Assembly (NCBI GenBank): GCA_002110465.1
Contig: NEED01000070.1
Span: 1 to 52,415 of the forward strand
DNA length: 52,415 nucleotides
Direction: 5' to 3'
Source: an unicellular cyanobacterium SU2
Lineage (GTDB): Bacteria > Cyanobacteriota > Cyanobacteriia > Cyanobacteriales > Microcystaceae
Both the position numbers and the translations under genes were made by a program. Shown in pieces: positions 1-52,415 of the stretch (within the stretch, counting starts at the first letter, position 1; every line of letters begins with the position of its first letter). The notes under the pieces are model-generated. The model was not told where the DNA came from. It saw nothing but the letters and a program-made list of their open reading frames with translations, and did not search any database.

Positions 1-437
1 ATAGTAGTCGAGTAATTCATAAGGTTGGGGCTTCAGCCTTGGGGTTAGAGGATGTCAGTCTGCCAAAGGCAGCAATTCTTGTTTGATCCTCGAATCCCCC
101 GTATTTTTAATCGGGGGAGTAGGTCAAGGTTCTACGGTATTTACTATGCTAAACTAATCACCAATAAAATACTAAAGCCTTATTCTATAAGAACAAAGTC
201 CGCCTTCGCGGACTGAATTAATAGGTGTTATAGGCAATCTTTGTTGGTATAGATTAACGCTTCAGAGTTTAAATCTATTATCTTCAATAGCTTGGAATAA
301 CTGATACGGTAAAACCCTATTTCGAGGAATCAACAGCCATTATAAGTTATCTGTTCAAAATTTATTTACTGTTTCTAAAATCACTATTTCTAAAATTAAA
401 AATAAATCAATTTCCTGCGTATTGACTAAACAATAAA
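1..437. other. 5' intergenic region with small hairpins
   Basis: No convincing gene is seen here. The stretch holds two perfect short hairpins: TCCCCCG/CGGGGGA (95-101 and 112-118) and AGTCCGC-CTTC-GCGGACT (197-214). Neither is followed by a T-run on either strand, so they look like dispersed cyanobacterial repeats rather than intrinsic terminators. The first 45 bases (GTAGTC start, then AAGG and CAGCCTT) resemble the GTAGTC-type small repeats near 25.7 and 50.1 kb. The last 100 bases are very AT-rich and probably hold the promoter of the first GTPase gene. Confidence 0.5.
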
Positions 438-1661
438 ATGACCAATCTTTGGAAAAAAGCTACTTCCCTCTGGAAAAATAAGTTACCTTTTAAAAAAGTT
501 CCCGAAAAAATCCTTCAATGGTTTCAAGTAAGTGACGAACAAGTTGCCAATATTTTAGAAACGGTTCGGGAAAACTTGCCTACCACTGAAGCAATTCTCA
601 TTGGAAAAACTCAATCAGGAAAAAGTTCAATAGTTCGAGGATTAACAAGGGTTTCAGCAGAAATTGTCGGGCAAGGATTTCGTCCCCATACAGCACACAC
701 TAACCAATATGCTTATCCGAGTGATGACCTTCCCTTACTTATTTTTACTGATACCGTTGGCTTAGGAGACGTTAAACAAAATACTAACTCAATTATTAAA
801 GAACTAGGAGAGAATTTACAACAGTCTAAGCATCAGGGTAGAGTTTTAATTTTAACGGTTAAAATCAATGATTTTGCTACCGAAACCTTAGCCCAAGTTG
901 CTCAACAATTACGCCAGTTATTTCCTCAAATTCCTTGTATTCTAGCAGTCACTTGTTTACACGAAATTTATCCCAATCAAATTCAAAATCATCCCGCTTA
1001 TCCCCCTGACATCGAAGAAATAAATCGCCCATTTAATCATCTACAAGAGACATTTAAAGGACTTTATGATCAGGCCGTCTTAATTGATTTTACCCTAGAA
1101 GAAGATGGTTATACCCCTATTTTTTATGGTTTAGAAGCCTTTACAAATGCCCTAGCCCAACAATTACCCGAAGCAGAATCCCAGGCAATTTATCAACTAT
1201 TACAAGGAGAACCAGAACAAAAAATCGGGAGTCTCTATCGGGAAGTTGCACGGCGTTATATTTGGGGTTTTTCTATCGTTGCTGCCACTCTAGCGGCTGT
1301 TCCTCTTCCTTTTGCAACGATGCCAGTTTTGACCGCTTTACAAGTTTCTCAAGTCACTCTTTTAGGCAAATTATATGGACAAATTTTAACCCCTTCCCAA
1401 GCAGGAGGAATTGTTAGTGCGATCGCGGGGGGATTTTTAGCGCAGTCTATTGGACGGGAATTAATCAAATTTATCCCAGGATTTGGTAGTGTTATCGCAG
1501 CGTCTTGGGCGGGGGCTTATACCTGGGCATTAGGAGAAGGGGCTTGTGTTTATTTTGGGGATTTAATGGGAGGGAAAAAACCCAACCCTGAACAAATCCA
1601 AATGGTAATGCAAGAGGCATTTAAAACAGCACAAGAACGCTTTAAAAAACAGAGTTCTTAA
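438..1661 (+). CDS. DUF697-type P-loop GTPase
   Basis: A GTP-binding protein of 407 residues. The P-loop GKTQSGKSS is at residues 56-64 and the Walker B/G3 motif DTVG at 105-108. The usual NKxD/TKxD specificity motif is not clear: the matching strand reads AVTCLH. After residue 265 there is a helical, membrane-seeking region with two hydrophobic stretches (about 273-300 and 322-360) and a GFGSVIAASWAGAYT-type segment, as in the DUF697/YcjF-like C-terminal domain. The role is probably membrane-associated GTPase signalling or remodelling; no specific function is known to me. It lies 47 bases upstream of a second GTPase on the same strand, so the two may form an operon. The ATG start is not preceded by a clear Shine-Dalgarno sequence. 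Confidence 0.8.
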   Translation: MTNLWKKATSLWKNKLPFKKVPEKILQWFQVSDEQVANILETVRENLPTTEAILIGKTQSGKSSIVRGLTRVSAEIVGQGFRPHTAHTNQYAYPSDDLPLLIFTDTVGLGDVKQNTNSIIKELGENLQQSKHQGRVLILTVKINDFATETLAQVAQQLRQLFPQIPCILAVTCLHEIYPNQIQNHPAYPPDIEEINRPFNHLQETFKGLYDQAVLIDFTLEEDGYTPIFYGLEAFTNALAQQLPEAESQAIYQLLQGEPEQKIGSLYREVARRYIWGFSIVAATLAAVPLPFATMPVLTALQVSQVTLLGKLYGQILTPSQAGGIVSAIAGGFLAQSIGRELIKFIPGFGSVIAASWAGAYTWALGEGACVYFGDLMGGKKPNPEQIQMVMQEAFKTAQERFKKQSS

Positions 1662-1708
1662 TCAAGATAAGATAACTATTGTTTGACTAAAAAGTCAACC
1701 TAAAAAAT

Positions 1709-3628
1709 ATGATGAGATTGAAAACTTGGCAATGGGTAATCTTAGCAAGTCCCTTAGTTTTTATTATCAGTTTTATAATTATTGCTGGCGGAATACAAAT
1801 TCATCAATGGGGACTTAATTGGATTTGGGGGGTGTTTATTTTATTGTTATTAGGGTGGCGTTGGTTATTAGTAAAATGGACGCAACCCATGGAACAACAA
1901 CTTGAAGCAATTATTACTCAAGTTACTGAAGATTTAGAAAACAATACGGGTGAAATTTCAACAACTGTTACTGACACCGAAACCGTTAACCAAATTGAAA
2001 CCGTCCTCTACGATATCCTGAAAAAAACCCAAGATGATCCCCCCATGTGGGAAGATTGGCAACTATTTTGGCAACGGTGTCAAACCCTAGTGAGTGCGAT
2101 CGCTCAAATTTATTATCCAGAAATCAAATATCCCCTACTTAATATCTACATACCCCAAGCTTATGGATTAATTCGAGGAACAGTTGATGATGTTGATCAC
2201 TGGATGCAAAAGCTTTCTCCTGTCCTAAATCAAGTCAGTATGGCGCAAGCGTACCAAGCCTATGAAGTCTATCAAAAATTAGAGCCATCTGCCCGAAAAT
2301 TGTGGCGGGTTTGGAATTGGAGTCAGTGGCTATTAAACCCAATTGCTGCGATCGCCAAACAAACCAGTCAAGGCTACAGCCAACAAGCCAATCAACAGTT
2401 ACTGATCAATTTAAGCCAAACTTTTCGAGAAGTTGCCCTTAAAACTTTAGCCCAACAAGCTATCTTACTTTACAGTGAAAAAACGTCTCTCCCGTCAGAT
2501 TTGTTAACTAAAGAAACAAAAAACTTACCGACAGAAAAGACTCAAACTTTGCGAGAAATAATTGCCCAGGCAAAACCTGTTACAGAAATAAAAGAAAAAC
2601 CTGTCAACATTTTATTAGTGGGACGAACAGGTGCGGGGAAAAGTAGTTTAATTAATACTTTATTTAACACAAAACAGGCTGAAGTTGATGTTTTACCGAG
2701 TACCGATGACTTTTATTCTTATTATTGGAATCATCCCACAGGAGAAAGTTTAACCCTTTGGGATACCCCTGGTTACGAACAAATTAACCGTCCTGAATTT
2801 CGTCAACAAGTTTTAGATTATTGTAAAAAAGCTGATTTATTACTATTAGTTACTCCTGCCCTTGATCCTTCTTTAGAAATGGATGTTAATTTTATCGATG
2901 CTGTCAAATCTGATGGATTAAATTTACCAATTATTGTTATTATGACCCAAGTTGATCGTTTACGTCCTATTCGTGAATGGCAACCTCCCTATGATTGGCA
3001 ACAGGGAAATATTCCTAAAGAAATTAGTATTAGAGAAGCAACAAAATACCGCTTACAAGTGTTTGGAGAACAGTGTGAAATGGTTTTACCTGTTGTGACT
3101 CGTGAGTTTAATCTTGAGCGTAAAAGTTGGGGAATTGAAGCCTTAACAACAGCTTTATTAGAGCTAATAGAACCCGCTAAAAAACTACGGTTAGCCCGTT
3201 TTTTTCAAGAACAAGAAGCCCGTTCTGTTGCGGCTGCTAAAATCATTGAAAATTGTACCTTAAGATTAGCGACAACTGAAGGTGTAACGGCTTTATTAAA
3301 AAGTCCTGTCCTGCAATTTATTTCTACTATGACGACAGGTTCTCCCACCTTAGCTCATTTATTAGCAGAACAAATTCCTGTAGAACAATTACCCATTGTT
3401 TTAGGTAAACTACAAATAGCTTACGATCTGTTTTGTTTATTTAGCCCTGATGATCCTAATATTCAAGATTTTAATCTATTAGCTTTGTGGCCTTTATTAT
3501 TAAATCATTCAGGGTCAAGTCAACAAAATGCCTGGGCATTTGGTCAAGCATTGGTAGAATTTTGGACGCAAAATTTAACGGTTGAACAACTTAGAAAACG
3601 ATTTGAAGATTACTTAGAGGTGATGTAG
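1709..3628 (+). CDS. Membrane-anchored Era/YfjP-like GTPase
   Basis: A 639-residue protein with two N-terminal transmembrane segments (about residues 8-28 and 34-53), a roughly 230-residue helical linker rich in W, Q and Y, and then a TRAFAC-class GTPase domain. Visible motifs are G1 GRTGAGKSS (305-313), G3 DTPG (352-355) and G4 TQVD (413-416), all canonical. The last 130 residues are helical and hydrophobic and may be a diverged DUF697-like region. It follows the DUF697-type GTPase by 47 bases, so a functional pair at the inner or thylakoid membrane is plausible. Unlike its neighbour it keeps the specificity motif. The partner or substrate cannot be told from sequence. Confidence 0.8.
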   Translation: MMRLKTWQWVILASPLVFIISFIIIAGGIQIHQWGLNWIWGVFILLLLGWRWLLVKWTQPMEQQLEAIITQVTEDLENNTGEISTTVTDTETVNQIETVLYDILKKTQDDPPMWEDWQLFWQRCQTLVSAIAQIYYPEIKYPLLNIYIPQAYGLIRGTVDDVDHWMQKLSPVLNQVSMAQAYQAYEVYQKLEPSARKLWRVWNWSQWLLNPIAAIAKQTSQGYSQQANQQLLINLSQTFREVALKTLAQQAILLYSEKTSLPSDLLTKETKNLPTEKTQTLREIIAQAKPVTEIKEKPVNILLVGRTGAGKSSLINTLFNTKQAEVDVLPSTDDFYSYYWNHPTGESLTLWDTPGYEQINRPEFRQQVLDYCKKADLLLLVTPALDPSLEMDVNFIDAVKSDGLNLPIIVIMTQVDRLRPIREWQPPYDWQQGNIPKEISIREATKYRLQVFGEQCEMVLPVVTREFNLERKSWGIEALTTALLELIEPAKKLRLARFFQEQEARSVAAAKIIENCTLRLATTEGVTALLKSPVLQFISTMTTGSPTLAHLLAEQIPVEQLPIVLGKLQIAYDLFCLFSPDDPNIQDFNLLALWPLLLNHSGSSQQNAWAFGQALVEFWTQNLTVEQLRKRFEDYLEVM

Positions 3629-4094
3629 TAGCTAGTAAGTATAGGAAACAGGTCAAACAATTGCAGATTGCAGAGGGCAGATTGTAGATTGACCCGGAGC
3701 TTAAAAAACAGGGGCTTGGGATTGAAGAAGGTAGATTTAAGACGGGCGGCTTAAAGGTCGGCAATAATTCCGACCCCGCGCCCTCATTTATTGTTGATTG
3801 TTGGGGGTAGATTGTCGATTTACCAATGCTTGAAAGCAAAGGCTTGTATTTACTCAATCTCCAATCTTCGGTAATAGGGTTAGTTTAGTAGGGTGCGTTA
3901 GGCACACTACAATTTTTTAGGTAATTTCTCTCCTTTTGTTTCTGCCGTAACCCACCCAAATGGTTTTTTTGGTGTATTAGGGTGGCATAATACACCCTAC
4001 AGTTCTCTTAAGATTTACGTGATAAACATGAAAATTGAATGAGGAGAAATTTGGCTTGTTTTCCTAACCTCACACAAGGTTCTGAACAAATTGT
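3629..4094. repeat. Intergenic region of low-complexity and inverted repeats
   Basis: No gene is supported. Between 3660 and 3830 the sequence repeats variants of GCAGATTG, GTAGATTG and GTTGATTG, a common type of cyanobacterial intergenic repeat. Between 3890 and 4000 there is a TAGGGTGCGTTAGGC-type motif and a perfect 9-bp inverted repeat GGTGTATTA (3971-3979) / TAATACACC (3988-3996). The inverted repeat has a T-run on its left side only, which is the wrong side for a terminator of either flanking gene. Reading frames on the minus strand here are low-complexity and have no family features. Confidence 0.55.
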
Positions 4095-5336
4095 TCATTT
4101 AACTAGTTGAGGCATTTTTCCCAATAATCCTGTCATTAATTGCAGAGACAAACGTTTAACGAAAGGAAGGGTATTGATCAACCATAATCCCAACCGACGC
4201 ACTCTCATTAACAGCCACCACTGATTAGAAAATAAACGATCCAAAAAGTCAGTAAACCCTAAAATGATCCAATTCTCTTTCCTGCGCCAGCGTTGATAGC
4301 GTTTTAACACTTTTAGACTTCCGATATCTTCCCCTTGTTGATGGGCTTTTCCTAAGACTTCTGCTAAAGCCGCCGCATCGCGAATACCCAGGTTTAACCC
4401 CTGTCCCCCCAATGGATGACAACAGTGTGCCGCATCTCCGACTAAAGCGAGTCTAGGGTTCGTGTACCGTTCACTTTGCATTAACTGAACCGAAAATAAA
4501 AAGCGATCGCTGACTAATTCCAATTCCCCTAACAGTCCCCCAGTCCGTTGCTGTAACTGGGATAAAAATTCTGTTTCGTCTAATTCCTTAATTGCTTTAG
4601 CTTGATCGTGGGGGGCTGTCCAAACAATCTGACAACGATTTCCAGGAAGGGGTAAAATGCCCATCGGTCCTGAGTACCAAAACCGTTCAAAAGCCATGTC
4701 ATTGCGGGGGGCATTATGTTTAACAGTAAAAGCAACGCAAGACTGCCAATATTTCCATCCTTGGGTTTTAATCCCTACCCCTGAACGCATTGGCGATCGC
4801 GCTCCATCGGCTCCTATCACTAATTTACTGCGGACTTGCTGTAATTGTCCCTCGGCTTTAACCGTTACTACCGCCTCTGTGTCTTGGTAGTCCACTGCTA
4901 TCACTTCAGCCGGACATAACCATTGAATCTTAGAAGATTCAGCGATCGCCGTTTGTAGGGCTTCTAGGATCACCCGATGTTCTCCCACATAGCCTAAATA
5001 ATCGGTTCCGAGATCGCTAGTTTGGAACTTAACCACCTGTGGGTGATCGGCATCGGAAAGGCGAATGGAGCGAAATTTACCAATTTGGGGCAGTATTTTC
5101 TCCCAGACCCCAATTGACTCAAAAATCCGTCCAGACAGCAGTGAGAGGGCATAAGCCTGGGGTTTGCTGGCAGCTTTTACCTGGGCTTGAGCTTCAATCA
5201 TAACAATCCTTAACCCAGACGCTTTTAGGGCTGTGGCTAAGGTTGCCCCGACAATTCCTCCTCCCACAATAACAAGATCACAATCTAAAGTCGGGTTAGG
5301 AAGTGAAAGAGAAGATTCTAGCTGTTCGACAGTCAT
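4095..5336 (-). CDS. UbiH/Coq6-family FAD-dependent hydroxylase
   Basis: A class A flavoprotein monooxygenase of 413 residues. The N-terminal Rossmann motif is VGGGIVGATLA, the middle DG motif is GADGARSPMR, and the second FAD motif is GDAAHCCHPLGGQGLN, in the order expected for the UbiH/VisC/Coq6 family. These enzymes hydroxylate the ring of quinone precursors. In a cyanobacterium the substrate is more likely a plastoquinone-related or other aromatic compound, which is an inference. The frame is open upstream to a TTG at 5417, but the ATG at 5336 puts the FAD motif about 20 residues from the N-terminus as usual for the family, so it is preferred. The gene is preceded on the same strand by the polysaccharide co-polymerase gene, about 150 bases away. 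Confidence 0.85.
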   Translation of the reverse strand: MTVEQLESSLSLPNPTLDCDLVIVGGGIVGATLATALKASGLRIVMIEAQAQVKAASKPQAYALSLLSGRIFESIGVWEKILPQIGKFRSIRLSDADHPQVVKFQTSDLGTDYLGYVGEHRVILEALQTAIAESSKIQWLCPAEVIAVDYQDTEAVVTVKAEGQLQQVRSKLVIGADGARSPMRSGVGIKTQGWKYWQSCVAFTVKHNAPRNDMAFERFWYSGPMGILPLPGNRCQIVWTAPHDQAKAIKELDETEFLSQLQQRTGGLLGELELVSDRFLFSVQLMQSERYTNPRLALVGDAAHCCHPLGGQGLNLGIRDAAALAEVLGKAHQQGEDIGSLKVLKRYQRWRRKENWIILGFTDFLDRLFSNQWWLLMRVRRLGLWLINTLPFVKRLSLQLMTGLLGKMPQLVK

Positions 5337-5487
5337 TTTTAAGGATTTCTTTAGAAAAGCATTAAGAAATATACACTCTTTAATTGTGACGTGAATTTTC
5401 GGAGGATGCAAGGTCAAAGGTTATTTAGTAATCTCCATTCCCCCACTCCTCCACTATTCCACTCTTAAGCGCATCAAGTTTTCGGAC

Positions 5488-6957
5488 TTAAAACTTAACA
5501 GCCCATAGGGGTTTAACTTTTGACTGCTGATTTCTGACTTCTACCACATTAGCCATCCCGATTCCTAAGAATAATCCCACAATACTTCCTAAACTAACAT
5601 TTTGAACCATTTTGGGGACAATAGACATTTTTTCCACTTCAGGAGGAGTAATCAGTTGCCATGGAGCAGTTTTTTGGCTAATGGCTTCTATTTGCATCTG
5701 TTGGGAAGCGGCGACAAAACGATTGAGACTATCGGTAGCGGTCGTCAATTTTTGGTTTAGATTATCATACTCACGGGCAACAAAGGGCATCTTCTTGATT
5801 TCTCTATAAATACTGTGGCTTTCTTTCCCAATAGCCATCTTTCTTACTTGCAAGACCCTGATTTGATTAGCTGTTTCTAGCAATTGCTGCTGAAGGGAAA
5901 GTCGTAGGTTACTAGGAGATAATCCTGAAGAATTTGGGTCAATTTGACCGTTGGCTTGGTTTCCTAGATCTTTTAAGGCTTCTTGTTTTAGTAGTGGAAT
6001 TAAATTAGCTTTTTTCTCTTTAAGAGCTTCAATCACTGGACTTCCTTCTAAAAATCTCGCCGATTCTTTAGCGAGTTCAATTTCAACTTCTTGGAGTTGA
6101 CGGAGAAGATTTTGATAACGGGGGGATTCACTCAAGACACTGGCGGCGATCGCTTCTTGAGGAGATAATCCTAAGTGCTTTTGCAAAGCATCGTACAAAG
6201 TCTGAGCTTCTTGTAGTCTGGTTTGAGTATCAAAATCTAACGCTTTTAACCGATGTAATTGTTGAGAAAGTTCTTGAGATTTTTGTTCAGGACGTAGAAA
6301 ATTATATTGCTGACGCAACTTTTGTAGTTGCTGTTGATTTTCGGTGACTTCTTGACGCAATTGAGATACTTGAGCCGTTATAAAGTCCATCCCTTGCTTA
6401 GCTCGGATATTTTCTTGATTTTTACCATAAAGAAGATAGGATTGAGCTAAATGATCTAACACCAAGCTAATTTTTTTCGGGCTTTCATGTTCTAAGGTTA
6501 CCTCCATTATTTTTGCTCTTTTTAAGGGCTTAATTGTTAATGGGGCTTGGTTTCCTTTCGTTAGGCGGTGGTATCCTAGGTCAGGATGTTGTTGAGCAAT
6601 TTCTGATAAAAGTGGTTGCAGGACACTATAACTTTTTAAAACTTCAATTTTTGTCCGAGAGTCAATCCGTGTTTTTGGCGAATTTTGTTGATTTATATTG
6701 GGGTCTTCTAATAATATTTGAAAGCGTCCTTGATAAACGGGAGGTTGTTGCCATGTCCAAGTTGCTACGGTTGTTGTCACTCCTAAGGTTACAGAAACGA
6801 TAAGAGGCCAATGGTTTCCAATCATTTCCCCCATACGTTCCCCAGTCCTTTGTTTTCTTGTCTCCCTTGAAGGATCAAGCGTATTATTCAGATAGAAACG
6901 GTTCTTGTTATCTTGATTTTTTAGGGGAATAATAGATGATTTATTATAGTCTTTCAT
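5488..6957 (-). CDS. Wzz/GumC-type polysaccharide co-polymerase
   Basis: A chain-length determinant-like protein of 489 residues. It has a cytoplasmic N-terminal tail, a transmembrane helix at about residues 49-69, a large extracytoplasmic part dominated by predicted coiled coil (many Q, L, E and R, about 190-300), and a second transmembrane helix near the C-terminus (about 450-470). There is no Walker motif or tyrosine-rich tail, so it lacks the BY-kinase domain. Family members set the chain length of exopolysaccharide or O-antigen and guide export. An in-frame GTG lies at 6972, but GAGGAAA sits 6 bases before the ATG at 6957 and decides the start. No polymerase or flippase is next to it. 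Confidence 0.82.
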   Translation of the reverse strand: MKDYNKSSIIPLKNQDNKNRFYLNNTLDPSRETRKQRTGERMGEMIGNHWPLIVSVTLGVTTTVATWTWQQPPVYQGRFQILLEDPNINQQNSPKTRIDSRTKIEVLKSYSVLQPLLSEIAQQHPDLGYHRLTKGNQAPLTIKPLKRAKIMEVTLEHESPKKISLVLDHLAQSYLLYGKNQENIRAKQGMDFITAQVSQLRQEVTENQQQLQKLRQQYNFLRPEQKSQELSQQLHRLKALDFDTQTRLQEAQTLYDALQKHLGLSPQEAIAASVLSESPRYQNLLRQLQEVEIELAKESARFLEGSPVIEALKEKKANLIPLLKQEALKDLGNQANGQIDPNSSGLSPSNLRLSLQQQLLETANQIRVLQVRKMAIGKESHSIYREIKKMPFVAREYDNLNQKLTTATDSLNRFVAASQQMQIEAISQKTAPWQLITPPEVEKMSIVPKMVQNVSLGSIVGLFLGIGMANVVEVRNQQSKVKPLWAVKF

Positions 6958-7278
6958 TGAGAATTTCCTCACAACACACTTAAAAATTTTGCCTTAACAT
7001 CGAACACAAGAGTCAAGCAGTTGAACATCGGGGTTAAGAGTCAATGTAATATGCCCTCAATTATAACCAGTTGGTGACCCAATTGTATCATTGGTGAAAT
7101 TTCCATCGCCTGAGTTTGACATAAGCCACACTAGGGATCACTTCTAACCATTGCCAGTCTGTATTCCTTATTCCTTCTCTAAAGATTTCGCAATTCCTAA
7201 CACTGAACTCAGGTTAACAAATGATTTGCCTCCTCTATGAACGAAAAGAAACCTTTTTACAAAGATGGGATTTTCCCA
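6958..7278. other. Intergenic region, no gene seen
   Basis: This 321-base AT-rich stretch lies between the co-polymerase gene and the end of the PPK2 gene, both on the minus strand. It must hold the co-polymerase promoter. The only visible structure is an imperfect repeat around 7065-7100 (CCAGTTGGTG... and CAATTGTATCATTGGTG). No terminator with a T-run could be pointed to. Confidence 0.4.
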
Positions 7279-8772
7279 TTAATTCCGTCGTTTTAATGCC
7301 CCTTCAATAGCATTAATGACTGTTTCAATCACAAAAACACGGGCGTAATATTTATCATTTCCTGGAACAATAGACCAGGGAGAAGCGGGGGTACTGGTAC
7401 GAGCAATCATTTGATTAACCGCGACATTGTATAAAGGAAATTTATCGCGGTTACGCCAATCTTCCTCCGTCAATTTATATTGCTTAAAAGGATCATTTTG
7501 TCTGGCTTCAAACCGCCTTAATTGTTCATCTAAACTAATGTGTAACCAAAACTTAACCAAGACATAACCAGCCGTGGTCAATTGGGCTTCAAATTCATTA
7601 ATTTCTTTATAAGATCGTCGCCATTCTAACTCACTGGCAAAGCCTTCAATTCTTTCGACTAACACTCGACCATACCAACTGCGATCAAAAATACCGATGG
7701 TTCCTGCCCCTGGAATATGTTGCCAAAACCGCCATAAATAATGATATTTTTTCTCTTCTGAAGTTGGTGCAGCAAAAGCATTAACCTTATAGCTTCGAGG
7801 ATCTAATGTATTGGTGAGGCGTTTAATTGCCCCCCCTTTCCCTGCCGCATCCCAACCTTCAAAGATAACTAAAACAGGGATCTTTTCTTGAAAAATTTTT
7901 AATTGTAACTGACGTAATTTAACTTGTGCTTCGCCTAAGCGTTGGCGATAATCATTTTTGGGTAACTGTAAGGTTAAGTCAACCTTTTCTAAAAAGTTCG
8001 GTTCTGTTGGTTGTAATTCGGTTTGTGGCGGTAAGGAGGGAATATCTGATACAGGAAACTTGAGACGATCTAATGCTTCGGTAATCGTCCCTACTACCTG
8101 GGATAATACCTTAATTCTAGCCCATCGCTGACAATCTCCTTCTACCAGAGTCCAGGGGGCGTGGCCGGTACTGGTATAGGTCAACATCTCTTCCGCTAAG
8201 GCTGCATATTCATCATATCGCTTCGCCTGTTGCCAATCTTCAGGGCGTACCCGCCAAGACTCCAACTCATCAGACGCATACTTTTTGAGTCGCTTTTTCA
8301 TCTCTCTACGACTCAAATGAATCCAAAATTTCGCGATCGCTAGGCCACTATCCACTAACTGCCGTTCAAAAGCGTTAATATCTCGCATTAATAAGGGAAT
8401 TTGACCCTCTTTCACCCGTTCAAATAAACGATCCTCTAAAACATGGGTGTACCAACTATGATAAAAAATTCCAATACTGCCTTTAGCAGGGAGTTTGTGC
8501 CAAAATCGCCAAAGAAAAGGATATTTTTTCTCATCGGGAGTGGCGGCTAAAATAGGATGAACCTCAAACCCACGGGGGTCCATGTAACCAATCGTTTTTT
8601 GTAATAGTGTTCCCTTTCCGGCTGCTGCCCACCCTTCAAGAACGATAATCACGGGAAGCTTCTGCTCCCAACAGGACTTTTGGAGCGATCGCAACTGACG
8701 CATTAACGCCTCGCTCTCTGTTTGATAGGTTTCTTTATTTAAAGTTAATTTTAAGTCTAGGGTATCTAACAT
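7279..8772 (-). CDS. pap: Polyphosphate:AMP phosphotransferase (two-domain PPK2)
   Basis: A class II PPK2 protein of 497 residues with two tandem PPK2 domains. The C-terminal domain has the full motifs: Walker A GWDAAGKGG (306-314), Walker B/lid FDRSWYGR (362-369). The N-terminal domain (about 15-235) has GWAAAGKGT (47-55) and FYHSWY (103-108), so the conserved Asp of both motifs is replaced (by Ala48 and Tyr104). Known two-domain family members transfer phosphate from polyphosphate to AMP to make ADP. The catalytic work is probably done by the C-terminal domain, with the N-terminal one structural or regulatory (inference). The length matches the class. It is apparently monocistronic, with ATG at 8772. 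Confidence 0.87.
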   Translation of the reverse strand: MLDTLDLKLTLNKETYQTESEALMRQLRSLQKSCWEQKLPVIIVLEGWAAAGKGTLLQKTIGYMDPRGFEVHPILAATPDEKKYPFLWRFWHKLPAKGSIGIFYHSWYTHVLEDRLFERVKEGQIPLLMRDINAFERQLVDSGLAIAKFWIHLSRREMKKRLKKYASDELESWRVRPEDWQQAKRYDEYAALAEEMLTYTSTGHAPWTLVEGDCQRWARIKVLSQVVGTITEALDRLKFPVSDIPSLPPQTELQPTEPNFLEKVDLTLQLPKNDYRQRLGEAQVKLRQLQLKIFQEKIPVLVIFEGWDAAGKGGAIKRLTNTLDPRSYKVNAFAAPTSEEKKYHYLWRFWQHIPGAGTIGIFDRSWYGRVLVERIEGFASELEWRRSYKEINEFEAQLTTAGYVLVKFWLHISLDEQLRRFEARQNDPFKQYKLTEEDWRNRDKFPLYNVAVNQMIARTSTPASPWSIVPGNDKYYARVFVIETVINAIEGALKRRN

Positions 8773-9256
8773 TAGGCTATTACGAGTTTAACGCTCCTTG
8801 TCTGTCATCCAAAATCTATCTCTAGTTAGGAACTTAACCTTATCTTAACAGTCATCAGTCATAAGCTTCCCTTCCTAACCTCCTCACCAGTTTTTTTTCT
8901 CTGGGTTTAAGTATCTCACTAAATTGTTGTTAATAGGGAAACTAATAAATAATCATTGAAAAACAATTCTTATATCTTGTTTTGGTAGATAAATACTAAA
9001 TAAACAAAGGTGAAAAAATCTATTTTCTTATAGTTAACGTCAATTTTAAACATTTCTCCGAAGCTCCGAAGCTCCGAAGCTCTTTACTGTCGTACAAGAT
9101 GCGAGAATTCAAATTTTTACTGTTGCCTGTTCCGGCGTTCCCTCTCACGAAGGGAGATAACCTTTGTATTTTTTTTATGGTAAATTTTGACAAAATTGTA
9201 CATAATTTTTACCTGAGTGAGAACTTTTCTGTAATTAGGATTTAAGGATAGAAATT
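8773..9256. other. 484-base divergent intergenic region
   Basis: This region separates the PPK2 gene (minus) from the GH-like gene (plus). It contains a short tandem repeat (9056-9082), a GGCGTTCCCTC element with a TCCCT...AGGGA hairpin (9134-9155) and an AT-rich leader. AAGGAT lies about 6 bases before the ATG at 9257 and is a plausible ribosome binding site. No gene is seen. Confidence 0.45.
9056..9082. repeat. Tandem octamer repeat
   Basis: Three perfect head-to-tail copies of CTCCGAAG followed by a partial fourth (CTC). It sits in the intergenic region upstream of the GH-like gene. It may vary in copy number by slippage. Confidence 0.8.
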
Positions 9257-11335
9257 ATGAGAAATATTATTGTCGACGGAACATTTGATAATCCAGATGA
9301 CTTAAATCGCCATTGGAGGAAGGTCAATGCGAGTCATGCTGACCAAGGTTGGATGGTGTTCAACGCCGGTCTGAGTAATTGGGATATTGCTGCTAACAAT
9401 CAAAATCTCAGGGCTGTTAATGATGACTACTCACAAAGTTTAATCCAAGTCATTGCCGGGCAACATCAAGGACTACACACCTTTAGTTTTGATGCTCTCA
9501 ATCTATCCCTGAGATCACCAAATACATTGTTAGACAATACATTACAAGTACAAGTCTTTGGCATCAATGGTGATTTTGAAGTAGGTCATTGGGGCACTTG
9601 GGAGCCAACGACAAACAATGGTACTGTGCGCAAGTTATTTGATACAGGGAATATTGGTACCCGTAGGTTTGGTTGGCAGACCATTGAAGGGCAGATAGAT
9701 TTAGGGCAAGGATATGATTACATCGTTACCCGACTGATAACAGAGGGTGTTGATCAACAAACTGAGTATCAAGCACTTGACAATGTTGAGCTTAGATCGA
9801 CTGTTTCGACAGAAACAAATGCTCCGTTTGGGGTAAATCTAGCCAGTATTAATGCTTGGTCAACTCAATTACCATTTATTGATAGCTTTAAATCCGCTAG
9901 TCCTTGGTGGATAACCGGAAGCCAAAACCAGAACCGTTCATTGAATTTAGATCCCAATGGTTGGGTCAAATCTTTACCGGTAAGCAGAGACGGATCTAAA
10001 ATTCCGATCGTCACTAATATGCACACCGGCATTGATGGCCGTTATCCAGGGGGAAGGTATGTAGTCCTTTACGAAGGGAAAGGCAATATTCAATATCAAG
10101 GGGATGCACGAATAGTAAGGCATCAGTCTCGGCCAGGTCGAGATGTGATTAATGTTAATCCTACTGATACAGGAATCCGCTTAAAAATACGTAATACTGA
10201 TCCTCAAAACACTGGAGATTATATTCGTAATATTCGGGTAATTCCTCAAGCCTATGAATCAACGTATCAAACCCAGAGATTCAATCCTGCTTTTTTAGAA
10301 AAGGTTGAACCGTTTAGTGCCTTTCGTTTCATGAACTGGATGCAAACGGTTGATTCAACACAAAAAGACTGGTGGAACCGACCCACTTTGGATGATCATA
10401 CTTGGTTTGAAGATGGTGCCCCGATTGAAGTGATGGTAGAACTAGCCAATGCTGCTGATGTTGACCCTTGGTTTAATATCCCTCATGAAGCAACGGATCA
10501 ATATGTGAGAGGATTTGCTAGGTACGTTAGAGAGAATCTTGAGCCAGAACGGAAAGTTTATGTTGAGTATTCTAATGAAGTCTGGAACGGCAAGTACGAG
10601 CAGAGTAGGTGGATACAACAACAGATTAACAATGATCCTAATTTTACTGGGAATGTGATGAATTGGTATGGAAAACGCTCAACTGAGGTCATGGAGATTT
10701 GGGATCAAGAGTTTGGGGAAGATAAAGAAAAAGTTATCGGCGTATTAAACGCTCAATTTACTTGGATGAGACCTATTAGAGATGCCCTCGATTATGATGT
10801 ATGGTCTAATGAAAATAAAACCCATGAAGATTACGGAATTGATGCCATTAGTGTTGCTCCTTATGTTGGTTATTACATAGCACACAGAAGAAACGAAGGT
10901 CAAGTAGAAAATTGGAATCTTAACCAAGTCTTCGATGAGTTAACTGAAGGAGGCGTATTGTCTGGTGGGCCAGACGGTGGTGCAATGCAAGCAATAAGTC
11001 AACAAATTGGTGCTTACGCCAACCTAGCCAGAAGAGAAAATTTGCAGCTTTTGGCCTATGAAGGAGGTAGCGGTTTAGCTGGACCTCACGTAGCTAGAGA
11101 CAATGAAACGATCATTGATCTACTTCATAGAGCTAACCGTGATCCCCGTATGGGACAAATTTATGAAGATTTGTTGACTAATTGGTATGACCAAGGAGGT
11201 GGTTTATTTGTGCATTTTGATGATATTAGTCGATCCGATCAATTTGGCAATCGAGGGTTACTCGAATATGTTGGCCAGGAGGGTTCGGAAAAATATGATA
11301 GTGTTATCAACTTAATGAATACTTATGGTAATTAA
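9257..11335 (+). CDS. Clan GH-A-like putative glycoside hydrolase
   Basis: A 692-residue protein with an N-terminal beta-rich domain (about 1-180, rich in W, N and D, carbohydrate-binding-like) and a C-terminal domain resembling a TIM-barrel glycoside hydrolase. Two sites match the clan GH-A pattern: the Asn-Glu pair N440-E441 in YSNEVWNG (expected acid/base at the end of strand 4) and E602 in AYEGG (expected nucleophile at strand 7). Similar proteins are often annotated as cellulose-binding or hypothetical. The substrate is unknown. There is no signal peptide, lipobox or membrane segment, so export, if any, would need a non-Sec route such as type I secretion. A GT25 enzyme and a giant sugar-binding-like protein are encoded nearby, which supports a glycan role. 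Confidence 0.65.
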   Translation: MRNIIVDGTFDNPDDLNRHWRKVNASHADQGWMVFNAGLSNWDIAANNQNLRAVNDDYSQSLIQVIAGQHQGLHTFSFDALNLSLRSPNTLLDNTLQVQVFGINGDFEVGHWGTWEPTTNNGTVRKLFDTGNIGTRRFGWQTIEGQIDLGQGYDYIVTRLITEGVDQQTEYQALDNVELRSTVSTETNAPFGVNLASINAWSTQLPFIDSFKSASPWWITGSQNQNRSLNLDPNGWVKSLPVSRDGSKIPIVTNMHTGIDGRYPGGRYVVLYEGKGNIQYQGDARIVRHQSRPGRDVINVNPTDTGIRLKIRNTDPQNTGDYIRNIRVIPQAYESTYQTQRFNPAFLEKVEPFSAFRFMNWMQTVDSTQKDWWNRPTLDDHTWFEDGAPIEVMVELANAADVDPWFNIPHEATDQYVRGFARYVRENLEPERKVYVEYSNEVWNGKYEQSRWIQQQINNDPNFTGNVMNWYGKRSTEVMEIWDQEFGEDKEKVIGVLNAQFTWMRPIRDALDYDVWSNENKTHEDYGIDAISVAPYVGYYIAHRRNEGQVENWNLNQVFDELTEGGVLSGGPDGGAMQAISQQIGAYANLARRENLQLLAYEGGSGLAGPHVARDNETIIDLLHRANRDPRMGQIYEDLLTNWYDQGGGLFVHFDDISRSDQFGNRGLLEYVGQEGSEKYDSVINLMNTYGN

Positions 11336-11356
11336 TAATAAAAAATGAATAATTAT

Positions 11357-11387
11357 CCCCAACTACAATTCTAGGATTTAGTTGGGG
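11357..11387. terminator. Hairpin between converging genes
   Basis: A perfect 9-bp stem CCCCAACTA (11357-11365) / TAGTTGGGG (11379-11387) with a 13-base loop. It lies between the GH-like gene and the convergent psb27 gene. On the minus strand it is followed by T-rich sequence (TTCATTTTTTA), so it best serves a minus-strand transcript but could act on both. The same arms recur at 52286-52315. Confidence 0.65.
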
Positions 11388-11408
11388 TCATTTAATTAAA
11401 AAAAAGAA

Positions 11409-11816
11409 CTAAAACCCACGATTGACAGCAATTTTAGCTTGTTTAAACTCTTGAAGTAGACGTTTTTTCAATTTTTCAGGAAGGGGACGACTTCCATAGG
11501 AAGTATAATAGCCAGCAAGGGCATTTAAAGCCGTTTGCATGGTGGTGAATGAACGCAATCCTCCAGACTTTTCATTACGGCGATAGAGAGAAATATAGTC
11601 GTTAATTTGCTCTCGTGCTAAATTTTGTAGTTCCGTTTTATTGTCTGCGTCGTCAGGTAAATCAATAGTAGTTGTTAGGGTTTCAATGACAGTTAGGGTA
11701 TCTTGGGCATAATCCCCTGATAGTCCACTAGCATTACTTGTACAACCTACCAGAGAAATGACAGCCACAAGTACGACGGCTAGAAGACGAGATAAGGAAG
11801 ACTTGATAAACATCAT
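11409..11816 (-). CDS. psb27: Photosystem II assembly lipoprotein Psb27
   Basis: A 135-residue lipoprotein. The signal peptide ends with the lipobox LVGC (Cys25). The mature part has the Psb27 four-helix pattern with the familiar segments SGDYAQDTL, LYRRNEKSGGL, SFTTMQTALNAL and RPLPEKLKKRL. Psb27 binds the lumenal side of CP43 in photosystem II assembly and repair intermediates before the oxygen-evolving cluster is built. The protein should be anchored in the thylakoid lumen by its lipid. Two adjacent ATGs (11816 and 11813) are possible starts. It is divergent from recJ with about 157 bases between them. Confidence 0.95.
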   Translation of the reverse strand: MMFIKSSLSRLLAVVLVAVISLVGCTSNASGLSGDYAQDTLTVIETLTTTIDLPDDADNKTELQNLAREQINDYISLYRRNEKSGGLRSFTTMQTALNALAGYYTSYGSRPLPEKLKKRLLQEFKQAKIAVNRGF

Positions 11817-11973
11817 GAAGGTTTCAATAGAATAGGTGATTCGGCGATTTCACTTATCCTATCAGGTTGGGTGTTGCTGTATAAAGTGATGCCATCAAAA
11901 TGAATTAATCCTCAATGTTAAAAGAGATGGCAAAATCCTTAATATATAATCAACTTTTTAATCTATAAAATCT

Positions 11974-13944
11974 ATGAAGCTGCCTAATCAACGATGGCAA
12001 ATTGCAGACCCTAACCCTGAACAAGTCAACCAACTCATCGAGACCACAGGACTATCGCCCTTAATTGCCTCAGTTATCCTGAATCGAGGCATCGAAACCC
12101 CTGAAGCTACCCAAGTTTATCTTCATCCTGAAAACCAACCCCTTCCTTCCCCCCTCGAAGAATTTCGAGATTTAGAGATTAGCGTGGAATTGTTAAAAGA
12201 AGCGATCGTCACTGGGGAAAAAATTGCGATTTGTGGGGACTATGATGCTGATGGGATGACGAGTACCGCCTTATTATTACGCGCTTTAAGTCAATTAGGG
12301 GCTGATATTTATTATGAAATTCCCAGTCGCATGAAGGACGGTTACGGGATTAATCAACGTATTGTGGAAAGTTTTGCGAATGAAGGAGTTGGGTTAATTT
12401 TAACCGTTGATAATGGGATTGCCGCTTATGAACCCATCCAAAGAGCAGTAGAATTAGGGTTAAGTGTGATTATTACCGATCACCATGATCTCCCTGAACA
12501 ATTGCCGCCAGCTGATGCGATTCTTAATCCTAAATTACTTCACGAAACCTCTCCCTATCGAGGCTTAGCGGGAGTAGGCGTTGCTTATATTTTAGCCATA
12601 ACCACAGCCCAAAATCTGGGGTTAATTAAAGGATTAGTAGACCCTTTATTAGAATTATTTACTTTGGGAACCATTGCAGATTTAGCCCCCCTGGTTGGTG
12701 TGAATCGGCGCTGGTTAAAACGGGGGTTACGCAAGCTACCCCAATCTAAGTTAGCAGGCATTCAAGCCTTAATGCAAGTAGCAGGGGTCAGTGAAGAACA
12801 AAAACAACTTAAACCGGATGATATTGGCTTTCGGTTAGGACCCAGAATTAATGCAGTCGGACGTATTGGTGATCCCCAAATGGCCATTGAATTACTCACT
12901 ACCGATGATCCTGGGATGGCTTTAGAAAGGGCGATGCAATGTGAACAAATTAATGCCAAACGAAAGGAAATGTGTGAACAAATTCTTTTAGAAGCTATTC
13001 ATTTAGTCGAAAATACTCCTATTCTTTGGCAACGCGATCGCGTTTTAGTGGTGATTAAATCTCAATGGCATCACGGGGTTATTGGCATTGTGGCTTCTCG
13101 TTTAGTGGAACGTTATGGAATTCCCGTTTTTATTGGAACCTATGAAGAAGATAATAGTAGAATTAGAGGTTCTGCACGGGGAATTAGAGAATTTAATATT
13201 TTTGAAGCTTTAGATTTTTGTCAAGATTTATTAGGGAAATATGGAGGACATAAAGCCGCCGGTGGGTTTAGTTTATCTGTTGATAATTTAGAGGCTTTTA
13301 AACAAAGATTGAGTACCTTTGCCTATCAATGTTTGGAACCCCAACATCTTAAACCTTTAGTAATGATCGATGCTGAGGCTAATTTCAAACAATTAACTCC
13401 CTATTTATATCAGTCTATTGATCAATTACAGCCTTGGGGGATTGGCAATGATTTCCCTGTTTTTTGGACTCCTAATGTTTATATTGTTGACCAAAAAGTC
13501 GTTGGAAAAAATCATCTAAAATTAGGCATTTCCCAAGAGAATCTTAAAGAGGTAGAAATGAGGGCGATCGCTTGGCGTTGGGGAGAATACTTTCCTTTAC
13601 CAAAACGAGTTGATATTGCTTATAAACTAACAGAAAATAACTGGAATCATCAGACTAATATTGAATTGGAAATTGTCGGAATACGATTACCATCAGTTTC
13701 TGCCCCTGCCTCAAATAATCAACTAGCTATGTTTCACTATCAAGGACGAAACTATCAATGTAGTTTTTCCCCCACTGAACAAGAATTAAGAATTAGAAAT
13801 GAGCAAGGACAAGTTTTAGCCGTGAGAAAAGGACAGCGACAAGGACTATTAGGAAAAAAGCGAGAAAATGCCCAAAAAGTTAATATTACTCAGCCTCACT
13901 ATTACCATTTAATCAAAGAAGCTATGGCAGTTTTAGGGTTGTAG
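11974..13944 (+). CDS. recJ: Single-stranded-DNA-specific exonuclease RecJ
   Basis: A 656-residue DHH-family 5'-3' exonuclease used in recombination and mismatch or base-excision repair. Visible are CGDYDADGMTS (DYDADG at 89-94), the DHH signature TDHHDLPE (DHH at 169-171), the DHHA1 motif GGHKAAGG (424-431) and a C-terminal OB-fold-like region (about 455-560). The protein is somewhat longer than Escherichia coli RecJ, with a C-terminal extension of about 80 residues. All metal-binding motifs are kept, so it should be active. It is apparently a single-gene unit. Confidence 0.95.
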   Translation: MKLPNQRWQIADPNPEQVNQLIETTGLSPLIASVILNRGIETPEATQVYLHPENQPLPSPLEEFRDLEISVELLKEAIVTGEKIAICGDYDADGMTSTALLLRALSQLGADIYYEIPSRMKDGYGINQRIVESFANEGVGLILTVDNGIAAYEPIQRAVELGLSVIITDHHDLPEQLPPADAILNPKLLHETSPYRGLAGVGVAYILAITTAQNLGLIKGLVDPLLELFTLGTIADLAPLVGVNRRWLKRGLRKLPQSKLAGIQALMQVAGVSEEQKQLKPDDIGFRLGPRINAVGRIGDPQMAIELLTTDDPGMALERAMQCEQINAKRKEMCEQILLEAIHLVENTPILWQRDRVLVVIKSQWHHGVIGIVASRLVERYGIPVFIGTYEEDNSRIRGSARGIREFNIFEALDFCQDLLGKYGGHKAAGGFSLSVDNLEAFKQRLSTFAYQCLEPQHLKPLVMIDAEANFKQLTPYLYQSIDQLQPWGIGNDFPVFWTPNVYIVDQKVVGKNHLKLGISQENLKEVEMRAIAWRWGEYFPLPKRVDIAYKLTENNWNHQTNIELEIVGIRLPSVSAPASNNQLAMFHYQGRNYQCSFSPTEQELRIRNEQGQVLAVRKGQRQGLLGKKRENAQKVNITQPHYYHLIKEAMAVLGL

Positions 13945-14257
13945 AATCAACGTTTCCCGTCTTTTTTGCGAAGAATGGGGACTAACGTGCTATTGTTATT
14001 CAAGCTTGAGTAGATTTACTGAGACGAAATTGATACACTGTCTTTCGGTACTAAGTAGTTGGTCACAAGTAAAGTTAACTGTGAGGTTAGGCAACAGGTA
14101 AGGGTTGTACCCTTGTTAACATAATTTAATATAGTGCTGTTTATTTTAGGTCTGACTACTTAAGTGGGGTTATTGTACAAAAATATTCAAAATACCCCAA
14201 TCATATAATAAACTTTATGTAATAATCAAAGTATTAAAAAATTATTAAGTTAAGCCA
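13945..14257. other. Intergenic region with a small hairpin
   Basis: No gene is seen in these 313 bases. There is a perfect hairpin AAGGGT-TGT-ACCCTT (14100-14114), with weaker pairing outside it and no T-run directly after it. The last 80 bases before the glycosyltransferase ATG are very AT-rich and lack a clear Shine-Dalgarno sequence. Confidence 0.4.
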
Positions 14258-15028
14258 ATGAAGTTCAGAGATTTTTTTGATCGTACCTACATCATCAATC
14301 TGCCACATCGAGTAGACCGTCGTCGGGAAATAACAAAAGAACTCGAAAATATAGGAATGCCTTTGATTTCAGGCAAAGTTGAGCTATTTAAGGCTATTAA
14401 ACCTAAATATCGGGGTGAATTTGAATTAATTGGCTATAAAGGGGCATTTCTCAGTCATTTAAGTGTTTTGAAGATAGCCAGAGCAGAGGGATTAAAAAAT
14501 GTTTTGATCATTGAAGATGACTTGACACTACGAAAAGATTTTAAACAGTATGAGGGAATGATTCTCACAGAGTTACTTGAAAGCAAGTGGGACATAGCTC
14601 ATTTTGGATATTGTGGTGATGAAAATCACACCGAAGTTAACTTTCCAATTCTTCAGCCATGCTTTGAGAAAAAAGAAATAATTGGAGCTCATTTCTATGG
14701 TGTAAAAGCAGAAATTTTTGATGAATTAATTAACTTTTTTGAGGTATTGTTGAAGCGACCATTCAATCATCCTGATGGTGGACCGATGTCACCCGATGGA
14801 GTTCTCAATGTTTTCCCACAACAACATCCACATATCAATAGATTGATGACAGTTCAAAGTTTTGGAAATCAACGAAGTTCAAAAAGTGATATTTCTCCTA
14901 AATGGTTTGATAATGTACCGATTCTTTCCCCTACTGTCAACTATGGTAGGCAATTAGGTCTTGCAAATTTAAAAATGCTTTTTAAGCCTAGTCCTAAAAG
15001 GAGAATAAAACCACTCAATCAATCCTAA
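14258..15028 (+). CDS. Glycosyltransferase family 25 protein
   Basis: A 256-residue protein. The N-terminus FFDRTYIINLPHRVDRR (about 6-22) is the family 25 start motif. The following KGAFLSHLSVLKIAR and VLIIEDDLTL (with the acidic EDD likely to bind metal and sugar nucleotide) are the conserved core of GT25 enzymes, which add galactose or glucose to LPS or other glycans. No signal peptide or membrane segment is seen, so it is a cytoplasmic or membrane-peripheral enzyme. It lies directly upstream of the giant surface-type protein; a shared transcript is possible but the spacing is about 170 bases. The sugar donor and acceptor cannot be told. Confidence 0.85.
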   Translation: MKFRDFFDRTYIINLPHRVDRRREITKELENIGMPLISGKVELFKAIKPKYRGEFELIGYKGAFLSHLSVLKIARAEGLKNVLIIEDDLTLRKDFKQYEGMILTELLESKWDIAHFGYCGDENHTEVNFPILQPCFEKKEIIGAHFYGVKAEIFDELINFFEVLLKRPFNHPDGGPMSPDGVLNVFPQQHPHINRLMTVQSFGNQRSSKSDISPKWFDNVPILSPTVNYGRQLGLANLKMLFKPSPKRRIKPLNQS

Positions 15029-15202
15029 TATTAAGACGCTTAACTTGTATCAGACCTCACTTAAATAAAAGCTTTCATCCCTTTTTGCAATCATTTTTTT
15101 GTGACCAATTAACCCAACGGTTGCCCGTTACCCAATTTGGCGTTCCCTCGACCGAAGGTCGGTCAAAAACTAATAAATTCAAAAAAAGTAGAAAACTTAA
15201 AA

Positions 15203-18200
15203 ATGGCTCTATCACCTAACTTCAATCAAGTTGAAGTAGATTTAGGACAATTTAGTTTCAACAGTCCTACTTCACTTCAATTTGGTCACGATAATCGTCT
15301 TTATGTTTCACGTCTAAATGGACTAATTTATTCTTTTAGTCTCACAGCAAAAAGAGATGACGATGGCAATATTATTAAATTTGAGATTAACGAATCAGAA
15401 GAGTTTGAGGAGATAGATCTAGTACAAAATATTCCTAATCATGATGATGATGGGACTCTCAACACAACTTTAAATAGACGTCAAGTAACTGGATTAGTCG
15501 TCACAGAAGGAACTAACGGGGAAACAGTTTTATATGTTTCTTCTAGCGATCCTCGTATTGGTGGCGGTTTTAATAGTAATAACAGAAATCTAGACACCAA
15601 CTCTGGGATTATTTCTCGTCTTACTAAAACAACCAATGGTGAATGGGAAAAAGTAGACCTGATCATCGGCTTACCTCGATCAGAAGAAAATCACTCCACT
15701 AATGGACTCGACATTCGTACAGAAATAGTAGATGGCGAACCGCGCCAAATTATGTATGTTGTATCAGGCGGAAATACCAACAAGGGCGCACCCAGTAACA
15801 ACTTTGTTTGGAGTTCAGAATACTATTATTCAGCAGCAGTATTAAGAATAGACCTAACTCAATTAGAACAAATAGAAGCGACAGAAGGTTTAAAAGGAGG
15901 AACTAACTATGTAGATCCATACATTTATGCCTTGCCAACATTAAATGATCCCACTCGTCCTGATAACCCCCAAGGACAGGACACAGCAATAGGAACCACA
16001 GGATTAGGCGATGCAGAAGCAGCAGATACTTTTGGAGGGAACAATGGACTAAATCAAGCCAAATATGACCCAGATGGACCGGTGCAAATTTATTCGATGG
16101 GTTATCGAAATAGTTATGATCTAGTCATTACTAAAAATAATAATATCTACACCTTTGATAACGGTCCTAATAATGGTTGGGGGGATATCCCATTAGAAGC
16201 GAATGGGATTACTCCTATCTTTAACAATGGCCAAGTGGCGACTAACTATCCAAACATTAATATAGATACTGGTAATGATACAGATCCAGATAACTTACAC
16301 TTAGTAACACAAGGATTCTATGCTGGCCATCCAAACCCAGTATATGCTTCAGGTGCAGCAGCCGGCTTATATGCAGTCGATACCAGTACCGATTCTCCCA
16401 TCGTTACACAATTAACAGATTCTAGTAATTTAAGTAATGATCAAACCACAGTCAATGATGATCTTCCCTCTGACTGGAATGAAATTGCTGGTAATTTAAC
16501 TTATTCTGAAGCAGGAGTTTACGTCAGTCCAGGTATAAATCCTGATGGAACCAACAAAGGAGCCGATGGTTCTCTAGTTACCATTAATAGCTCATCGAAT
16601 GGTTTGACTGAGTATTTTGCAGGTACACAAATTGGGAGTTATCCCATAACCGACATTCCAGGAGCAGAAGTTCTTGCGGTAGTATCTTTTAACGGCAACA
16701 TTTATTTTATGGAAATTGTGGGAGATGGAACTCAGGAGGAAACTAATCTGACTGATATCTCTTCAATCTCAGTTGGTGGAACGCCACTCGATGTAACCGT
16801 TGGCATTGAAGAGTTTAAAGACTCCCTATTTATTGCTCATTTTGGCGGAAATAACATAACAGCTTTGGTTCCTGGGACTCTTCGGCCAACAGACATAGAT
16901 AAAGATAATGATGGTTTAGCCGATAATATTGATCCACTTCAATATGATCCTGATAATGGAACAAACACTGAACTCAACCCTGGTGAAACTCTTTTCTGGG
17001 ATTTTAATCCTGCTGATAGTGGTATTCATCCAAGTCCATCTGGGGAATATAACATCGGGATGACGGGGTGGATGGTTAATGGCTCTAGGTTCTTAGAAAA
17101 TGAGGGAATACCTTCAACTATTTTTAGTGATCCTCCTCTAGTTGATCTTGATAATACAATTCGCGGTGGCGCACCAGGCATTATTCAAGTTAAGACAGTT
17201 ACTGCTGGCAACCTCAAAGGAACCAGTAATGATCAACAAGATGCCATGCAAACCGGCTTTTTTCCTGGGAGTGATGTTAGTAAATTCACAATTAAAGTAC
17301 CAATCTTTAATCCATTCACCAGTGATGCTAATAGCAACATAACCTTTAGTGAGTCGGCTTCGATGGGATTTTCTCTCGGAGATGGCACTATGTCTAATTG
17401 GGTAGGGATCGTAGTTGGAGCCGGTAATTCATCTGATTTGCCTGTTAAACCCCAAGTATCGTTTATTTATGAAGAAAACGATAATCTCATCAATAATCTG
17501 TCTATTGATGTACCAGATCTTTTAAATGCTGTTGATGATGACCGAATTGAATTATTTCTGACCGTTGATACAGAAACATCGGAGATCATTCCTTCCTGGC
17601 GGTATGAAATTGAGAATTCTTGGTCTGCTATCACCCAGCTTGGTAATTCTCCCGTACAGTTAAATAGCCAAGGATCAATTGTCGAGGCATTACAAGGACA
17701 ACATTTCATCAATAATATTCAGAGTAGTCCAGTAGTCAGCTTAATCTCAACCGCAGAAGGTTCCCAAGGCTTTACAGCAGACTTTCTTGATTTGGCGATC
17801 GCGACTCCCAAGGTTTTAGTAGAAAAGATTAGCACTCAAACAGATGTTCTTGAAGAAGGATTAATTGAGACTTATTCACTAGCTCTTACTACCCAACCCA
17901 CATCAGAGGTAACAGTAACCCTATCCCCAGATTCTCAAATTGCTGTCGATAAAACAGAAATTGTTTTTAGGCCTACAAACTGGGCTCAACCCCAAACAGT
18001 AACCTTTGGAGCCAAGAATGATCGTGTCGTTGAAGGCAACCATGTCGGCCAGATTACTCATCAGATTACCACTAATGACAACGATTATGCTCAAGTCAGT
18101 GTCCCCAATTTAGTAGTCAATATTGTTGATAACGATGAACCGGTGATCCTCTATCGTATTAATGTTGGGGGTGAAGAGGTAGCATCAACCGATGGCTCAA

Positions 18201-21200
18201 ATCAAGACTGGAGTGCAGATACAAAGACAAATCCTTCCTCTTTTAGAATTGGTGAGGGTGGCAATCGAATTTATAGTATTCCTCATGCCATTAGCTTAAG
18301 CGATCCAACTTTACCAGCGAATTTCCCTGACACTATCTTCAACACTGAACGATGGCATCATCCCTCAACGCCGAACATGAAATGGGAGTTTCCTGTCGAA
18401 CCAGGTAGCCAACTAGAAGTCAGACTTTACCTAGCAGAAATCTATCAACCCCTGTTTGCTCCTCAAAAACGGGTCTTTGATGTTTCGGTTGAAGGGGTAA
18501 TTCCTGCCGTGTTTAACGATATTGACCAATATCAGATAGCTGAAGACGGCAGATTTATCTTATCCCATACAGTAACCGTTAACGATGACAATCTAAGTCT
18601 AGAGTTTCTTCGTAATCTTCAAAATCCAGCCTTGAAAGCCATTGAAATTATTGATTTAGATGGGTCGTCAGAAATATTGCCTCAATCTCCCCCTACCATC
18701 ACCACCGCCGACGCAGTAACCATCGTTGAAAATCAAACAGAGGTTGTTGATGTTAATGGGATAGATGTTGATGAAGACCCACAAAATAGTAATCTAACTT
18801 ATGGTCTAATCGGAGGGGTAGATCAAGAAATTTTTACTATCAATGCTGAGACAGGGGTCTTAAGTTTTATCACAGCACCAGATTTTGAGAATCCTACCGA
18901 TAGTGACTTAGACAACATCTATGAGGTTGAAGTTGCTGTTACTGATTCTACTGGACTTAGTGATACTCAGCTTATTAGGGTGACTGTTACTGATGAAGAG
19001 CCTGTAATCTTATACCGTATCAATGTTGGGGGTGAAGAGGTAGCATCAACCGATGGCTCAAACCAAGACTGGAGCGCAGATACAAAGACAAATCCTTCCT
19101 CTTTCAGAATTGGTGAGGGTGGCAATCGAATTTATAATATTCCTCATGCCATTAACTTAACCGATCCAACTTTACCAGCGAATTTCCCTGACACTATCTT
19201 CAACACTGAACGATGGCATCATCCCTCAACGCCGAACATGAAATGGGAGTTTCCTGTCGAACCAGGTAGCCAACTAGAAGTCAGACTTTACCTAGCAGAA
19301 ATCTATCAACCCCTGTTTGCTCCTCAAAAACGGGTCTTTGATGTTTCGGTTGAAGGGGTAATTCCTGCCGTGTTTAACGATATTGACCAATATCAGATAG
19401 CTGAAGACGGCAGATTTATCTTATCCCATACAGTAACCGTTAACGATGACAATCTAAGTCTAGAGTTTCTTCGTAATCTTCAAAATCCAGCCTTGAAAGC
19501 CATTGAAATTATTGATTTAGATGGGTCGTCAGAAATATTGCCTCAATCTCCCCCTACCATCACCACCGCCGACGCAGTAACCACCGTTGAAAATCAAACA
19601 GAGGTTGTTGATGTCAATGGGATAGATATTGATGAAGACCCACAAAATAGTAATCTAACTTATGGTCTAATCGGAGGGATAGATCAAGAAATTTTTACTA
19701 TCAATGCTGAGACAGGGGTCTTAAGTTTTATCACAGCACCAGATTTTGAAAATCCTACCGATAGTGACTTAGACAACATCTATGAGGTTGAAGTTGCTGT
19801 TACTGATTCTACTGGACTTAGTGATACTCAGCTTATTAGGGTGACTGTTACTGATGATGTAACTGACAATGAGACAGGAGAAGCAATTCTAACCATTAGT
19901 CTTAACAGTAATAATAATGTTCAAACTTCAACCTTTATTAAAAACTCATTCCAACTTACCAATACTGGTCAAAAGAAAATCGCCCAAGTTGATATCGATG
20001 TTACTAATGCTTTTTACTCAGGTACTGTATTTGATCCCTTTGGAGTAGCAGGAGATACTGTCTCAAAACCACTAACTATTGATAGTGATGGTAATACGGG
20101 TGTTGTTAGGCCAAGCAATGAAGCTTATATTGGTGATGGCGGTAACGCAGGTTACAAAGGTTTGAGAATTGCTTTTGACGAAGAGGTTAATAGTGGATTC
20201 GAGTCAGGAGAAACTCTTAGTTTTTCTGTTGATATGGACTCTAATTCCATTGCAGGTGCTAACAAGCGAATTCTTGAGTCAGGAACTGATCCCTTTTGGG
20301 ATGTTGGTGGTGTTTCTGGTGCAGAATTGATTGGATCAACTTTTACGGTTACTTTCACTGATGGCACCGCTGCGACTGGACAATTGCAAGGTGTCGCCAA
20401 CCAAGGTGGTTCCCAAGGATTAGCGTCACAAGAGTCACCCAATTTATTATCTTCTCTGACAGTCAATGGACTAGGTGCTGGAGAGGTGGGAACCTATGAT
20501 GATAATGGTTTAAGAGTTATCGTTAGTGGACCTACGGGTCAAACAGCACGAGTAGTTTTGACTAAAGGTTTCATTCAACCTGTGACTAACGAGTTTTTTA
20601 ACGGTAATCTTGAAGAACAAAATTATGCTTCTATTCTTCAGGCACAACTCGATACCCTAGCTGCTTCGGACTTCCCAGCGAATAACGCGGTAGAATTTCA
20701 GACGGTAGATATTGTTTTAACAGGGGAAGATCAAGATATCTCTGACCAATTTGATTTATCTGGCGTTTCTAACTATGACTTTGCACAAGAAGATCGTTTG
20801 CCAATAGGTTTGGTAGCAAGCGTAATTGATCCAACAAACGACAATTTACCCATTGGACCGGTTACACAACCAATCTACCTGCAATTTACCAGGCCGATTG
20901 AAAATGATTCGCCTCCCCCACCGATTACTATCGAAGCTGAAGCGGCTGACATAATTACTGGCTACCGTCTGCAAAATCTTTCCACAGCTTCTGGGACTCA
21001 AGTGCTTAGTTTTCTTGGGAGCAGTCCAAATGAGCAAGGCAGTGCTGTATTTATCTTTAATGGACCACAGGGAATTTACGATATTATTGTAGGAACCTTC
21101 GATGAAAATGACGGTTTAGCTAGATTTGTACTAGAACTTAATGATGTTGAAACTGGCACAACCACTGAAATTGGGACTCTTGAGTTAAATAAGGATCTTG

Positions 21201-21355
21201 GTAGTAATTTGGCCAATGCACAAACCTTTATTACTTCAACAGGGGCAACTGGCGTAAATTTAACCCCAGGAGACACTATTACAGTGAATGGTTTTGAAGA
21301 TCTTTTAGAAAATACACGATTTGATTTTATTCAATTTAACCCCATAGTTAGCTAA
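15203..21355 (+). CDS. Giant propeller/malectin/cadherin surface-type protein
   Basis: A protein of about 2050 residues. Order of parts: a beta-propeller resembling PQQ-dependent sugar (glucose/sorbosone) dehydrogenases (about 8-550; note GYRNSYDLVI and DNGPNNGWGD); a calcium-binding D-rich segment DKDNDGLADNIDP (about 565-577); a beta-sandwich of unknown type (about 590-870); a Calx-beta-like domain (about 880-975); two tandem units, each malectin-like plus cadherin-like (979-1265 and 1266-1552); an unknown region; and a C-terminal CBM6/35-like domain (about 1909-2050). No signal peptide is seen. The frame is open to a TTG at 15137, but the ATG at 15203 is preferred because the upstream part overlaps a GGCGTTCCCTC repeat. 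Probably an exported calcium-dependent sugar-binding protein; the enzymatic activity of the propeller is uncertain. Confidence 0.75.
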   Translation: MALSPNFNQVEVDLGQFSFNSPTSLQFGHDNRLYVSRLNGLIYSFSLTAKRDDDGNIIKFEINESEEFEEIDLVQNIPNHDDDGTLNTTLNRRQVTGLVVTEGTNGETVLYVSSSDPRIGGGFNSNNRNLDTNSGIISRLTKTTNGEWEKVDLIIGLPRSEENHSTNGLDIRTEIVDGEPRQIMYVVSGGNTNKGAPSNNFVWSSEYYYSAAVLRIDLTQLEQIEATEGLKGGTNYVDPYIYALPTLNDPTRPDNPQGQDTAIGTTGLGDAEAADTFGGNNGLNQAKYDPDGPVQIYSMGYRNSYDLVITKNNNIYTFDNGPNNGWGDIPLEANGITPIFNNGQVATNYPNINIDTGNDTDPDNLHLVTQGFYAGHPNPVYASGAAAGLYAVDTSTDSPIVTQLTDSSNLSNDQTTVNDDLPSDWNEIAGNLTYSEAGVYVSPGINPDGTNKGADGSLVTINSSSNGLTEYFAGTQIGSYPITDIPGAEVLAVVSFNGNIYFMEIVGDGTQEETNLTDISSISVGGTPLDVTVGIEEFKDSLFIAHFGGNNITALVPGTLRPTDIDKDNDGLADNIDPLQYDPDNGTNTELNPGETLFWDFNPADSGIHPSPSGEYNIGMTGWMVNGSRFLENEGIPSTIFSDPPLVDLDNTIRGGAPGIIQVKTVTAGNLKGTSNDQQDAMQTGFFPGSDVSKFTIKVPIFNPFTSDANSNITFSESASMGFSLGDGTMSNWVGIVVGAGNSSDLPVKPQVSFIYEENDNLINNLSIDVPDLLNAVDDDRIELFLTVDTETSEIIPSWRYEIENSWSAITQLGNSPVQLNSQGSIVEALQGQHFINNIQSSPVVSLISTAEGSQGFTADFLDLAIATPKVLVEKISTQTDVLEEGLIETYSLALTTQPTSEVTVTLSPDSQIAVDKTEIVFRPTNWAQPQTVTFGAKNDRVVEGNHVGQITHQITTNDNDYAQVSVPNLVVNIVDNDEPVILYRINVGGEEVASTDGSNQDWSADTKTNPSSFRIGEGGNRIYSIPHAISLSDPTLPANFPDTIFNTERWHHPSTPNMKWEFPVEPGSQLEVRLYLAEIYQPLFAPQKRVFDVSVEGVIPAVFNDIDQYQIAEDGRFILSHTVTVNDDNLSLEFLRNLQNPALKAIEIIDLDGSSEILPQSPPTITTADAVTIVENQTEVVDVNGIDVDEDPQNSNLTYGLIGGVDQEIFTINAETGVLSFITAPDFENPTDSDLDNIYEVEVAVTDSTGLSDTQLIRVTVTDEEPVILYRINVGGEEVASTDGSNQDWSADTKTNPSSFRIGEGGNRIYNIPHAINLTDPTLPANFPDTIFNTERWHHPSTPNMKWEFPVEPGSQLEVRLYLAEIYQPLFAPQKRVFDVSVEGVIPAVFNDIDQYQIAEDGRFILSHTVTVNDDNLSLEFLRNLQNPALKAIEIIDLDGSSEILPQSPPTITTADAVTTVENQTEVVDVNGIDIDEDPQNSNLTYGLIGGIDQEIFTINAETGVLSFITAPDFENPTDSDLDNIYEVEVAVTDSTGLSDTQLIRVTVTDDVTDNETGEAILTISLNSNNNVQTSTFIKNSFQLTNTGQKKIAQVDIDVTNAFYSGTVFDPFGVAGDTVSKPLTIDSDGNTGVVRPSNEAYIGDGGNAGYKGLRIAFDEEVNSGFESGETLSFSVDMDSNSIAGANKRILESGTDPFWDVGGVSGAELIGSTFTVTFTDGTAATGQLQGVANQGGSQGLASQESPNLLSSLTVNGLGAGEVGTYDDNGLRVIVSGPTGQTARVVLTKGFIQPVTNEFFNGNLEEQNYASILQAQLDTLAASDFPANNAVEFQTVDIVLTGEDQDISDQFDLSGVSNYDFAQEDRLPIGLVASVIDPTNDNLPIGPVTQPIYLQFTRPIENDSPPPPITIEAEAADIITGYRLQNLSTASGTQVLSFLGSSPNEQGSAVFIFNGPQGIYDIIVGTFDENDGLARFVLELNDVETGTTTEIGTLELNKDLGSNLANAQTFITSTGATGVNLTPGDTITVNGFEDLLENTRFDFIQFNPIVS
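18137..19858 (+). repeat. Two 861-bp direct repeats inside the giant gene
   Basis: Copy 1 is 18137-18997 and copy 2 is 18998-19858. Each encodes 287 residues (malectin-like plus cadherin-like domain). By eye the copies differ at only a few sites, and about 420 bases (from 18301 and from 19162) appear identical, including third codon positions. This points to a recent duplication or gene conversion. Confidence 0.92.
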
Positions 21356-21396
21356 AAATAAGATCGAGAAAATCGTCATATCCAATGGTGATAAAA

Positions 21397-21589
21397 CTCA
21401 GATCTTGTACCTTGTTTAAAATTAGCTAGGGAGAGGAGGCAATCCCCCCCTAACCCCCCTTGAGAAGGGGGTCAGGCAATAGGCCATAGGCAACAAGGCA
21501 ATAGTGAGAAAAATTGATGATTTCTTGATCCCCAATTGATTTTGCTCCCGTTGTTTCTCAAGTTTTTTGGTACTGGTGCAAGATATCAG
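21397..21589. mobile_element. MITE-like element, copy A (193 bp)
   Basis: The left end CTCAGATCTTGTACC (21397-21411) and right end GGTGCAAGATATCAG (21575-21589) form imperfect terminal inverted repeats (about 12 of 15). The interior has no reading frame and contains a C-run/G-run repeat (CCCCCCCTAACCCCCC...GGGGG). It fills most of the 307-base gap between the giant gene and the SAM hydrolase-like gene. Related copies are at 32152-32276 and 42839-42956. Confidence 0.6.
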
Positions 21590-21662
21590 TAAAACAAATC
21601 TTATAATTTCCTTAACGTCAGTTGACTATCATCAGAAATGATCTATATCAAGGTCTAAAGTC

Positions 21663-22454
21663 ATGCTCATTCATTTAATTGCTGACTATGGCATCAATGA
21701 TCCAGCATTTGCTGAAGTAAGCCAAAGATTATGGAAAATTTGTCCATCCGCACAAATTCAATGCCTTTCGGTTCCTGCATTTAGTACCCTAGCCACAGGT
21801 TTTTGGATTGCCCAACTCGGACTGAATTCCGGTCCAACTGACCGACTAATCTATCATAACTGCGCGCCGCGTCAGGATAAAAAAGAAGCCCGAATTGATA
21901 ATGAAGGGGAAGGCTTAACTTATGTACAGCTTCCTAACGGAGTGAAAATTATTGGGGTTTGGGCAGGTTATAGTTTATCTTTTCTCAAAGATAGTGCTTT
22001 GTCTATACGTGATATCAATGTATCTCGTGGAGGTTCTCAGTTTCGTTCTCGGGATGTTTTTCCTTCGGCTGTAGCCAGTATATTAGATGGACAAACAACG
22101 CTTTTAGGAGATGAAATAGACCGCGATCGCATCCCTGATCCCCCCAAAGATCGGGTAGTGTGGAGTGATGGTTATGGAAATATCAAAACATCGATTGCCG
22201 CTAATTCTATCAAATTACCCCCTAAAAGCCATGTAACCGTTCGGGTAGGGGATGTGGTTAGTGATGCCCTTTACACCGATGGAACCTTTGAAGTCCCTGA
22301 AGGAACTTTAGCCTTTGCCCCTGGCAGTTCTGGATGGACTCGTAAAGATGGAACAAAGGTTCGATGGATGGAGTTATTTCTGCGCGGTGGCAATGCCTCA
22401 AAGCGTTTTAACCAACCGCGAGTGAATCAGATGATTAGTTATCAGCAAAGATAG
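21663..22454 (+). CDS. DUF62-family SAM hydrolase-like protein
   Basis: A 263-residue protein resembling the S-adenosyl-L-methionine hydroxide adenosyltransferase family (DUF62). Features that fit are the N-terminal LIHLIADYGINDPAFAEV with an Asp near the end of the first strand, VWAGYSLSFLKD in the middle, and the C-terminal-domain motif SDGYGNIKTSI, equivalent to the family's DxFGN motif. Characterised members cleave SAM to adenosine and methionine, and some relatives are halogenases. The GVGS-type loop is poorly conserved here, so the activity is less sure than the fold. The gene converges with the MFS gene, with only 5 bases between stop codons. Confidence 0.7.
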   Translation: MLIHLIADYGINDPAFAEVSQRLWKICPSAQIQCLSVPAFSTLATGFWIAQLGLNSGPTDRLIYHNCAPRQDKKEARIDNEGEGLTYVQLPNGVKIIGVWAGYSLSFLKDSALSIRDINVSRGGSQFRSRDVFPSAVASILDGQTTLLGDEIDRDRIPDPPKDRVVWSDGYGNIKTSIAANSIKLPPKSHVTVRVGDVVSDALYTDGTFEVPEGTLAFAPGSSGWTRKDGTKVRWMELFLRGGNASKRFNQPRVNQMISYQQR

Positions 22455-22459
22455 TTCTT

Positions 22460-23896
22460 TTAATTTTCTTCTATGTACCTAGTGAAAAGTCCTCCTAGGA
22501 CACCCAATGCTGCCAAAGTAAGTAAAACCGGTCTTAATCCTACTAAAGTTTCTGCAATTCCTGCTAAGGCTAAGGGCAACGACAAAGCAATATTGACCGC
22601 ATTATTTTGTAATCCAAACACCTTACCTCTCATGTCTACAGGGGTTTCAGATTGAATAATGGTTTGCATAGGAACCCCAACAAAAGCTGCACACAATCCT
22701 AACAATGTTGTCATCAACAGCGTTAACCAGAGGCTATCCGTAGAAAACGATAACCCCACCAAAGACACTGCCATTCCCAACGCGCCCCATAATCCCAATT
22801 GATTCTTACGAAATTGTTGACCCCAAGTCCCTAAAATTCCTGCTCCCAGAGCCATCCCTAAGCCACCACAAGCCAGCAAAAAGCCAAATTGTTCCGCTTC
22901 TAACCCTGGAATGGTTTCTGCCAGTCTGACGGCTAAAACAGACAATGCTGCAAAGATACTAAAGAGAATTACCAGTTGCATCAGGGCATTGCGAACCCGA
23001 TGATTATTGTTGAGATAACGAATTCCATCGCGGATATCTTCCAAAACATGGGGGCGTTCTTTTTCGTAGTGTTTTCGTTTTTCCCCTGTTCGCAAAAAGA
23101 TTAAAATGACACCTGCTAACAGATAGGATAGGGCAACCACTAAGGATTTACCAGTTTCCCATGATAATCCTAAAGACTTTCCCAAGGTAGCTGCCACTTC
23201 CAATAACGGATCGCCAATGGCAAACCCAATAATGGTCATGGCCATCATGGTTGTGGTGAATAGAGAATTCGCCGAAAGCAGATCACGGCGTTTGACGATC
23301 AGAGGAATGGTAACTTGTTCTGCTGGGGCAAAAAATTGGGTAATGGTTGAATCAACAAAGGTTAAAGTGAGTAGGATTAAAAACCCTAAAGGAACAAAAA
23401 AATGATCTTGAACTTGGGACTGCCATTGACGCAACCATAAAGGAAGCCAAGAGACAGGGAAAGCCAACGTTTGATCTTGGGATAACCAGATTAAGGAAGG
23501 AATAACTAAAACCAACACCCCTCGTACTAAATTGGAGATAACTAAAACCCCTTTTTTTGACCAGCGATCAATATAAACTCCTGCCAACGAACCAAATAAG
23601 ACGGCTGGAATGGTAAAAGCAATCATGATGGCTGATACCCAACCGCTAATGGGTTGATTTTCCCCTTGAAAGTGACCAGCAATTAAAGCAATCATCAAAA
23701 CTAGATAGACTTTGTCAGCCAATTGGGAGAAAATTTGTCCAACCCACAGAATTAAAAAACGGGGATTTCGTAGGACTGGACCAAATCCTCTGTTGACTGA
23801 TTGTTTCGGGGCGGACGATTGATCATCCGTAGGGTCATCAGATACGGGATCTTGGGTCGGAGATGATGGCATGGAGTCAGGGTTAGAAACAGGCAT
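22460..23896 (-). CDS. Major facilitator superfamily exporter
   Basis: A 478-residue integral membrane protein with about 12 predicted transmembrane segments. After an approximately 35-residue polar N-terminal tail (rich in S, P, D and Q) comes NPRFLILWVGQIFSQLADKVYLV, then the signature loop between helices 2 and 3, AGVYIDRWSKKG. This resembles the EntS/MFS_3 group of exporters, which includes siderophore and drug efflux proteins. The substrate is unknown. It is followed on the minus strand side upstream by recO, about 65 bases away, so recO and this gene may be co-transcribed. Confidence 0.85.
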   Translation of the reverse strand: MPVSNPDSMPSSPTQDPVSDDPTDDQSSAPKQSVNRGFGPVLRNPRFLILWVGQIFSQLADKVYLVLMIALIAGHFQGENQPISGWVSAIMIAFTIPAVLFGSLAGVYIDRWSKKGVLVISNLVRGVLVLVIPSLIWLSQDQTLAFPVSWLPLWLRQWQSQVQDHFFVPLGFLILLTLTFVDSTITQFFAPAEQVTIPLIVKRRDLLSANSLFTTTMMAMTIIGFAIGDPLLEVAATLGKSLGLSWETGKSLVVALSYLLAGVILIFLRTGEKRKHYEKERPHVLEDIRDGIRYLNNNHRVRNALMQLVILFSIFAALSVLAVRLAETIPGLEAEQFGFLLACGGLGMALGAGILGTWGQQFRKNQLGLWGALGMAVSLVGLSFSTDSLWLTLLMTTLLGLCAAFVGVPMQTIIQSETPVDMRGKVFGLQNNAVNIALSLPLALAGIAETLVGLRPVLLTLAALGVLGGLFTRYIEEN

Positions 23897-23960
23897 TTTG
23901 CTTGATTGGTATTAAACAGTCCAAAAATTTTGTAATTAATCACACAATTTCCATTAAACC

Positions 23961-24806
23961 TTAAAACTCCAACGGGGATAAGGTATCGACGAGATCGGCT
24001 GACCGAAAAGATTTTCCTAATTGATATTGGGCATAATTGCGTAACAGATGTTCGATGCGAACCCAGGCAACTGATACCAAATCATTCAGAGATTGTGGCG
24101 GTAAAACTTGTCGAGGTTGAGGAAGAACCGAATGACCTAAGTGTTGTAGAAGACTTAATTCTACAGCATTAAGTTTTTGATTGACTGAAAGTCGATTAAC
24201 TCGGGTGAATTTTTTCTGGGTTGATAATGAAGGTTCGGGAATTGCTAATTTGATTAATCCACCTCCTTCAAAGCTAAACCCTACTCGCCAGTGGGGATCA
24301 CTAAAATTGGCGATTAAGGTTTCTCGTGTCAGACAACAGGTATGAACTTCTGGTCCTATTCCTGCGATCGCCAGTAAATGAAAGACTCCTTGGGCTAAAT
24401 GACTGTGTATGCTTTGTCCAGAGGAAATCTCTTGCAGGCGATATAAATGTTCGTTGAGAAGTTCGTAAAGTTCCCGTTGTGGTTGTTCACTTAACCCTAG
24501 ACACAGTACCAACTCCGCTAAGTATTGACTCGCGGCCAATTTTCCTAAATCTCTGCTTAACTTAGGATAGGATTCAAGGGTATCGGCTTGAATAATTTTA
24601 TCGAGCGATCGCCCCTTGACGATTAGCAAATCATTAACCACAAATAATTCACTGCGTCCGCGTAGTCTCGATTTATGTTTTCTTGCCCCTGGAACCACCG
24701 CCTGAATTAAACCAAATTCTGGAGAAAGAATGGTGACTAAGCGATCTGCTTCCCCGAAAGCCCTGCCTTTTAAAATAATTCCTAATGTCTTGTAAGTTTG
24801 ACTCAT
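23961..24806 (-). CDS. recO: DNA repair protein RecO
   Basis: A 281-residue RecF-pathway protein that helps load RecA onto SSB-coated DNA. The N-terminal OB-fold begins with the typical [25 protein letters not shown], continues with [13 protein letters not shown] and [10 protein letters not shown], and the helical C-terminal domain contains a CC pair (in HTCCLTRE) where other members have zinc-binding cysteines. The frame is open upstream to an ATG at 24857, but homologues begin at the residue encoded at 24806, and the upstream segment overlaps repeat-like DNA, so 24806 is preferred. It lies downstream of deoC on the same strand. Confidence 0.92.
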
Positions 24807-24871
24807 TGGTAAACTACCCACGCACGTCGCTACGCTGTTAGGTATGTAATTAAACATGAAATAGAAAAGCT

Positions 24872-24935
24872 GCTAGTAAGGGCTTGAGTATCGATGATAA
24901 AATGCTTTTTTGCCCTAAAGGGCTTACTACCAACT
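24872..24935. repeat. Small inverted repeat between deoC and recO
   Basis: The stretch starts with CTAGTAAGGGCTT and ends with AGGGCTTACTACC, with a GCCCTAAAGGGC palindrome near the right end (24912-24923). It belongs to the same general type as the GTAGTC-flanked repeats at about 25.7 kb and 50.1 kb. It lies in the 160-base gap upstream of recO. Confidence 0.5.
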
Positions 24936-24965
24936 TAACTGTATTTTTATTTTGACCATTGATCC

Positions 24966-25652
24966 CTACTGATTTCTAACTTCATAAGATTGTTGCTGTT
25001 GTCTGATTAACTCCATACCACGGGAAGTTCCCAAACGAGTTGCCCCTGCTTCAATTAATGCCAACGCTTGGTCTAGAGTTTTAATTCCCCCAGAGGCTTT
25101 AATTCCGACCTGTCCTTTAGCAATATTTGTGAGATATTTAACATCAGCTACCGTTGCCCCGCCAAACCATCCGGTACTGGTTTTCAGATAAGTTGCCCCT
25201 GCATCCATACAAATTTCGGCAGCCAGTCGTTTTTCTGTGTCTGTTAATAAGGCGGTTTCAAGAATAGTTTTGACAGTTTGTTGGGTTTCTGTACAAATCC
25301 CAGCAATTTCTTGATAAATTTTGTCTGATTGTCCTGCTTTTAGCCACCCTAAGTTAATGACCACATCTAGTTCCGTTGCACCATTTTCTACCGCTTCCTG
25401 GGCTTCATAGAGTTTAGTGGCTGAGGTGGTAGCCCCTGTAGGAAAACCAATGACTGTGCAAACTTGAGGCTGCTTTCCTTGGAGTAATTCGGCGGCTTGA
25501 CGTACCATCGAGGGGTAAACGCAAACCGAGGGAAAACCATATTGATCAGCCTGTTGACAGTATTGTTCTACCTCTTGGGCGATCGCTGTCGGACTGAGTA
25601 AAGAATGATCGATATAACTGGCAATGTCAATGTTTGAACTTGCTATAGCCAT
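24966..25652 (-). CDS. deoC: Deoxyribose-phosphate aldolase DeoC
   Basis: A 228-residue class I aldolase that splits 2-deoxyribose 5-phosphate into acetaldehyde and glyceraldehyde 3-phosphate in nucleoside catabolism. Catalytic residues are visible: D96 in ELDVVIN, the Schiff-base Lys157 in YLKTSTGW, and K185 in GIKASGG. The length matches the family. A TTG start at 25667 is possible, but the ATG at 25652 is more likely because the family N-terminus lies near [10 protein letters not shown]. recO follows on the same strand about 160 bases downstream. Confidence 0.95.
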
Positions 25653-25696
25653 AAATGTTGTTCTCAAAAACTATTTTTTGCAATGATCTTTAGGCT

Positions 25697-25746
25697 GGTA
25701 GTCAAGGCTTTAGCCTTTAGAAATTCAGCCTAAAAGGTAGACTACT
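25697..25746. repeat. GTAGTC-flanked small inverted repeat
   Basis: A roughly 50-base element with outer arms GTAGTC (25698-25703) and GACTAC (25740-25745) and an inner AAGGCTTTAGCCTTT segment. It lies in the deoC-leuC divergent region. Similar sequences lie at 1-45, 24872-24935, 32104-32122 and 50053-50098. Confidence 0.55.
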
Positions 25747-25966
25747 AACTGATAATACGACCAAATCAACTTAATATTTTATTGGCAAACAATTTATCAA
25801 TATTAACCTCCACTCGAAGCGATCGCCTCTATTCTTGTCCCGTGTCAAACTTCTCAGAGAGTGATGAAGCCAAGAAGGGAAAAGATAAATCAAACGACAG
25901 TTCCAACAAACCGCTAAAATAATCGATATATGCAAACGATTATCTTGTAAACATTAATCTACTTAC

Positions 25967-27373
25967 ATGAGTCAAGGAACCCTATTCGATAAAGTTTGGG
26001 ATGCCCACACCGTTACTGTTTTACCATCAGGACAAACCCAACTCTTCATTGGACTCCATTTAATTCACGAAGTCACCAGTCCCCAAGCTTTTGCTATGTT
26101 GCGCGAAAGAAGGCTTAAAGTATTGTACCGCGATCGCACCGTTGCCACGGTTGATCACATTGTTCCCACTGAAAACCAAGCCCGTCCCTTCGCTGACTAT
26201 CTGGCTGAAGAAATGATCCAAGCCTTGGAAACCAACGCCAAAGAAAATGGTATCAATTTTTATGGGATTGGATCAGGAAATCAAGGAATTGTTCATGTTA
26301 TCGCCCCGGAACAAGGGTTAACCCAACCAGGAATGACGATCGCTTGTGGGGACTCTCATACCTCCACCCACGGTGCGTTTGGCGCGATCGCGTTTGGGGT
26401 GGGAACCTCTCAAGTTAGGGATGTCTTAGCTTCTCAAACCCTAGCCTTATCTAAGCTGAAGGTTCGCAAAATTGAAGTGAATGGAACCCTAGCCCCTGGA
26501 GTCTATGCCAAGGACGTTATTCTCCATATTATTCGCAAATTAGGGGTTAAAGGAGGCGTAGGTTACGCCTACGAGTACGCTGGAACCACCTTTGAAGCAA
26601 TGTCGATCGAAGAAAGGATGACGGTCTGTAATATGTCCATTGAAGGGGGGGCCAGATGTGGTTATATTAACCCCGATCAAGTGACCTTTGACTACCTAAA
26701 AGGGCGAGATTTTGCTCCGACAGGGGACAATTGGGATAAGGCGGTGCAATGGTGGGAAAGTATTCGGTCTGATGAAGATGCGGTGTACGATGATGTCGTG
26801 GTGTTTGATGCGGCTGAGATTGAACCGACAGTCACTTGGGGCATTACCCCAGGTCAAGGAATTGGAGTCAATGAAACGATTCCTACCCCTGATAGTTTAC
26901 CCGATGGCGATCGCGCGATCGCCCAAGAGGCTTACCAATATATGCAGTTTTCCCCAGGAACCCCCATCAAAGGTACTAAGGTGGATGTTTGCTTTATTGG
27001 CAGTTGTACCAATGGTCGCATTAGTGACCTACGAGAGGCGGCTAAGTTCGCTAAAGGACACCAGGTTTCTCCAGGGGTTAAAGCCTTTGTGGTTCCAGGT
27101 TCAGAACGGGTGAAAGTTCAAGCCGAAGCAGAAGGTCTTGATAAAATTTTTATTGAGGCTGGGTTTGAATGGCGTGAGGCTGGATGTTCAATGTGTTTGG
27201 CGATGAACCCCGATAAGTTACAAGGAGATCAAATCAGTGCCTCCTCCTCTAACCGCAATTTTAAAGGTCGTCAAGGGTCATCTACGGGCAGAACCTTGTT
27301 AATGAGTCCAGCGATGGTGGTGGCCGCCGCAATTAACGGAAAAGTGGCTGATGTTCGGGAATTATCATCCTAA
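25967..27373 (+). CDS. leuC: 3-Isopropylmalate dehydratase large subunit
   Basis: A 468-residue aconitase-family enzyme of leucine biosynthesis that isomerises 2- to 3-isopropylmalate together with LeuD. The three cysteines for the [4Fe-4S] cluster are C347 (in GSCTNGR), C407 and C410 (in AGCSMC). Other family marks are [13 protein letters not shown] and the N-terminal [12 protein letters not shown]. The length is normal. The leuD small subunit is not next to it. The ATG is not preceded by a good Shine-Dalgarno sequence. HIP1 sites occur inside the gene. Confidence 0.97.
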
Positions 27374-27378
27374 TAGTA

Positions 27379-27397
27379 AGGTGGGCATTACCCACCT
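27379..27397 (+). terminator. Candidate leuC terminator hairpin
   Basis: A perfect 7-bp stem AGGTGGG-CATTA-CCCACCT starts 6 bases after the leuC stop region. There is no long T-run after it, so it may be a weak or bidirectional terminator between leuC and the convergent 71-residue gene. Confidence 0.5.
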
Positions 27398-27423
27398 CAT
27401 AAACCTGAAACAACAGTCATTTA

Positions 27424-27639
27424 TTATTGAGCTTTCTCTTGAATAATTTCTATTTGATTCGTTTTTTCAGTTAATCCTAGAGAATTCATCAATTTGACCA
27501 CCCCAATAGAGACCAAGACTCCTACTGATAAGCCAACAGCTAATAGAAAAAGAAAAACCTTTTTTGCTTGTTTGACGGCTCGCTTTTTTCTATCACTATT
27601 GTTTAGTTCTTGGTTATCAAATGGCTCTTGAATACTCAT
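27424..27639 (-). CDS. Small single-span membrane protein
   Basis: A 71-residue protein of unknown function. It has a charged N-terminal part (NSDRKKRAVKQAKK, about 14-27), one transmembrane segment (about 28-50) and a short polar tail. GGAGAG lies about 9 bases upstream of the ATG. It sits 41 bases downstream of the PsbP-like lipoprotein gene on the same strand, so the two are probably co-transcribed. A photosynthetic-membrane role is only suggested by that context. Confidence 0.65.
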   Translation of the reverse strand: MSIQEPFDNQELNNSDRKKRAVKQAKKVFLFLLAVGLSVGVLVSIGVVKLMNSLGLTEKTNQIEIIQEKAQ

Positions 27640-27680
27640 AAAAAACTCTCCTTTTTCATCAGGTTAAGTCTTCTGTGTAG

Positions 27681-28232
27681 TTAATAAACAGAAAAGGAAT
27701 TAGCCGCCGTCTCAAATAGATTTTTTACTTTGTTCCAACGCTGTTGTAAAGTCGAGAGATTAAAGGTAAAAAGTTTTCCTCGACTGATGGCAACACTAGC
27801 GATATTATGACGTTCTTCGTTGTTAGGAAGTTTAACTTGATATTCCAAGATATAATAGGTTTTTCCCTCGACTTCTTTCCCTTCGGCATTAATTAAATCA
27901 GCTTCGCGGTTGAGTTCAGAGGTTTGATTAATTTTTTGCAAGAATCGATAACCAACTTCTGTGGGAGTTCCTAAGTCTGTTAAGGTTTGATTTTCGGGAA
28001 TATCGCTGATAATTACGCTCAGATTTTCTGTCCGTTCGATCAAATCATGAAACACCACATCTACCCCTTCAGAAGCATTGGGAACGTTTACTTGAACCCA
28101 GCCATTGGGATAAAGAAATTGATACCCATCTCTACTGTCAACGTAGCTTTGCAGTGACGCAATTCCCGTTGAACAACTGATTAAGCTACCAACTAGCAGG
28201 ATGATTATGGTGATTCTCGCCAACTTAAACAT
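27681..28232 (-). CDS. PsbP-like (CyanoP) lipoprotein
   Basis: A 183-residue lipoprotein with signal peptide and lipobox LISC (Cys20). The mature part fits the PsbP fold: YVDSRDGYQFLYPNGWVQV near the N-terminus, then DVVFHDLIERTENLSVIIS, TDLGTPTEVGYRFLQ and a C-terminal amphipathic helix. CyanoP associates with photosystem II on the lumenal side and has been linked to early assembly. With psb27 at 11.4 kb it is the second photosystem II assembly lipoprotein in this window, but the two are not linked. Start ATG 28232; the small membrane protein gene follows. Confidence 0.88.
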   Translation of the reverse strand: MFKLARITIIILLVGSLISCSTGIASLQSYVDSRDGYQFLYPNGWVQVNVPNASEGVDVVFHDLIERTENLSVIISDIPENQTLTDLGTPTEVGYRFLQKINQTSELNREADLINAEGKEVEGKTYYILEYQVKLPNNEERHNIASVAISRGKLFTFNLSTLQQRWNKVKNLFETAANSFSVY

Positions 28233-28489
28233 AAGCTTTTTTCCCTCTCAACGGTTCTATTGTCCCATACTTAGTCCTCAAAATCTCCTCTGTTGAGAAA
28301 TCTGATTACCTAGGAAAAAATTTAGTAAAGTTCAGATTTATGAGCCAACTATAACGATTAAGTAGTGAGTTTTCAAAAGATTTATTAGATAAAAAAATCT
28401 CAGCAATAAAAGTTCTAGTATTCATCTTTAATCAAGAGTTTTAATCCGAGAATATTTTGCTTTTCTTTCCTGATTTAGCTATTTTATCG

Positions 28490-28514
28490 AGACATGATAA
28501 CCTATATCATGTCT
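28490..28514. promoter_or_regulatory. 10-bp inverted repeat, operator or terminator
   Basis: AGACATGATA (28490-28499) and TATCATGTCT (28505-28514) are perfect complements around a 5-base loop. GTTTTC follows on the plus strand. It lies about 80 bases upstream of the promoter of the DUF411/multicopper-oxidase genes, so it may bind a regulator. A terminator for a short upstream transcript is the other option. Confidence 0.5.
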
Positions 28515-28592
28515 GTTTTCTGGAAACAAGTTATTTCTCTTTTTTCTTCTATAGGGTTAGCCTGATTCAATGTGTAAATTTTTATAATGAGG

Positions 28593-28621
28593 TTGAACAT
28601 TTCTAATAAACTAGCTATGAT
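28593..28621 (+). promoter_or_regulatory. Sigma70-type promoter of the copper unit
   Basis: The -35 box TTGAAC (28593-28598) and -10 box TATGAT (28616-28621) are separated by exactly 17 bases. Transcription would start near 28628, about 22 bases before the ATG at 28650. Confidence 0.6.
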
Positions 28622-28649
28622 CAAGGAAATTTAGCAAGTCGAAAAATTG

Positions 28650-29195
28650 ATGTTAAAACCTTATTTATTAACAGTCTTGATTAGTGTTGGTGTTATTACT
28701 CTTGCTGGCGGGATATATCTAACATCTAGTAATAACAATCAAACGATTGCTGGAACAAATGGTAATACTGTTTTAGCTAGTGTCTGGGATCAAGCAACTG
28801 AATCTTATTCAGGAAATAAAGATATTACAGTTTATCGGAGTCCATCTTGTGGTTGCTGTGGGCTATGGATTGAACATATGCAAAAACATGGTTTTCAAGT
28901 TAATGAAATCAAAACTGATAATATGGAAGCTATTAAAAAACAATATAATTTACCTTCCAATTTAGCCTCTTGTCATACAGCAATTATTGATGGTTATGTC
29001 ATGGAAGGACATATTCCTGGTGATGATATTAAACGTTTTCTTAAACAAAAACCTGATGCTACAGGCTTAACGGTTCCAGCAATGTCATTAGGAACCCCTG
29101 GAATGGAAGCAGGGGAAAGAAAACAACCTTTTGCAGTTCTTGCTTTTGATGATGGGGGAACAGTAAAAGTATTTAAACAATACGAAACTTATTAA
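28650..29195 (+). CDS. DUF411 metal-binding protein
   Basis: A 181-residue DUF411-family protein. An N-terminal hydrophobic segment (about 4-25) acts as signal peptide or anchor. The family motif follows: PSCGCCGLWIEH with C67, C69 and C70, then C108-H109 in ASCHTAIIDGY, and the VPAMSLGTPGMEAG loop with two Met residues. DUF411 proteins are tied to copper and other metal resistance. The upstream TTG at 28647 is also possible. The multicopper oxidase gene starts 10 bases after the stop, so both are probably on one transcript. Confidence 0.88.
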   Translation: MLKPYLLTVLISVGVITLAGGIYLTSSNNNQTIAGTNGNTVLASVWDQATESYSGNKDITVYRSPSCGCCGLWIEHMQKHGFQVNEIKTDNMEAIKKQYNLPSNLASCHTAIIDGYVMEGHIPGDDIKRFLKQKPDATGLTVPAMSLGTPGMEAGERKQPFAVLAFDDGGTVKVFKQYETY

Positions 29196-29205
29196 CTTTA
29201 AGATA

Positions 29206-30687
29206 ATGAATAAGTTTAATCGTCGCCAATTTATTGCTTTAGCGATAGGGAGTGGAAGTATCACTGCGGGAACAACACTTTGGTTCAAAAAAAGTAACTC
29301 TCAGGAATATAGAACCAAAGAATCTTTGAATTCTCCTAAAGTTTATCAAAGTCAGGATGGATTATTAGAGGTTAATTTAGAAGCTAATTATACGAGGGTG
29401 AATTTAGCAGGTAAGACAGCCTATTTGTTAACTTACAATGGACAAATTCCCGCTCCTCGTTTAGAAGTAAAACCTGGTGATCGCGTTCGGATTAAATTAA
29501 CTAATAAATTACAGCAACCAACGAATTTACATTATCATGGGTTACATCTTCCCCCCACCGGTAAAGCGGATAATGTCTTTGTTAGAATTAATCCCCAAGA
29601 AACCTTTATCTATGAGTTTGAAATTCCCTCAACTCACAAAGCAGGAACCTTTTGGTATCATCCTCATGTACACGGTTATGTGGCGGATCAATTATCAGGA
29701 GGATTGGCGGGGTTATTTATTATTAGAGGAGACTTAGATGAGATCCCCGAAATTAAAACAGCAAAAGAAGAATTTTTAGTATTACAAGATTTTTCTTTGG
29801 ACAATCAAGGTAGATTATATTCCTCAGATTACATGAATCTTATGGCAGGAAGAGAGGGAAATGTCATTACGATTAATGGCCAAATAAATCCGACTTTTAG
29901 CCTCAATAAAAATGGGTTATTACGCCTAAGAATACTCAACGCTTCTACTTCTCGTTTTTACAATCTCTCTTTAGAAAATCATCCTTTTTATCTCATTGCG
30001 ATGGATGGTAATACCATTAGAAACCCAATAGAACAAACAGAGTTACTCCTAACTCCTGGACAAAGGGCAGAAATATTAGTAAAAGGGAAGCAAACACCCA
30101 GACCTTATCGTTTGCTTAATCTTCCTTATAATCGAGGAGGAATGGGTATGATGGGTGGTGGTATGATGGGTGGTAGAATGGGGGGGATGATGCACGGAAG
30201 ACAAGACTTTAATAATCCCACTGTCCTAGGGAAAATTCAATATGATGGGATTAGTGAAGATATATCTTTACCGACTCAACTAACATCAATTAATAATTTA
30301 TCTAAATCTGATAAAACCAGACGTTTTACCCTTAATCATGGAATGTTTCCAGGGGTAGGAATGGCATTTTTAATTAATAATCAACCTTACGATCATCAAC
30401 GAATTGATACCCAAGTCAAAGTGAATACGGTGGAGGACTGGGAATTAATTAATACAGGAGTCATGGATCATCCTTTTCATCTTCATGTAAACTCTTTTCA
30501 AGTAATTAGTCGTAATGGGATTAATGAACCCTATCCTACTTGGCGAGATACGGTTTTAGTTCGTCGAGGAGAAACGGTTAAAATTCGGATTCCCTTCCAA
30601 GATTTTACCGGTAAAACCGTTTACCATTGTCATATTTTAGACCATGAAGATTTAGGAATGATGGGGAACTTAGAAATTGTTAGTTAA
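29206..30687 (+). CDS. Tat-exported multicopper oxidase, CueO/CotA type
   Basis: A 493-residue three-domain multicopper oxidase. The N-terminal NRRQFIALAIG is a twin-arginine signal. Copper ligands are visible: HYHGLH (109-114), WYHPHVH (150-156), HPFHLH (422-427) and HCHILDHEDLGMM (H474-C475-H476, H480, axial M485). A Met-rich run with many M and G residues lies at about 312-332, between domains 2 and 3, where CueO also has its Met-rich insert. The likely role is periplasmic oxidation of Cu(I) to Cu(II) using O2. The pairing with the DUF411 protein supports copper detoxification. It could also be a bilirubin-oxidase-like enzyme. No clear Shine-Dalgarno sequence precedes the ATG. Confidence 0.9.
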   Translation: MNKFNRRQFIALAIGSGSITAGTTLWFKKSNSQEYRTKESLNSPKVYQSQDGLLEVNLEANYTRVNLAGKTAYLLTYNGQIPAPRLEVKPGDRVRIKLTNKLQQPTNLHYHGLHLPPTGKADNVFVRINPQETFIYEFEIPSTHKAGTFWYHPHVHGYVADQLSGGLAGLFIIRGDLDEIPEIKTAKEEFLVLQDFSLDNQGRLYSSDYMNLMAGREGNVITINGQINPTFSLNKNGLLRLRILNASTSRFYNLSLENHPFYLIAMDGNTIRNPIEQTELLLTPGQRAEILVKGKQTPRPYRLLNLPYNRGGMGMMGGGMMGGRMGGMMHGRQDFNNPTVLGKIQYDGISEDISLPTQLTSINNLSKSDKTRRFTLNHGMFPGVGMAFLINNQPYDHQRIDTQVKVNTVEDWELINTGVMDHPFHLHVNSFQVISRNGINEPYPTWRDTVLVRRGETVKIRIPFQDFTGKTVYHCHILDHEDLGMMGNLEIVS

Positions 30688-30912
30688 CCTAAAAAATCAG
30701 ATGAGTTTAAATTTGATTTAATATTATCTAAAATTAACCTTAAGTTCGGGTTAAGCTCATTGAGGTAAAATTTGGCTCTCCCGTACTTAATGGTTATATA
30801 GCAATTCCCATACTTATGAGGTGCAAAGTTTTTTAATTTTTGGGAACGCCTGAATAGGTAATACATTAAAGTTTACCTCATGAGTCCGAGAAATCTTCTA
30901 ATGAATTAGGAG

Positions 30913-31956
30913 TTAAACCGATAGTAATTCCTCTTCTGTTGAATGATCTTGAAGTAATCCAATGAGTAAAGAAGCAGGAGGTTCTTTATAAGGCCAAGCA
31001 AACGCATGACGAAACGCTGCATCTTGACAAGCTTGTAATTGATGAAAATCAATAACATCTTGAGTCAATAAATTTTCGTATTCAAAGGGAAGACGGACAT
31101 TATGTAATCCTGCATTATCCGTACAAATCGCAATATCGACTCCTGCATCAAAACAGCGATCAAATACGACTTTTAATTCTTTTAAATCCTCTAGTGTTCC
31201 TGTCTTTAAATAAGTGGTGGGACAGACTTCTAAACATTGCTTTGATTGAGCAATTTCTGGCAATAATTCAGGATACTTTAAAGGAATTTGAATGCCGTGA
31301 CCAATTCGCATGAGATAGGGTAAAAGTTCTCGATAACAACCGTTCGGGGTTTCGTAAAGATGTCCGGTGGTTTTTAATCCCAAAGAATGGGCATACTGAT
31401 ACAAACTGGTAAATTCTTCTAATCTTTCTCCGTAATGGGAGTCTCCCCCTGCGACATCAATGGCACAAACATAATCCTTCATATTAGCTGCCAAATCAAC
31501 GATCGCCTTATTCACTTCATAAGGTAAGCGAGAGTGCATACAGAGAATTTGGCTAATAATGATGGGATATTCCTTAACTTGAGTGGCTTTCCCGACAATT
31601 TCCACAATATTTGTCATGCTGTCAATGCGTTCTGATTGACTCAAATGGTCAGGGGTGCGTAAATAAGGAGTGTAGCGCAATTCTAAATAGGCTAAATTCT
31701 CAAAAATATAAGCCCCCCGAATTAATCGATAAATAAAATAGGGAAGGGTTTGTTCGGTTTGAACCTTCTCAACAAGAGTGTGTAACTCTAAATATTCATC
31801 AAGGGTATTGCGTTCACGAGTGTAAAATTCTTCAAATCCTGGGTATTCAGGAAATCGCTGTGCCATTTCTACATCATGGCGTTTAAAATATCGCCAGAGA
31901 ATGCGAGGAACCACAGATCCTCCTAAATGACGATGTAAGTCCGCGTATAAAGCCAC
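30913..31956 (-). CDS. Adenosine-deaminase-like amidohydrolase
   Basis: A 347-residue TIM-barrel amidohydrolase. Metal and catalytic positions of adenosine deaminase can be traced: H8 and H10 in DLHRHLGGS, H199 and E202 in TGHLYE (same spacing as HAGE), H220 in RIGHGI and D280 in CTDNAG. The second Asp of the usual TDDP motif, which contacts the purine ring, is replaced by Asn281. So the enzyme is probably active but on an altered substrate (inference). It is cytoplasmic with no signal peptide. GAGG lies a few bases before the ATG at 31956. No nucleoside-related neighbours are present. Confidence 0.8.
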   Translation of the reverse strand: MALYADLHRHLGGSVVPRILWRYFKRHDVEMAQRFPEYPGFEEFYTRERNTLDEYLELHTLVEKVQTEQTLPYFIYRLIRGAYIFENLAYLELRYTPYLRTPDHLSQSERIDSMTNIVEIVGKATQVKEYPIIISQILCMHSRLPYEVNKAIVDLAANMKDYVCAIDVAGGDSHYGERLEEFTSLYQYAHSLGLKTTGHLYETPNGCYRELLPYLMRIGHGIQIPLKYPELLPEIAQSKQCLEVCPTTYLKTGTLEDLKELKVVFDRCFDAGVDIAICTDNAGLHNVRLPFEYENLLTQDVIDFHQLQACQDAAFRHAFAWPYKEPPASLLIGLLQDHSTEEELLSV

Positions 31957-32317
31957 AGAAACCTCCTGATAAATTGGGTTAAAATTATTTTAGCTAACCG
32001 CCGAGAATGCCGGCACTGTAGCGAAAAATCAGCACTCGGATGAGAGACAGGTCAATCAAAGGGCTTCGGTGAGCCTGGCCGAACTCCGAACGGTTCAAGA
32101 TTCGTAGTCAAGACTTTAGTCCGATCACAGATTTATATAATATTATGTAGTCTGAGATCTTGCACCTGACCTTGACAACTCGATTTTGACTGACCTCAAT
32201 GGCAAGGAAGTCAATGGGGTTTCAGCCCTTCAAAATGGGATTTTGTGTACTTTTTAAGCTTGGTGCAAGATGTGAGTAGTGTAAAAATGAAAAAGATTAA
32301 CATCACTTAATCTATCC
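31957..32317. other. 361-base intergenic region with repeats
   Basis: The region separates two divergent genes. It contains a GTAGTCAAGACTTTAGTC repeat (32104-32121), the MITE-like copy B (32152-32276) and about 40 bases directly before the M16 gene. No gene is seen. Confidence 0.5.
32152..32276. mobile_element. MITE-like element, copy B (125 bp)
   Basis: The ends CTGAGATCTTGCACC (32152-32166) and GGTGCAAGATGTGAG (32262-32276) form terminal inverted repeats matching at 13 of 15 positions. There is no reading frame inside. It is the best-preserved of three copies in the window. Confidence 0.65.
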
Positions 32318-33790
32318 ATGACCCAAAACAAACCACTGAAACGTCTTCGCTGGCTTAGCCTAATTTGTATTACCACAGTCTTAGTTTTGATCTTGCGAGT
32401 TCCCGCGATCGCCCAAACTCCGGGCCACTATACCGAACTAGAATTCCCGCCCCTCCCTGAAATTACCATTCCCGACTACGAACGCTATGAACTCGATAAT
32501 GGAATGGTGGTCTATTTGATGGAGGATCACCAGTTACCTTTAGTGAGTGGAACCGCTATCATTCGCACCGGATCACGACTAGAACCCCCAGATAAACTAG
32601 GATTAGCAGAAATCACCGGAATGGTGATGCGAACAGGAGGAACCCAAGATCATCCCCCCAACGAACTCAACGAACTTCTTGAACAACGGGCAGCCCAGAT
32701 AGAGACCAATATTGGAACAGGGTCAGGGAAAGCAAGTTTTAACACCCTGACAGAAGACCTCGAAAAGGTTTTTAGCTTATTTGGGGAAGTAATTCGTCAG
32801 CCAGCCTTTGTCTCAGAACAACTCGAATTAGCCAAAACTCAATATAAAGGAGCTATTTCACGACGCAATGATGACCCCAAAGACATCGCTAGTCGGGAAT
32901 TCCGTAAGTTAGTTTATGGTGAAACCAGTCCTTACGCACGAACAGAAGAATACAGCACCATTAATAATATCTCCCGCGAAGATGTAATCGCTTTTCATCA
33001 AGACTATGTGCGCCCCGATCAAATGATTTTGGGAATTGTAGGAGATTTTGACCCCAAAGCGATGAAAACTTTAATTAGTGAAACCTTTGGAGACTGGAAA
33101 CCTCTAACCCCTAAACCAGACATTACCACCCCGTCTGCTCAACAGAAATATACTCAAGGACTCTTTTTAGTCAATCAACCCCAATTAACCCAAAGTAATG
33201 TGCTTGTCGGACATTTGGGAGGAGAATTGGATAGTCCTGACTATCCAGCGTTGAGTGTGTTAAATGGTGTTGTCAATGGGTTTGGGGGACGACTATTTAA
33301 TGAATTGCGATCGCGTCAAGGACTCGCCTACTCAGTCTATGGCGTTTGGAGTGCTGCTTATGACTATCCAGGGATGTTTTATGGGGGAGGCCAAACTCGT
33401 TCAGAGACGACCGTTCCTTTTGTGGAAGCGTTTATGAAAGAAATTGAACAGATACGGACAACACCCATCACAGACGAAGAACTCTCCCAGGCCAAAGAAT
33501 CGATTCTGAATTCTTTTGTGTTTAAGTTTGAGAACCCCAGTCAAACCTTATCCCGTCTGATGACCTATGAATATTACGACTATCCTAAAGACTTTATTTT
33601 TAGCTATCAACAGGGAGTCAAAGCCACGACCATCGAAGATATTCAACGGGTTGCTCAAAAATACCTGATTCCTGAAAAGATGGTTCTGTTAGTCGTGGGT
33701 AATGGCGAAGGGATCGAACCCCCTCTTTCTCGTTTAGGAAAAACCATCACCACCGTTGATATTACGATTCCTAACCCTGATAAAACCTGA
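32318..33790 (+). CDS. M16-family protein lacking the zinc motif
   Basis: A 490-residue exported M16B-fold protein with an N-terminal signal peptide ending near RVPAIAQT (about 33). The family's zinc motif HxxEH should lie in GLAEITGMV (95-103), but reads E98, G101 and M102, so it cannot bind zinc in the usual way. The C-terminal half keeps SRQGLAYSVYG, as in the substrate-binding partner subunits. Bacterial M16B enzymes usually work as a catalytic plus a non-catalytic subunit encoded side by side. Only the non-catalytic type is present here. It is predicted to be periplasmic or lumenal. Confidence 0.85.
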   Translation: MTQNKPLKRLRWLSLICITTVLVLILRVPAIAQTPGHYTELEFPPLPEITIPDYERYELDNGMVVYLMEDHQLPLVSGTAIIRTGSRLEPPDKLGLAEITGMVMRTGGTQDHPPNELNELLEQRAAQIETNIGTGSGKASFNTLTEDLEKVFSLFGEVIRQPAFVSEQLELAKTQYKGAISRRNDDPKDIASREFRKLVYGETSPYARTEEYSTINNISREDVIAFHQDYVRPDQMILGIVGDFDPKAMKTLISETFGDWKPLTPKPDITTPSAQQKYTQGLFLVNQPQLTQSNVLVGHLGGELDSPDYPALSVLNGVVNGFGGRLFNELRSRQGLAYSVYGVWSAAYDYPGMFYGGGQTRSETTVPFVEAFMKEIEQIRTTPITDEELSQAKESILNSFVFKFENPSQTLSRLMTYEYYDYPKDFIFSYQQGVKATTIEDIQRVAQKYLIPEKMVLLVVGNGEGIEPPLSRLGKTITTVDITIPNPDKT

Positions 33791-33813
33791 GTTTGGGGTT
33801 TGGGGTTTGGGGT
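33790..33813. repeat. Tandem GTTTGGG repeat
   Basis: Three consecutive copies of the 7-mer GTTTGGG begin right at the stop codon of the M16 gene. They are followed by GTTCAG. This type of simple repeat occurs widely in cyanobacterial intergenic DNA. Confidence 0.7.
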
Positions 33814-33850
33814 TCAGTATTATGTTTTGAGAACAACTGTATCTTATTCC

Positions 33851-34189
33851 CTATTCCCCATCAACGATTCCCTGAGTTTTGCAATCTGAATGCCTTTGAT
33901 CATAACCACACTGAAGCATCACGGTTTGTCCTTGTCTATCCTTTGCTTCACACAAAACTAACCCATTCCCATCCTTATCTTGCCCCTCACATTTCAAGGC
34001 ATCCAATTTATTACCGTGGGAAAAAGCTCTCAGGGTCCTGACAGCCGGTTTTCTAATTTGGCGATTTTCAGGGGTTTCTAGGAGGTTATGAAGGGCAATA
34101 ACCACTATAATTGTAAGGATTATAATTCCAATCATCAGATCAATGAGGACAAAACCTCGATTGTGTTTTCGGTTAAGTTTTAAGGGCAT
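33851..34189 (-). CDS. Type IV pilin-like (pseudopilin) protein
   Basis: A 112-residue protein with a class III signal sequence: a basic leader KLNRKHNRG, cleavage expected after Gly12, then FVLIDLMIGIIILT, the hydrophobic N-terminal helix. The conserved Glu at mature position 5 is replaced by Asp17. The short C-terminal part has four cysteines, which could form disulfides. It may be a minor pilin or pseudopilin in type IV pili or a type II secretion-like machine. No other pilus gene lies beside it; the rhomboid gene is upstream on the same strand, 69 bases away. Confidence 0.75.
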   Translation of the reverse strand: MPLKLNRKHNRGFVLIDLMIGIIILTIIVVIALHNLLETPENRQIRKPAVRTLRAFSHGNKLDALKCEGQDKDGNGLVLCEAKDRQGQTVMLQCGYDQRHSDCKTQGIVDGE

Positions 34190-34258
34190 TTTTTACTAAA
34201 TTTAGTTATTACTAAGTTGCTGATAAAAGGAGGCAAAAGTTTATGAATTTGAGCTATT

Positions 34259-34906
34259 TTAGGGAAAAAATCTTAATAGAATTAGGGTCATAAAAAACCC
34301 AATAATAAAACCAAATAAATGACTTAAAAAACTAATTTCTGGAATTAATAGATCTAGGGTAAATTGAAAGACAATGGCTAGTAACATAAATTGCAAGCGT
34401 CTCGTAGAAATTTGAGATCTTGCTTGCAAAAAGTGACGTAAAAGTAGAGCTAAAACACTGCCAAATAATCCCATTATAGAAGCAGAAGCCCCCACTAAAA
34501 TATAATCTAGATTGTTGGTTTTTAAAGCTACATAAGAAAAAGTAAACATGGCTCCTATCCCACTAGAGAAATAGACAATCAAATAATAATAAATACTCGT
34601 ATTTGATTCTACCAACCCTCCCAGAAAATAGAGTCCTATCATATTAACTAATAGGTGTAGCCAACCGTAATGAAGAAAATTAGCAGTGACTAACCGCCAA
34701 AATTCTCCTTGCCAGACGATACGGGGGACTAAAGCTCCCAAATGATATAAAGTTTCAAGATTTTCACTGCCACCTAAACTAACTTCTCCTAGAAAAAAGA
34801 GAAGGTTTATAAGAATTAAGCTTTGAGTTATTTTTGTTTTTCTTATCCTGAAGATAATTGGTTTTTTTACGTTAGCTTTTAATTGATTTTTGTTACTTTG
34901 TTTCAA
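34259..34906 (-). CDS. Rhomboid-family intramembrane serine protease
   Basis: A 215-residue membrane protein with about six transmembrane segments. Catalytic and structural residues are visible: HYGWLHLLVNM with N88 for the oxyanion hole, Ser141 in the GAS motif of GASASIMGLFG, and His196 in SHLFGFIIG. It cleaves proteins within the membrane; the substrate is unknown. The N-terminal 25 residues are basic. It is upstream of the pseudopilin-like gene on the same strand, so co-transcription is possible. Confidence 0.88.
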   Translation of the reverse strand: MKQSNKNQLKANVKKPIIFRIRKTKITQSLILINLLFFLGEVSLGGSENLETLYHLGALVPRIVWQGEFWRLVTANFLHYGWLHLLVNMIGLYFLGGLVESNTSIYYYLIVYFSSGIGAMFTFSYVALKTNNLDYILVGASASIMGLFGSVLALLLRHFLQARSQISTRRLQFMLLAIVFQFTLDLLIPEISFLSHLFGFIIGFFMTLILLRFFP

Positions 34907-35015
34907 AAAGATTTAGGTAAAATTCAAATTGTTAATGATGCAAGTAAATATTTTTTTTAGAAAGAGCTTTTAAAAAGCAGATATCTAAGCCCTTTCTAAG
35001 TTCGTTTCTACTATT

Positions 35016-35207
35016 CTAGTTACTTAAATTATCATTATTTTCTGGAAAAGTGAATTCAAATTCATCAATCAATTCATCAAGTTCTTCAATTGCTTGCTTA
35101 ACATCAACGCTCAAAATACCTAAATTGGGTTTGTCAAGGAGTTGTACTAAAAATTCTCGCTTACTTTCGATGGCTTTAACTTTTTCCCGAATGGTATCTG
35201 GATTCAT
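35016..35207 (-). CDS. Small helical protein of unknown function
   Basis: A 63-residue acidic protein that looks fully helical (charged E, K, D and R with regular L and V). A very good Shine-Dalgarno sequence AGGAAAG lies 5 bases before the ATG at 35207, which supports it as a real gene. No family is recognised. It has no membrane segment. Confidence 0.6.
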   Translation of the reverse strand: MNPDTIREKVKAIESKREFLVQLLDKPNLGILSVDVKQAIEELDELIDEFEFTFPENNDNLSN

Positions 35208-35448
35208 TTTATCTTTCCTAAAACTAGAGTCAATTTTAGCATAACCAATATTGTAATTCTCCGCTAGGGTCTCAAAAATTTTTCCAAAGCAAAATGTCTA
35301 TTTTAATGACATATTATGCTGTTGATTAAGATGAAGCCAGCCCCACAACGAACCAATAGTTTTTCCGAGTCTAGAACAAGTGCTTTTCTTTATTACTCCG
35401 AGCAAGGATAATAAATATTGGAGCGATCGCATTTATCAGAGGATTTTT

Positions 35449-36000
35449 ATGTTACGAAAAATTTCACTAGCATCATTAGGACTAACGGTAGGAGGAATTT
35501 TAACCCTGATTGGCTTTGTGGCCTACGCTCAGGGAAATGCCACTCTTAATTTAGCAGGATTTTTCTATGGTGTTCCTATTTTACTGGGGGGGTTAGCCCT
35601 CAAAGCAGCAGAATTGAAACCAACACCATGGAGTCAACCCACATCCCCAGACGTATTAGTCCTCAGAGACAAACAGGCTACCGAGACTCAAAACCAGATT
35701 CGCAAAGACGTTACCCGTTATCGTTACGGACAAGAAGCTCATCTTGATGAGTCTCTAGAAAGGTTGGGGTTAAGTCCGACGGATGAAGAAAGACCGGTAT
35801 TAGTCGCCTTGCGAGAAGGGGTAATTGATGATAACTATTCCTTAATCCTAGAGTTTGAGTCTCCGTTTATTTCCCTAGAAAAATGGCTTGAAAAACGAGA
35901 AAAAATCGAAAAATTCTTTGGTCCAGAGATTTATGTAAAGATTGAAAAAACGGAAGAAAATATAGTTGAGGTTGCTTTAATTTCTGTGGCTAAAAATTAG
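35449..36000 (+). CDS. DUF2854-family membrane protein
   Basis: A 183-residue protein conserved in cyanobacteria and chloroplasts (DUF2854). Two transmembrane segments near the N-terminus (about 8-28 and 36-54) precede a soluble C-terminal domain with DVLVLRDKQATETQNQIRKDVT and RYRYGQEAHLDE. The function is not established. The frame extends back to a GTG at 35380, but AGAGGA lies 5 bases before the ATG at 35449, so this start is chosen. A HIP1 site lies just upstream of it. Confidence 0.85.
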   Translation: MLRKISLASLGLTVGGILTLIGFVAYAQGNATLNLAGFFYGVPILLGGLALKAAELKPTPWSQPTSPDVLVLRDKQATETQNQIRKDVTRYRYGQEAHLDESLERLGLSPTDEERPVLVALREGVIDDNYSLILEFESPFISLEKWLEKREKIEKFFGPEIYVKIEKTEENIVEVALISVAKN

Positions 36001-36041
36001 TGTTAAAAATACTTGACTACGAACGCCGAACACAGGTTGAT

Positions 36042-37166
36042 TTAAGTCCCATTAGTAGGGCGACCCCGATAACGGAATTCATTATCTGTTTCTAAGTGTA
36101 TTTCTTGTCTTAAGTCTCCGAGAACTTCAGGCTCTGATGGCACACTGTTATCGAATAGTTGCGGTAAGATCTCTGACTGTAACGGTGTTGTATCTAAAGA
36201 TTGTAAAGCAGTCTGTAATTTTTTGACGGTGCGACTGATTTCCCCTTCTAGAAGACCTGTCAGCACCTTACCCGCTTTGATCAATAAGCAGATTTCTTGA
36301 CTACAATAAGCCAAGATAATATGACCCTTTTTACCTCGAATAGAAATCATTTCAATATCTTGCCAATTAAATTCATTTTGGGTACTTTGAGCGAGGTAGA
36401 GCATGGTTCCCGATATGATTGACGTACTATGTTCATCTAGTCCGATAGGAACACTAATGGGTTGTCCTTCTTGAGAAACTAAGGCCACTCCTTGAATACC
36501 AATCGGTTTAAGTGCTAGGTCTTGGAGAATGTTATCAATCGTCGGGGTCTTCATAAATGTCCTCTGACTAAACTGTAAACTAGATGGCAAAGGGATTAAT
36601 GCGTGATCAGCGTATTTATGATTCAAAGGATCACGATTAAGACTAGGGTTTTTAATATCTTCAGCAATAAACTGATTAATTAATTGTCCTTGTTGCCAAG
36701 CTTTTGCACTTTGCTCTCGAATATTTCTATTAATACAAACTCCTAAACGAGGTGATTGATAATGACAACTATCAGGAATAATAATGCTTTCTATATTAGG
36801 GGGAGGATTATGTCTATCAATAACAAGAACAGGACCGGCTTCTAAGCAATTCCAGAGAAGATTCAATTGAGAAATATCTAGTCGTCCAACTAAAAAGTAA
36901 CCGATAAAATAAGGAATATGGGAGCGTCCTAAATCATCACTACCATCATTATATAGCCAACCAAACAGAGTCTGTTCAAAAGAAAGTTGCTGAAGATAGA
37001 CTCCTCGATATCCAGCAGCCGGCGGATGATAAGGATTCCAGTATTGATAAACAATGTTTTGTATAAAAGCTTGTTGTATTTCTGGAGAAATGGATGGACT
37101 CACACAAGAGGTAAATCCCACCCTTGAAAAACTGGTATAAATGATTTGCTCAACCAATAAAGGCAT
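36042..37166 (-). CDS. Roadblock/LC7 protein with GAP1-N2-like N-terminus
   Basis: A 374-residue two-part protein. The C-terminal part (about 210-325) looks like a Roadblock/LC7 domain: an initial helix IDNILQDLA, the strand pair GVALVSQEGQPISVP, a central helix and the strands IEMISIRGKKGHIILAYC. Such domains bind small GTPases (as MglB does MglA). The N-terminal 200 residues begin EQIIYTSFSRVGFTSCVSPS, reminiscent of the GTPase-associated protein 1 type-2 N-terminal domain; this match is from memory and unproven. It is 34 bases downstream of the PstS-like gene and in the same direction as a TPR GTPase, so a three-gene GTPase system is likely. No membrane segment is seen. Confidence 0.65.
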   Translation of the reverse strand: MPLLVEQIIYTSFSRVGFTSCVSPSISPEIQQAFIQNIVYQYWNPYHPPAAGYRGVYLQQLSFEQTLFGWLYNDGSDDLGRSHIPYFIGYFLVGRLDISQLNLLWNCLEAGPVLVIDRHNPPPNIESIIIPDSCHYQSPRLGVCINRNIREQSAKAWQQGQLINQFIAEDIKNPSLNRDPLNHKYADHALIPLPSSLQFSQRTFMKTPTIDNILQDLALKPIGIQGVALVSQEGQPISVPIGLDEHSTSIISGTMLYLAQSTQNEFNWQDIEMISIRGKKGHIILAYCSQEICLLIKAGKVLTGLLEGEISRTVKKLQTALQSLDTTPLQSEILPQLFDNSVPSEPEVLGDLRQEIHLETDNEFRYRGRPTNGT

Positions 37167-37200
37167 AGAAAATAAGGATTATCATTACTAAAATTGGCGA

Positions 37201-38235
37201 TTAACGAAGACTAATAAATCCTGCTTTAACAACTAACGCTTGACCCTCATCCGTTAATAAAAGCTTGGCATAAGCCGTTCCAGCTTGCTCATCTACTTGG
37301 CCATTTCGTTTAATAATGACAAATAAACGACGGGTCATGGGATAATCTCCAGTACGAAAGACGTTGTGATTAAGTTGATTACGTTGCTTAGGACAATTAG
37401 ATTGAGAAACGAGAGGGAGTTTATAGGGAGTGACCCATTGTCCTGGTTTTGAGCCTAATGACAAAGGTTTTATCCCACACTGGGGAATAAGTTCTGGGGC
37501 AGATGCATAATAAATTCCTCCTTGATTGTTTGAGACTTTTCTCATCGCTTCGGTTGTGGTAGAAATAATCTGAGTATTTTTTCCAAATTGTTGCCCTAAC
37601 AAAACATTATTAACAAAAAATTCTGCTGTTCCTGATTCTTGTTGATCTTTGCTATAGGGAGTAATTAATAAATCTTGACCACCAACTTGACTCCAGTTGG
37701 TAATTTTTTGAGTATAGATTTTTTGTAATTGTTCAATGGTTAGTCTTGAAACATTCAATTGAGGATGAACCCCTACCACAATAGCATCAATAGCAATTGG
37801 AACTTCTTCTAAGGTAAACCCCATAGATTTTGCTTGTTGATATTCTTTTAAGTTAAGGGGTCGAGAAGACTGGGAAAAAGACAACTGATTATCTAATAGC
37901 ATTTTAATGCCAGTCCCAGAACCTGGATCGCCAGTAATGGGATCGGTGTATCGTAACTTAAATTGAGGTAAGGTTTTTTGAATTATTGGATCAATTTCTT
38001 GTCGAAGAGGAACCCAAGTTGTACTACCACCATAATTAAATAATCCTGAAGGAACATTAGGAACAGACTCAAAGGTTGGGATCGGTGATATTCCTGAAAA
38101 AATTGGTTTAAATCGGGAATTTTTTGAGGGTTTAACGCCAAGTTGCCAAAGTGCTAACCCAGAAACCATACCTAAGATTATACTTGTGATGACAATCGCA
38201 AAAAGTAAGAAGAAAGGTCTAGTTTTGAGTAACAT
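37201..38235 (-). CDS. Membrane-anchored PstS-like binding protein
   Basis: A 344-residue protein with one N-terminal transmembrane segment (about 9-31) and a periplasmic-binding-protein-like domain. PstS-type ligand-binding features are seen: NYGGSTTWVPLR, DPGSGTGIKM, SQSSRPL and ESGTAEFF. No lipobox and no ABC permease or ATPase is nearby, so it is more likely a sensor or receptor than a transport component (inference). The TTG at 38244 is also in frame; the ATG at 38235 is preferred. The Roadblock/LC7 gene follows 34 bases downstream. Confidence 0.78.
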   Translation of the reverse strand: MLLKTRPFFLLFAIVITSIILGMVSGLALWQLGVKPSKNSRFKPIFSGISPIPTFESVPNVPSGLFNYGGSTTWVPLRQEIDPIIQKTLPQFKLRYTDPITGDPGSGTGIKMLLDNQLSFSQSSRPLNLKEYQQAKSMGFTLEEVPIAIDAIVVGVHPQLNVSRLTIEQLQKIYTQKITNWSQVGGQDLLITPYSKDQQESGTAEFFVNNVLLGQQFGKNTQIISTTTEAMRKVSNNQGGIYYASAPELIPQCGIKPLSLGSKPGQWVTPYKLPLVSQSNCPKQRNQLNHNVFRTGDYPMTRRLFVIIKRNGQVDEQAGTAYAKLLLTDEGQALVVKAGFISLR

Positions 38236-38718
38236 ACAATTCAATTATTATTTTTGTATTTATTCTAATAATTGATGATCTTGCCTAATCAATTTTAACG
38301 TTAATAAAAATTATAATGGGTTCTTCTTAAAATATCGAGATATTTCACAATTAATTCCTGAAGTCAAGGGATAGAAATTATCTATTTTTTACCTAAAAAA
38401 GGTATTTTATTACCGAGCCTAAGTGTAGTTTTCACCCACTTTAATCAATTTGTCATTTCACTATATTTAAGTGATGGGACAAATTTAAAGTTACTTATTA
38501 AGACAGGGAATAGGGAACACCGCAAGAGTTAACCGGTCAAGGTTCTAGCTTTTTCACATAAGTTAATCTAGTATTGTCGATTTATGTCCAACTACTTAGT
38601 CTCATATTAACGAAACTAAATCTGGTTTTGATCATTCTTGGTGTTGATGCTCTCACGAGTGAAATCACTCCCCATAATTTAGATAGGGAAAAGCTTCGCT
38701 CTATTGTAAAAAGCCTTC
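38236..38718. other. 483-base intergenic region, no gene seen
   Basis: It lies between the TPR-GTPase gene and the PstS-like gene, both on the minus strand. The DNA is AT-rich with a small palindrome GAGTGAAATCACTC (38657-38670). It is long enough to hold a separate promoter for the PstS-like and Roadblock genes. A frame on the plus strand overlapping the GTPase end starts with TTG and has no family features. Confidence 0.4.
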
Positions 38719-40065
38719 TTAGTCTGGGGTTTTTTGTATTTGACGAACTTTTTCTTTTAACGCCTGGTTAGGAGCAGCTTGTTCAGCTTTACGGAAAAAA
38801 ATTTGTGCTGTTTGATAATCTTGGTCTTCCTTCCGTAGTAATGCTTTATTGACTAAAGCTTGAAAATTTTTTGTGTCTTGGGCAAGAATACGGTCATAGA
38901 GAGTTTCTGCTTTTTCTCTTTGTTCGGTTAGTTTATAAAGTTGTGCTAAATTCAATTGCCAATTGAGATTTTCAGGTGTTATCTCGACAATTTTTTCCAT
39001 AATGGGAATCGCTTTATCTAATTCTTGCAGAGCTAGGTAACGCTCGGCTAATCCGACGAGACTTCCCAAATGCTCAGGATCATCTTTTAAAGTCTCGAGA
39101 TATTCTGTCATTAGGGGATCATTGTTTTGAGATTGTTGATAACTCGAAGTTAACCGACTCCAGGAGAACCAGATTCCCCCGGTAAGAACCAATAATCCTA
39201 AGCTAGATAAAATTACCTTGGTTGAGGTATTCGATAAGATAGCCTTGATTGAGGGTAAACGCCGAGGGGGTGGGGCATCTTGTTTAATAACACTTGCTAA
39301 GGTTTGACTTGATTGAGCACAATGGATAGAGTATAGCTTTTCAATTAGCCACAGAAAAGGACCTTCTGCCCCTGATGCTTCTAGTTGGAAGCGATTTTGT
39401 TGGCGAACAATGGGAATTCCTGTATAAAAACGCTGATATTTAGCCTCTACAGCTTTGAGAGCCTTAATCAAAGGTTGTAAATTTTTCTCGATTTGTAGTC
39501 GGCCAATGGGTTCAGGATTGAGGCGATCGCACTGGGTAAAAATTAAAGCAAAGGGATAGTAATGATGGGTGTGTTGAATTAACGAAGCAATAGCAATTAC
39601 CTGTTGAATAATTTCGTCAAGCGTTGCCAGATAACTTGAATCGGTTGCGAGTTGATACCCATTAATAAAAACACAGCAACTATGGGAATTGAGGATAATT
39701 TCTTGGAAATCAGGATGCTCGAACTTACAAGTTTCTCCAGGGATATCCCAACACCGAAGCTGACAAACAGGAGTCATCTTATTTGTCCAACGGTTACGTT
39801 GTTGAACCCTAAAAAGAAAGTCGGTAATTTTAAGGGTTGGTGGGGGATATTTTCCAGTTTGACTGACATAATCAAGAATTCCCTGTAAGTTTTTTCGATC
39901 TTTATCTTTAGAACAATCTAACCAAAATTCTTTGGAATAAACTTGCCCAAAAATGTAATTTAACTGTACATAAGCCCCTGCCAAAAACACAGTTTTACCA
40001 ACTCCTCGTTGACCTAGACTCAGTATATTAAAAACAGGAATCTTACTTTTAGATAATGCACTCAT
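38719..40065 (-). CDS. P-loop GTPase with membrane segment and TPRs
   Basis: A 448-residue protein. The N-terminal GTPase domain has G1 GQRGVGKT (18-25), G3 WDIPG (106-110) and G4 TQCD (177-180). A single transmembrane helix lies at about 283-301, followed by three or so TPR units (about 320-445) such as AIPIMEKIVEITPENLNWQLNL. The GTPase would face the cytoplasm and the TPR domain the other side, or vice versa. It resembles GTPases paired with GAP1-type proteins. The PstS-like and Roadblock/LC7 genes lie downstream on the same strand. It is divergent from the ammonium transporter gene with 57 bases between starts. Confidence 0.78.
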   Translation of the reverse strand: MSALSKSKIPVFNILSLGQRGVGKTVFLAGAYVQLNYIFGQVYSKEFWLDCSKDKDRKNLQGILDYVSQTGKYPPPTLKITDFLFRVQQRNRWTNKMTPVCQLRCWDIPGETCKFEHPDFQEIILNSHSCCVFINGYQLATDSSYLATLDEIIQQVIAIASLIQHTHHYYPFALIFTQCDRLNPEPIGRLQIEKNLQPLIKALKAVEAKYQRFYTGIPIVRQQNRFQLEASGAEGPFLWLIEKLYSIHCAQSSQTLASVIKQDAPPPRRLPSIKAILSNTSTKVILSSLGLLVLTGGIWFSWSRLTSSYQQSQNNDPLMTEYLETLKDDPEHLGSLVGLAERYLALQELDKAIPIMEKIVEITPENLNWQLNLAQLYKLTEQREKAETLYDRILAQDTKNFQALVNKALLRKEDQDYQTAQIFFRKAEQAAPNQALKEKVRQIQKTPD

Positions 40066-40076
40066 TGTTAATTTTA

Positions 40077-40091
40077 ACTATCCTAGATAGT
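40077..40091. promoter_or_regulatory. 6-bp-arm inverted repeat in a divergent promoter
   Basis: ACTATC-CTA-GATAGT sits in the 57-base gap between the TPR-GTPase gene (minus) and the ammonium transporter gene (plus). It is a candidate shared operator. No NtcA-type GTA(N8)TAC site was seen in the gap. Confidence 0.4.
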
Positions 40092-40122
40092 CAAGAACTC
40101 TATCTTTTAAATTTTGACACTA

Positions 40123-41631
40123 ATGCCTCATCAAAAGCGAGTTAAATTAAAAAAAATTTTTAGGAAATTTAGTCTAATTTTTTGTCTAATTCCAGGGATA
40201 ATAATTCTATTATTCTCAATAGAAGTCAGTATTGCTCAATCTACTAACGCTGTTACCGAAATTTCTTCAAACAAGTTCTCTGACACCATTCAAGTGGGAT
40301 TAAATACCATTTGGGTTGTTGTGGCAGGATGTTTAATTTTCTTCATGAATGGTGGTTTTGCCATGCTTGAAGCGGGATTTTGTCGCCAAAAAAATACGGT
40401 CAATATTTTAGCCAAAAATTTGATAGCGTTTGCCATAACAACTGTTATTTTTTGGGCGATAGGGTTTGGGTTAATGTTTGGCAACGGCACAGAGTTTTTT
40501 GGACTCCAGGGATTTTTTTTACAGGGAATCGATAATAGCCCTAACATAGGAGAAGCTTATCAAGGCATCTTTGAATCCCTAAGTCAGATCGCCGTTCCCC
40601 TAGAAGGGAAATTTTTCTTTCAATTAGTGATTGCTGGAATTGCGGCAACTATCGTTTCTGGAGCGGTAGCCGAGCGAATTAAATTTTTAGCCTTTTTTCT
40701 ATTTACCCTAGGTTTGACAGGAATTAGTTATCCGATAACCGGTCATTGGATTTGGGGAGGAGGATGGTTATCCCAAATGGGCTTTTGGGATTTTGCTGGT
40801 GGGACAGTGGTTCACAGCGTTGGCGGTTGGGCAGGATTAGTGGGATCGGTTCTTTTAGAGCCTAGAATTGGTAAGTATCGAGAAGGCCTCTCTTTTGCGT
40901 TACCCGGACACAATTTACCCCTGACTACCCTTGGCTGTTTTATTTTGTGGTTAGGATGGTTTGGTTTGAATGGAGGGAGTAGTATGGCAGCAGATTCCCA
41001 GACCATAACCCATGTTCTGCTAACAACCAATATGGCCGCAGCTATGGGGGCAATTGGGGCGACCTTAACCGCTTGGCGATACTTTGGCAAGCCAGACCTA
41101 TCAGTGATGATCAACGGCATTTTAGGGGGCTTAGTGAGCATTTCTGCTCCTTGTCGCTTTGTTACCATTGGTTGGGCAGGGATTATTGGTTTAATCGCTG
41201 GAGTGTTAATGGTTTTATCAGTAGACTTTTTTGACAAAATGCAAATCGATGATCCTGTGGGGGCAATTTCAGTCCATTTAGTCGGGGGAATGTGGGGAAC
41301 CCTCGCTGTGTCTCTTTTTGCCCTAGGTCCAGACGTTAGTCTTAATGGCAATGGTATTCTTTACACCAACGGACCGGCTAGAGGGATACTCCTAGGAGGT
41401 GGCTTTATGGGTTTTCAGCAACTTTTTATTCAACTGTTAGGGTTTGCCTCGGTTAGTTGTTTTACTGTGATTGTCAGTGGGTTGATTTGGTCTTTAATCA
41501 GAATGACCGTAGGCTTAAGGGTCTCATCAGAAGCCGAACTTAAGGGACTAGATCTCAGTGAACATGGACTCCATGCCTATCATGGTTTTGTTCTAAAGCA
41601 CGATGTTAACCAGAAACAGAGAGGATTGTAA
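40123..41631 (+). CDS. amt: Ammonium transporter, Amt family
   Basis: A 502-residue membrane protein with a cleavable signal-like N-terminus (about 9-40, IEVSIAQS) and 11 expected transmembrane helices. The twin-histidine pore residues are visible in GGTVVHSVGGWAG and SVHLVGGMWG, and the NGGFAMLEAGFCR and GHWIWGGGW stretches are typical of Amt. It imports ammonium across the plasma membrane and is usually controlled by PII and NtcA. No GlnB gene is adjacent. An in-frame TTG lies 9 bases upstream; the ATG at 40123 is preferred. Confidence 0.93.
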   Translation: MPHQKRVKLKKIFRKFSLIFCLIPGIIILLFSIEVSIAQSTNAVTEISSNKFSDTIQVGLNTIWVVVAGCLIFFMNGGFAMLEAGFCRQKNTVNILAKNLIAFAITTVIFWAIGFGLMFGNGTEFFGLQGFFLQGIDNSPNIGEAYQGIFESLSQIAVPLEGKFFFQLVIAGIAATIVSGAVAERIKFLAFFLFTLGLTGISYPITGHWIWGGGWLSQMGFWDFAGGTVVHSVGGWAGLVGSVLLEPRIGKYREGLSFALPGHNLPLTTLGCFILWLGWFGLNGGSSMAADSQTITHVLLTTNMAAAMGAIGATLTAWRYFGKPDLSVMINGILGGLVSISAPCRFVTIGWAGIIGLIAGVLMVLSVDFFDKMQIDDPVGAISVHLVGGMWGTLAVSLFALGPDVSLNGNGILYTNGPARGILLGGGFMGFQQLFIQLLGFASVSCFTVIVSGLIWSLIRMTVGLRVSSEAELKGLDLSEHGLHAYHGFVLKHDVNQKQRGL

Positions 41632-41700
41632 GTCTATCGTCAAGATTAGTTGATAAATACTTGCAATAAATAAGGCTTGTTGCAAATAAGCGTTCCCAGA

Positions 41701-41717
41701 GATTATCATTATCAATG
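41701..41717. promoter_or_regulatory. Candidate Fur box
   Basis: Read on the minus strand the site is CATTGATAATGATAATC, which contains two adjacent GATAAT hexamers as in the Fur-box consensus. It lies about 30-45 bases upstream of the fur start codon, so autoregulation is likely. Confidence 0.65.
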
Positions 41718-41745
41718 AGAGAATATTGTTTGAGAGTAATTAATC

Positions 41746-42276
41746 ATGCCTCCCTACACTGCTACATCCCTAAAGGCTGAGTTGAATGCCAGAGGTTGGC
41801 GTTTGACACCTCAACGGGAAAAAATTCTTCATGTCTTTCAAAATCTTCCCAGAGGAAATCATCTTAGTGCCGAAGAACTTTACGAACTTCTCGAACAAAG
41901 AGGAGAGGGGATTAGTTTATCAACAATTTACCGTAGCGTTAAGTTAATGTCCCGCATGGGAATTCTACGAGAATTAGAACTGGCAGAAGGACACAAACAT
42001 TATGAACTTAACCATCCCTCTCCTAACCATCATCATCACATGGTGTGTATTCAGTGCAATAAAACGGTTGAATTTAAAAATGATTCTATCCTGAAACAAA
42101 GTCTAAAACAAACTGAAAAAGAGGGGTTTCAGTTAATAGATTGTCAACTGACGGTGATGGCCATTTGCCCAGAAGCGATCCGTATGGGGTGGCCATCTTC
42201 CCTTCCCAGTAATTGGGTTTGTACTCGAACAATTTCTGAAAGTGAGTCTTCTCATTCTATTGATGAAGAGTCATAA
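41746..42276 (+). CDS. fur: Fur-family iron regulator (FurA-like)
   Basis: A 176-residue regulator. The N-terminal winged helix has RGWRLTPQREKIL and the recognition-helix region GISLSTIYRSVKLM. The dimerization and metal region has EGHKHYEL, NHHHHMVCIQC with the CxxC C101-C104, and C133. In FurA of Anabaena the second CxxC (C141-P-x-C144) is important for redox behaviour; here C141 is kept but position 144 is Ala (CPEA). A tail of about 30 residues is rich in S and E. It binds a box of its own upstream. It is close to FurA of cyanobacteria and is not a PerR or Zur by its overall sequence, as far as can be told. Confidence 0.88.
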   Translation: MPPYTATSLKAELNARGWRLTPQREKILHVFQNLPRGNHLSAEELYELLEQRGEGISLSTIYRSVKLMSRMGILRELELAEGHKHYELNHPSPNHHHHMVCIQCNKTVEFKNDSILKQSLKQTEKEGFQLIDCQLTVMAICPEAIRMGWPSSLPSNWVCTRTISESESSHSIDEES

Positions 42277-42371
42277 TAAACTCGGTAACTCCCTTTTTTA
42301 GCTTTTTCCATTGAGTTAGCTAATTTATTAGGTTTATTTACTAATCTCGATTGAGATAGAAAATTACAACG

Positions 42372-42826
42372 ATGACAACCCTGACTTCTTTTGTTATCCC
42401 TAATTTACCAACCCAAGATGAACTTCCGACTACAGATAATCTCCTGATGGAAAGTCAATGTCATCATACTTAAATGGAACTATTGATAGACACTGTTAAT
42501 GTATGGTTGAAAGACCAAGAAAAGGGATAGGCTAGTGGCAATAGATTTATCTATTTTAGTTTAGAACAATTACAAAGAAGACAAAAGTTTTGTTAGTTAA
42601 AGATTAGGGTTAACCTTAACCGATTGGCAAGAAACTGATAACACGATTAACACGACTTGGATGATTTGGGCTACCCTGGACGCACAAGAAGCAACAAATG
42701 AAACCCAACAAGCGATCGCTTAACTTCAACCAACAGCTAAAAATCTCTGACAACCAAGGATAAAAGTAACACAAGTTGCTCAAATTACAGGTTGATCAGA
42801 AAGTCAAATTAAGCAACTCTACTAAA
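42372..42826 (+). pseudogene. Decayed Uma2-family nuclease gene
   Basis: The reading frame from ATG 42372 gives MTTLTSFVIPNLPTQDELPT...MESQCHHT then a stop, continuing in frame with MELLIDTVNVWLKDQEKG, stop, and NRFIYFSLEQLQRRQKF. These match the start of cyanobacterial Uma2 (DUF820, PD-(D/E)XK-like) proteins. After a gap the typical C-terminal piece follows: TWMIWATLDAQ and VAQITG-stop-SESQIKQLY. The catalytic middle is missing and at least six stops interrupt it. A MITE-like copy lies directly after it. Confidence 0.72.
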
Positions 42827-42838
42827 AACCTAAACTGA

Positions 42839-42956
42839 GTGAGATCTTGCCCCTTCAAACTTAATCCTAGTTTTGTGGGCGGGTAGGGGAGTTGGGTAGG
42901 AAGTTTGTACTTCTGTCTCTAATGATTAAGTATTTGGTTCTGATGAAAGATGTGAG
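42839..42956. mobile_element. MITE-like element, copy C (118 bp)
   Basis: The ends are GTGAGATCTTGCCCC (42839-42853) and GATGAAAGATGTGAG (42942-42956). The right end matches copy B at 13 of 15 positions. The interior is unlike the other copies and has no frame. It sits between the Uma2 pseudogene and the osmoprotectant permease gene. Confidence 0.55.
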
Positions 42957-43007
42957 TCAATAATTAACCCTAGAAAAAATCAAAGTCTACTGTCTTTATC
43001 ACTTATT

Positions 43008-44570
43008 ATGATTGAGTTTTTATCGATTCCCTATAGTCCTGAATTGCTGCAAAGGACTGGAGAACATTTAATTCTAGTTTCCATCGCCATGACGGTAGCA
43101 ATTTTGATAGGAATTCCTCTCGGAATTTTGATTACCCGATACCCTAAATTAGCCAATCCCATTCTTACCATTGTCAACAGTATTCAAACCATTCCTAGTT
43201 TAGCCATGTTTGGCTTTTTAATTACAGTTCCTTTGATTGGAGGAATTGGGAAAACCCCTGCCATTTTTGCTTTAATTCTTTACGCTTTACTTCCTATTAT
43301 TCGTAACACTTATATTGGAATGAAACAAGTCAAAAAAGGACTTAAAGAAGCAGGAAAAGCTATGGGAATGACAGGTCAACAAATCCTAATATTAATTGAA
43401 ATCCCCCTAGCTTTAGGAGTTATTTTAGCAGGAGTAAGAGTCTCTACAGTAATTTGTGTGGGAATTGCAACTATTGCTGCGGCAATTGGTGGGGGAGGCT
43501 TAGGGGTTTTTATTTTTCGAGGGATTTCAACGGTTAATAATCAATTAATTTTAGCAGGGGCAATTCCGTCAGCGTTAATTGCTTTAGTGGCTGATTGGGG
43601 AATTGGCCAGTTAGAAAAATCCTTTACCCAGTATGAAAAACCACGCCCAAAATCAAAAAAACGAATTTCAATTATTTTAGGGGCAGTTGGGGTGATTTTA
43701 TTTAGTCTTTTCGGGCTTTTATACCAGCAAGTATTCCTAGGAAATCAAGGGAGTGGAACCATAGTGATCGGCTCTAAAAATTTCACAGAAAGTCTGATTT
43801 TAGGAGAAATAATTGCCCAAAATATTGAGTATAATACTAATATTGAAGTAGAACGTCAATTCAATTTAGGCGGAACATTTATCTGTCACGAAGCAGTCAA
43901 AAACGGAAACATTGATGGTTATGTAGAATATACAGGAACTGCTTTTACAGCAATTCTTAATCAAAAACCCATTAGCAATCCTGAAAAAGTCTACAAAAAA
44001 GTCAAAAAATCTTATGATAAAAAATTTAACTTAGAAGTAATGCCTTCTCTAGGATTTGAAAATACTTATGCTATTGTAATTCGTCAAGAAGATGCTCAAA
44101 AATATCAGATAAAAACTATCTCTGAAGTGGGAAAATATACTCCTAAATGGCAAGCTGGTTTTGGCCATGAATTTTTAGCCAGAGAAGATGGTTATCCAGG
44201 GTTAGCTAAAACTTATAACTTAAATTTTGCCCGTCCCCCTAGAGCAATGGATTTAGGCTTAATGTATCGCGCCTTAGCCGATAAAAAAGTGGATTTAGTG
44301 GCGGGAAATTCCACCGATGGCTCAATTCCCGTGTTGAAATTAAATATTTTAGAAGATGATCAACAGTATTTTCCCCCTTATGAAGCGGTTCCTGTTTTCA
44401 ATCAAAAAACCCTTAAAGAATATCCCCAATTAAAAGCAGTAATCACAGAATTAGCAGGAGAAATTTCTGCGGCAGAAATGCAACAATTAAATTATCAAGT
44501 AGACGATCGCCAAGGATCAATTACAGAAGTGGTACAAAACTTTTTAACTAAGAAGGGGTTAACGCCTTAA
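43008..44570 (+). CDS. Osmoprotectant ABC permease/binding-protein fusion
   Basis: A 520-residue fusion. Residues about 1-205 form an ABC permease of the ProW/OpuCB type with five or so helices and the EAA-type loop LKEAGKAMGMTGQQILILIEIPLAL. After a linker and one more transmembrane helix (about 222-242) comes an OpuAC/OpuCC/ProX-type substrate-binding domain (about 248-518) starting IVIGSKNFTESLILGEIIAQ. The substrates are expected to be glycine betaine, choline or related quaternary amines. No ATPase gene is adjacent, so it must be encoded elsewhere. Start ATG 43008. Confidence 0.88.
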   Translation: MIEFLSIPYSPELLQRTGEHLILVSIAMTVAILIGIPLGILITRYPKLANPILTIVNSIQTIPSLAMFGFLITVPLIGGIGKTPAIFALILYALLPIIRNTYIGMKQVKKGLKEAGKAMGMTGQQILILIEIPLALGVILAGVRVSTVICVGIATIAAAIGGGGLGVFIFRGISTVNNQLILAGAIPSALIALVADWGIGQLEKSFTQYEKPRPKSKKRISIILGAVGVILFSLFGLLYQQVFLGNQGSGTIVIGSKNFTESLILGEIIAQNIEYNTNIEVERQFNLGGTFICHEAVKNGNIDGYVEYTGTAFTAILNQKPISNPEKVYKKVKKSYDKKFNLEVMPSLGFENTYAIVIRQEDAQKYQIKTISEVGKYTPKWQAGFGHEFLAREDGYPGLAKTYNLNFARPPRAMDLGLMYRALADKKVDLVAGNSTDGSIPVLKLNILEDDQQYFPPYEAVPVFNQKTLKEYPQLKAVITELAGEISAAEMQQLNYQVDDRQGSITEVVQNFLTKKGLTP

Positions 44571-44593
44571 GCTAGAAATAAACGGGAGATTGT

Positions 44594-45865
44594 GTGACTA
44601 AAATGATCAAAATACTCAATAAAATCCTAGCCCAAACAGGAATAATCCTTGTTTTCAATATCGTCTCTGGGCTTGATCCCTATTCTCAAAAATCAGCGGT
44701 CGCCGGAGGCGCGCTTTCAGCGATCGCCCAAACTCAAGTAGGGAACCCATTAGAAGGAACCGAATGGGAATTAGCAGATTGGGATGAAACCCTTTCCTTA
44801 ACAGAAAAACCCGTGACCCTTTCCTTCAGTCAAAAAGGACTGTCAGGTTCAACAGGATGTAACCGTTATCAAACCAGTTACCAAATTACCGAAGATCTTC
44901 TAACCCTAAGTCCGGTAGCCACTACTAGGATGGCCTGTCCTGACCCCTTAATGAACCAAGAATCGGTTTTTTTAAAAGCATTACAGGGAACAAAACTCTA
45001 TGCCATTACCGCCGACAATAAACTACAAATTGCCTATAAAACAAAAAAAGGGCTAGGATTAATGACCTTTAAATCCGCTTCCCAGGCCAACAAACTTAAA
45101 ACAGAAACTACCATTTATATTGGACCTGAAACAGTGGCTTGTACAGGAGTTGCCCCTCAACAATGTTTACAAATCAAAGAAAAACCTAATGATAAATGGA
45201 CTTTGCTATACCAATCTATTGAAGGATTTGACTATGAACCTGGCTATAATTATCAACTAAGAGTTGTCAAAACAAAAATTCCTAACCCGCCAGCCGATAG
45301 TAGTTCCATTCGTTGGTCATTAATTGACGTGATCAAGAAAACTCCGGTTAAAGAATATCCTCAAAGTTGGTTAGATGATTCCTTAGAAAATTGGAACGAA
45401 GCCGGCGGTTCTATTCCTAACCCACCAAAAATAAATGTTGATCCTCCTGGGGTTGATCGTTGTCAAGAGAATATTCGTCAACCTATCACGCCAGAAGATC
45501 GGGCAATTGTTCGGGCTGGATGGGAGTTATTTGGACCCGTACAAGTTTATGAATCTACTTCTGTAATTACGGCCATGAGTGGGGTAGATGGAATGTGTCG
45601 CCCTTTGGGATATCAAGGGTTTATTTTTGTGGAAGGACAATTTGCTGGAACTTTATCTCCTGAACCGATAAATTCTCGAACGGATGGGGATATTGAACAG
45701 ATTTTTCTCACCAATCATTCCTCTTTATGGGTTAATTTTAAACGCTACACGAAAACGGATGCTTTGTGTTGTCCTTCGACCCTAAATCGCGTTAACTTTA
45801 CCATTGAACCTCAAAATGCTAAACCCATTTTGACTCCCGTTACCGTATCAGCAGAATCTCTTTGA
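44594..45865 (+). CDS. META/HslJ and DUF4377-type exported protein
   Basis: A 423-residue protein with an N-terminal signal-like hydrophobic segment (about 8-25, then a linker to residue 50). A META (HslJ-like) domain follows (about 52-160): LEGTEWELADW, SGSTGCNRYQTSY and RMACPDPLM. Next is a DUF4377-like region (about 175-255) with IGPETVACTGVAPQQCLQIKE. The last 150 residues contain six cysteines and are not recognised. Such proteins are often linked to stress or heat resistance. GGGAG lies 5 bases before the GTG at 44594, which decides that start over the ATG at 44603. The gene is 23 bases downstream of the permease fusion, so they may share a transcript. Confidence 0.75.
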   Translation: MTKMIKILNKILAQTGIILVFNIVSGLDPYSQKSAVAGGALSAIAQTQVGNPLEGTEWELADWDETLSLTEKPVTLSFSQKGLSGSTGCNRYQTSYQITEDLLTLSPVATTRMACPDPLMNQESVFLKALQGTKLYAITADNKLQIAYKTKKGLGLMTFKSASQANKLKTETTIYIGPETVACTGVAPQQCLQIKEKPNDKWTLLYQSIEGFDYEPGYNYQLRVVKTKIPNPPADSSSIRWSLIDVIKKTPVKEYPQSWLDDSLENWNEAGGSIPNPPKINVDPPGVDRCQENIRQPITPEDRAIVRAGWELFGPVQVYESTSVITAMSGVDGMCRPLGYQGFIFVEGQFAGTLSPEPINSRTDGDIEQIFLTNHSSLWVNFKRYTKTDALCCPSTLNRVNFTIEPQNAKPILTPVTVSAESL

Positions 45866-46018
45866 TAGATTAGGTTAATTGACGGGGTGAGCTTGGGGGT
45901 TAAAGTGTAGACGGAGTGTAGGGTGTGGGGTGATCGGAAAAATCTTATGATCAAAGATTAAAGTTAACAAAGGTTTACAACAGAAGCAAAAAATCTCCTC
46001 AAAAGAATTCAGCCATTT

Positions 46019-47344
46019 CTAATTATTCAATTTTAACCGATTGTATACTGTCACCAACCCTTGATTATCTCCTACATTCCCAGGAAATAAAACGACAGGT
46101 AAATTGGGAAATAAGGGATGATCTGCTGCCGTTCTAACCATGGAACATCCGGCTAATACTTGTCCTAATAAACGGGCCGATCGCAACTTTAATCCGGTAC
46201 TAAGGACATCATTAGAAGTAATGCCCCCTTTACTAATTAAAAATCCGATATCATGGGGTAATCCTTGCACCACATCCATTAATAAAGCAGATACCTCAAC
46301 CCCAAAATCTAATCGTTTTTGCACTGTTTCAAAGGTTAATTCTTCTCGACTGGTATAGACGACTGGAGTTTTATTTTCTTGATAAACTGTTTTAACTTGA
46401 TCTAAAGTTTCTGCTAACAATTTTTCTCGTTCATTTGGGTTATCTCGCAACCGTTTAACATCGACTTCAATTCCCCCAACTCCTTCTTCTTTTAGTAATT
46501 TTTCAAGTTGTTGGGTGGTTTTTTTTACATGAGATCCCACCAAAATAACACCTGGCTTTGAGGTAGGTTTATACTTAGCCATCTCTTTAGGTGCAATGGG
46601 TTGAGATCCCAATTTTGCTAAAGAGGTTAAAATACTAGCGGCACTGCGAAATAAAAATCGCTTACCTGATGCGGCTGCGGTTAATAAATCTTGAGCAAAC
46701 TGATCTAAATCTTGTTGCGTTTCCCCATCAACAACTCCACATTGATTTCCTTTCAATTCCATTAATCTCTCTAAACTTCCTTGACGAATCTCAGAGAGTA
46801 AAAACCGTTGGACTTCTGTGGCTTTAATACGTCCCTTAGTTTTTTCTTCTACATAATCAGGGAGATAACTATGACGATAGCCAAAGACAGAATCTTTCGC
46901 AAATTCTGTTTCATGGACGGGAGTGGGAACCCCATCAATGTGTAAATAATGAATGCTATCGCGGGTGACTCGTCCCCCTTCAAAAAAGGCGGGAATCAAG
47001 AAATGAGCATCAAACCCTCCTAATTCCTGAGCAATAACATCAGTTTCAATGGGATAATGTCCCCTTAAAGTAGAATCAGACCGACTGATCACTAGGAAAT
47101 CTTCTATTCCTTCAGCTTCAATGGCTAATTTTAGATTATGACAAACGTCTTGGGTAATACTAGCCGCATTTTCTGGCGTTAAAGCCCTAGTATTAGTGAG
47201 GACAAAGAAAATGGGAACTTCATCGGCTAACCCTAAGCGTAGGGTATCGACATCCCACTGCATCAATAGCAAACAACTGTGTACGGTTTGAGAACCGGTA
47301 GGATCATCATCGAGGACAATAATTTTGGGGGGTCTAGTATTCAT
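46019..47344 (-). CDS. Four-carbon acid sugar kinase (DUF1537 family)
   Basis: A 441-residue kinase of the OtnK/DtnK family. Visible are the N-terminal DDDPTGSQTVH, SRSDSTLRGHYP (sugar-acid-binding region) and the C-terminal nucleotide-binding KGGITSNDVLSTGL. Characterised members phosphorylate D-threonate, L-threonate or D-erythronate. The exact substrate here is unknown, since no dehydrogenase, isomerase or decarboxylase of such pathways lies beside it. It is cytoplasmic. Start ATG 47344. It lies downstream of rplT on the same strand. Confidence 0.88.
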   Translation of the reverse strand: MNTRPPKIIVLDDDPTGSQTVHSCLLLMQWDVDTLRLGLADEVPIFFVLTNTRALTPENAASITQDVCHNLKLAIEAEGIEDFLVISRSDSTLRGHYPIETDVIAQELGGFDAHFLIPAFFEGGRVTRDSIHYLHIDGVPTPVHETEFAKDSVFGYRHSYLPDYVEEKTKGRIKATEVQRFLLSEIRQGSLERLMELKGNQCGVVDGETQQDLDQFAQDLLTAAASGKRFLFRSAASILTSLAKLGSQPIAPKEMAKYKPTSKPGVILVGSHVKKTTQQLEKLLKEEGVGGIEVDVKRLRDNPNEREKLLAETLDQVKTVYQENKTPVVYTSREELTFETVQKRLDFGVEVSALLMDVVQGLPHDIGFLISKGGITSNDVLSTGLKLRSARLLGQVLAGCSMVRTAADHPLFPNLPVVLFPGNVGDNQGLVTVYNRLKLNN

Positions 47345-47415
47345 GCTTATTTCACATACCGCCTTCGTTATTGTCCCATGAAAGCTTTAAATTATTACTT
47401 TTACCTACATCATCG

Positions 47416-47474
47416 CTTGATGAGTTGCAGCGAAGCTTGTTCTCATTGATGAGATTTCTTCGCTGTTGACTCAA
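47416..47474. repeat. Nested inverted repeat after rplT
   Basis: Perfect arms CAGCGAAG (47428-47435) and CTTCGCTG (47458-47465) enclose a smaller hairpin CTCAT-TG-ATGAG (47441-47452). The outer flanks CTTGATGAG and GACTCAAG also pair imperfectly. It lies 10-60 bases beyond the rplT stop codon. No T-run follows it on the minus strand, so it may stabilise the 3' end of the message rather than terminate it. Confidence 0.6.
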
Positions 47475-47480
47475 GTTTAA

Positions 47481-47834
47481 TCATTTAGCTGTTTTTGCCA
47501 TTTCAACGACTTTCTCAAATGCTTGAGGGTCCATAATCGCTAATTGTGCTAACATCTTACGATTAAGTTCAATGTTGGCTTTTTTCAATTGACCAGTTAG
47601 CTGACTGTAGGATATTCCTTGCATCCGCGCTGCGGCATTAATTCGAGTAATCCACAGACGACGAAAGTCCCGTTTCCGTTTGCGGCGATCGCGGTAAGCA
47701 TTCCGTAACGCTTTCATTACCTGTTGATTAGCTGTACGGAAAAGTCTAGAATGAGATCCTCTAAATCCTTTCGCTAGTTTGAGAACTTTTTTACGGCGTT
47801 TACGAGCTACATTACCCCGTTTTACCCTTGTCAT
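47481..47834 (-). CDS. rplT: 50S ribosomal protein L20
   Basis: A 117-residue L20 protein. It begins [25 protein letters not shown] and continues with [26 protein letters not shown], the very basic N-terminal half of L20. It binds 23S rRNA early in large-subunit assembly and in many bacteria represses its own operon. rpmI is 57 bases upstream on the same strand, the usual order. infC is not next to them, as is common in cyanobacteria. Confidence 0.98.
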
Positions 47835-47891
47835 AAGTCAATCTCTACTTAAGTTTCTAAGTTGTTGATAATTTTTTAATTTCGCTCTCCC

Positions 47892-48095
47892 TTACAAATA
47901 AGGAAGCATCAGACGTACATTGTCTTCGTCTTGTTCGCTAACTAAAGATAGTTGAGACAAGCGACGATACTTGCGTTCAGAACTTTTATGTTGCAGCAAA
48001 TGATTTTTAAAGGCTTTTCGGCGAAAAATCTTTTTACCACTTCCTGTCACACGAAAACGCTTAGCAGCCGCTTTACGAGTTTTTAGTTTAGGCAT
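47892..48095 (-). CDS. rpmI: 50S ribosomal protein L35
   Basis: A 67-residue L35 protein starting [21 protein letters not shown], the family's standard N-terminus. The frame extends upstream to an alternative start at 48119, but ATG 48095 gives the normal length. It forms the rpmI-rplT pair with the downstream L20 gene. Confidence 0.97.
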
Positions 48096-48196
48096 GAACT
48101 TTTTTAAAATTCGACACAATTCACTATTGTACCATAAATTAATGCAATAATTAAAAGTGTAGAGACGTTATGGGAACGCCTCTCAAAAAATCTAGC

Positions 48197-49126
48197 CTAG
48201 ACTAATTTGAGATTAGGATAAGCAGCTAAAATATCCTCACGAGTTAGGACATCTCCTTCTGCTTGAGGAGTCCACAGAATTTCAATAGCTAATAGGCGAT
48301 CGCTTCCTACTGCAGCAATTTGTTGTAACGCACGGCGCAAATCTTCACTATCATCTATGGTTGGCAATTCTAACTTACCTTCAGTAGCCACAATCAAGGA
48401 AGCGATAATATATTCCCCAAACTCAGCTAATTCAGACTTATTTCCTGTCCCTTCTAATAAACTCGGTTGAGAACTTTCGAGGAGTTGGTTATTGACATTC
48501 GAGAGGGTTTCAGCAGAAAATTTGCTGCGTTCGGCTAAAGCAAGTTGATTAAACTTAGATTCTGCCGCATTCAAGGGAGCCGTTTCCGATTCAGTTATAC
48601 CATAAACCCAATATTCAGGGTGACGCAATAGAGCAAGACTTGCTTCTTGTAAGATCATCGCCCGTCCTGTAGCTGTATTGGTGTCAGCCGTTTGTGCTAA
48701 TTCATTTAATTCTTGTTGTAAATAACGACCGCGGGCTAATAATCCCACTTGCACTTTAGCAGTAGACACTTGAGGATTATCATAATTGTAATTGTCTCCT
48801 CCTCCTGCCACATTGCGAATAGTTCTTACTAGGAAATTGGCGACAGCAAAGAAGATTAAGATGCTGAATAAACCGCCAAAACCGCCAAACCCAAAGAAAG
48901 GAAGTAGAAAGGGAAAGCCAAAACCACCCCCTCCATAACCATAGCCACCCCCGCGATAGCCACCTCCAGGAGGGCTATAGGTGCGACTAGGACTCCTAAA
49001 TGATCCCCCCCCTATGCGGCCTCCACTACGGGCTGCTAAGGCACTGCTAACGTTGCTTAGGGCGAAGGTAAAGACAAGAGTAATAATGAGTAAGGATTTC
49101 AAAAAGGGTTTAATTTTCTTATACAT
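48197..49126 (-). CDS. DUF1517-family membrane protein
   Basis: A 309-residue protein conserved in cyanobacteria and plants. A signal peptide (about 1-31, ending ALAA), a Gly/Tyr/Arg-rich segment (about 33-75, repeats of GGYR and GYGGG), and one or two hydrophobic segments (about 75-115) precede a soluble domain beginning VSTAKVQVGLLARGRYLQQEL. The function is unknown. A TTG start at 49204 is open but would put 26 extra residues before the signal peptide, so the ATG at 49126 is chosen. Confidence 0.85.
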   Translation of the reverse strand: MYKKIKPFLKSLLIITLVFTFALSNVSSALAARSGGRIGGGSFRSPSRTYSPPGGGYRGGGYGYGGGGFGFPFLLPFFGFGGFGGLFSILIFFAVANFLVRTIRNVAGGGDNYNYDNPQVSTAKVQVGLLARGRYLQQELNELAQTADTNTATGRAMILQEASLALLRHPEYWVYGITESETAPLNAAESKFNQLALAERSKFSAETLSNVNNQLLESSQPSLLEGTGNKSELAEFGEYIIASLIVATEGKLELPTIDDSEDLRRALQQIAAVGSDRLLAIEILWTPQAEGDVLTREDILAAYPNLKLV

Positions 49127-49308
49127 ACAATAATGACTGTTTCTTTCGATGGCGATGGGTGACAAACCACATACTTTACTTTCTAGTGTATCGATATTAT
49201 TCAAGTTTCGGCTCTGTTAAAAGGGTGATAGTGATGGCAATGAGCATGGAAATATTTACAGACAAGCCTCACACCATAGGGTTTAGTAAACACACCAAGC
49301 ACGCACTG

Positions 49309-49983
49309 CTATGATTGATATATTGTACTGTGATCAAAATAATCACGAATTATCAGGTAAAGTGTTGGGCCTAATAGGGGAAGGCAAACCGTAAACCAGA
49401 ATAAAAACGGACTAGATAGACCCCGTCGCTTCATGTCATCTCCTAAGAGTGCAGGAAACACCATAGCCAACAGACAAAAATCTAGACTCATTACATGAAT
49501 AAAACGGTTAGTCTGCCATTGTTGTACAAAATCTGACCAATTTCCTTGCCAAAAACCATAGCTTAGCAACACAATGACCCCGATTAGTATCCCAACTCCT
49601 AGCCAAGGGGACTCTAATATTTCTAGTAATTTGCTTTTAGATTCAGACAGGGTAATTTCTTCAACCTTAATGTCTGTTATGGGTTCTCGCAAAATGAGAT
49701 AAGGTAATAAGGCAAAAGCCCCCAAAGCAAATGAAATTACCGCGAAAGGCCAAGCATAAATATTCTGTGTTTGTCCATCGGGAAGTAACAAGGCACTATA
49801 AATTACTGGCCAGATTCCCATAATATTAAATAAAGCAATAATTATCGGGTTAATATCATCCCATTGACCAATCGAGAGGGACTTAATTAACTCCAATGTC
49901 TCGGGTTGATCAGGAGGAGCAAAAACAAAAGCATAAGTAATAAAACCAACCCAAACAAGGGTGAAACTAATTCTACGAATCAT
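49309..49983 (-). CDS. Multi-span membrane protein of unknown function
   Basis: A 224-residue protein with about six transmembrane segments. Notable pieces are WVGFITYAFVFAPPDQPETLELI near the start, INPIIIALFNIMGIWPVIY, and FTVCLPLLGPTLYLIIRDYF near the end. It resembles uncharacterised cyanobacterial/plastid membrane proteins. The frame is open upstream to a TTG at 50070, but that part overlaps the AAGGCTTGAAGCCTT repeat; the ATG at 49983 is judged more likely. No function can be given. Confidence 0.68.
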   Translation of the reverse strand: MIRRISFTLVWVGFITYAFVFAPPDQPETLELIKSLSIGQWDDINPIIIALFNIMGIWPVIYSALLLPDGQTQNIYAWPFAVISFALGAFALLPYLILREPITDIKVEEITLSESKSKLLEILESPWLGVGILIGVIVLLSYGFWQGNWSDFVQQWQTNRFIHVMSLDFCLLAMVFPALLGDDMKRRGLSSPFLFWFTVCLPLLGPTLYLIIRDYFDHSTIYQS

Positions 49984-50052
49984 TATAGGCTCAAAGAAAT
50001 TGATTAATAAGTAGGTGAGTAAAAATACAGATAAGTTTGTAATAAACTGTTT

Positions 50053-50098
50053 AAGGCTTGAAGCCTTCAAAGAATCTGATGCTCAAGCCAAGACTACA
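50053..50098. repeat. Palindrome of the GTAGTC-type repeat family
   Basis: A perfect 15-base palindrome AAGGCTTGAAGCCTT (50053-50067) is followed by CTCAAGCCAAGACTAC (50082-50097), again ending in GACTAC. It lies between the multi-span membrane protein gene and the mcdA-like gene. Confidence 0.55.
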
Positions 50099-50228
50099 AA
50101 CTTTTTATTTTGTTTGTTATTACACCTACCTACTTAGCATCTATGATATTCTCTTAACGACTATTAATTAACAAAAGGGAATCCCCGTGATATGGTGAAA
50201 ACAATTACCGATGTAGCAATCATAAGCC

Positions 50229-50903
50229 ATGAGCCAGGGGACATCTTCCTTAGCATCATCTTCGTCAAAAACTACCGTTCTCGCTGTGGTTAATGGGAAA
50301 GGAGGGGTAGGAAAAACCACCACAGCCGTTAATTTAGCCGCTATTTTAGCGGAAAAACAAGAAGTTTTGTTAGTAGATTCTGACCCCCAGGGGTCTGCAA
50401 CCTGGTGGACGGAACGGAGTAAAACGGGGATGGATTTTGATTTGACTGAAGAAAACAAGCCTGAATTGTTGGGAAAACTTCGTCAAATCAGTGAATATGA
50501 ACTTATAGTTGTGGATACGCCCCCAGCATTACGTTCAGAAGCCCTCAAAGCCGTCATTGAGTCTGCGGATTATCTCGTCTTACCGACCCCACCTGCCCCC
50601 ATGGATTTAACCGCCTTGATTGAGACGGTACGAACGATGGTAATGCCGCTTAAAACTGCCCATCGGGTTTTGTTAACCAAGGTGGATTCCCGTAGCCTAA
50701 AAGAAACGTTAGAGGCACAAAATACCCTCCTAGAATTGGGAATTCCTGCGTGTCATGCTTTTGTTCGTCAGTATAAAGCCCATGAACGGGCGGTGTTAGA
50801 AGGAGTTCCCATCACAGAATGGCGAGGAAAAAATGCCAAGGAAGCTCAAGCAGATTATCGCAGGGTAACAGAAGAATTACAACGAGATTGGAGCAAATTA
50901 TGA
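50229..50903 (+). CDS. mcdA: ParA-family ATPase, McdA-like
   Basis: A 224-residue ParA/MinD-type ATPase. The deviant Walker A is KGGVGKTT with signature Lys24 and Lys29; Walker A' is [11 protein letters not shown] (D50-D52) and Walker B is VVDTPP. The size and the intact signature lysine fit a type-2 McdA rather than the larger type-1 form, from my knowledge of that family. McdA forms ATP-dependent patterns on the nucleoid that space carboxysomes. The stop codon overlaps the next gene's start (ATGA), so the two are translationally coupled. It could instead be a plasmid- or chromosome-type ParA without carboxysome role; the partner protein argues for McdA. Confidence 0.72.
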
Positions 50904-51556
50904 CAAAAAAAAGTTTATCTGATTTATTAAGGGAAGAAGCGTCTCAAGATGTTAGAAAAGATACATCTGACACAAGTAAAGGGGAGAAAAATTCCCAAAC
51001 TCCCCCCTCAGTCAAAGCTAGTAGAAATTCTAATCTAAGTCGCATGACTAAAGCCCAACTCGAAGCTAAAGTGAAGGAATTAACTGGAGCTTTAGATATA
51101 GCCAATCAACAAGTTAGTGTCCTACAAACTAGCTTAGAAGAACAAAAAAAATTAGCAATGACCCTTCAATCAGAAACAGAAAAAGTTCAGGAATATCAAA
51201 CAGAATTAGAAAGCCAAAAACAATTGGTTGAAAAGTTAAAATCAGAAACAGAAAAAGTTCAGAAATATCAAACAGAATTAGAAAACCAAAAACAATTGGT
51301 TGAAAAGCTTTATACTCAACTCCAAAAAGGAGAAGAGATGGCCGTTAAATTAGCTGAACAACAACAAGTAATTGAAGACCTAACAGCTAAATTAGACCAA
51401 ACCCAAAAAATATCTAAGTCTTCTCCTAAGTCTCAAGCAATGGTATTACAAAAACAAGAAGCTAGAATGAGCCATCCGCGATCGCTAGGCCGTTACATCG
51501 CACCACCATCATCAAATGAAGGACTGACTGATGAGAATATAGGTTGGTTTGATTAA
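50900..51556 (+). CDS. mcdB: McdB-like coiled-coil protein
   Basis: A 218-residue protein. The N-terminal 45 residues are charged and disordered, the middle (about 50-170) is Q/E/K-rich coiled coil with a 24-residue tandem repeat, and the C-terminus ends with Trp216 in NIGWFD. McdB proteins share a Q-rich coiled coil and an invariant Trp near the C-terminus. They link McdA to the carboxysome shell and can form condensates. It overlaps mcdA by 4 bases. An upstream in-frame start at 50819 is possible but would overlap mcdA heavily. Sequence similarity among McdBs is low, so the assignment rests on context, composition and the Trp. Confidence 0.65.
51170..51313 (+). repeat. 72-bp tandem duplication in the mcdB-like gene
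   Basis: Unit 1 is 51170-51241 and unit 2 is 51242-51313. They encode 24-residue copies (91-114 and 115-138) starting SETEKVQ and ending QLVEKL plus two residues. Only a few bases differ (for example GAATAT/AAATAT and AAAGC/AAAAC). This points to a recent in-frame duplication that lengthens the coiled coil. Confidence 0.92.
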
Positions 51557-51590
51557 AATTTAAAATATTAGGAAAAAAGCAGCGATCGCC

Positions 51591-52241
51591 ATGATCAACA
51601 GTGAATTTCGCGAACGAGAACCGATTTTAAATTTAATTCCTTACTATCTGTTTAAGGGAATTATTATTGCCCCCATTTTTCATACTTATTTCCAAGGAAA
51701 GGTTTATGGAATAGAAAATGTTCCCGTAGAAAAGCCTTTAGTGATTGTTAGTAACCACGCCAGTTATTTTGATCCGCCTATTTTAGGAAGTGGGGTCGGT
51801 CGTCCCGTTGCTTTTATGGCTAAAGAAGAGTTATTTGAAGTGCCTCTTCTCAAGCAAGGAATTGAGTTATATGGGGCCTATCCGGTGAAACGCGGTTCAG
51901 GCGATCGCGGAGCAATTCGGGCAGCAATTAATTCTTTAAAACAAGGGTGGATTGTGGGAATTTTCCTCGAAGGAACCCGCACCGCCGATGGTCGAATTCA
52001 TAACCCAAAATTAGGGGCAGCTATGATTGCTGCTAAAACCCAACTTCCTTTACTTCCGGTGTGTTTGTGGGGAACTCAAAAGATTCTACGCAAAGGGGTT
52101 CCTTTCCCTCTTCCGGTTCCTGTGACTTTACGCATTGGAAAAATAATTGATCCCCCTCCATCGGTGAAGCGTCCTGTTTTAGAAGCGGTTACCGAACAGT
52201 GTGCGACGGTGATTAATAGAATGCATGATTTAGGCCCTTAG
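51591..52241 (+). CDS. plsC: 1-acylglycerol-3-phosphate acyltransferase PlsC
   Basis: A 216-residue PlsC/LPLAT-family acyltransferase that makes phosphatidic acid from lysophosphatidic acid in membrane lipid synthesis. The catalytic NHxxxxD motif is NHASYFD, and the substrate-binding FLEGTRTADGR follows, as does VPLLKQGIELYGAYPVKRG. One hydrophobic N-terminal segment (about 15-34) may help it sit at the membrane. A HIP1-like GCGATCGC directly precedes the ATG. It lies 34 bases after the mcdB-like gene on the same strand. Confidence 0.93.
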   Translation: MINSEFREREPILNLIPYYLFKGIIIAPIFHTYFQGKVYGIENVPVEKPLVIVSNHASYFDPPILGSGVGRPVAFMAKEELFEVPLLKQGIELYGAYPVKRGSGDRGAIRAAINSLKQGWIVGIFLEGTRTADGRIHNPKLGAAMIAAKTQLPLLPVCLWGTQKILRKGVPFPLPVPVTLRIGKIIDPPPSVKRPVLEAVTEQCATVINRMHDLGP

Positions 52242-52285
52242 TGAACACTATCAATCTGAGATTCAATCTAATGGTCTTGAACGCA

Positions 52286-52315
52286 CCCCAACTAAATCGG
52301 AGATTATAGTTGGGG
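52286..52315. terminator. Hairpin after plsC
   Basis: A perfect 9-bp stem CCCCAACTA (52286-52294) / TAGTTGGGG (52307-52315) with a 12-base loop. The arms are identical to those at 11357-11387. It lies 45 bases after the plsC stop and may end transcription from one or both sides. Confidence 0.6.
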
Positions 52316-52415
52316 ATTCATTCGCATTAAGAAGTAGCTAAACTTCTCAATGTCTCCAGACAAACTGGCGTTCGCAGCGTATTTGTAGAACTTTGGCTAA
52401 CAAATACCCTAGAGA
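52316..52415. other. Window end, no supported gene
   Basis: About 100 bases follow the hairpin. Short open frames exist on the minus strand (one ends with a stop at 52327 and runs off the window), but no family was recognised, so no gene is called. A small GAAGTAGCTAAACTTC inverted repeat lies at 52331-52346. Confidence 0.35.

Follow-up and report, generated by a model that had tools for sequence, protein, structure and literature searches.

The window, by which we mean the whole stretch of 52,415 nucleotides of cyanobacterial DNA that was analysed, contains a group of three minus-strand genes and a divergent transporter gene. Checking of the open reading frames confirmed the three genes at the places given in the first-pass annotation. 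The first (38719..40065) encodes a DO-GTPase2-like protein of 448 aa with a GTPase domain, a transmembrane (TM) segment and TPRs (Pfam, G motifs, AF2). The second (37201..38235) encodes a PstS-like binding protein (PBP) with an N-terminal TM anchor (Pfam, TIGR, hydropathy), which counts 344 aa from its likely start, the ATG at 38235; the first TTG is at 38244. The third (36042..37166) encodes a protein of 374 aa composed of an N-terminal domain (N-domain) and a Roadblock/LC7 domain (Pfam, AF2, fold matches). On the plus strand, divergent from the GTPase gene, lies a gene for an ammonium transporter, Amt, that belongs to a distinct subclade (40114..41631; PF00909). Since the GTPase and PBP genes are separated by 483 bp, and the PBP and N-Roadblock genes by 34 bp, a single three-gene operon should not be assumed; promoter and terminator scans gave no excess over shuffles. 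Measured per 2 kb, the G+C content here is 0.374 and 0.365, within the range found across the window (0.345-0.442), and shows no sign of a foreign island. Throughout the analysis, TM segments were called by hydropathy only.

Proteins encoded at the locus

The G domain of the GTPase (residues 1-262; 39280..40065, minus strand) shares its invariant residues with the other family sequences (37 compared) and is predicted by the charge rule to lie on the cytoplasmic side. It is followed on the same strand by a TM segment (residues 284-302; 39160..39216; mean hydropathy 1.74) and a TPR domain (residues 317-445; 38731..39117), predicted to be extracytoplasmic (Pfam, AF2, charge bias). Several TPR families were found in the Pfam scan of this product, while no GTPase family exceeded its cut-off. 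The translated sequence shows GQRGVGKT, WDIPGE and TQCD as G motifs; the motifs and the membrane-bound TPR architecture described earlier both stand. Among the 37 aligned family G domains, G18, R20, G21, G23, K24 and T25 of the P-loop (GQRGVGKT, residues 18-25; 39991..40014, minus strand) are invariant, as are P109, G110 and E111 of the WDIPGE motif. The invariant E111, which follows WDIPG, may be read as a candidate for the Walker B glutamate of the DO-GTPase systems described in the accessible text of PMC7159879.

The window GTPase matched the DO-GTPase2 profile PF19993 at E 0.15 and 12.1 bits, below the curated cut-off of 27 bits. Across the family, 35 of 37 G domains matched it at E<=10 (best 4.7e-10). 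When 10 members were scanned singly, two exceeded the cut-off (L106 with 34.6 and L114 with 28.8 bits), six fell below it at E<=0.01 and two, L104 and L130, were unmatched. Judged by these profile scores, the family appears to border Pfam DO-GTPase2. The AF2 model (pLDDT 81.5) has high confidence in the G and TPR domains and low confidence in the TM region. Charge bias in the TM proteins of the family makes the G side the more positive one in 34 of 38 cases, with two opposite and two ties.

The PBP belongs to the same sequence family as PstS/PBP_like_2 (Pfam, E 1e-28). It matched TIGR02136 (PstS family) at 1.2e-35 and 123.1 bits, under the cut-off of 206.6, and TIGR00975 at 32.5 bits, under the cut-off of 205. 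It differs from PstS in its TM anchor, in a Lys that replaces a loop Arg and in having no Pst-type ABC partner among the 28 window proteins scanned with Pfam; the sole ABC permease among these is an OpuAC fusion (43008-44570), in agreement with the first-pass description of a PBP without an ABC partner. The altered loop, YSKDQQESGT (37627..37656, minus strand), corresponds to SR....GGT in unlinked relatives. In the column before (S/G)GT, Arg is present in 10/10 unlinked relatives (10 sequences from L062-L070, judged on about 1.2-1.5 kb of flank), and is missing from most system-linked PBPs; this comparison took in only PBP matches longer than 200 residues. We take this Arg to be the anion-holding residue of PstS. 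Because most system-linked PBPs lack it, phosphate is unlikely as the ligand, which is probably another compound. The system-linked PBPs fall at two places of the PBP tree, and charge bias in the separate PBPs (n=10) is for the N-in orientation in one and against it in six.

The Roadblock/LC7 domain (residues 208-326; 36189..36545, minus strand) was recognised by Robl_LC7 (PF03259) at residues 220-298 (E 6.2e-7, 29.5 bits against a cut-off of 23), and AF2 modelled both this and the N-domain with high confidence. Among the PDB matches listed for the model, 50/50 titles name Roadblock/LC7 proteins or complexes containing them (best E 4.3e-7), the whole N-Roadblock model having been searched and its matches being dominated by Roadblock. 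The earlier assignment of the C-terminal domain is thus borne out by both profile and fold. Robl_LC7 is the only domain that Pfam, which includes models for both GAP1-M and GAP1-C, found after the N-domain. A tail motif, YRGR (36060..36071, minus strand), is conserved, being exact in 10 of the 21 N-Roadblock proteins found in the order set and present as YPGR or YRGN in two more.

The N-domain (residues 1-170; 36657..37166, minus strand) has no Pfam family and was recognised as the constant companion of the GTPase by co-occurrence. Its predicted strand-helix order, bb-a-bbb-a, presumably resembles longin/Roadblock-like folds. A sequence relationship to the Roadblock domain was rejected (hhalign 0.1%), and the best PDB sequence match had E 0.7. 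The proposal that the domain, which starts EQIIYTSF, is the GAP1 type-2 domain gained no significant support from the Pfam, own-genome or phylum searches or from comparison with a GAP1-N2 sequence. PF20013 (GAP1-N2) matched 0/49 N-domains at E<=10, was not found in the source genome and gave no match over the cut-off across 194 genomes of the phylum, where 13 weak ones were seen at E<=1, with no N locus among those listed. Phages and viral contigs yielded no relatives of GAP1-N2, and plasmids none of the N-domain of L007. Against a single GAP1-N2 sequence (L176), hhalign gave 2.9% over 11 columns around YTSF, and hmmsearch gave -3.1 bits, under the best of 2000 shuffles (2.9). Each script HMM rested on 2 to 11 sequences, that of the L176 comparison on 49. 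In the true GAP1-N2 protein of L176, YTSF stands close to the start, as it does in the window N-domain; this likeness is no more than suggestive, and so is a stretch containing GR that was noticed by eye.

The transporter matched PF00909 at E 5.7e-113 (378.1 bits, cut-off 23.2). Members of its subclade (over 600 bits) were found in 10 of 50 family genomes. Each of these ten also has the N-domain, and in eight of them the Amt gene adjoins the GTPase, a GTPase remnant or the N-domain gene.

Co-occurrence and exchange of modules

The N-domain is present in 45 of 388 genomes of the order, and a GTPase match above 190 bits ("strong") in 36. Both occur in 35 of the 36 strong-GTPase genomes (Fisher p 1.4e-39, inflated by uncorrected kinship), and all 18 GTPase genera are also N genera, again uncorrected for kinship. 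Of the 49 N loci that were fetched, 34 have the GTPase <=5 kb from the N-domain, and 29 have it on the same strand. These loci come from 50 rows (G005 twice) and do not include G471. In that genome the N reading frame beside the GTPase is broken. In L002-L010 and L030, fetched with about 1.5 kb flanks, and in some loci that stop at contig ends, distant neighbours may be missed. It is thus the N-domain that constantly accompanies the GTPase, Roadblock being one of several modules. After the N-domain, the 49 loci carry Roadblock (21), TM-PBP (13), TM-WD40 (10) or other modules (5), and the C-terminal module switches at least 11 times on a tree of 71 N-domains. In the TM-PBP set, 10 proteins have a PBP match over 200 residues, that of G341 (L113) is split and those of G372 and G376 are partial. 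In genus g100 the cluster includes a Peripla_BP_6 protein with a TM anchor (3e-42; scan of L131).

The three families had been expected to occur together. This proved right for the GTPase and the N-domain, but the GTPase, a separate PBP and the Roadblock form stand together in only 2/49 loci, the window and G444. The tie of the PBP to the same module is seen more widely, as it is fused to the N-domain or <=3 kb away in 16 of the 49. PBP-N fusions without the GTPase occur in G005, G232, G246, G260, G274 and G287, and in G372 and G376 with the partial match, while the two are neighbours without it in L203, L204, L206, L207, L209 and L212. A strong GTPase match is missing from ten of the 45 N genomes: a decayed GTPase stretch remains beside the N-domain in G095 and G097, and the other eight, of family f3, have none. 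Only 1/7 genomes of the window's genus matched the N or G alignment, so the module is dispensable. The N-TM-PBP topology would place the PBP outside the cytoplasm; charge bias lends this N-in arrangement no support (4 for and 7 against, n=14), and in N-TM-WD40 proteins it is 14 for and 5 against (n=20).

Comparison with known systems

Several known systems resemble the locus in part. With the DO-GTPase/GAP1-N2 systems of PMC7159879, as given in its accessible text, it shares a PF19993-matching GTPase family, a Glu after the G3 motif, TM segments, extracytoplasmic modules and a GTPase-linked partner with variable C-terminal modules. It differs in an N-domain that is unmatched by PF20013 and followed by Robl_LC7 only. 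In the same accessible text the word "roadblock" occurs 0 times, and the main GAP1-N2 lineages that it names do not include cyanobacteria. Conservons, the actinobacterial G protein systems, in the part of PMC13343842 available, also bring together a membrane sensor, a Roadblock protein and a GTPase, and have accessory proteins where the membrane component is without an extracytoplasmic sensory domain, similar to the case of the window. Theirs are, however, a small Ras-like CvnD and a histidine-kinase-like CvnA, whereas the window has a larger GTPase with its own TM segment and TPRs, and neither a CvnA-like histidine kinase nor a Ras-like CvnD among the Pfam matches of the trio. The likeness to MglA-MglB (PMC4316618, accessible part) lies in the Roadblock fold, MglB structures being among the listed PDB matches of the N-Roadblock model, but the window GTPase has no MglA/Ras match over cut-off and its Roadblock is fused to the N-domain. 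Cyanobacterial DO-GTPase-like pairs with an FLVSRN-type partner (L140-L153) have a distant GTPase match and a third gene with TM or WD40, but often two GTPases; their partner is unalignable with the N-domain (hhalign 1%), and a common origin was rejected.

We consider it somewhat better than an even chance that the locus is a transmembrane GTPase signalling module, a variant of the DO-GTPase systems, its function being read from sequence and gene context. A rather unlikely alternative, partly compatible with this, is that Roadblock serves another (Ras/MglA-like) GTPase while the N-domain alone regulates the DO-GTPase-like protein. The Roadblock domain is 26-34% identical to eight stand-alone cyanobacterial Roadblock proteins; a GTPase-like gene was seen by eye near stand-alone Roadblock in the nine such loci listed (Pfam-confirmed in L021: ATP_bind_1, Ras); N-Roadblock follows an MMR_HSR1-DUF697 GTPase gene in G247 and G261 (Pfam on L136 only); and 20 of 28 order-set N proteins without Roadblock keep the DO-GTPase-like neighbour. 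Against this reading, the DO-GTPase-like gene lies <=5 kb from 14 of 21 N-Roadblock genes.

It is unlikely that the locus is a conflict system directed against invaders, like those of the DO-GTPase/GAP1 type. In such a system the threshold would be set by the GTPase together with the N-domain, the exchangeable modules would be the sensors of invaders, and the effectors would be variable domains. The GTPase family does border DO-GTPase2, the switch of such systems in the accessible text of PMC7159879, in L193 the N-domain protein continues into a caspase domain (Peptidase_C14, 1.4e-12) and has a TM segment, and g100 clusters hold an nSTAND1-pentapeptide gene (scanned in L131; ORFs that agree with it in length and start in L133, L135 and L159). 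But PADLOC gave for the three proteins one match at E<=1, PrimPol at 0.052 in the TPR region, Pfam found no effector domain in the trio, profiles did not support GAP1-N2 identity, and 13 of the 49 N proteins carry solute-binding and 10 WD40 modules; the Amt link would also suit nutrient signalling better. Two neighbouring but separate units, PBP with N-Roadblock and GTPase with Amt, would suit the unequal gaps, the GTPase-Amt and N-Roadblock genes on different contigs in G133 and G080, and the PBP-N pairs without a nearby GTPase, but are distinctly improbable in view of the co-occurrence in 35/36 genomes and the proximity in 34/49 loci.

Proposed mechanism and significance

In the signalling module that we favour, the GTPase would have a cytoplasmic G domain, one TM helix and extracytoplasmic TPRs, and the constant N-domain would be its cytoplasmic partner, possibly binding it directly. 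The N-domain would carry, or be encoded beside, an interchangeable input, here the membrane-anchored PstS-like PBP. Roadblock may act as a dimerisation or GTPase-binding platform. A signal would then pass from the PBP to the TPR-GTPase, an extracytoplasmic ligand altering the GTPase state under the control of Roadblock, and the neighbouring Amt paralogue would be a likely output or co-sensor of the module in this lineage, linking it to ammonium transport.

A bolder and doubtful extension is that of a cyanobacterial class of one-TM GTPase receptors. Its membrane GTPase would be driven, via a longin/Roadblock-like N-domain, by an extracytoplasmic module (a binding protein, a type-I PBP or a WD40 propeller); in one family the class would control or read an ammonium transporter of its own; and the whole would be a prokaryotic counterpart of Rag-Ragulator-like nutrient-sensing platforms. 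To our knowledge, little is known of GTPases in bacteria to which a signal is passed through the membrane. In the accessible text of the literature compared, the pairing of Roadblock with a DO-GTPase-like protein was not found mentioned. The co-inheritance of the GTPase module with an Amt paralogue suggests which nutrient to examine first, and this compact module, with its GTPase, constant partner and natural sensor swaps, may allow direct tests of how an extracellular solute acts on a GTPase.

The gene cluster and its products

Three minus-strand genes stand together in the window, as the first-pass annotation had described. One (38719-40065) encodes a protein with P-loop GTPase motifs, TPRs and a single hydrophobic segment (residues 284-302). 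Another (37201-38235, with ATG 38235 as its likely start) encodes a PBP_like_2/PstS-like binding protein (PBP) with an N-terminal transmembrane (TM) segment; it is separated by 483 bp from the GTPase gene and by 34 bp from the third gene (36042-37166). The C-terminal Roadblock/LC7 domain proposed for the product of this third gene is borne out by a Pfam Robl_LC7 match at residues 220-298 (E 6.2e-7) and by the modelled fold. The PBP was also correctly said to have no ABC partner, the sole ABC permease found among 28 window proteins scanned with Pfam being fused with an OpuAC binding domain (43008-44570). An Amt gene (40114-41631, plus strand) is divergent from the GTPase gene. A second GTPase pair of the window consists of two adjoining genes (438-3628), both with MMR_HSR1 matches (6e-7 and 4.7e-14).

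An AlphaFold2 model of the N-Roadblock protein (39 aligned sequences) gave a well-modelled Roadblock domain and pLDDT of 80-98 for blocks of the N-terminal domain (N-domain, residues 1-170). All 50 PDB matches listed for this model are, by title, Roadblock/LC7 proteins or complexes with them, including Asgard archaeal, Streptomyces, MglB, p14/MP1, Ragulator and dynein roadblock entries. The N-domain is modelled as strand-strand-helix-strand-strand-strand-helix, an order that seems reminiscent of the longin and Roadblock folds; a profile comparison of the N-domain with Roadblock gave 0.1%. The likeness of this domain to GAP1-N2 suggested in the first-pass annotation found no support in the tests made, none of which placed it in PF20013. 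A YRGR tail motif (window 36060-36071), exact in 10 of 21 N-Roadblock proteins of the order, lies at the C-terminus and is modelled as a strand.

The GTPase model (22 sequences, pLDDT 81.5) matched mostly TPR proteins among the 50 PDB matches listed, alongside entries for an H-Ras complex, Rab2A and elongation factors. Of the 37 G domains in the family, 35 gave a DO-GTPase2 (PF19993) match with E no higher than 10, the strongest being 4.7e-10; the window GTPase reached only 0.15. When ten members were scanned singly, two were over the curated cut-off, six below it and two without a match (E 0.01). By the charge around the TM segment, 34 of 38 proteins have the G domain on the inner side (two against, two ties), and the TPRs should therefore face outside. 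The same rule favoured an inside N-terminus for N-TM-WD40 proteins (14 for, 5 against, n=20); no such preference was seen for N-TM-PBP proteins (4 for, 7 against, n=14) or for PBPs encoded separately (1 for, 6 against, n=10).

Distribution and modular architecture

With the single window protein as query, matches covering the N-domain were confined to the window's order among 194 genomes of the phylum, Roadblock-only matches being spread wider. Eleven N-domain queries against contigs (one genome per species) gave 36 N loci, all cyanobacterial by title, from Nostoc, Anabaena, Scytonema, Brasilonema, Microcystis, Coleofasciculus, Leptolyngbyaceae and Pseudanabaenaceae, among others. Within the order, the N-domain alignment matched 45 of 388 genomes and the G-domain alignment 72 (E 0.001), of which 36 scored above 190 bits; outside these 36 the best score was 50 bits. 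The N-domain was also present in 35 of the 36, the exception (G485) being a 79%-complete assembly. Ten genomes have the N-domain and no such GTPase. Two of them, G095 and G097, retain a short, decayed piece of GTPase sequence next to the N-domain; the other eight belong to family f3, and their N-TM proteins are fully or partly fused to a PBP. At the genus level, all 18 GTPase genera are among the 21 of 149 with the N-domain. For the genomes, Fisher p is 1.4e-39; the hypergeometric p is 2e-20, and both ignore kinship. The trio as first noted, a GTPase with a separate PBP and N-Roadblock, recurs only in G444 among the 49 order loci fetched; GTPase and N-domain recur together far more widely. Only one of seven genomes of the window's genus matched either alignment; in G183, of this genus, remnants of an N-Roadblock gene contain stops (L029), indicating that the module decays in near relatives.

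The C-terminal module in the 49 N loci fetched from the order was Roadblock (21), TM-PBP (13), TM-WD40 (10) or other (5). A GTPase gene lies within 5 kb in 34 of them (29 on the same strand), comprising 14 of 21 N-Roadblock, 5 of 13 N-TM-PBP, 10 of 10 N-TM-WD40 and 5 of 5 other loci. The PBP match in the 13 fusions was long in ten, split in one and partial in two. Separate PBP genes occur within 3 kb of the N-domain in the window, G444, G332 and, besides its own fusion, G358, bringing the loci with a fused or nearby PBP to 16 of 49. L189 is a further N-PBP fusion, and in L203, L204, L206, L207, L209 and L212 TM-PBP genes adjoin N-TM genes, with no GTPase in the fetched stretches. Across the tree built from 71 N-domains, no fewer than 11 changes of C-terminal label are needed, where 4 would be the minimum; modules have therefore been exchanged.

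In genus g100, clusters L130, L131, L133, L135 and L159 combine a GTPase-TPR gene with one for a Peripla_BP_6 protein that carries a TM anchor (the scan of L131 gave E 3e-42; the others are ORFs of like length and start). An nSTAND1-pentapeptide protein, scanned likewise in L131 (1.6e-83), is encoded in all except L130. N-Roadblock is present in the first four, with V4R in both scanned (L130 and L131), and the N-domain is absent from L159, the G485 locus. Elsewhere, an N-domain is fused to a caspase domain (Peptidase_C14, 1.4e-12) with a C-terminal TM segment (L193:8001-10091), and an MMR_HSR1-DUF697 GTPase gene is directly followed by N-Roadblock (L136:5593-8147 and L137:4513-6906; Pfam on L136 only).

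The binding protein and its ligand

Among 31 aligned PBPs, all ten relatives unlinked to the system keep SR....GGT in a loop whose Arg is presumably the anion holder. The 21 linked PBPs have Arg at this column in four, SGT in 11 and GGT in none, and the window PBP has Lys and SGT; in five linked PBPs Arg stands one column later. Two solved relatives among the matches listed have Arg with SGT, and SSR is kept in 30 of the 31. Linked PBPs fall in two places on the PBP tree: the fused PBPs group weakly with those of the window and G444 (79/91), and the eight other separate linked PBPs adjoin one unlinked paralogue (95/97). Two changes, gains or losses, are required. The ligand has probably changed, though ligand binding may instead have been lost.

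Related systems and a possible output

According to PMC7159879, DO-GTPase systems that include GAP1-N2 proteins are conflict systems of a membrane-proximal kind, found chiefly in actinobacteria, firmicutes, planctomycetes, verrucomicrobia and chloroflexi; the name DO-GTPase also appears once in PMC11237479. The window module resembles them in a GTPase that borders on DO-GTPase2 and in its habit of a TM segment with variable modules, but differs in an N-domain outside PF20013 by the tests made. Conservons (PMC13343842) combine a membrane sensor, Roadblock and GTPase drawn from other protein families. PMC4316618 treats MglA and Rup GTPases, some Rup systems having a membrane protein likened to conservons. 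No description of a GTPase/N-domain/Roadblock/PBP module was found among the titles and abstract openings listed from open-licence papers.

In other cyanobacteria (L140-L153), DO-GTPase-like genes occur singly or in pairs, accompanied by a third gene whose product starts with FLVSRN or YGRTYEVDF and carries TM or WD40; three such proteins scanned had no Pfam family over cut-off. In the nine loci listed from L012-L028, a Ras-like GTPase gene lies near the stand-alone Roadblock gene, and mostly a DUF4388-like gene does too (Pfam on L021 only).

Some match to the window Amt occurs in 47 of 50 family genomes, and matches above 600 bits, which mark a distinct subclade, occur in ten (59-68% identity, the window's own aside; next best 489 bits). 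All ten genomes lie within the 18 family genomes with an N-domain match, broken in frame in G471 (chance about 4e-6, kinship ignored). In five of them (G000, G080, G133, G410 and G444) this Amt gene and the TPR-GTPase gene point away from each other. In G396 it adjoins what remains of a GTPase, 41 residues long, and in G435 and G447 it runs towards the N-Roadblock gene, which runs towards it; the stretches fetched around it in G471 and G482 hold neither N-domain nor GTPase.

The first proposal holds in part: the window trio belongs to a cyanobacterial GTPase system that is real, recurs and is modular. Its constant core is the GTPase with the N-domain, and Roadblock and PBP are exchangeable or optional attachments. 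The mechanism and signal direction of this module we infer, and the Amt gives the best hint, though only a hint, of its output.
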